A stretch of DNA of 34,852 bases from an uncultured Saprospiraceae bacterium (lineage in GTDB: Bacteria; Bacteroidota; Bacteroidia; Chitinophagales; Saprospiraceae): the NCBI GenBank assembly GCA_938022165.1, contig CALIEI010000115.1:1-34852 (forward strand), given 5' to 3'. The number at the start of each line of letters is the position of its first letter. The first letter of the stretch is position 1. Positions 1-34,852 of this stretch are shown in pieces. A program made the translations under genes and the position numbers. The notes beneath the pieces are model-generated. The model saw only the letters and a program-made list of their open reading frames with translations, was not told the DNA's origin and did no database searches.

Positions 1-567
1 AAAATCTGCACTTGCAATTTGTACAAGTTCATTGGCTTGTCGTGTATTATTATCATTTTCAACATCAAAGCCATACTTAACTCCACCAACTACGAAAACC
101 CTTAGATCATTGAAGGGGGCAGATTTGTACCTTATATGAAATGGCAATTGAACAATGGTTTGATTGAATTTTCTACTCGTTGGAGCATCGTTATTGTCAT
201 CTGGTGTGTAGGAAATGGTTTTATCAGCAAAGGATAGGGTAGGTAAAAATCTAAAATCGAAGTACTTACCTACTTTCAAATTACTGATGATGCCCAAATT
301 AAATCCTGGCCCTCTTAGATCTTCAACAATACGGATGCTGCTATTTCCGCTGGTAAATTTATCCGATTTGAAAATATTCAAAGTGGAGTTGTTTACGCCA
401 AGTGTGATCCCGAAATAATACGGCTTTTGTTCAAAAGATAGAAAATTATAGTTGCCTCGTCCGCTTTGCGCTTGGACCTGTGAAGCGATACTAGCTATAA
501 AGAAAATGAACAGAAGTATTCTCTTAGCTGAAATGGATTGTGGTTGTAATTTAATGTTTTCGTACAT
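1..567 (-). CDS. porT: PorT family outer-membrane beta-barrel protein (T9SS-associated), C-terminus cut by window edge
   Basis: Minus strand read from ATG at 565-567: MYENIKLQPQSISAKRILLFIFFIASIASQVQAQSGRGNYNFLSFEQKPYYFGITLGVNNSTLNIFKSDKF..., open to the window edge. Near-identical stretches with the 1284-2024 product. Not in the ORF track because it runs off the edge. Confidence 0.85.
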   Translation of the reverse strand, partial: MYENIKLQPQSISAKRILLFIFFIASIASQVQAQSGRGNYNFLSFEQKPYYFGITLGVNNSTLNIFKSDKFTSGNSSIRIVEDLRGPGFNLGIISNLKVGKYFDFRFLPTLSFADKTISYTPDDNNDAPTSRKFNQTIVQLPFHIRYKSAPFNDLRVFVVGGVKYGFDVENDNNTRQANELVQIASADF

Positions 568-1283
568 GCACTATATTCTGGTTTAGTGAGCGTAGTATCC
601 AATAGGACTACAACTCAAGAAAGAGGATTATCCTTCTATAAATTCTAATGTGGATCGAATATTAAATAGATGTAAAAGTGCTTGCTATTCTTTCTATTTT
701 ACTGGTAGGATGCATTACGAGAATTGTATAATTACACAATGCAATAGTAAAACGTATAGTAAATTGAATGTATTGTTAGGACTACATTTTTTAACTATAC
801 TAGATAGGACATAAAGTATTATTAATTAACTCAGACTTTTATTAGGAGAATTTTTAATCTGAAAAGTGTGAAAGAATTATAATCGAGAATTAATTTCGGC
901 CTTTAAAGATTTAGTGTCGTAAGTGTTAAGAAAAGTCGTGAGCAAGCTTTATGGTCGAGCAAACGAATGCCAGGCAAAGGCGACAGCGAAAAACGTAGGG
1001 GACTAAAATGACTTGAAAAACTATCCCCAAGGCGAGTTTAAAGCTTGTAGACTTTTTAGCTTGCGTAAGCGTTAAGAATCTTTACAGCCGAGAGGTTTTT
1101 GTTACTTTTTTACGGGAAAAAAGTAAGTGAAAGAGCTGTTTGAATAATCGACATACTTATAGGAAAATTACTTAAAAGACTAAGAATTATTTTATTTCTC
1201 ATTATTCCTAAACACAAATGTGAAAAGCCTAGATAATGTCTAAAAGTAGATAATAGAGAAATGTAAATGGTCTTTCTTAAAAT

Positions 1284-2024
1284 TTACCCTTCAAAGTGGA
1301 AGCTGATGGTAAAAGTTCTAGAAAGGACTTTGTCTATGACAGAAGATTCAAGTAGATTATTATCAAAGATGAGCGTGTTCCCTAAGCCTTGACTAATTTT
1401 TATCTCAGGAGAAAAGATAAAGTAGGGAAAGAAGATTTGTACCCCTACGCCAAATTCTCCAGAAAAATCGGAACTGGCTATTTTTACAATTTCATCAGCT
1501 TGTCGAGTTCGATTTTCATTAGCAACATCAAAGTCATACTTAACACCTCCTACGATAAATACTCTCACATCGTTAAATGGGGCAGACTTATACCTGATAT
1601 GAAAAGGCATCTGTACAAGTACTTGCTCCAATTTTCTTGTTCGAGGCAGTGATCTATTAGCCGTAGGTGTATATGAAATGGTTTTTTCTGTAAAAGATAG
1701 GGTAGGTAAAAATCTAAAATCAAAATAGTCTCCGATTTTTAGATTACTTACGATTCCTAAGTTAAAACCAGGTCCTTGCACATCATCAATCACACGAATG
1801 CTGTCATTGAGGATGAAGTTGTCAGACTTGAAAATATTAAAGGTAGAGTTATTGGTACCAAGCGTGATACCAAAGTAGTACGGCTTTTGTTCAAAAGACA
1901 AGAAGTTATAATTACCCTTCGCTTTTTGAGCATTGACCTGTATAGCCATGCCACCCAAAAGTAAAAAGAGAATTACTTTTTTGAATGATATATGGAGCAT
2001 ATGCCAACTGTCAGTGCAGTACAT
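1284..2024 (-). CDS. porT: PorT family outer-membrane beta-barrel protein; likely start at the internal Met (about 2000)
   Basis: Signal peptide MLHISFKKVILFLLLGGMAIQVNAQ, then GNYNFLSFEQKPYYFGITLG; located directly after ubiE, as is common for porT in Bacteroidota. Confidence 0.85.
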   Translation of the reverse strand: MYCTDSWHMLHISFKKVILFLLLGGMAIQVNAQKAKGNYNFLSFEQKPYYFGITLGTNNSTFNIFKSDNFILNDSIRVIDDVQGPGFNLGIVSNLKIGDYFDFRFLPTLSFTEKTISYTPTANRSLPRTRKLEQVLVQMPFHIRYKSAPFNDVRVFIVGGVKYDFDVANENRTRQADEIVKIASSDFSGEFGVGVQIFFPYFIFSPEIKISQGLGNTLIFDNNLLESSVIDKVLSRTFTISFHFEG

Positions 2025-2704
2025 GTGGAATTTTTATAGTTCAAGGAATTCAATACGTCAATAAAATCATCCCCATCAGGAAAAGCTTGTACAGATTCAT
2101 ATAAGTACTGATACGCTTTTGGGTCCTTAGAAGTTAACTTTCCAATCCTTGGTAAAATATTTTTAAAATAAAAATTGAATCCTTGCTTGAAAGGAAACAT
2201 AGTAGGTTTTGAAAATTCTAGGACGACTAATTGCCCATCCGGCTTCAAAACTCTCTTCATCTCTGCTAGGCCCTTTTTGAGATCAGCAAAATTTCTAACC
2301 CCAAAGGCAACGGTTATACCATCAAAAGTATTGTCCTCAAAAGGCAAATTTTCTGACTCACCTTGCGTAAGCGATATTATATCGCTAAATCCAGCTTTAT
2401 CGATCTTTTTTTGACCGACTTCCAGCATATTCGCCGAAATGTCCAGACCTATTATATTAGGTTTATTCAATTTTTTTGCCATTTCCAAGGCTACATCGCA
2501 GGTACCCGTGGCAACGTCGAGGATTTTAGGAGATTCTAGGTCTTTTAACCTATTAATCGCCTTTGTTCTCCATCTTTTGTCAATACCTAAGGATAAAACC
2601 CTATTGAGTAAGTCATAGTAGGGAGCTATGTTATCAAACATGCTTTCTACTTGCTCTCGCTTCGTATCTACATCATTATATGGGGTAACTTCTGATTTCG
2701 TCAA
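1973..2704 (-). CDS. ubiE: Demethylmenaquinone methyltransferase UbiE/MenG
   Basis: MFDNIAPYYDLLNRVLSLGIDKRWR, ILDVATGTCDVA, GITVAFGVRNFADLKKGLAEMKRVLKPDGQLVVLEFSKP; family hallmarks. Confidence 0.95.
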   Translation of the reverse strand: MTKSEVTPYNDVDTKREQVESMFDNIAPYYDLLNRVLSLGIDKRWRTKAINRLKDLESPKILDVATGTCDVALEMAKKLNKPNIIGLDISANMLEVGQKKIDKAGFSDIISLTQGESENLPFEDNTFDGITVAFGVRNFADLKKGLAEMKRVLKPDGQLVVLEFSKPTMFPFKQGFNFYFKNILPRIGKLTSKDPKAYQYLYESVQAFPDGDDFIDVLNSLNYKNSTCTALTVGICSIYHSKK

Positions 2705-2844
2705 AGGACTTTATTTAAGTGCAAAAGTAGTTATATTCTGCTATTATTTAATAATGAGTCCGCTTGTTTTCGGAGTGGACTCAAAAAGAAAACTCTAAAT
2801 CCTAACAGGGCTACACTTCTTTTGTTTATCGGTCAATCGTCTTA

Positions 2845-3600
2845 CTATTTGAATAATCTAGGGAAAATAGCGCCAGTATTCTCTACATATTCCCTAAAAG
2901 CTTCTCCCTTTCTATTTCGCTCTGCATAGGGCACTCCAGTAAAGTTGTATAAGCAATAGATCAACACGGCAGGGCCAAGAAAGGGAAGTATGAAAAAAGT
3001 ATTGGGTAAGGCTATAAAGGCTATACCTATCCACATTAGGCTTTCTCCGAGATAATTGGGATGTCTTGAATATTTGAATATGCCATCCATGATATATTTC
3101 CCCTTATTCTCAGCTAAACGCTTAAACGACCATATTCTATAATCCGCATAGGATTCTAGTCCAATGCCTACAATACAAAGTATGCTACCTAGCCATAGCA
3201 AAAAACTGTTAGTGCTGGAAACATAAGGAGTCGCTAGGATAGGCATACTTACTAAATACATGAGGAATCCTTGTAGCATGTATATTTTAAAAAAAGCATG
3301 AATACGATGATTCTTTCCCCAGCCCATTTGCAATTCCTTGTATCGTTGATCTGGGCCTTTGTTCATAATACGATAAAATAAATAGGGACATAATCTCACC
3401 GACCATATTGTCACAAAGATGATTACAAGATTTTGCTGCAGTGATTGGGATCTATCCAAGATGAGCAGCGCTACAATGAGCAAGCCTAAGGGCCAGAAGA
3501 TGTCAATTACGCTATAATCATCTTTAATCAAGGCGATGATGTATACCAACGTCATCAGTGGCAATATAATAAGCAAAGCGTATAAAAAAGGACTAAGCAA
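2845..3600 (-). CDS. DUF1295 / steroid 5-alpha-reductase C-terminal-like membrane protein
   Basis: Polytopic protein with YADYRIWSFKRLAENKGKYIMDGIFKYSRHPNYLGESLMWIGIA, typical of DUF1295. Confidence 0.88.
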   Translation of the reverse strand: MLSPFLYALLIILPLMTLVYIIALIKDDYSVIDIFWPLGLLIVALLILDRSQSLQQNLVIIFVTIWSVRLCPYLFYRIMNKGPDQRYKELQMGWGKNHRIHAFFKIYMLQGFLMYLVSMPILATPYVSSTNSFLLWLGSILCIVGIGLESYADYRIWSFKRLAENKGKYIMDGIFKYSRHPNYLGESLMWIGIAFIALPNTFFILPFLGPAVLIYCLYNFTGVPYAERNRKGEAFREYVENTGAIFPRLFK

Positions 3601-3814
3601 TGATGTCTAGAATTAGCGTTTACATATGTAATAGTTTTGTGATAAGATAGCTACGATGAAGTCACAAAACTGTTAAAATAATATCTACTTAGGCACGGAG
3701 TGGTCGAGTATTTGCAATATACCAAATAACACACTTCCAAATTCTAGATTAAAATTCATAGCCTGTAAAACTTTGACTTTTTCTCATACTTTTCTCATAG
3801 ATTTGGAGTGTTAG

Positions 3815-3847
3815 AGACCTTTAGCACCTGCTGAGGGTCTTTTTTTA
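3815..3847 (+). terminator. Strong intrinsic terminator on the + strand
   Basis: AGACCTTTAGC-ACCT-GCTGAGGGTCT followed by TTTTTTT: 11-bp stem (two G-U pairs valid only on the + strand), 4-nt loop, U-tract. Confidence 0.75.
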
Positions 3848-3859
3848 TTTGTACCTACC

Positions 3860-5437
3860 TTACCTTATTAAAACCAACTTCTCCATAGAGACAACTCGCT
3901 TATCAGAGTCTAACAATTGCACGGTATATATGCCTTGCTTCAAGTCTTGAACTGACACCCTAAAGTCTTTACTTCCATTCACGCTTTGTTCAAAAGCTAT
4001 CTTTCCACTTAAATCCAAAATTCTTATTTGTTCTATTTTAATGGAGCCATCCGTATTTACATGTACTATATTACTTGTCGGATTAGGCCAAATGCTTGAC
4101 TCAATCAAATTAGCATTCTTAGTTGAAACAGTTCCAAGTGGATCCATGAATACTTCTATCACTTGTTGGTTTTGAACATCTAATGCTACAGTTCTTATTG
4201 CAGGCTCATAGCCTTCTCTTTCAAACAATAGTTCTATTGTAGGTTCACCAGGGTAGCCACTCTTAAATTCACCAAAGCCATCTGTAACCAATACGTCAGT
4301 TGTGTTTGCAATAAAAATTTGCACACTATCTAGCGTTTCTAAAGTTTGCGCATCTCGGACGATACCCGAAAAGCGACTGGCGTGAACTTCTGTAGGTTCC
4401 CAAACCAATAAGCCAAGATCGCGATCACCACCGATAACCTTTCCGCTTGGACTAAAAGGGCAGGCCGACCACAAGCCTCCAGAATTTGGATTTTCTTCCG
4501 TCACTGTATCATAATAGCCGACCTCAATCGGATTGCTAGGATCTACTATATCGTAGATTCTAAGACCTTCTCTATTATGAGCCAAATAAGCAAAGTCTCC
4601 TCTTACATAGGGATTATGTACAAAAGCGTCTGGATTGGATGTGAAGGTGCTAACCTCTTGCACATTTTCTGTATCTCTAATATCAAAGATGCGCCCATCA
4701 AACCCGTTGCGTTCGTCCGCTACTAAAAGAAAATTATTGTCATCAGTTGTCCAACCACTATGCGTAGCTCCTCCTGGATCATCTATCGTAGTTAACAATA
4801 TAGGGTTGGTTTTATCAGAGATGTCAACTATTTCGATAATCGCTTCAAAAAATTGGAAAGTGTACATTCGATCTCCTCGTACATGCACGTCATGTATGTA
4901 TGCTCCAGTGTCATGCAGACCCACCTGGATCGGATCGCTCGGATCGGATACATCTAGTATGTGGACTGCTCCAGTGCTATCTGTCCCGGATACATAGATA
5001 TAGGGCTCCTCTGGATTGAACTGATCTTTTTGTAAAATATGTCCTTTAGTGAATGTGCTATCAAAGGTGGTTAACAGAAATGCAGTATCCGGTAATCCTC
5101 CTAATGATAAAACTTGCAATCCTTGATCTACACCATTTCCTTCAGTAGTTATGTAGGCATGATCTTCTATTACAGTGATTTCCCTCCATCTAGAGGTAGG
5201 GCCAGGTATGAAAGCCAATTCATCATCCATTCCTTCTTCTAGAGGATAAATCGCAGTACCCGTATTAGCCCCTACCAATCCATATTCTTCACCTGCATCA
5301 TTGACGTAGATCCATGATCCACTGTAGGCAGTGTCACCACGGTCATAAGCACCGATCTTACGCAGATTGAGTACATCTTGTGCAGAAAGGAAAATGCTGA
5401 GTGAGCAAAAAGCTAATATGAATATCGATCTAAACAT
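3860..5437 (-). CDS. LVIVD-repeat / choice-of-anchor-B type secreted protein with carboxypeptidase-regulatory-like domain and T9SS C-terminal sorting domain
   Basis: Internal Met (5437) gives signal peptide MFRSIFILAFCSLSIFLSAQ; repeated VHILDVSDPSDPIQVG / IVDISDKTNPILLT / LRIYDIVDPSNPIEVGYYD; C-terminus SIWPNPTSNIVHV...IYTVQLLDSDKRVVSMEKLVLIR. The ORF extends to 5497. Confidence 0.88.
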   Translation of the reverse strand: MFRSIFILAFCSLSIFLSAQDVLNLRKIGAYDRGDTAYSGSWIYVNDAGEEYGLVGANTGTAIYPLEEGMDDELAFIPGPTSRWREITVIEDHAYITTEGNGVDQGLQVLSLGGLPDTAFLLTTFDSTFTKGHILQKDQFNPEEPYIYVSGTDSTGAVHILDVSDPSDPIQVGLHDTGAYIHDVHVRGDRMYTFQFFEAIIEIVDISDKTNPILLTTIDDPGGATHSGWTTDDNNFLLVADERNGFDGRIFDIRDTENVQEVSTFTSNPDAFVHNPYVRGDFAYLAHNREGLRIYDIVDPSNPIEVGYYDTVTEENPNSGGLWSACPFSPSGKVIGGDRDLGLLVWEPTEVHASRFSGIVRDAQTLETLDSVQIFIANTTDVLVTDGFGEFKSGYPGEPTIELLFEREGYEPAIRTVALDVQNQQVIEVFMDPLGTVSTKNANLIESSIWPNPTSNIVHVNTDGSIKIEQIRILDLSGKIAFEQSVNGSKDFRVSVQDLKQGIYTVQLLDSDKRVVSMEKLVLIR

Positions 5438-5521
5438 AATTTCATTTTTTACATAGTTACAACTTTTCAGAATAACAGCATGTATATGAGTTGACAAAAA
5501 CTTGATTGACGGAACGATTTG

Positions 5522-6853
5522 TTACTTACTAGAAGTCCTTTTTCTGTTCATTTCTATTACCGCTTCTTCTATACCTTCAGGGCTCAATTCAAACATGGGA
5601 AACATTTGCATGATGGCAGAGCAAGTCATCGAATGATACCATTCTCTTTCATCCATAGGATTTAGCCAGGCCATTCGCTTAAAGTGTTTTTTCAATTTTT
5701 GCCAATCTCTAACACTGCTCCGATGCAATTCATAAGGCGCCATATCTGCATCCCCAATAACAAATACAGAGTAGTTTTTATCTTGAAGATTTATTTTTTC
5801 AATCTTGTCAAATTGGGTTCGTGCAGCATCAGAATACAGACCACCATAGATCGTGTTATGAAAATAATAAGTCTTGAGATCATGGGCAAAGCGAGTCTTC
5901 ATTTTAGAAAACAACTTTTGCACTGTTCTTATATATGGAGACATGGACCATCCGCCATTGTCTATCATCAATATCACTTGTATTCGTTGTTGCCGTTTTT
6001 CTTTTTCATAAGGAAGAAAAATGCCACCTTGCTTTAGTCCTTCTTTTATGGTGATCGGGATATCGAGTATGATATCACTCGTACCTTCCTCTATACCTTT
6101 TAGCGCAGCAAGCGCCGCATCTATATTGTCATCCTTTAGCGGTGCTTTTGCATCAGCAGGGTAGAAGTTCCTGTTATTTATAGCAGCTCTGGCCATCTTA
6201 CCTCCTCCTGATCCACCCACTCGGATACCTCCAGCCGCTGCGCCGCCATGCCCATATGGAGAGACGCCACCAGTTCCTATCCAATGATCGCCACCACTGT
6301 GTTTAGATTTTTGTTGCTTCGCTACCTCACGCATTCTTTCGAGTAATTCTTCAAGAGGTATATCTCGATAGTCTGCCATTCGATCTAAAATATTTTGTCG
6401 ATCTACCTCAGCACCAGCATCGGGATTTTCTTTGTCCGTTAAGGATGGATCATCTTTATCCAGAATATCTTTTCCAGAAAGGAAATTTTTAATATCATAA
6501 GAAGTAAGATGGACTTCATCCAAAAATTGATTGACTAAATCTATGTCTTCCACATCCACCAGGTCATCCGTCGATAGTTTTTTCTTCCATTCGTCAAATG
6601 TTTCTGATCTTATGATAGCTTCTTCAAGCGTTTCACCTGCTTGTATATCTATAGCTAAAAAGTGGGCATAAAAAGCCTTTGAAAAAGGGCCTATATCCGT
6701 TGGTGCAGTAGTGACCAATCCCTTCAGTACATAAAACAAATCCCCAAGCGTTTTTACCAGACCTTTTTCCATAGCCTGCCTGAGTCGAAGCAGTGTACGC
6801 ACATCTGAATTCAAGTCAAAAGATCTAAATATTGCTGGCAACTTATCAAACAT
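5522..6853 (-). CDS. CoxE-like VWA-domain protein, partner of MoxR-type ATPase
   Basis: IQVILMIDNGGWSMSPYIRTVQKLFSKMKTRFAHDLKTYYFHNTIYGG; 4-nt gap to the upstream MoxR gene. Confidence 0.85.
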   Translation of the reverse strand: MFDKLPAIFRSFDLNSDVRTLLRLRQAMEKGLVKTLGDLFYVLKGLVTTAPTDIGPFSKAFYAHFLAIDIQAGETLEEAIIRSETFDEWKKKLSTDDLVDVEDIDLVNQFLDEVHLTSYDIKNFLSGKDILDKDDPSLTDKENPDAGAEVDRQNILDRMADYRDIPLEELLERMREVAKQQKSKHSGGDHWIGTGGVSPYGHGGAAAGGIRVGGSGGGKMARAAINNRNFYPADAKAPLKDDNIDAALAALKGIEEGTSDIILDIPITIKEGLKQGGIFLPYEKEKRQQRIQVILMIDNGGWSMSPYIRTVQKLFSKMKTRFAHDLKTYYFHNTIYGGLYSDAARTQFDKIEKINLQDKNYSVFVIGDADMAPYELHRSSVRDWQKLKKHFKRMAWLNPMDEREWYHSMTCSAIMQMFPMFELSPEGIEEAVIEMNRKRTSSK

Positions 6854-6857
6854 CGTC

Positions 6858-7754
6858 TTAGTTGAACTTTGGATTCTTACCTAATATTCTCGTTTTTACT
6901 TTTTGCAAGTCATCGTTGTTTTTTATCAGTACGCCCATACCACTTGCACGCTTTACTTTTGTGAGTGCTTCTGCCTTTTCAAAAGAATGCAAATACTTGA
7001 TCCAGCTCAATAATTCTCTAGTGGCTGGTGCGCGCTCCAAGCCCAAACTCCGCATTTGATAAAAGAGACTGATGCAATTATCCTGCAGTTCTTCATCCAT
7101 TTTTGGATAGTGCTTCGCTACTATTTCACGCATCGTTTCTTCAGGCGGAAACGAGATGTAGTGATAGACACATCGCCCTTTGAATGCGGTAGGCAATTCT
7201 TGTTCTCTATTACTAGTGATTATGATGGCCGGCATATTCTCTTCAGCTACTTCTACGACTTCTCCGCTTTCTGGCATGACCAGTTTTCGATGACTCAATG
7301 CAAACAACAAGTCGTTCGGAAATTCTCTTGGCGCCTTGTCGATTTCGTCAATTAGTAAAACGGAGTTAGGCGTTGAGAACGCCTTTGTTGCCGGACCTTT
7401 TAGTACATAGTCTTGCAAGTTTTCTGTTTCTCTTCCTCCGGTCGACAACTTACTTTCCAATCCTTTTTCAGCCCGTTGGGCATTCAAGATTTCTACTTGC
7501 GAATCTCTCAAATATTTGACGTGATCAAACTTGGCCACAAATTGTTCAACAGAACTTTTTGAACCCACTGGATATACAAATAATTCTAAGCCAAGATCCT
7601 TTGCAAATTGAATGGGCAATTCTGTTTTGCCCGTTCCAGGTTCTCCTTCTATGAGTAGAGGCATTCCGATCACCCTCGCCATATGAAATGCTTGCGCTAG
7701 CTCTCTATCACATAAGTAGCTCTCAGAGCCAGTCCACATTGTCGTTAATGCCAT
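6858..7754 (-). CDS. MoxR-family AAA+ ATPase
   Basis: Walker A GEPGTGKTE, Walker B VLLIDEIDK, sensor region AIIITSNREQELPTAFKGRCVYHYISFP. Confidence 0.93.
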   Translation of the reverse strand: MALTTMWTGSESYLCDRELAQAFHMARVIGMPLLIEGEPGTGKTELPIQFAKDLGLELFVYPVGSKSSVEQFVAKFDHVKYLRDSQVEILNAQRAEKGLESKLSTGGRETENLQDYVLKGPATKAFSTPNSVLLIDEIDKAPREFPNDLLFALSHRKLVMPESGEVVEVAEENMPAIIITSNREQELPTAFKGRCVYHYISFPPEETMREIVAKHYPKMDEELQDNCISLFYQMRSLGLERAPATRELLSWIKYLHSFEKAEALTKVKRASGMGVLIKNNDDLQKVKTRILGKNPKFN

Positions 7755-7870
7755 GTCTATTTATTTTATATTTATTCAAACACCCTATTATGGATACTGT
7801 TGCAATATACAGCCGTCTAATGTGTATTTAATTATTTCTAAAATTGATTTTTTCTTTTATTATGGGCTAT

Positions 7871-7983
7871 CCCGACCCTGCATAGAAAATTCAAGAATTT
7901 TCTATGCAGGACGGGACCAGGCCATCCGCTCTTACTTTCAGTACCGCTTCTGTCCTTTATCCCTGCGCACTCCGTTTGCCGAG
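7871..7983 (+). repeat. Copy A of an intergenic structured repeat: long hairpin (7871-7915) plus conserved core (7918-7983)
   Basis: Hairpin CCCG-AC-CCTGCATAGAAAATTC-AA-GAATTTTCTATGCAGG-A-CGGG (16 perfect bp + 4 bp), followed by CAGGCCATCCGCT...CGCTTCTGTCCTTTATCCCTGCGCACTCCGTTTGCC, which aligns with copies B and C. Confidence 0.65.
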
Positions 7984-8027
7984 CTTTGACACCTTCGGTG
8001 AGTCGCGAATGCTATTTCAGATACGCT

Positions 8028-8882
8028 CTATTGACTTGAAATTTTTAATTTAAATTTCACCCCCACAGGCAATTGATACAACTTTGCAAGCGCGTCTTCA
8101 GGTAGCCACAAGATTCTCGGATAACCACCCGTCGTTTGGCAATCCTTTCCAAGCAATATCATTTTACCTCCTGGTGTGAGTTGTATAGTGCCCGGTATTA
8201 TCGGTACACTCAACATACTAGGTAGATCGTTCGCAACTAATTCATTAAACTGAATTCCCATTCTATCTCTTCTATTAGATAGGGTAAAATAATTACTTAA
8301 GGCATCTAATATCGATTTAGGCAATAGGTCAAACTCGGGCCCTGGAAGCGCCTCCATGCTTCGTACTAAATTATTACTACCCAAACTTGGCAATTGAAAA
8401 CTAGGCCTACTTAAATTAAATGCATCTTCTATTATTGGAACATACTTTAACTCCATATTCTCAGAATCCAGATATCCAACTAAATGGCTCTGCGAAGACA
8501 AGACATTTTCAGTTTTAAATCCATCCTTTATCGCTACATATTGGTACATCTTTTCTCTACTGGTTCCGAGTTTTAATACACTATCTGCAGGTACAAATAT
8601 TTTCTCTCTTGTTCTGATATTTGTTCCATTTAAGGAAGACCCAACTGTATGTTGAGAAATGGCAATATAGGTCGGCTTAGGAAATTTTAACTTTGGACCG
8701 AGCATGGACCATTCTAACACTGCAGCAGATTTTTTATTACCCAATAAAGTATTCAACTTGACGGCCTCTTTTGTGTCGACATAACCAGCTCGGGGCACAC
8801 CTATAGATGCATGTTTTGATCTGCCCTTATCTTGAATACTCATCAAGACACCCTTTTTGAGCATTTCTATCTTAGCTAGCAT
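8028..8882 (-). CDS. pxpC: 5-oxoprolinase subunit C (KipA/biotin-dependent carboxyltransferase-like)
   Basis: SIQDKGRSKHASIGVPRAGYVDTKEAVKLNTLLGN; GGYPRILWLPEDALAKLYQLPVGVKFKL; adjacent to pxpB and pxpA. Confidence 0.92.
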   Translation of the reverse strand: MLAKIEMLKKGVLMSIQDKGRSKHASIGVPRAGYVDTKEAVKLNTLLGNKKSAAVLEWSMLGPKLKFPKPTYIAISQHTVGSSLNGTNIRTREKIFVPADSVLKLGTSREKMYQYVAIKDGFKTENVLSSQSHLVGYLDSENMELKYVPIIEDAFNLSRPSFQLPSLGSNNLVRSMEALPGPEFDLLPKSILDALSNYFTLSNRRDRMGIQFNELVANDLPSMLSVPIIPGTIQLTPGGKMILLGKDCQTTGGYPRILWLPEDALAKLYQLPVGVKFKLKISSQ

Positions 8883-9594
8883 AGGCTGTTGATTCTAATT
8901 GAAAATTACCAACACTTATCCTACTTTCTATATCTTTCAATTCATCTCTTGATACAGATTTGAATTGGATGAAATCACCTGACTTGGCCCAGGTTGGTTC
9001 TTTGATTGATGGATCAAAGAAAGAAATAGGAGTATACCCAATGCCATACCAGCCGCCAGGACTATTCTGAGGATAGATACCTGTTTGCTTACCTCCAATA
9101 GCCACAGTTCCTTTTTTAATCAGTTTGGATGGTATTTCTTTTCTGTTTATAGAAAGCTTAGGGGGCAGTCCGCCTAAGTACAGAAATCCCGGTAAGAAAC
9201 CAATAAAATAAACCCTATGTTTCGCAGCAGTGTGCAACGTAATGAGCGCATCCAGGCTTAGTTTCTTTTTCTCTAAATATAGCTTTAAGTCCGGCACTAA
9301 GTCTTCTTCATAACAAACTGGTACAGACCAAACTATTGACTTCTGATTAAATTCAATTTGTGTTTGCTTATATACTTCTTTTAACTGCGTCTTGTGCAAT
9401 TCTAAGTTGCTGATAGGTCTTTTATATTCAATATAGACCTCCTGATAGGTGTGATAGGCAAAGTCAATCTCTGGAATCTTGTCCTCGACTAACTTAATGA
9501 AAGCTTGTTGCTCAAAAAGTGTTGAATCTTTGATTTCAGCTGGCCATTGCACTAGAATGCCTTTGTGCCCATATGCTTTGAAATGTATATTCAT
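8872..9594 (-). CDS. pxpB: 5-oxoprolinase subunit B (KipI)
   Basis: KHRVYFIGFLPGFLYLGGLPPKLSINRKEIPSKLIKKGTVAIGGKQTGIYPQNSPGGWYGIG. Confidence 0.93.
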   Translation of the reverse strand: MNIHFKAYGHKGILVQWPAEIKDSTLFEQQAFIKLVEDKIPEIDFAYHTYQEVYIEYKRPISNLELHKTQLKEVYKQTQIEFNQKSIVWSVPVCYEEDLVPDLKLYLEKKKLSLDALITLHTAAKHRVYFIGFLPGFLYLGGLPPKLSINRKEIPSKLIKKGTVAIGGKQTGIYPQNSPGGWYGIGYTPISFFDPSIKEPTWAKSGDFIQFKSVSRDELKDIESRISVGNFQLESTAYAS

Positions 9595-10322
9595 TTCAAC
9601 AAATTTCTCGATGTTAGGATTTTGATCACCTCGGGAAAGTAGTTTTCTATATTTGGATGATCTCCATGTATGCAGATGGTATCACAAGCAATTTCTTTCC
9701 ATGATCCGTCACTAGTAAATACTTTTTGATTGTGATAAAGCTTGATGATTTGGGAAGAGATGTCTTCTGCTGTGACTAATACAGCACCTTCTTTTTGTCT
9801 ACTTAGTAGCTTTAGGTTTGTATCATATTGCCGATCTGCAAAAGCCTCATATAAGATATTCCAATTATGCGGATTCTCCCATTTACCTGCAATGTGTGCA
9901 GGTAGGAAAAGTATAAAGTCGTTTTCTAATTCTGAATGAAGACAGTCTATAAAATCTTCTCTGATGCCTGGTTTGTCTACTATATCATGATATAAAGCAC
10001 CATGCGCTTTTATATGATATATTTGAGATTGAGTATCTTGACAAGCTTCATCAAAAAGCTGTAGTTGATTTTTTATCGCTTGCTTAAAATCAATACTTGA
10101 AATAGAAATTGATTTTCTCCCAAAATTTTCTGGATCTGGGTAGGAGAGATGCGCTCCTATTTTTACCTGATATTTTTGAGCAAGTGTAATGGTTTTTTCT
10201 ATTGTTTCCAGATTCCCAATATGGCCACCACAGGCTATATTGCAATAGCTTAAATAGGGCATGAGCATCTCATCAGATCCAAAGCCTTCCCCGACGTCTG
10301 CATTCAAGTTTAAAGTCTGCAT
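9591..10322 (-). CDS. pxpA: 5-oxoprolinase subunit A (LamB/YcsF family)
   Basis: LNLNADVGEGFGSDEMLMPYLSYCNIACGGHIGN; KIGAHLSYPDPENFGRKSI; ICIHGDHPN. Confidence 0.95.
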   Translation of the reverse strand: MQTLNLNADVGEGFGSDEMLMPYLSYCNIACGGHIGNLETIEKTITLAQKYQVKIGAHLSYPDPENFGRKSISISSIDFKQAIKNQLQLFDEACQDTQSQIYHIKAHGALYHDIVDKPGIREDFIDCLHSELENDFILFLPAHIAGKWENPHNWNILYEAFADRQYDTNLKLLSRQKEGAVLVTAEDISSQIIKLYHNQKVFTSDGSWKEIACDTICIHGDHPNIENYFPEVIKILTSRNLLK

Positions 10323-10324
10323 AT

Positions 10325-11548
10325 TTAGAGAAAATTGAGGATTACTTTATAAATACTTTTAAGTCCAAGTCCAAAGGCAATTAGCACAATTACTAAACCT
10401 AGTATGTTTTGAGAAGTAGTATTTACGTATTGCTGTAGTAAGCTTTTCTGATTCATAGCCCATAATAAAAAGATAGCTACTATAGGCAAAAGCAATCCAT
10501 TGGCAATTTGAGCAAAGGTTATGATTTCTATAGACTTGTATCCAATAGTAGAGAATATTACTCCAAGTAATAAGACGAGCATCCAGACCATTCTAAATTT
10601 CGAAGATTTCATTCCATCTGTCCACCCAAAACAACCCTTGACTACGTATGCAGCCGCTAAAGGAGCGGTTATTGCTGAGGTAATTCCAGCAGCAAATAAG
10701 CCTAAAGCAAGTACATGCTTTGCGGCACTGCCAAATAGAGGTTCAAGGCTAAGGGCAAGATCCGCTGCATTCGAGACCTCCGTAGCCTGTACACTAGCCG
10801 CTGATATGATGATAGCCATAGAAATAAATCCTCCTAGCAAAATCGCTATTTGAGTATCTCTTCTTGCTGCATGCAAGTCTCCCGCTGATTTCCACTTCTC
10901 ACTTACAAGGGAGGCGTGTAAAAATAGATTGTATGGCACAACAGTAGTCCCAATAAGTCCAATAACAGTCCACGTTTTTTCCGAATTTAAATTTGGAATA
11001 AATCCAGCAAGCACTTCTATAATGTTAGGTCTAGTAATTATTGCAGTTATCAAAAATGCCAAGCTCATAAAAATGACCAAAGCAATCAATATTCTTTCTA
11101 ACACCTTGTATTTCCCTATGTATAAAATCACAAAGGCGATCACTCCAATGATAATGCTCAAATAGTTTATCTGCATTCCATTCAATTCTATAAAAGGGTT
11201 TCCAATCACAGAACTTAAACCCAAAACACCTCCACTAATATTGCCCGCTTCGTATGCCGCATTTCCTATAAAGATGGCTGAAATGATAATGAATATCATC
11301 GCAGCCCTTAAAAAAGGTTGTTCGATCTGGCTCCTTATTACAGCACTCAATCCTTTTTGACTTATGATTCCCAATCTTGCTGACATCTCCTGCAGTACCA
11401 TACAAGCTATGATAGACAAGGCCAAAGCCCATAGAAGGTCATAGCCAAAACCAACGCCTGCTTTCGTACATAAGGTCACCGTACCGGGACCTATGAATGC
11501 TGCGGTTACTAATGTACCGGGGCCAATATTTTTAAACCAGTTTTTCAA
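10325..11548 (-). CDS. Nramp-family divalent metal transporter
   Basis: GPGTLVTAAFIGPGTVTLCTKAGVGFGYDLLWAL; GLIGTTVVPYNLFLHASLV; adjacent to pxpA (compare ycsG/ycsF in Bacillus). Confidence 0.9.
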   Translation of the reverse strand: MKNWFKNIGPGTLVTAAFIGPGTVTLCTKAGVGFGYDLLWALALSIIACMVLQEMSARLGIISQKGLSAVIRSQIEQPFLRAAMIFIIISAIFIGNAAYEAGNISGGVLGLSSVIGNPFIELNGMQINYLSIIIGVIAFVILYIGKYKVLERILIALVIFMSLAFLITAIITRPNIIEVLAGFIPNLNSEKTWTVIGLIGTTVVPYNLFLHASLVSEKWKSAGDLHAARRDTQIAILLGGFISMAIIISAASVQATEVSNAADLALSLEPLFGSAAKHVLALGLFAAGITSAITAPLAAAYVVKGCFGWTDGMKSSKFRMVWMLVLLLGVIFSTIGYKSIEIITFAQIANGLLLPIVAIFLLWAMNQKSLLQQYVNTTSQNILGLVIVLIAFGLGLKSIYKVILNFL

Positions 11549-11550
11549 TG

Positions 11551-12738
11551 TTACTTTTCGTTTAGTTGTTGCTGTAATGCATAAATTGCGAAGCTACCTA
11601 ACCAATGCCCTCCTTCATAGCTATCACCCACCAAATTAGGCAAGGAGTGTGCTACGTGCTTATCTGCTATTTTAGTCAGGTGTTTATATTCTGGATATTG
11701 ATTTACTAGGCCATAAATTACCCATGCTCTACTAAAGTTTAAACCGTCTAAATGCACTAGTTTACCATCTTCTCTATCACTAACCTTACCCTCTTTCAAA
11801 GTAAAATCCGTATCCATTAATTGCGGTAAAAAATCAGCCAACCAAGTTTTAAATTCTGCGCTCGGTAAAACTCTTCTCATCAAATCGATTTCTTCAAAGC
11901 ATGGCGAAAGAAAATCATATCCACTTGGTTCCCAGTTTAAAGGACAGCCTTGATCATTGGTATAGTAGTCTTTTGCTCTTTTTATGATGGAGGTTTTCAA
12001 ATTACTGTCTCCAACTATCTCCGCATAGTCATAGGCGAAGCTCAAGCCAAATGCAGTATTAGAATGTTCGCCTACTCTGATTGGATAGACTAGCTTTGGA
12101 AGAAAGTCAATATATTTTTGTGCGATAAGTTCAGTCAATGGAGCCAGATTATTTTCCAACTCTTTGGCTATAGGATCATCCCATGTATGTAGTTCTGCCG
12201 CTAATTTTAGCAACCAAGCCCAACCATAAGTCCTCTCGTAGGAACTGTTATGCTTAGGAGCAAAGTAAACTACTTCCTTTTCAATATTTTCAGCTGTAAG
12301 GTTTTCCTTCAGCTTTTTGATAATGCTTTCTCTCTCTTTTAGATTTGGATATTTTTTCAGCAAATAGACTAAAGACCAATGACCATGTACCGCAGAATGC
12401 CAATCAAAACAACCATAGAATGCTGGATGTAGTTCTTTTGGATTTTTTAATTCACTAGTCTCAGCGACGACTTGTCCGAGCTTGTTAGGAAATTCCGTTT
12501 GCAAACATTCCAATGGCAATGCAGACAATCTATTCGCTTGTGCTAAGCTTAGAGTATGGGCAGGCTTGATAGTGGTTTCCTTTACAGCTTTAACTACAGA
12601 ATTCACTTCTGGGGTATTCGGTGATTCACAAGCTAAAATGGCTAGTAAAGCAATGGAAAGTAATATCTGATACAGATTCATATGCTTAATTTTAGATGTA
12701 GGCATCATTGCCCATCTTGTTAAGCACAAATTAATCAA
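11551..12738 (-). CDS. DUF2891-family lipoprotein; likely start at internal Met (12681)
   Basis: MNLYQILLSIALLAILACES lipobox; FYGCFDWHSAVHGHWSLVYLLKKYPNL and EHSNTAFGLSFAYDYAE, typical of DUF2891. Confidence 0.85.
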   Translation of the reverse strand: MINLCLTRWAMMPTSKIKHMNLYQILLSIALLAILACESPNTPEVNSVVKAVKETTIKPAHTLSLAQANRLSALPLECLQTEFPNKLGQVVAETSELKNPKELHPAFYGCFDWHSAVHGHWSLVYLLKKYPNLKERESIIKKLKENLTAENIEKEVVYFAPKHNSSYERTYGWAWLLKLAAELHTWDDPIAKELENNLAPLTELIAQKYIDFLPKLVYPIRVGEHSNTAFGLSFAYDYAEIVGDSNLKTSIIKRAKDYYTNDQGCPLNWEPSGYDFLSPCFEEIDLMRRVLPSAEFKTWLADFLPQLMDTDFTLKEGKVSDREDGKLVHLDGLNFSRAWVIYGLVNQYPEYKHLTKIADKHVAHSLPNLVGDSYEGGHWLGSFAIYALQQQLNEK

Positions 12739-12749
12739 ATAGAATGATT

Positions 12750-13343
12750 TTATTCCTCAGAATTGTTTAGAAGGTGCCCAAGTAAATCTTGCTTGGCGCT
12801 AAGATAGCCTTCATTTTCAGGTAGCGGAGTGGTTATTAAAGGTAGCCGTTTGACAACTTCAATATCTGCATCATTGAATGCAGCTATTTTCTCAGGATTA
12901 TTGGTAAGTAGGTTGATCTTTTTAATGCCAAGATCATGCAACATTTCAATAGCGATATCATAGTGTCTATCATCGACATTTAGCCCTAGATGGGTATTCG
13001 CATCAAGCGTATTCAGCCCTACATCTTGTAGTTTATAGGCCCTTAGTTTATTTATTAGGCCAATGCCTCTGCCTTCTTGACGGAGATAAAGCAAAGCACC
13101 ATTCTCTTTAGCGATAATGTCTAATGAACGTTGAAGCTGCTCACCACAGTCACATCTTTTTGACCCAAATAGATCACCAGTAAGGCATTCTGAGTGGATG
13201 CGAATAGTAACGGGCTTATTGATGTCAATTCCTTCAGAAACCAAAGCTACGTGAGGCATCTGCTCTTCACTATCATCTGCGTAAGCAATTAAATTGAATG
13301 TACCTTGAGGTATTGGTATTGTAGCTTCAGATTGTCGCTTCAT
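12750..13343 (-). CDS. ribA: GTP cyclohydrolase II
   Basis: HSECLTGDLFGSKRCDCGEQL; LYLRQEGRGIGLINKLRAYKLQD; LLTNNPEKI. Confidence 0.95.
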   Translation of the reverse strand: MKRQSEATIPIPQGTFNLIAYADDSEEQMPHVALVSEGIDINKPVTIRIHSECLTGDLFGSKRCDCGEQLQRSLDIIAKENGALLYLRQEGRGIGLINKLRAYKLQDVGLNTLDANTHLGLNVDDRHYDIAIEMLHDLGIKKINLLTNNPEKIAAFNDADIEVVKRLPLITTPLPENEGYLSAKQDLLGHLLNNSEE

Positions 13344-13385
13344 AAAATAGGTATTAAACTAAAAACCAGATTGAACGCTTAAAGT

Positions 13386-15266
13386 TTATTTTTTGTCCTT
13401 TTTCTTCTGAGACGCTTCTGCTGCCTTTTGCTGTTCTGCCAATACCTGTTGCAGTCTTTCCTGAAATCCTCCTTTCTTTTTAGGCTTCTTTTTGTATGCC
13501 TTTAGTTCTTCTTCGATTTTGTCTTTATCGATAATGAAGTTTTTAGTGATTACCGTTTGGAAAATATTGATCAAGTTAGAGAAGAACATATAACAAGTAA
13601 GACCTGAGGCATAATTATTAAAGAATACCAAAAACATCAATGGCATGGCGTACTGCATGTATTTCATGGCAGGATTTGCAGTCATGTCCATATGCTTGGT
13701 ATTATAATACGTATATATCACAGTAGTCACTGCCCATAGTATAGCAAATAGACTCAGATGTGAACCAAAGTTGAATGGAAGCTCAAATGGCAACCAAAAG
13801 GCAACATCAAAGGAAGACAAATCGTCTGCCCACAAAAATCCTTCTTGTCTAAAGTTAATCGATGCTGGGAAGAATCTAAATAGCGCATACCAAATCGGCA
13901 TCTGTACAACCATAGGCATACATCCTCCAAGTGGAGATGCACCATACTCACGGTACAACTTCATTTGCTCCATGCTATATGCTTGCTGATCATCCTTGAA
14001 TTTCTCTTTAAGCTTTGCAAGACGTGGCTTTAAAGCAGCCATTTTCTGTTGAGAGTACAACATCTTATACGTCAGAGGGAAAAGGATCAACTTGATAATG
14101 AAAGTCAAGAGCAGGATATTCAATCCCTTAGAACCAATAAAGGTGGACAAGAAATTAAAAGCTGGACGAATCAACCATCGATTGATTGTTCCAAAAATAC
14201 TCCATCCATAAGGAATGATATTTTCTAGTCCTGGGCTATAAGCTTTAAGTGCATCAAAATCATTTGGCCCACTATAGATCTTCATTGAATATTGCTCATT
14301 CGCACCACCCGTTAATGGCAGTTCTACTTCAGTGCTAATCTTTTTGAGGTTAGGATCGTCTTCTTCCAGCATTTCTGTTTTAAACTTTCCATTCTCAAAT
14401 GCATCTTGCGCTACTAAAGAGGTGTTGAAAAACTGGTTAGCATGAGAAACCCACTTTAATCGGCCTTCCAAGTCTTCTTCATCATCGGCTCTACACGAAC
14501 AGTAGTCCGGGGTTTCTTCCACTTCTTTGAAATAAACTGAAGTGTAGAATTTTTCAAAATTATAATTAAGCTCAATCTTATCTAGATAGTTTATCCATTT
14601 TAGTTTGATGCTTTCAGAATTCGGAGCAAGCTTACTTGCTAATCCATTTAATTTGAGATCATAGTCTATACTATAAGTAGAGCCTATAGTATAAATTTGT
14701 TCTATTGATCCTCCATCTATATCGGCCGTAAAGACAATCTTGTTTCCATTTATTTGAGGTGTGAAAAATAACTGACCCGTATTTATAGTACCACCAGGCG
14801 TTGTAGATGGAATGATATATTCAAACTTGTTTTTATCATCTTCTAATAAAAATAGCGGCTCTTGATCGTGCGGCTTTTTTCTATCGTTTTTGTTCTTGAT
14901 GAAATCTTTTAATTCTATCGATTTTATTCTACCACCTTTGTTGGTGAAGTTTACTTTGAACACATCATTCTCGATCACGGAAATCGCCTCAGTACCTTCA
15001 TACAAGTTCGCAAGGCTACCGTACTTTTGTTGTGCTTGAGCTCTTCTCACAGAATCAGGTAAGGCTACAAAAGCCTGCGTTGAATCTGGATTCGTTATAG
15101 TTAAGTCTTGATTGGGATCGGTATTGACTTGCTCATTCGCTAGAGCTATAGAATCTCTTAGTCTCTTTTGCTCTTCTATCTGCTGAGGGGTAGGCCTAGT
15201 TATATAGCTGTAGCCCATCAAAATAAGCAAGATCAGTAGGAATCCTATTATATTATTCTTATCCAT
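13386..15266 (-). CDS. yidC: Membrane protein insertase YidC
   Basis: MDKNNIIGFLLILLILMGYSYITRPT; MKLYREYGASPLGGCMPMVVQMPIWYALFRFF; lysine-rich C-terminus. Confidence 0.96.
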   Translation of the reverse strand: MDKNNIIGFLLILLILMGYSYITRPTPQQIEEQKRLRDSIALANEQVNTDPNQDLTITNPDSTQAFVALPDSVRRAQAQQKYGSLANLYEGTEAISVIENDVFKVNFTNKGGRIKSIELKDFIKNKNDRKKPHDQEPLFLLEDDKNKFEYIIPSTTPGGTINTGQLFFTPQINGNKIVFTADIDGGSIEQIYTIGSTYSIDYDLKLNGLASKLAPNSESIKLKWINYLDKIELNYNFEKFYTSVYFKEVEETPDYCSCRADDEEDLEGRLKWVSHANQFFNTSLVAQDAFENGKFKTEMLEEDDPNLKKISTEVELPLTGGANEQYSMKIYSGPNDFDALKAYSPGLENIIPYGWSIFGTINRWLIRPAFNFLSTFIGSKGLNILLLTFIIKLILFPLTYKMLYSQQKMAALKPRLAKLKEKFKDDQQAYSMEQMKLYREYGASPLGGCMPMVVQMPIWYALFRFFPASINFRQEGFLWADDLSSFDVAFWLPFELPFNFGSHLSLFAILWAVTTVIYTYYNTKHMDMTANPAMKYMQYAMPLMFLVFFNNYASGLTCYMFFSNLINIFQTVITKNFIIDKDKIEEELKAYKKKPKKKGGFQERLQQVLAEQQKAAEASQKKKDKK

Positions 15267-15401
15267 TGTTTTTCTTTACCAAGCGCAAAAGTACAATTTT
15301 GTTGACAGATTGCTAACTATATAGATGATTGTAAATAAAACATAGACTAAATTTTATTTCTCTTACCTAAGCATATAGAAATGAATGAGCTATGAAATCA
15401 A

Positions 15402-15439
15402 AAAAAAGGGATGCAAGACCAGTCTTACATCCCTTTTTA
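15402..15439. terminator. Bidirectional intrinsic terminator downstream of secDF
   Basis: AAAAAGGGATG-C-AAGAC-CA-GTCTT-A-CATCCCTTTTT: 17-nt arms with one mismatch, A-tract and T-tract flanks. Confidence 0.85.
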
Positions 15440-15459
15440 GGTATTATAATAACTATATA

Positions 15460-18400
15460 TTAAGCATCCATAATTTCTGAGAATGCTTTACGCTTCTTTG
15501 TTTTAGCTTGAATCTCACCAGATAAATCTGACATAATTGGCGTTGCTATGAATATTGATGAATATGTACCCACAAGTACACCGATCAACAATGCAAAAGC
15601 AAAACCTTTGATAGATCCTCCACCAAAGATGAAAAGTATCAATACTACAAATAATGTAGTAAGCGATGTAATTACCGTTCTAGATACCGTGCTATCCACG
15701 GCCAAGTTGATTACTTCTTCTTTAGGTTTACCTGTATAAATACCCATGTATTCTCTTACTCTATCAAATACAACCACGGTATCGTTGATCGAATAACCAA
15801 TAACGGTCAAGATTGCCGCAATGAATGCTTGATCTATCTCCATTGAGAATGGGAATATACCATGGAAAATTGAAAATATACCGAGTACAATAATAGTATC
15901 ATGGAATAGGGCAGCAACCGCACCCAATGAGTATTGCCACTTCGAGAATCTCAAGAAGATATACAAGAAGATAAATAGTAAGGCAAACACTGTTGCATAC
16001 TTAGCTGATCTTGCGATATCATCCGCAATAGTAGGTCCTACTTTACTAGAAGCGATCACGTGCGTTCCAGTTGTTGCTGGACTCTTGAAGTTATCTAAGG
16101 TAACATTTACTCCAGCTAGGCTACTTACACCTTCGTGCAATTTCATCATTACTGCATCAGCAGCTCCAGGATCATTACTAGAAACTAAATAAGATGTAAC
16201 TACATTATATGTATTGGTTCCATCTACAGCTTTAACTGTAGTATTAGATCCATACACTTCATTAAGAGAAGTTCTTAATGCTTCCGCATTAACGTTGATT
16301 GATTCTTCAAATTGAACATTATAAGAATATCCTCCTTTAAAATCTACCCCTAATTCGAATCCTCTAAAAATGAAAGAGATCAAACTCAATATGATAAGTG
16401 CACCTGATATAGTGTAAGCCATCTTTCTCTTACCCAACCAATTTTGCTTAACATTAGCAAAAGCATTCTTAGTAGCACCAGTCCAGAAAGACAAATCTCT
16501 TCCTTTCTTGCTCATCCACCATTCTATGATCATACGACCAACTAAAACAGCAGTGAATACAGACATAGCAACACCGATTGCAAGTACAACTGCAAATCCT
16601 TTGATTGGCCCAATTCCGAAGTAGATCAAAATTAAAGCAACAACAAAAGTCGTTACGTTGGCATCGATGATAGCAGAGTAGGAGGCTTTAAAACCATCCT
16701 GAATAGCCAATAGCTTATTCTTACCTGCTCTTAATTCCTCTCTAATTCTTTCATAGATAATCACGTTCGCATCTACTGCCATACCAATGGTCAATAGTAT
16801 ACCCGCGATACCAGGTAATGTAAGTACAGTACCGAAAGAACCCAAAGCACCTATAATAAAGAATACATTCAAAAGAAGTGCGATGATAGAAACCAAACCA
16901 GCTGCACCATAATAGAACATCATGAAGATTAACAATAATGCAAAACCTACTATGAAAGCTATAAAGCTAGAACGAATATTCTCTTCACCTAATGAAGGTC
17001 CTACAAGAGATTCCTGTATAATAGTTGTGCTAGCTGGAAGCTTACCAATCTTTAAGATAGAAGCCAAATCTTGACCTTCAGTCATTGTAAATGTTCCAGA
17101 TATCTGAGATGAACCTCCTGTGATTTGTTGATTCACATTTGGACAAGAAGCTACTTCATTATCAAGTACTACAGCGATTGGTCTTTGACCATCTTGTACT
17201 GCTTCAGCAGTCATCCCTGACCAGATAGATGCACCTTGATTATCCATACCAAGACTAACTAGTACTTGTCCTGTTTGAGGATCCGTATTTACGCTTGCGT
17301 TAGTGATTCTATCTCCTTGAAGCGGAGCTTCTCTACCATCAGTTCTGATTGCATATAAAGCAAATCTGTCTGAGGCTTCTTCGTCCACACCAAATTTTTG
17401 CGCTTTTCTATCCCATAAGAATTTGATATTTGGAAATGCAGAAGCATTCGCTTCAAACAAATTATCCAAAGTTTTCTTCTGATTTTTCTCAGCAGAACCA
17501 ATGATGGCACCACCGTCATTGTACAGTTCTAAACGACTCAATATTGGACCAGTAGTTCCCATATTAGTAGAATAGGTCGTATCTATAGATAAAACACTAC
17601 TAAGATCTTGGTTACCTAATTCATCAGTTGCATAAGTAGTATCTATCGAAAGTATTTCTCTTTGATTTGCAGATCCAGCAGAAAGAGAACGATCCAGATT
17701 TTGGATAGAACCTACAATACTGCTACCAGTTCCAGGGATGATATCTCTTCCCCTATGTACATGCCAAAATTCCAAAGCAGCTGAAGCTTGCAAGAATTCT
17801 CTTGCTCTTTCAGGATTTGAAATTCCAGGTAATTCCACAGCGATAATATCTCTCGCAGCGTCCAAAGTTACGTTTGGTTGTACTACACCAAGCTTATCGA
17901 TTCTTTGCTTAAGTCGCTTGTAAGTAAGATCAACAGTCTCATCTGCCAACGTACGTATATTTCTCAGTACGTCTCCGTCAGAAGAATTACGATTGATATC
18001 CATTTCTTTAAGCGTTTCGTTTCCACTAAAAATGGAAGCGAGACTTTCGCCGCCGCTATTAGCAGCCCACGCGTTAGCAAATAATGCGATGTAGTTATCT
18101 TGTGCACTCGCTTGCAATTCATCAGCAGCATTTAGAGCCGCCTTAAAATTCGCTTTACCAGCTTTTGCACCTGCCATGTTTTCCAAAAAGTCTCGAAGGT
18201 TGACTTGCATCAACACACTCATTCCCCCTTCTAAATCTAGTCCGTAAGCCAATTGACGGCTTTTGAGGTCTTGATAGGTGTAACCCATAAAGACTTCTTC
18301 GGATGAAATAGAATCTAGATAAGTAGCAACAGCATTACTTTTTGCTTGCTCGATCTGGAGTTCTGATCCGGTCATTCCTGAAACTAACTGAGAGGCATAC

Positions 18401-18510
18401 GCATCCGCTTCTTTCTCGATGTTATTAGTCGGTAAAATCATTCCATACTGCCAAACACAGATGGCGAAGATGATGACTAACAACGTTAAGATTAATCCTT
18501 TCCCTTGCAT
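15460..18510 (-). CDS. secDF: Fused protein translocase SecDF
   Basis: YGLDLEGGMSVLMQVNL; TIGMAVDANVIIYERIREELRAGK; GVDFKGGYSYNVQFE; VIGYSINDTVVVFDRVREYM. Confidence 0.96.
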   Translation of the reverse strand: MQGKGLILTLLVIIFAICVWQYGMILPTNNIEKEADAYASQLVSGMTGSELQIEQAKSNAVATYLDSISSEEVFMGYTYQDLKSRQLAYGLDLEGGMSVLMQVNLRDFLENMAGAKAGKANFKAALNAADELQASAQDNYIALFANAWAANSGGESLASIFSGNETLKEMDINRNSSDGDVLRNIRTLADETVDLTYKRLKQRIDKLGVVQPNVTLDAARDIIAVELPGISNPERAREFLQASAALEFWHVHRGRDIIPGTGSSIVGSIQNLDRSLSAGSANQREILSIDTTYATDELGNQDLSSVLSIDTTYSTNMGTTGPILSRLELYNDGGAIIGSAEKNQKKTLDNLFEANASAFPNIKFLWDRKAQKFGVDEEASDRFALYAIRTDGREAPLQGDRITNASVNTDPQTGQVLVSLGMDNQGASIWSGMTAEAVQDGQRPIAVVLDNEVASCPNVNQQITGGSSQISGTFTMTEGQDLASILKIGKLPASTTIIQESLVGPSLGEENIRSSFIAFIVGFALLLIFMMFYYGAAGLVSIIALLLNVFFIIGALGSFGTVLTLPGIAGILLTIGMAVDANVIIYERIREELRAGKNKLLAIQDGFKASYSAIIDANVTTFVVALILIYFGIGPIKGFAVVLAIGVAMSVFTAVLVGRMIIEWWMSKKGRDLSFWTGATKNAFANVKQNWLGKRKMAYTISGALIILSLISFIFRGFELGVDFKGGYSYNVQFEESINVNAEALRTSLNEVYGSNTTVKAVDGTNTYNVVTSYLVSSNDPGAADAVMMKLHEGVSSLAGVNVTLDNFKSPATTGTHVIASSKVGPTIADDIARSAKYATVFALLFIFLYIFLRFSKWQYSLGAVAALFHDTIIVLGIFSIFHGIFPFSMEIDQAFIAAILTVIGYSINDTVVVFDRVREYMGIYTGKPKEEVINLAVDSTVSRTVITSLTTLFVVLILFIFGGGSIKGFAFALLIGVLVGTYSSIFIATPIMSDLSGEIQAKTKKRKAFSEIMDA

Positions 18511-19059
18511 TAGTTTTTTAATTATATGATTAAGTTAATATTGATTTTTTGTAGCTTATTGAAAAACCCCGCAAATATAAGGGTTTTACTTTATTTATGC
18601 TGATTTTGTTACGCTTATAACACGCTCTAGACTCTTTAAGAATCCAAACGCTTTTATCAAGTGATTCTGTCTAATATACTTGGTCTAACACTATGATAAC
18701 CTGAGTACTACATAGTAAAAAGAGTTATATCATAAAAAATAAAATCAAACGATTCACCCTTCTAGTGAAAAGAAAGTTATTAACAACAGTCTATTTGAAT
18801 ACAAAAACGTGATTTATACCCTCAATTTTCTACAGAGGAGGCATCAAGACAGGGTATATTTTAGGAGAGCTTAAATGTAAATAGATTTAATCAAATACGC
18901 ATTTTTTTTACTACATTTGATCAGTTTGAAATGGCAAAATAGCCTTTTTCGGGTATGATTGATGTGCAAGCTAAATATCACATGACAATACCACAATAAC
19001 TAAGCTTCAATATGAAGCCATTGCAATTTTACTTTACGAATACCAAAACAGAGAATTTT

Positions 19060-19554
19060 ATGGGTTTATTTTCATGGTTAAAAAAAACAGGCAATTCAGC
19101 TTCAAACAAAGCTGGAGAAGCTGCTAATACTGCCAAAGAAGTCGCCAATGAGGCTGCAAACGCGGCGTATGAAGCTAGATTGGCTGATCAAAAGAAGGTT
19201 ATGTTGACAGGCTTAGTGGATAGTCTTGGCGTGGACGTGCAAAATTTTGATTTAGAATATCATAATGGTACAGCCACAGTATATGGACAAGTCAATTCTG
19301 ACGCTAACAAAAACATGATCCACACTGCATTAAGCAATGCAGATGGCATTACCTCAGTAGATAACCGCATATCAGTTGTAGCTCCAGCTATGCAAACTTA
19401 TGTGGTAAAGAGCGGCGATAGTCTCTCTAAGATTGCCAAAGCACATTATGGGGATCCTATGAAGTATAAAGAAATATTTGCCGCTAATACAGATATTCTT
19501 GATGATCCGAATAAGATTTTCCCAGGTCAAGAACTTAAGATTCCAAATTTGTAA
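19060..19554 (+). CDS. BON-LysM protein of Kbp/YgaU type
   Basis: MGLFSWLKKTGNSASNKA; BON-like VYGQVNSDANKNMIHTALSNADGITSVDNRISV; LysM TYVVKSGDSLSKIAKAHYGDPMKYKEIFAANTDILDDPNKIFPGQELKIPNL. The ORF track starts at 19012; the internal ATG is preferred. Confidence 0.92.
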   Translation: MGLFSWLKKTGNSASNKAGEAANTAKEVANEAANAAYEARLADQKKVMLTGLVDSLGVDVQNFDLEYHNGTATVYGQVNSDANKNMIHTALSNADGITSVDNRISVVAPAMQTYVVKSGDSLSKIAKAHYGDPMKYKEIFAANTDILDDPNKIFPGQELKIPNL

Positions 19555-19573
19555 TCTAGCACAAAACACATCT

Positions 19574-19612
19574 AAATAGGGAATTTTCCAAGAGGAGAAT
19601 TCCCTATTTTTA
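19574..19612 (+). terminator. Intrinsic terminator after the LysM gene
   Basis: AATAGGGAATT...AATTCCCTATT (11 bp) followed by TTT. Confidence 0.8.
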
Positions 19613-19643
19613 GTTTAACTATCCACTATCCCTCCGTGCAAAA

Positions 19644-19682
19644 AAAAGCTCGACCAAGGAATTTACCTCAGTCGAGCTTTTA
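19644..19682. terminator. Intrinsic terminator between convergent LysM and RlpA genes
   Basis: AAAGCTCGAC...GTCGAGCTTT with A-tract on the left and T on the right; usable on the minus strand for the 19750-20643 gene. Confidence 0.75.
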
Positions 19683-19749
19683 TAAATGTGTAATAGTATG
19701 TGATTGTGATTATACTGATTTTTGGGATCAAGGCATAATCACTCTTTGT

Positions 19750-20643
19750 TTAATTCATCTTACTTAGATCAACAATAAATGCCTTGTTGTTATACTTACC
19801 TGGCTCCAAAACTTTATATTGTTCTACCTCAGTTCTATCTGAGAAAGGCCCAATAATTAGCTTGTAAACAGTCTTACCATTCTTATCCAATACAGCATTA
19901 ACCAATAGGTTGTTGATATTGTTATTTTGGAGTTTGCTCATTTCAAGCATTGCATTATTGTAATCAATAAAAGATCCTACCTGAAGGCCAAATCCAATAT
20001 TTGACGAAGCCACTACTTTTGGTGCAGCAGTAGTTGTATTTGTCGTAACGATAGTCTCAGTTGGCTTGGTTACCACAGTAGTATATTCAGTACCTACTTC
20101 AATATTTCCTTGCCCTTTACTTACAAATTCTTGCGTAGGAGTAACTACAGTAGTAGTGCTACTTGCAGCAGGTTGTACTGACGCGCTTACTATTTGTTGT
20201 TGAGCAGGTGCTGTTACTACAGTTTGAGTTGAAGGTGTTGTGACAGGTGTACTTGGATTCGTTGTCTGAGGAGTCATTGATAAGCCTTGCTCCTTTGCTA
20301 CGAAAATAGTAACGTCTCTTTGATCATCGTCTTTGATACCAAGCTCGTTTGCGGCAGCTCTTGATAGTGTAACTACATATCCAAACTTGAAAGGACCACG
20401 ATCTACTACTCGAACATTTATCGCCTTATCCTGACCAGCGACCATAACCTTAAGTATGGTGCCGAACTCATAAGATTTATGAGCAGCTACAAATTCGTCC
20501 TTATTGTAAGTAGTTTGACTGGCAGTCCAGCTTCCTTGAAATTCATCAGAAAAAACATCTGCTTTTCCTGTCTCTTGCGCCCATAATCCAATAGTAAATA
20601 GGCTTAATGTTAAAATACAAAGTATTCTTCTGCTAAGTGTCAT
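19750..20643 (-). CDS. RlpA-like double-psi beta-barrel protein with C-terminal SPOR domain
   Basis: EFVAAHKSYEFGTILKVMVAGQDKAINVRVVDRGPFKFGYVVTLSRAAANELGI; Thr/Val/Gln-rich linker; FGLQVGSFIDYNNAMLEMSKLQ...VYKLIIGPFSDRTEVEQYK. Confidence 0.88.
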   Translation of the reverse strand: MTLSRRILCILTLSLFTIGLWAQETGKADVFSDEFQGSWTASQTTYNKDEFVAAHKSYEFGTILKVMVAGQDKAINVRVVDRGPFKFGYVVTLSRAAANELGIKDDDQRDVTIFVAKEQGLSMTPQTTNPSTPVTTPSTQTVVTAPAQQQIVSASVQPAASSTTTVVTPTQEFVSKGQGNIEVGTEYTTVVTKPTETIVTTNTTTAAPKVVASSNIGFGLQVGSFIDYNNAMLEMSKLQNNNINNLLVNAVLDKNGKTVYKLIIGPFSDRTEVEQYKVLEPGKYNNKAFIVDLSKMN

Positions 20644-20853
20644 AATATGTTGTTTTGGGCTGAACTCGAAACAGCCTTTTTAAAAGAAGATCAAATGTAT
20701 TAAATATTTTTTATATATATAAAAACTTATTAATGAATTTTTTGATCCTAATAGTCAAAATACTAAAGATATAAGTCAGATGAGCTTGTTTCGCTGAATT
20801 TTAATTAATTAAAGAATCGAAAAAACACTTATTCCTTTCATCATCAATTACAA

Positions 20854-21074
20854 ATGCGAATTTTAGTTGCAGATTCTACACGTTTTACTAGTGGACTCAT
20901 TATTTATAAAAGCATTTGTGACTAAATATGCCTTTGGTGATTGCTTGGTCATAACTAGTTGAAGCTGCTCAAGGATGGGATATTTCCATTGTAGTTTTGT
21001 TGGTGCAGAGAAACTTGGATATGATCCCTATACTATCTTTTAAAATGAAGTCGCAAAATGAACAAGATCCATAG
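20854..21074 (+). pseudogene. Decayed response-regulator receiver domain (three reading frames)
   Basis: Frame 1 MRILVADSTRFTSGLIIYKSICD* (20854-20925), frame 2 KYAFGDCLVITS* (20924-20962), frame 3 EAAQGWDISIVVLLVQRNLDMIPILSFKMKSQNEQDP* (20961-21074). Together these resemble RILVADDSRFTR...YDI.LLD.QMPNLDG. Confidence 0.45.
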
Positions 21075-21267
21075 ATTCAGACTGGATTTATAACAAGGAT
21101 AAACGCTTGGCTTGGGGGAACATATAATAGCTATGAATTATGAGATCCAAAAAATCACTAGATATTACATGTCACAATTTTAGAGTTTGAACAGAGGAGA
21201 GATGTTCTATATTCTATAACAATACAGTTACGAGAAAATTATTGCTTTTTTAAATTTTTGGCCATTA

Positions 21268-21416
21268 TTTGTACCCAAAAAAAGAGAAAAAGCTCTTTTT
21301 TTTGGCACAAATAACCGTGTCATCCGCTACTACATCACAGCCAAGGCCTATCCCAGCCAGGCTACACGCTGTGATATAACGCTACTACCACTTGTCCCTG
21401 CGCGCTCCGCTTACCT
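21268..21416 (+). repeat. Copy B of the intergenic structured repeat, immediately upstream of the hybrid kinase
   Basis: Hairpin around CCAAAAAAAGAG...CTCTTTTTTTGG (21274-21305), then GTCATCCGCT, hairpin ATCACAGC...GCTGTGAT (21334-21375), then CACTTGTCCCTGCGCGCTCCGCTTACC. Confidence 0.6.
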
Positions 21417-21466
21417 AGATTTTGAATATTAAATTTAATATTATCGAGTCACAAATTTTGTGATTA

Positions 21467-24400
21467 TTGAAAGATTATCAGTTGCTTTTCGAGGATTTTA
21501 CTCAAATAATATTTTATAAAGTGACTAAGGCAATAGAATGTATAAAGCGTGAGCTAACTAAGGTAGCCCAAAAAGGCATATGGCTTGTCATGCTTATATC
21601 TATTAGTATTATTACTGTATCGGCTCAAGAATCTCATCTAAAGTTTACCCAACTCACCTCCGATGACGGATTACCGTCCAATCTAATAGAACAAACTGTC
21701 CAAGATAATACCGGTTTTATATGGTTTGCTACTATGAGGGGCCTCGTAAAGTACGACGGTACTAACCATATCATATATACTAATGATCCCGATGATCCAA
21801 ATAGTTTAAGTAGCAATAGCGTAAGAGTGCTATTTATGGAAGAAAGTGGAAATATTTGGGTGGGTACAAAAGGAGGTGGGCTCAATTATTTTGATAGAAG
21901 TAAAGGTCAGTTTATCAGATATCAATATGATGCAAACGATCCCAATTCGCTTAGTGATAACCAAGTCTTATCCATACACAAAGATTCTAAAAATAGAGTT
22001 TGGGTTGGAACTGAAAATGGTTTGAACCTTTTGGACCTTGAGAAAGGTAGTTTTAAGAGGTATCATATAGGAGGATTTACTTCAAAGTTTGCAGCAAAGC
22101 AAGCGATTCTGAAAATATATGAAGATACAGATGGTCATCTTTGGTTAGGTACATGGGGAGGCGGTCTTATTTTTATGGAGGAAGATGTAGTGAATTCTTC
22201 CGAATTTAGATTTTTTCCTGTCTTGCATAGAGTTGGAGACGAAACCTCGATAGCTAGTAACAACTGTTGGGAAATAAATGAAGATGATGAAGGCAATATA
22301 TGGGTTGGTTTATTCAACTCTGGAGCAAGTCTCCTTGTCCCTCAAATAGATTATTCGTATGGCAAAGCGGAAGAGTTTGTTGCGGGTCTCAAATTTGTGA
22401 ATTATAATACATTCAATAGAGATTTTATTGGCCATATATTCACCATAGAATGGCTAGAGGATAGAATGTATATAGGTGAATCTGGTGGTTTGATTGTATT
22501 TGACTACTCCTGTTTGGATTTCACCAAGTCTTGGGAGCAATTGAATTCGGAAAAGTATGAAATTCAAGTAGAGAAATATTTTCCGAAACATAAAGATGAG
22601 AATTCATTATCTGGTTCTGTTGTAAGAGACATATATAAATCTAAAGACAATAGCCTCTGGTTTTCGACTCATGGCGGTGTATCAAAGTTGAAAAATAGCA
22701 ACACTAGATTTCAAACCTATTGTAACTCGGATTTCTGGACTAGTGATCGTGAGTATAGGAATGTTCAGTTCAGTAAATATGGGTTTTACTATCTTTTATC
22801 CTACGATGGGATATATACATATGATCCTAATAATTCGGAGTTGAAGCGTTTTGAAACGAAGTCGGATGAAATAAATAAACTCCTAAAAAATACCCATGAA
22901 ATGTTTGAAGATTCAAAAGGGAATTTTTGGATTTCGACGACAGAGGGTATTCTTGTTAAAAAAACTGGCACTGATGAGTTTAAATGGATAGGCGAGACTG
23001 TAAACAAAATGGAATCATTTAATGGGCTTAAAGTTATTGAGTTCTTTGAAGATTCAAAAGGAACAATATGGGTCTGTGCGGAATTTGGACTTGCGTCTTT
23101 TGATTTAGCTTCTAATAAAAGCGTAATTCACGCCAGTAAAACATATGATCCAAAAGATCTTAAGATAGAAACTATTTCTAGCGCTATTGAAGATGAAGAA
23201 GGAAACATTTGGTTTAGTGTGATTGGTAGAGGCTTTTTAAAATTCAATATACATGACAAGCAAGAGGAGTTTATAACCATCTCTGGAGATTATTCTTCTG
23301 AAAATAAAAGCATCCATGACTGTCGAAATACGGCACTCAGTTCTATCTATGCTATAGATTATCATGATGGAAAAATATGGATTGGATCTGAAGATGGCAT
23401 CGGAAGTTATGATATAAAAACAGATTCATTCAATTGTTATGAGACCCTAGATCAAACAATTAAAGATCGCGTATTTAATTTAGCGGTCGATAATAATGGT
23501 TTAGTTTGGGGGTCTAATGAGAGTAAATTATTTCGCTATGATCCAAAAAAAGATTTACTTTCTGTATTTGACCATCAAGATGGATTACCTTCAGCGGAAT
23601 TTCAATTTTCGAGCTTTCATAAATCAAAAAATGGTCGAATCACAATAGGTACTTTAAATGGATTTACAAGTTTTCATGGCGAGTCAATTCCAATAAGTAT
23701 GGATGTCCCTCTTGTAACCTTAACAAAGTTAAGTGTACTAAACAAGATGGTTTACAATGGGAAGGTGGATGAAATATCTGATGAAGTAATTATTGAAGAA
23801 GAGATAAGTAAAGCTTCAGAAATTAATTTAAACTACAAACATAATTTGTTCACTATTGGCTTTGCGCTTGTAGACTATAAGTATTCAGATAAATACGATT
23901 ATGCTTACAAGCTAGAAGGATTCAATGAAGATTGGAACTATGTAGGATCAGAAAAACAAGTTACTTATACTGGCTTACCGCCAGGGGAGTATACCTTTAA
24001 GGTGAAAGCTAAAAATCATGATGGATATTGGAGTAGTAGAGCTACATCAATAAAAATAAATGTAACTGGACCATGGTATCAGAATTGGTATATTTATCTG
24101 GCCGCTTTTTTTATTATCATGTTCTTTGGATACACCTTGCATAATCAAAAAACAAAAGTTATTGATAGAGAAAGAGCACAACTAGCCATACTGGTTGAAG
24201 ATAGGACAGCTGCCTTAGTATCTGTTACTCAAAAAGAAAAGGAAGCGCGTATTGCAGCTGAAAAACTTAAGGACAAAGCTGATGATGAAAAGAAACGTGC
24301 AGAAAGAGCAAACTTAGCTAAGAGTAATTTCTTAGCAAATATGAGTCATGAAATAAGAACACCAATGAATGGTATTCTAGGGATGCTTCAGCTTTTGTCT

Positions 24401-25909
24401 AATACAGAACTAAATAAAGAACAAGAAGACTATGTAAGAACATCTACTTCTAGTGCTACAGGCTTGATAAGAATAATCAATGATATTCTCGATTTTTCAA
24501 AAGTGGAATCAGATATGGTTGAGATTGAAAATGAAGAAGTAGATTTAGTATCGATTATAGAAAATCTAATGGAAATTTTTGCTCCAACTTCTCAAGAAAA
24601 GGATGTTGAAATTTCTTACATTATTAATCCTACTGTACCAAGATATATCATTGGTGATCAGGTACGTATAAGACAGATACTCACAAATATTGTAAGCAAT
24701 GCAATTAAGTTTACAAATCGAGGAGATGTGACCTTAGAGGTGTCTTCATTGCCGCACTCGGATAGTGAAGAAAATGATAAGATAACTAACTTGCAATTTG
24801 TAGTTAAGGATACTGGTATGGGTATTCCAAAAGAAAAGATTGGTCAGTTGTTCAAAGCATTTTCTCAAGTCGATGCCTCTACTACTAGAAAATTTGGAGG
24901 AACAGGTTTGGGATTAGCTATCTCAAAGAAACTAGCTAACATCATGAATGGGGACGTAGTTTTGACTAGTAAGTTTAGAGTCGGAACGACTGTTACATTT
25001 ACACTCCAATGTCCATACGTTCATAAAGTTCAAAATACAAGTCTACCATCATTTGAAGATAAATCTATTGCTATTGTCAATAATAATAGAAACAATGTAA
25101 AGATGTTGAGTCACCTTCTCTACCAATATAATATTAGACAAATTTCGACCTATGAAATATTTGATAACAATGTAATGCACCTCTTAGTAGAGGAACCTGT
25201 TGATGTATTATTTATAGATAGTGACTTTTTCGATTCGAGTAGTGAAGAGATTTTAAATAAAATAAAGGCCAATACAGACACAAGCCTTGTGTTGACAACA
25301 CCAAAGTTATATCCCAGTTTGAACACCAAAGTTATCGACGGTACGCTGGCAAAGCCATTTAGGCCATGTGCTTTAAAAGATTGTTTGAATAAGCAATTTG
25401 ATAAAGATTACGTAGAGTCGGTAAATAAAACGGTGTGCAGTAATAGTGAAGCAACTTCCAATAAAAAAGAAAATAAAATTGATGTAAATTTTGGAGAGCA
25501 ATACCCACTGAAGATTCTAGTAGCAGAAGATCATAAGATCAATCAAATGTTAATCAAGAAGGTGTTATCTAAGCTAGGCTACTCGCCAGAAATTGTAGAA
25601 AATGGAGATTTAGCAGTTAAAGCGTCACTGAAAACCAAATTTGATATCATCTTCATGGATATACAAATGCCTGTGCTAGATGGAATGCAAGCAACAAAGA
25701 AAATTTTAGCGTCTTGGGATAAGCATTTCAATCCTAACATTATAGCGATGACCGCAAATGCGATGAAAGGGGATAAAGAGAAATATTTAGCTTGTGGTAT
25801 GCATGATTATATAAGTAAGCCCTTCTTAATTGAAGATTTACAAAGACTTCTAATAAAGCACAGTGAAATAAAAGGCACTGCGACTCAAAATATATCCTCT
25901 TCAAACTAA
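21467..25909 (+). CDS. Hybrid sensor histidine kinase: two-component-regulator propeller, Y_Y_Y, TM, HisKA, HATPase, degenerate receiver, receiver
   Basis: Repeated [26 protein letters not shown] / [29 protein letters not shown]...[82 protein letters not shown]...[11 protein letters not shown]...ISKPF. Start uncertain (TTG at 21467, or in-frame GTG near 21520). Confidence 0.95.
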
Positions 25910-25918
25910 GTAGTTGTA

Positions 25919-26389
25919 TTAAAACTGTTGAGCGTCTATACGACATAGTTCTACTGGACTACCATTTTGCCCATACAAATATCTAATGGATAAAACTCCA
26001 TTCAATATCTCCCCATCTCCATCTAAGATGGCTATTTCGTCTCCATTATCTAAAAATATCTGATCGGGAATAACTAGAAAATTTCTATCTACTAATGCAT
26101 AGACATCTATAGAAAGATCACCAAAATTGGTAATTACTATTTCAAACGGATCTTGAAATGAGGCGTAAATTGACATTGGATAAAGATAAGTGTCATACTC
26201 ACAATCTTCCTGAACATCATAAAGGCCAAGAAATTTTTCTGTCATAGGAATACAAGTCCCATTATCTATTTCCGCATTGATGTCAAAATTGTCTGAAGCT
26301 GGATCTGTGCATCCTTCACGATCAATACAACTTGTAAGCACTACAAGCAAAGAGAAGAATAGGACGAATTTATAAATTGAATTTCTCAT
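25919..26389 (-). CDS. Small secreted lipoprotein, function unknown
   Basis: MRNSIYKFVLFFSLLVVLTSCIDREGCTDPASDNFDINAEIDNGTC: lipobox and the CTDP..xNF...AxxDxGxC motif seen in many Bacteroidota exported proteins. Confidence 0.8.
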   Translation of the reverse strand: MRNSIYKFVLFFSLLVVLTSCIDREGCTDPASDNFDINAEIDNGTCIPMTEKFLGLYDVQEDCEYDTYLYPMSIYASFQDPFEIVITNFGDLSIDVYALVDRNFLVIPDQIFLDNGDEIAILDGDGEILNGVLSIRYLYGQNGSPVELCRIDAQQF

Positions 26390-26492
26390 GGCTTTGATTT
26401 TACTATTAGACTATTTTTATTGTAATAAAGTTAACTCATGCTTAGGTTAAGATCAGTTAAGAATAAACTAGGATATTGTTAATGTCTAAAAA

Positions 26493-26529
26493 AAAATGAG
26501 TGCACTAAGTTTCCCTGTACACTCATTTG
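26493..26529 (-). terminator. Intrinsic terminator of the 26549-27163 gene
   Basis: AAATGAGTG...CACTCATTT (9 bp) with an A-tract at 26488-26496, i.e. a T-tract on the minus strand. Confidence 0.7.
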
Positions 26530-26548
26530 ATATGATGATAAAAGACGT

Positions 26549-27163
26549 TTAAAATTTATATCCTATAGAGGCGATCAACCTATTTCTATTTTGACTAAAA
26601 GCGATTTCTTGACCGCCTATGCTTAGACTTTCCCCAAGTTTACTTTGATTTGTTTCAAATCTAAAATCAAAAGTCAATTTCTTAATATCAAACCCAGCAC
26701 CGACTTGCAAGCCCAAAGTAAGCTCATCAGAAAAAGTACTTGTTTGCACTTGCTCTTCTAGACTAGAGATGCTTTCTAAATGATAATGCCCAACAGGTCC
26801 AGCTAATAATCGTATTGGGCCTATTTTGGTACCTACTAAGACAGGAATATCGATAGCGCGATATTTTTGATTTACTATGCTTTGGCCTAGCCCCCCTTGA
26901 TCAAAGGTGTAGTCTACATTGTCAGAATTGAATATTACTTCTGGCTGTAACTGTATAGGTCCTAATTTAGCTCTAAGAAATATACCTGCATGAAAGCCAT
27001 ATTGGGCTTCTTTTACAGCTAAAGTGAAGTCATCAAGATTACTTTTGAACACTTCTTCTTTTACATCAAAGGTGTTTAAACCCGCTTTAATACCAAAATT
27101 AACTTGTGCCATAATAATCGCACTCGTAAATAGGAATGAGGTGATAATGATTATCTTTTTCAT
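26549..27163 (-). CDS. Outer-membrane beta-barrel (OMP_b-brl_2/PorT-like superfamily) protein
   Basis: MKKIIIITSFLFTSAIIMAQVNFGIKAGLNTFDV...LIASIGYKF; signal peptide, beta-strand pattern, terminal aromatic. Confidence 0.85.
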   Translation of the reverse strand: MKKIIIITSFLFTSAIIMAQVNFGIKAGLNTFDVKEEVFKSNLDDFTLAVKEAQYGFHAGIFLRAKLGPIQLQPEVIFNSDNVDYTFDQGGLGQSIVNQKYRAIDIPVLVGTKIGPIRLLAGPVGHYHLESISSLEEQVQTSTFSDELTLGLQVGAGFDIKKLTFDFRFETNQSKLGESLSIGGQEIAFSQNRNRLIASIGYKF

Positions 27164-27303
27164 ATTTCAGATTTTTTGGTTGTTTATGGCTGATTAACGA
27201 TTAAAAGATATCTAGTATTTTAGAAAGTTGGCTGCATATTGCTTTGATTAACTTCACTTTAAAACCTTGGGTGGCTATTTTAAATCTTTATTAAGATAAT
27301 CCT

Positions 27304-27311
27304 TACTTTTG
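27304..27311 (+). promoter_or_regulatory. Candidate Bacteroidota -7 box for engB
   Basis: TACTTTTG matches TAnnTTTG, 23 nt upstream of the start codon; no clear -33 TTG seen. Confidence 0.4.
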
Positions 27312-27334
27312 GTTGATAAAAACAATCTATAATA

Positions 27335-27949
27335 ATGGCTATCCATACTGCTGAATATTCTGCTTCTTATCCAAATGTCAATAAGTGCCCTTCTGTTGTG
27401 ATACCAGAATATGCTTTTATTGGTCGTAGTAATGTTGGAAAGTCATCCCTGATCAATATGATCTGTGATCGTAAGAAACTTGCTCTTACCTCAGGAAAAC
27501 CTGGTAAGACCCAAATGATCAATTACTTTATTATTGATAAAACTTGGTATATAGTTGATTTGCCAGGGTATGGATATGCCAAGATTTCAAAAGTAAAGAG
27601 AGAGTCCTTTAGAAAAATGATTGAAGGATATCTGCAAAGAAGAACAAACCTACAGTGTACTTTTGTCCTTATCGATAGTAATATAAAACCCCAGCAAATA
27701 GATATAGAATTTATAAACTGGATGGGAGAATGCCGACTCCCTTTTGTGATAGTCTATACTAAAGCGGATAAGTCGAAGGATGATGAATTAGAAAAAAACA
27801 TAGCTGCCTTTGAAAGTAAACTCCAAGAGTCATGGACCGAATTGCCACAGCGTTTTAGAACATCAGCAAATAAACGCGAAGGTAGAGATGAGTTGCTAGA
27901 TTTTATTGAAGACATCAACCAAAAATTTGCAGCATGGAAACAAAGCTAG
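27335..27949 (+). CDS. ysxC: Ribosome-biogenesis GTP-binding protein YsxC/EngB
   Basis: FIGRSNVGKSSLINMI; GKPGKTQMINYFIIDKTWYIVDLPGYGYAK; VYTKADK. Confidence 0.95.
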   Translation: MAIHTAEYSASYPNVNKCPSVVIPEYAFIGRSNVGKSSLINMICDRKKLALTSGKPGKTQMINYFIIDKTWYIVDLPGYGYAKISKVKRESFRKMIEGYLQRRTNLQCTFVLIDSNIKPQQIDIEFINWMGECRLPFVIVYTKADKSKDDELEKNIAAFESKLQESWTELPQRFRTSANKREGRDELLDFIEDINQKFAAWKQS

Positions 27950-29652
27950 GAATTAAGGCAATTCAGGAAAGGAGAAAAAATAAGTACCATGTATATCCTC
28001 CAGTTATGGAAGATGTGCGAGACTGGCCAGTGTATAAGGTTAGTGAGCAAAGAGATGCTTTTGTACTCGGACTTAATAAGTATGTTTTTAACCGCTTAGT
28101 ACAGGAACACAAAGGAAAGCTATATGATTTGTTAGCTAAGACTATTTTCAATGAGCGCATTCGGATAAAAGAAGAGCCTTGGAAAGTGGATCCACCTAAT
28201 GAGGGGCAGTGGTGGAAGGGCTTGCAAAAGCGTCTTGTAGATGCTCATGACAATGCAAATGAAGAAGAACAAGTGGCCTCATACCATGACATACTGCATG
28301 AGATAATTGATAGATACTCTGAAGAAATAGTTGGCACATTCAAATTGAAGACCTTCAAGTTTGCAAGACGGTTTTTGACATTTTTCTTTAATAGATTACT
28401 CAATACCGGTGCCGCTATTAGGAATTTTAGACGAAGGACCTATAAGAGTGGCATGCCTATTCATGAACGCCTAAGCTGTAAAGGCTCGGTAGAAAAAGTG
28501 AGGTCTTTAATGACCAAAGGCACTGTAGTGATGGTGCCTACACACTTTAGTAATCTAGATTCCATATTGATAGGTTATGCAATAGATTCTGTAGCGGGAT
28601 TACCTGCTTTTACATATGGTGCAGGCTTGAATCTGTTTAATGCTGGATATGCCGCCTATTTTATGAATCGACTCGGACCATATAGAGTAGATCGAAGAAA
28701 GAAAAATGCTATTTATCTACAGACCCTAAAGGGGATGAGTAAGTTGTCAATAGAGTGGGGAGTAAATGGTCTCTTCTTTCCGGGAGGGACAAGATCTCGT
28801 TCGGGAGCATTAGAAGATAAGCTAAAAATGGGACTGCTTGGGACGACCATTGAAGCGCAAAGATCTATACTAGAAAAAAATAAAGACACAAAAATATTTA
28901 TAGTTCCTGTAATACTTGGGTATCATTTCGTCTTAGAAGCACAATTTCTCATAGAGCAATATCTAAGAAAAGAAGGGAAGGAATTTTATCTTAGAAAAAA
29001 TGATCAGTCTTATTCCTTTCGCAAAGTGGCCCGTTTTGTTTGGCGGCTATTCACACGTAAATCTGATATAACATTATCTTTTGGTAAGCCCATGGATGTC
29101 TTGGGTAACTTTGTAGATGATCAAGGAGAAAGTTTTGATAGACATGGAAATATACTTGATATAAAGGATTATTTTCGGACTGGAGGAATTGTCTCAGAAA
29201 ATCTGCAAAGAGAAAGAGAGTACACTAAGATCTTGGCGGATAGAATAGTAGAAAGGTATCATAAAGATAATATTGTGCTAAGTAGCCATATAGTAGCTTT
29301 CGCAGGATTTCATTTGTTGAAAAAGGAGTATCCAAATCTTGATTTGTACCAACTACTCAGGTTGCCTCCTGAAGATTATAGCTTCAAGACAGATAGGATG
29401 CATGAGATTTTACAAAAATTGAAAAACCGACTTTTTGAATTAGAAAAGAAAGGGAAGGTTCAGCTTTCTCCTCAGATATATATGGAGAATGATGTATTGC
29501 TAAAAGATGGTATAGAAATGATGGGTGCATTTCATGCATCGCAGCCCTTGATGGTCGATAAAGATTATCAACTCATCATTAGCCAAAATTTTAAAATCTT
29601 ATATTTCTACCATAATAGATTAACTGGATATGGATTGGAGGACTATGTCTAG
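27934..29652 (+). CDS. PlsB-like glycerol-3-phosphate / lysophospholipid acyltransferase
   Basis: HX4D motif VVMVPTHFSNLDSILIGY; LGPYRVDRRKKNAIYLQTLK; GLFFPGGTRSRSGALEDKLKMGLL; overlaps ysxC by 16 bp. Confidence 0.9.
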   Translation: METKLGIKAIQERRKNKYHVYPPVMEDVRDWPVYKVSEQRDAFVLGLNKYVFNRLVQEHKGKLYDLLAKTIFNERIRIKEEPWKVDPPNEGQWWKGLQKRLVDAHDNANEEEQVASYHDILHEIIDRYSEEIVGTFKLKTFKFARRFLTFFFNRLLNTGAAIRNFRRRTYKSGMPIHERLSCKGSVEKVRSLMTKGTVVMVPTHFSNLDSILIGYAIDSVAGLPAFTYGAGLNLFNAGYAAYFMNRLGPYRVDRRKKNAIYLQTLKGMSKLSIEWGVNGLFFPGGTRSRSGALEDKLKMGLLGTTIEAQRSILEKNKDTKIFIVPVILGYHFVLEAQFLIEQYLRKEGKEFYLRKNDQSYSFRKVARFVWRLFTRKSDITLSFGKPMDVLGNFVDDQGESFDRHGNILDIKDYFRTGGIVSENLQREREYTKILADRIVERYHKDNIVLSSHIVAFAGFHLLKKEYPNLDLYQLLRLPPEDYSFKTDRMHEILQKLKNRLFELEKKGKVQLSPQIYMENDVLLKDGIEMMGAFHASQPLMVDKDYQLIISQNFKILYFYHNRLTGYGLEDYV

Positions 29653-29663
29653 TTCAAAAATAT

Positions 29664-30281
29664 TTATTCTTCTTCTTCAGTACTTGTTTTGCTAGGAGGA
29701 TTGAATAGAATTTCGGATCCTGTGCCAACACCAATGATTGTGCGCATCGCATCTTCAGCTTTGACATCAAGAAATTGTAATTGATCCTTGCTTAAATGAA
29801 AAATATACCCATTGGTGGGGTTGGGTGCAGTAGGTACAAAAATGGTGTACAATCCATTGCTGTGTTCGTGTGTAACAAAGCCAGTCATCTTAGTATTCAT
29901 CACATCTGCAATAACCACCTGAGAAAAACTTTTGCCTCTTGAGCTAAATAATTGCTGTACAGTTTCTCTGATTGTATTATAGAATGGAATTTTGGCAAGT
30001 GTGTTTTGCTCAAAAAAGAGGTACAGCTTTTTGCCAGACCTTGTACGTACAAATAGTCCAATGGCAAAACAAAAGGCAATCAATATCAAAAATGCTAAAC
30101 CATCCAGTAAGTAAACATTGTCTATCCCTTCGATATGGATCAGGCCAACGATTGGTCTGATAATTTTTGTCAATTGAGTTAGCACAAATTTCACTAGGAG
30201 GTAAAGTAAGGCTATGGGTAAGACGATCAAGAGTCCCCCAATCAAAGTGGTAATCAAAAATGATTTCAGCTTCGAAAGCAT
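29664..30281 (-). CDS. DUF502 membrane protein
   Basis: MLSKLKSFLITTLIGGLLIVLPIALLYLLV; PFYNTIRETVQQLFSSRGKSFSQVVIAD; TIFVPTAPNPTNGYIF. Confidence 0.92.
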   Translation of the reverse strand: MLSKLKSFLITTLIGGLLIVLPIALLYLLVKFVLTQLTKIIRPIVGLIHIEGIDNVYLLDGLAFLILIAFCFAIGLFVRTRSGKKLYLFFEQNTLAKIPFYNTIRETVQQLFSSRGKSFSQVVIADVMNTKMTGFVTHEHSNGLYTIFVPTAPNPTNGYIFHLSKDQLQFLDVKAEDAMRTIIGVGTGSEILFNPPSKTSTEEEE

Positions 30282-30296
30282 AATCTATAATTTACT

Positions 30297-30878
30297 TTAT
30301 TGTTGCCAATCTTCTATATATCTAACGAATATCTTTGCTGTATTGATGGCATCGCTAATCGCCCTATGCGGAATACCTTCAAATTCAAATTCTTCTCTGG
30401 AGACAGCCCATTTCAAACCAATCTCTTTCTTGAGTCTATTTATTCGCTGATATTGCTTTTTTAAATCTATATGTGGCTCAATCCACTGTGTGTCTAAGTC
30501 GTAAAGCTCACCGTTTTCACGGAGCATTCTCTTGTCAAACTTGCCCCACGAGCACAGTAAGTAGTCTTCTTCTGTGTTGATCCATTGTCGAAAGTCATAC
30601 TCTACCTCGTCATAATCGTCAGCTTTATCAATTTCTTCTTGCGTAATACTTGTCAATTCCTTGCAATACATAGATAAAGTAGGGTCAAGCTTAGGTCTAA
30701 CAAGCCTCGAAAATTCTTTTTCCACCTCCCCGTAAGGGTTAATAAGAAGTGCGCCTATTTCGATTATTTCTTGTGTCTCAGTAGGTGCGTGACCATTCCA
30801 ACAGGTAGCCTCTAAGTCATATACAATGTAATTCAAAACAAATATTTTTCGTCCTTGATATAACGTAAAAGTAGTCAA
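30297..30878 (-). CDS. DEDDh 3'-5' exonuclease, ERI1/KapD-like
   Basis: YIVYDLEATCW, EIIEIGALLINPYGEVEKEFSRLVRP, LCSWGKFDKRML, HRAISDAINTAKIF. Start may be the internal TTG at 30836 (LNYIVYDLEAT). Confidence 0.9.
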   Translation of the reverse strand: MTTFTLYQGRKIFVLNYIVYDLEATCWNGHAPTETQEIIEIGALLINPYGEVEKEFSRLVRPKLDPTLSMYCKELTSITQEEIDKADDYDEVEYDFRQWINTEEDYLLCSWGKFDKRMLRENGELYDLDTQWIEPHIDLKKQYQRINRLKKEIGLKWAVSREEFEFEGIPHRAISDAINTAKIFVRYIEDWQQ

Positions 30879-30930
30879 ATAGATGTACTAGTTGGTTCCT
30901 ATATTCGACATAATATACAATACAATCGGC

Positions 30931-31070
30931 GAGGCGTACAGCCGTAGCCCTGCAAGCGGATGCGCGCTAGAGGCAAAGGATAGAAGTGTTTCCGTCCGCA
31001 TTGGCTTGGCGGGAGTGCACGGAAGTAACGTATAGCCTGCTCACGTGCTGGATGAGCTGGTGCGTAGGCT
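30931..31070 (-). repeat. Copy C of the intergenic structured repeat (core 30952-31040)
   Basis: Minus strand: GCCT...GCTCA-TCCAGCACG-TGAGC-AGGC hairpin, CAGGCTATACGTTAC, hairpin TTCCGT...ACGGAA, then CACTTCTATCCTTTGCCTCTAGCGCGCATCCGCTTGC; aligns to copies A and B. Confidence 0.6.
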
Positions 31071-31160
31071 GCATCGTGATGACCCCAAATGATATCAAGC
31101 TTCTTTTTCAAAAGAGGCCTCTGCATAAAGACTTTTTTATAGTATTAGTTACATTTGAGC

Positions 31161-31808
31161 ATGAAATCAATCTGGGCATTGATACAACTTGAATTTAAAA
31201 TGGAAATGCGCCGAAAGTATGCTCTCGGTGGTGCTTTTCTGTATGTGCTGTCTACCGTTTTTATCATTTATGCTTCTTTACAAAATTTCAAGGAATTGCC
31301 TTGGAATGCATTGTTTTGGATCGTGGCACTCTTCATAGCAGTTAATGCCATCGCCAAAAGTTTTGCTGTAGAACAAGATGGGACACAACTCTTTCTCTAT
31401 CAGATCGCAAGTGGGATTGAAGTCATTGTAGCAAAGATGACCTATAATGTGATACTTGTTTTAACTCTGTTCACATTGTCGCTCTTGGCCTTTCTATTGT
31501 TCCTAGGTATACCCATTATCCATCATGGGGTATTTGCGCTTACAATAATTTTAGGAAGTTTAGGTTTAGGTATAGTACTCACGTTCATATCTGCTATAGC
31601 CAATAAAACGGACAGCAGTGCAGTGTTTACCGCTATACTTGGATTTCCAGTATTGCTACCGATTTTATTAAGCTTAATTAAACTTACGGCAGCCTGTTTT
31701 GCAGTCGAAACGCCCGATGTAAGTAAGGATATTGTAATTTTATTGTCTATCGACGGTATCTTGGTTGGCTTGATACTAATATTGTTCCCAATGATATGGA
31801 AAGACTAG
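31161..31808 (+). CDS. ccmB: Heme exporter protein CcmB
   Basis: MKSIWALIQLEFKMEMRRKYALGGAFLYVLSTVFIIY; KSFAVEQDGTQLFLYQIASGIEVIVAKM; ATG at 31161 preferred over TTG at 31155. Confidence 0.9.
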   Translation: MKSIWALIQLEFKMEMRRKYALGGAFLYVLSTVFIIYASLQNFKELPWNALFWIVALFIAVNAIAKSFAVEQDGTQLFLYQIASGIEVIVAKMTYNVILVLTLFTLSLLAFLLFLGIPIIHHGVFALTIILGSLGLGIVLTFISAIANKTDSSAVFTAILGFPVLLPILLSLIKLTAACFAVETPDVSKDIVILLSIDGILVGLILILFPMIWKD

Positions 31809-31846
31809 GTTAATGTCTTAAGTTTGGGAGTATTAAAACTAGATAA

Positions 31847-32908
31847 ATGAAGAAAAATTGGTGGAAATATTTAGCTGTTATTTTATTGCTTTATTGTATA
31901 ATAGCTGGATTATGGCGTCCACTAAATCCTGGGGTGCTGCAAGTTTCTCCGCTAGCCATGAAGGCTGGAAATACGCAGACTTTTACTGTATCTACCTACA
32001 ATACAGATTTTGATGCTAATTCAGGACTGACTGCTTATATTAAAATCAATGACACTTTTGGTATTCAAAATACTAGTCTGGATATAATAGCCGGGAATGA
32101 GCTAAAAGTGACTTTTGATGTGCCTCAAAAGTTGCCTCATGTATTGAAAACGACGGGCTATTCCATGATTTTAGATGCAAAAAACTATGGTGCATTTGCT
32201 AGACCCAATGCAGTAACCATTACGCAAGAAACTGTTGATATAGCAGGAGCTATTGCCGCTTGGCCTCAAAATAACTTTGGAAAATTTAACAAAGGAGATC
32301 GAGCACAGTTTCCATTCAGAAGTATACTGTACGAATCCATCAGAAATCTATTCTATCATGTCCCGATGTGGTTTGGAATGACCTTTTTGCTGATGGGGAG
32401 TCTTATATTTGCTGTGAGATACTTGATACAAAATAAGGCAGCATATGATTTATATTCTATGGCACTGGTTAAAGTAGCTGTATTATACGGAGTCTTAGGA
32501 TGTGCTACTGGAAGTATCTGGGCTAGAGGAACTTGGGGGACTTGGTGGACTTTTCAAGAGGTTAAATTGACGGTTAGCGCAGTCGCATTACTACTTTACT
32601 TTGCCTATTTTTTATTGCGGTCTGCCATAGATGATGAAGCCAATCGAGCAAGAATAAGTGCTATTTACAACATTATAGGCTTTGTGGCTACTATTTTCTT
32701 ATTGTTCGTGCTACCACGTATGGTAGAGGGGAGTCTGCATCCCGGAAATGGAGGAAATCCTGGATTTGGAGGAGAAGACCTTGATAATACTCTAAGGACG
32801 GTGTTTTATCCAGCAGTTATTGGTTGGACCTTGCTGGGTTTCTGGCTGGCTCAATTGACATATCGCACAGAAATAATAGAGCATTATTTTTTAGAAAAGT
32901 ATGATTAA
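31847..32908 (+). CDS. ccmC: CcmC/CcsA-type cytochrome c assembly protein with N-terminal extracytoplasmic extension
   Basis: C-terminal HVPMWFGMTFLLMGSLIFAVRYL, GSIWARGTWGTWWTFQEVKLTVSAVALLLYFAYFLLR, LPRMVEGSLHPGNGGNPGF; N-terminal TM followed by about 125 aa of beta-rich sequence. Confidence 0.85.
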   Translation: MKKNWWKYLAVILLLYCIIAGLWRPLNPGVLQVSPLAMKAGNTQTFTVSTYNTDFDANSGLTAYIKINDTFGIQNTSLDIIAGNELKVTFDVPQKLPHVLKTTGYSMILDAKNYGAFARPNAVTITQETVDIAGAIAAWPQNNFGKFNKGDRAQFPFRSILYESIRNLFYHVPMWFGMTFLLMGSLIFAVRYLIQNKAAYDLYSMALVKVAVLYGVLGCATGSIWARGTWGTWWTFQEVKLTVSAVALLLYFAYFLLRSAIDDEANRARISAIYNIIGFVATIFLLFVLPRMVEGSLHPGNGGNPGFGGEDLDNTLRTVFYPAVIGWTLLGFWLAQLTYRTEIIEHYFLEKYD

Positions 32909-32965
32909 TAATAAACATAATCGCTACCTTCGCTGGCGATAAATACCTACCCATCTCTGAATGGT

Positions 32966-33181
32966 ATGAAAATAAAAATCGTATCCACATTCATTCTATG
33001 TTTGGCCTTAATAGGTCAACTATCTGCTAAAGATCCAATCGACGTAGCGATTCATTCTTCTGGAAAGATATACCTAGTAGTAGGTACACTTGCTGTGATC
33101 TTCATTGGTATCGTGATCTATTTATTTTCTATTGATAGGAATCTTTCAAAAATTGAAAAACAAATAAAAGATAATGAGTAA
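32966..33181 (+). CDS. CcmD family protein
   Basis: Short signal peptide then GKIYLVVGTLAVIFIGIVIYLFSIDRNLSKIEKQI; position after ccmB and ccmC. Confidence 0.85.
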   Translation: MKIKIVSTFILCLALIGQLSAKDPIDVAIHSSGKIYLVVGTLAVIFIGIVIYLFSIDRNLSKIEKQIKDNE

Positions 33182-34580
33182 TTTTCTAGAAAGTGTTAAT
33201 CAAAATTTTGACAAAGCTGCAAAGCATACGGGCCTAAATAAGGGCTTGCTTGAGCAAATCAAAGTCTGTAACTCTGTTTATCAAATGCGTTTTCCGGTAA
33301 AAGTTGGAAAAGAGTACCAAGTAATCGAAGCATATCGTGCTCAGCATTCTCATCACAGACTTCCTACCAAAGGGGGTATCCGTTTTAGTCAAAAGGTGAA
33401 TCAAGATGAGGTAGTAGCATTGGCTACTTTGATGACTTATAAGTGTGCTATCGTAGATGTTCCTTTTGGAGGCGCCAAAGGTGGGGTAATGATTAGTGCC
33501 AGAGACTATACTGAAAAAGAGCTTGAGAATATTACAAGGAGATATACCATGGAGTTGATCCGTAAGAATTTTATTGGACCTGGTGTAGATGTGCCAGCTC
33601 CTGATTACGGAACAGGTTCTAGAGAAATGGCTTGGATACTAGATACTTACCTCACTATGAAGGGAGGTGATATAGATGCCGCTGCATGCGTAACAGGTAA
33701 GCCTGTACATCAATATGGTATCCAAGGTAGAACAGAGGCTACTGGAAGAGGAGTGTTTTATGCACTTAGAGAAGCTATGACCTATGAGGATGACATGAAG
33801 GAGATAGGCTTGACTAAAGGTATCGAAGGCAAAACTATGGCTGTCCAAGGTCTTGGTAATGTTGGATATTATACTGCAAGCATTTCTCAAAATGAAGGTG
33901 GTGTGAAAGTCATCTGTGTAGCAGAATACGAAGGTGCCATATATAGTGAAGATGGCATCAATATCGAAAAACTAATGAAGTACAGAAAGAGAAAAGGTAC
34001 TATCATGGGTTTTCCGGGCACAAAAAAAATGAAATCTAGAAAAGATGTTTTGACAGTGAAGTGTGATATCCTAGTGCCTGCGGCACTAGAAAATCAAATC
34101 ACTATGGAAAACGTTAAGAAGGTAAAAGCTAAGATCATAGCTGAAGCTGCCAATGGTCCTGTTACTGCAGACGCAAGTGAATACTTACTAAGCAAAGGCA
34201 AAATGATTATTCCTGATATGTATATCAACGCAGGTGGTGTTACCGTTTCTTACTTTGAATGGTTGAAGAACCTTTCGCATATGCGTTTTGGTAGAATGGA
34301 GAAAAGATTCGACCAAGCTAAGTACGGCAACATGGTGAATCTTGTAGAGAGGTTGACCGGTAAGACGATTGGAATCAAAGAAAGAAAATTGATCACAAGT
34401 GGTGCTGATGAAATTGATCTCGTTAGATCAGGATTGGAAGAAACTATGATCACTTCTTATACAGAAATTAGAAAAATTCTTAAGCGTAAGAAAAAAGTGA
34501 CTGATCTTAGAACCGCTGCTTTTATCAGTGCAATCAATAAGATTAGTTCAGATTATTTGTCATTGGGTATTTGGCCATAA
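33174..34580 (+). CDS. gdhA: Glutamate dehydrogenase (Glu/Leu/Phe/Val dehydrogenase family)
   Basis: YRAQHSHHRLPTKGGIRFS; CAIVDVPFGGAKGGV; GPGVDVPAPDYGTGSREMAWI; GRTEATGRGVFYAL; AVQGLGNVG; EAANGPVT; YINAGGVTVSYFEWLKN. Confidence 0.96.
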   Translation: MSNFLESVNQNFDKAAKHTGLNKGLLEQIKVCNSVYQMRFPVKVGKEYQVIEAYRAQHSHHRLPTKGGIRFSQKVNQDEVVALATLMTYKCAIVDVPFGGAKGGVMISARDYTEKELENITRRYTMELIRKNFIGPGVDVPAPDYGTGSREMAWILDTYLTMKGGDIDAAACVTGKPVHQYGIQGRTEATGRGVFYALREAMTYEDDMKEIGLTKGIEGKTMAVQGLGNVGYYTASISQNEGGVKVICVAEYEGAIYSEDGINIEKLMKYRKRKGTIMGFPGTKKMKSRKDVLTVKCDILVPAALENQITMENVKKVKAKIIAEAANGPVTADASEYLLSKGKMIIPDMYINAGGVTVSYFEWLKNLSHMRFGRMEKRFDQAKYGNMVNLVERLTGKTIGIKERKLITSGADEIDLVRSGLEETMITSYTEIRKILKRKKKVTDLRTAAFISAINKISSDYLSLGIWP

Positions 34581-34612
34581 GCCATACTCAAATCTAAATA
34601 CCAAAACCATCG

Positions 34613-34645
34613 AAAAGGCTTCTCTATCTAGAGGAGCCTTTTTCA
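34613..34645 (+). terminator. Intrinsic terminator after gdhA
   Basis: AAAAGGCT-T-CTCT-ATCT-AGAG-G-AGCCTTTT plus T-tract. Confidence 0.85.
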
Positions 34646-34712
34646 GTTTTATATAGCTTATGTCGCTGAGATTTATTTGGCATTCTCATAATTTTATTAC
34701 TTTAGTAAAAAT

Positions 34713-34852
34713 GAGTCCACTCCGAAAAGTCACGAAAGCACAAAATGACTCTTTTGGCGATATTTTTCATTTTCTCAATCCACTGATGCTCAGGCATCAC
34801 TGAATTTCGAAAATAAAAAATCTCATCCAAAATAGCCTATTTTTTGCATTCC
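34713..34852. mobile_element. Putative end of an insertion sequence (IS1182-like ends suspected), truncated by window edge
   Basis: GAGTCCACTCCGAAAA (34713-34728) is found inverted at 2767-2782. The following sequence reads NDSFGDIFHFLNPLMLRHH*ISKIKNLIQNSLFFAF, a pattern I associate with Bacteroidota transposon ends. No transposase in the window. Confidence 0.4.

Follow-up and report, generated by a model that had tools for sequence, protein, structure and literature searches.

An intergenic stretch at positions 7871–7983 of contig CALIEI010000115.1 from an uncultured Saprospiraceae bacterium carries a strong hairpin, and the same order of boxes recurs at two further places of the 34,852 nucleotides that we analyzed (called the window below), there with hairpin arms of another sequence. 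This raises the question whether a structured RNA or a REP/MITE-like mobile piece of DNA is repeated here, both of which had been offered in an initial annotation of the window. Our analysis points, with a probability of about one half, to a non-autonomous dispersed DNA repeat of ~155 nt that represents a divergent lineage of the Flavo-1 motif and works as a folded sense single strand.

Results and Discussion

The three copies in the window

In RNA folding, the hairpin of copy A (7871–7918) forms a continuous 15-bp stem and a 5-bp lower stem with −41.8 kcal/mol, while shuffled sequences average −27.4 (z = −4.0, none of 200 shuffles being as good), confirming that it is real. Copy B also folds better than its shuffles (z = −3.5); copy C, when folded alone, does not (z = −1.0). 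A covariance model (R2) was built from 17 copies with all three window copies left out, and its scan of the window returned exactly three matches, at 7915–7968 (+; 53.8 bits, E 1.2e-10), 21313–21403 (+; 47 bits, E 6e-9) and 30964–31042 (minus; 42.7 bits, E 8e-8), which are the copies A, B and C, and thus all three belong to the family. The places proposed in the initial annotation therefore stand, but the extents had to be corrected (Table 1): the GGGCTA of the outer helix at the start of copy A had been missed, copy A runs further at its other end, the limits of B and C are new, and copy C turned out to be on the minus strand. As had been noted, copy A is richer in GC (0.45–0.56) than the spacer immediately upstream (0.25–0.35). 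In copy A the strand that corresponds to Flavo-1 (the sense strand) is minus, and the pyrimidine-rich one is plus. Copy B is found upstream of a gene for a hybrid two-component regulator (Pfam), and copy C has an exonuclease-domain gene on one side and a CcmB-like gene on the other.

Table 1: Positions of the repeat and its parts in the window.
Feature	Position	Strand	Basis
Copy A, whole element	about 7864–8007	sense strand (−)	R2 match and ends from ~155-nt paralogues with unrelated flanks
Copy A, outer helix P0, 5' side GGG-C-TA	7864–7869	plus-strand reading	P0 covariation test
Copy A, variable hairpin P1	7871–7918	no strand	fold z = −4.0
Copy A, helix P2, 5' side AGG-C-CA-TCC-GC (sense GC-GGA-TG-G-CCT)	7919–7929		covariation table
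Copy A, variable hairpin P3, TACT-TTC-AGTA	7931–7943		unrelated hairpins in its place at orthologous sites
Copy A, CC, then helix P2, 3' side GC-TTC-TG-T-CCT	7944–7956		covariation
Copy A, outer helix P0, 3' side TA-T-CCC	7958–7963		P0 covariation test
Copy A, tail: box GCGCACTCCGTTTGCC, then hairpin GACACCTTCGGTGAGTC	7964–8007		conserved across copies
Copy B, whole element	about 21260–21420	sense strand (−)	R2 match
Copy C, whole element	about 30925–31086	sense strand (+)	R2 match

A large family with a covarying three-way junction

The family is far larger than the three copies first reported. The 3' box CCTGCGCACTCCGCTTGCC is present at nine places of the own genome (G000) with up to three mismatches (none for the reversed control), a sequence-only model of this box finds at least 79 places, and R2 finds at least 94 copies, that is about 100; both counts are lower bounds from 150 scored candidates. 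A genome scan returning only three weak matches, which had been named beforehand as speaking against a family, was thus not what we found. Among genomes of the same genus R2 detects 47 copies in G002, 70 in G004 and at least 98 in G005, a single one in G003 and none in G001.

The repeat folds into a three-way junction made of an outer helix P0, a variable hairpin P1 and a helix P2 that is capped by the variable hairpin P3, and in plus reading it is followed on the 3' side by a tail box and a tail hairpin. P2 comprises five pairs with a covarying G·A mismatch and a GNA/GGA internal loop, so that in plus reading of copy A AGG-C-CA, TCC and GC stand against GC, TTC and TG-T-CCT. Read on the sense strand, which is that of Flavo-1, the internal loop is GNA/GGA and the mismatch is either A·G or G·A. 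This mismatch changes sides among copies (one sample had 15 AG and 10 GA, a second one 14 GA and 9 AG), and P3 is between 10 and 114 nt long. The GNA/GGA loop fits the sheared-G·A motif (GXA)/(AYG) known in DNA; similar loops occur in RNA too, and we take the fit as a lead only. A literature search for this DNA motif and for MITEs of Flavobacteriaceae gave nothing useful.

When 69 of the 79 places were parsed, the long-range helix P2 was seen to re-pair from copy to copy. In 93 distinct copies 89.9% of the ten tested P2/P3 pairs are standard compared to 66.6% in shuffles, and the covariation score of 0.618 drops to 0.205 upon shuffling and to at most 0.167 with the partners slid, with 17 of the 93 copies being seeds of the model and the alignment being fitted to it. 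P0 covaries as well, with 119 of 162 second pairs from 81 copies being Watson–Crick (76 ± 5 after shuffling, at most 94 in 5000 shuffles). The idea of fixed boxes with re-paired stems in a structured multicopy family is therefore borne out, the covariation over many copies being very strong.

The way in which the pairs change is telling with respect to the nucleic acid. Among the changed cells of the ten tested pairs 249 are double-sided and 6 one-sided (G·U), and one variable pair occurs as GC 40, CG 22, AU 16 and UA 15 times with no G·U at all. In other genomes, P2 of the Flavo-1 copies has 376 Watson–Crick and two G·T pairs out of 378. RNA helices usually carry many G·U pairs, and their near-absence at the variable pairs thus fits DNA better than RNA. 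The G·U tolerance expected of a structured RNA was found at one P2 pair in the genus of the window, the first after the mismatch, which is C·A in plus reading (sense G·U) in up to 43 of the 93 copies. At the base of P3 (602 pairs) G·T is more frequent on the sense than on the antisense strand (18 versus 3, p = 0.0015), whereas the wobbles of P0 lean the other way with 10 plus-strand G·T versus 3 A·C among the k pairs. The asymmetry at the base of P3 makes it probable that the sense strand is the one that folds, but in view of P0 we do not build our case on it.

Relationship to Flavo-1

The Flavo-1 RNA motif (Rfam RF01705, typed as sRNA) was described by Weinberg in 2010 (PMC2864571). Its relation to the repeat surfaced only via relatives, as at standard Rfam thresholds no known family matched in the window: the R2 matches in Flavobacteriaceae-like genomes are RF01705, on the strand opposite to the plus reading. 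RF01705 matches the own genome 15 times, three times above the gathering score and several times at loci that our own models had found independently. The paralogues C61, C47 and C241 pass the gathering score of 42 bits, C241 being also found by model R1, but no window copy reaches it and none is reported at its locus up to E = 5. The window copies are therefore regarded as divergent members or relatives of Flavo-1. This relation had escaped the initial annotation, as had the outer helix and the minus-strand position of copy C.

Both share P2/P3 on the same strand, with three pairs, an A·G mismatch, two pairs, the GNA/GGA loop, two pairs and a variable sense-strand hairpin. They differ in the outer helix, which is GRG-m-k2/k2-m-CCC in the genus of the window and GCGTNA/TNACGC or TAGC/GCTA in Flavo-1, in an extra 5' tail box plus hairpin (sense strand) and in far more variable P2 pairs of the window-genus element, and also in their interpretation, as Rfam calls Flavo-1 an sRNA and we read the element at the level of DNA.

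Flavo-1 proper reaches 111 copies in the complete genome G511, and 132 of the 137 scored candidates in G013 are Flavo-1 copies. High copy numbers are found in Flavobacteriaceae-like genomes, and in a sample of 398 genomes from the phylum, scored shallowly, 58 were positive. Records of uncultured Saprospiraceae bear the same motif. Pattern matches in Kaistella, Bacteroides and alphaproteobacteria lack the fold of the element and are due to chance.

Dispersal, persistence and orientation

Two paralogues of G005 (L160 and L165) are 87% identical over 156 nt, with compensated pairs inside and unrelated flanks, which identifies a dispersed unit whose sense-strand ends are ATCGCG...CCCCCAAAT. At least 13 of 40 G005 copies occupy sites that are orthologous to sites of G000 copies, 12 of them in the same orientation, and they retain the boxes and P1/P2 with compensated changes (for example CGCT/CCGCT versus CACT/CCGTT at the L179/L031 site) at a flank identity of 70–76%, so the repeat also persists vertically. 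At such orthologous sites P3 is swapped for an unrelated hairpin while boxes and P1/P2 persist.

Other sites are filled in some genomes and empty in others. The site of copy C is filled in G005, and G002 and G004 have an empty spacer there, of 89 and 170 bp, respectively; one Flavobacterium-like site likewise differs among species, some having it filled and others empty. The intergenic site of copy A is filled in G002, G004 and G005, and next to the same gene no element is present in G001 and G003. Copy A (7864–8007) is inverted relative to its three orthologues, either by inversion in place or by independent insertion. Neither a target-site duplication nor a clean donor–target junction was seen in this set of one genome per species, in which the nearest empty sites belong to species that are 70–90% identical.

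These data also bear on the explanation that the repeat serves the host as a site for protein binding (nucleoid, gyrase or chromosome organisation, comparable to BIMEs), which is held at fixed positions as a cruciform and for which dispersal is secondary. The orthologous copies described above, with their compensated pairs and their conserved orientation, are what such a site would leave behind, and the old syntenic copies could reflect host function rather than mobility. Moreover, convergent and divergent spacers harbor 35 of 68 copies compared to 31 of 116 background spacers of one Flavobacterium-like genome. Yet G001 without a copy and G003 with one belong to the same genus, so that the element is dispensable, and gain or loss is specific to single copies, and we regard this explanation as unlikely.

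Orientation relative to the flanking genes is even for the 68 copies with both neighbors called (++ 20, +− 18, −+ 17, −− 13; chi-square p = 0.68). Convergent spacers account for 26% of them versus ~10% in 400 kb of G511 taken as background, which is a comparison across genomes, and an avoidance of operon-internal spacers is only hinted at. A bidirectional transcription terminator or a stabilizer of mRNA ends would agree with the strong hairpins and with some copies that directly follow a terminator-like T-run, but the T-run is missing after the structure and divergent spacers (17) are as common as convergent ones (18), so that we reject such a role from the gene context and give it next to no credence.

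The random orientation also weakens the main rival of the DNA reading, namely that the repeat is a multicopy non-coding RNA as in Rfam, with a transcribed and folded sense strand and selection on the RNA fold. This is in line with the sRNA type of RF01705, with covariation on the sense strand, where GNA/GGA, the A·G/G·A mismatch and the G·U-tolerant pair make sense on one and the same strand, and with the G·T asymmetry at the base of P3. However, G·U is almost absent at nine of the ten variable pairs and about 100 copies lie in random orientation to genes, divergent promoter regions included. In addition, in a published Flavobacterium psychrophilum transcriptome Flavo-1 matches are sense or antisense alike and many fall outside transcribed regions, with no preference for the sense strand in RNA-seq (PMC9723704). 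The missing G·U, the random orientation and the published RNA-seq taken together make the RNA explanation rather unlikely.

In favor of a repeat acting as DNA are the 249 versus 6 changed cells, the random orientation, the paralogues, the filled and empty sites, the intron junction described below and a strand bias in G511, where 69 of the 111 copies have their sense strand on the strand of negative skew (69 versus 42, p = 0.013); coming from a single genome, this is a hint at a modest replication-strand bias. Against it stand the sense G·U at one P2 pair and the 18 versus 3 at the base of P3, which RNA also allows, and our searches, which gave no transposase or recombinase as a partner.

At one locus of G511 (L394, C1:5254000–5270000) four Flavo-1 copies of the same orientation alternate with genes of the same orientation over ~5 kb, and a broken Y1-type gene follows ~3 kb beyond the array. 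This looks cassette-like and may be a tandem duplication.

A group II intron at a fixed junction

Five copies, three from G000 and two from G005 (L022, L061, L063, L151 and L176), are followed by GTGTGCCGTGCATGCGG..., which begins immediately where the element ends on the 3' side of its sense strand, behind CCC or CCCC in four copies and behind CCCCT in one. Rfam calls a group II intron (RF02001) in four of the five; the fifth (L176) is similar and carries no call. Class C group II introns insert behind stem-loops, and together with the fixed junction this habit makes the element look like a hairpin target. The junction is an independent handle on the strand and the fold that are recognized.

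Search for a mobilizing enzyme

The initial annotation had suggested looking for a co-occurring REP-associated tyrosine transposase (RAYT, Y1) or another mobilizer. Of its REP/MITE-like alternative the dispersed unit holds, given the ~155-nt paralogues with unrelated flanks and the filled and empty sites, whereas a RAYT as the mobilizer is not supported. The own genome encodes three Y1 genes (L018, L019 and L020 on contigs C252, C40 and C102). They lie among arrayed repeats of two further REP-like families, one with GTAGCACC..GGTGCGG at 25-nt spacing and one with GTCCTGGAAGGACGACAGC, and thus represent real RAYT/REP-like systems that are distinct from the three-way-junction repeat. We searched for Y1 in 21 relatives and in another 22 genomes, and looked at the Y1 loci of the own genome as well as at ~16 further Y1-gene loci; no association was found in any of them, so RAYT/Y1 was rejected as the mobilizer.

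A REP family moved by a RAYT could still be argued for, as most Flavo-1 genomes have Y1 genes and as RAYT subclass 2.6 of Bacteroidetes is flanked by 'atypical' structures without GTAG feet (PMC6006769). Nevertheless, no Y1 match exists in G005 with its at least 98 copies (89% complete) or in the Flavo-1-bearing genomes G238, G159 and G049 (99–100% complete), no Flavo-1 copy was present at the ~16 Y1 loci scanned, the Y1 genes of the own genome are embedded in arrays of different repeats and no GTAG/GTGG foot is conserved at the hairpin base of the copies. This explanation is therefore largely refuted and very improbable, and the mobilizing enzyme is probably not a Y1 transposase.

Carriage by plasmids or phages was likewise discarded as the cause of the spread. 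Three Bacteroides/Phocaeicola plasmids each contain one or two Flavo-1-like sequences below the Rfam cut-off, and a phage search found no Flavo-1 copy. In one of these sub-cut-off cases, the Bacteroides ovatus plasmid NZ_CP081918.1 (L410), the sequence lies ~0.3 kb after an IS942 transposase gene.

Compared to known systems, the element resembles REP/BIME/REPIN sequences with RAYT in being a dispersed intergenic palindromic unit with ~100 copies that is likely recognized as a hairpin, but it has no GTAG/GTGG foot or RAYT link, forms a three-way junction instead of a single hairpin and does not conserve its stem sequence. Integron attC sites are recognized as folded single strands with extrahelical conserved bases and a variable terminal structure, to which the element would be analogous, although it has no R/L boxes, generally no cassette arrays and random orientation, the copies being mostly single. 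Like MITEs it is short, non-autonomous and dispersed, and present or absent at orthologous sites; unlike them, the paralogue ends are not inverted repeats, no IS terminal inverted repeats were seen and no target-site duplication was visible among the available, diverged genomes.

Proposed mode of action

For the folded DNA strand that we favor, we propose that the sense strand is exposed during DNA metabolism, which may be lagging-strand synthesis, transfer or repair, and that a protein would then read the unpaired purines of the folded strand. By analogy with the reading of REP, IS200/IS605-end or attC hairpins, this might occasionally copy the element to another place. The sequence of the hairpins would be free so long as their arms pair, and the turnover of stems, with new P3 hairpins and compensated pairs, could be kept perfect by selection on pairing and/or by arm-to-arm template-switch correction. 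Dispersal would be rare and followed by inheritance.

The Flavo-1 motif itself was known, and what is new is the evidence for its behavior as a DNA repeat, the P0 and tail of Saprospiraceae, the replacement of stems at fixed sites and the intron junction. In the limited collection of literature searched, no statement of Flavo-1 as a DNA repeat was found. We tentatively suggest that Flavo-1, which has long counted among the most abundant sRNA families, could as a whole not be RNA but a large group of interspersed folded-DNA elements, found across Bacteroidota and moved by a putative structure-reading enzyme. If this is true, its selection for Watson–Crick pairing, with stems whose sequence is free, would mark a new type of mobile or structural DNA element, namely a dispersed three-way-junction repeat. 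An Rfam sRNA family that many Flavobacteriaceae-like genomes carry in more than 100 copies would then have to be re-read as a DNA element, changing sRNA counts and annotations. It would also offer a natural system of stem exchange at fixed genomic sites in which pairing is kept without G·U intermediates, and it might then be possible to test whether selection or template-switch correction keeps bacterial palindromes perfect.

Two further observations concern other palindromes. Nested palindromes (AGAGAAAATTCATGAATTTTCTCT; AGAGACGCATTGCAATGCGTCTCT) recur within the loops of P1 and P3 (L021, L057, L059, L087 and others), as if hairpin tips attract the insertion of other palindromes. At the contig end (34702–34852 of the window) lies a ~140-bp repeat, of which G000 and G004 contain dozens of copies with 83–100% identity. 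It also matches its own reverse strand at ~75% and thus appears to be a MITE-like palindromic unit unrelated to the three-way-junction repeat.
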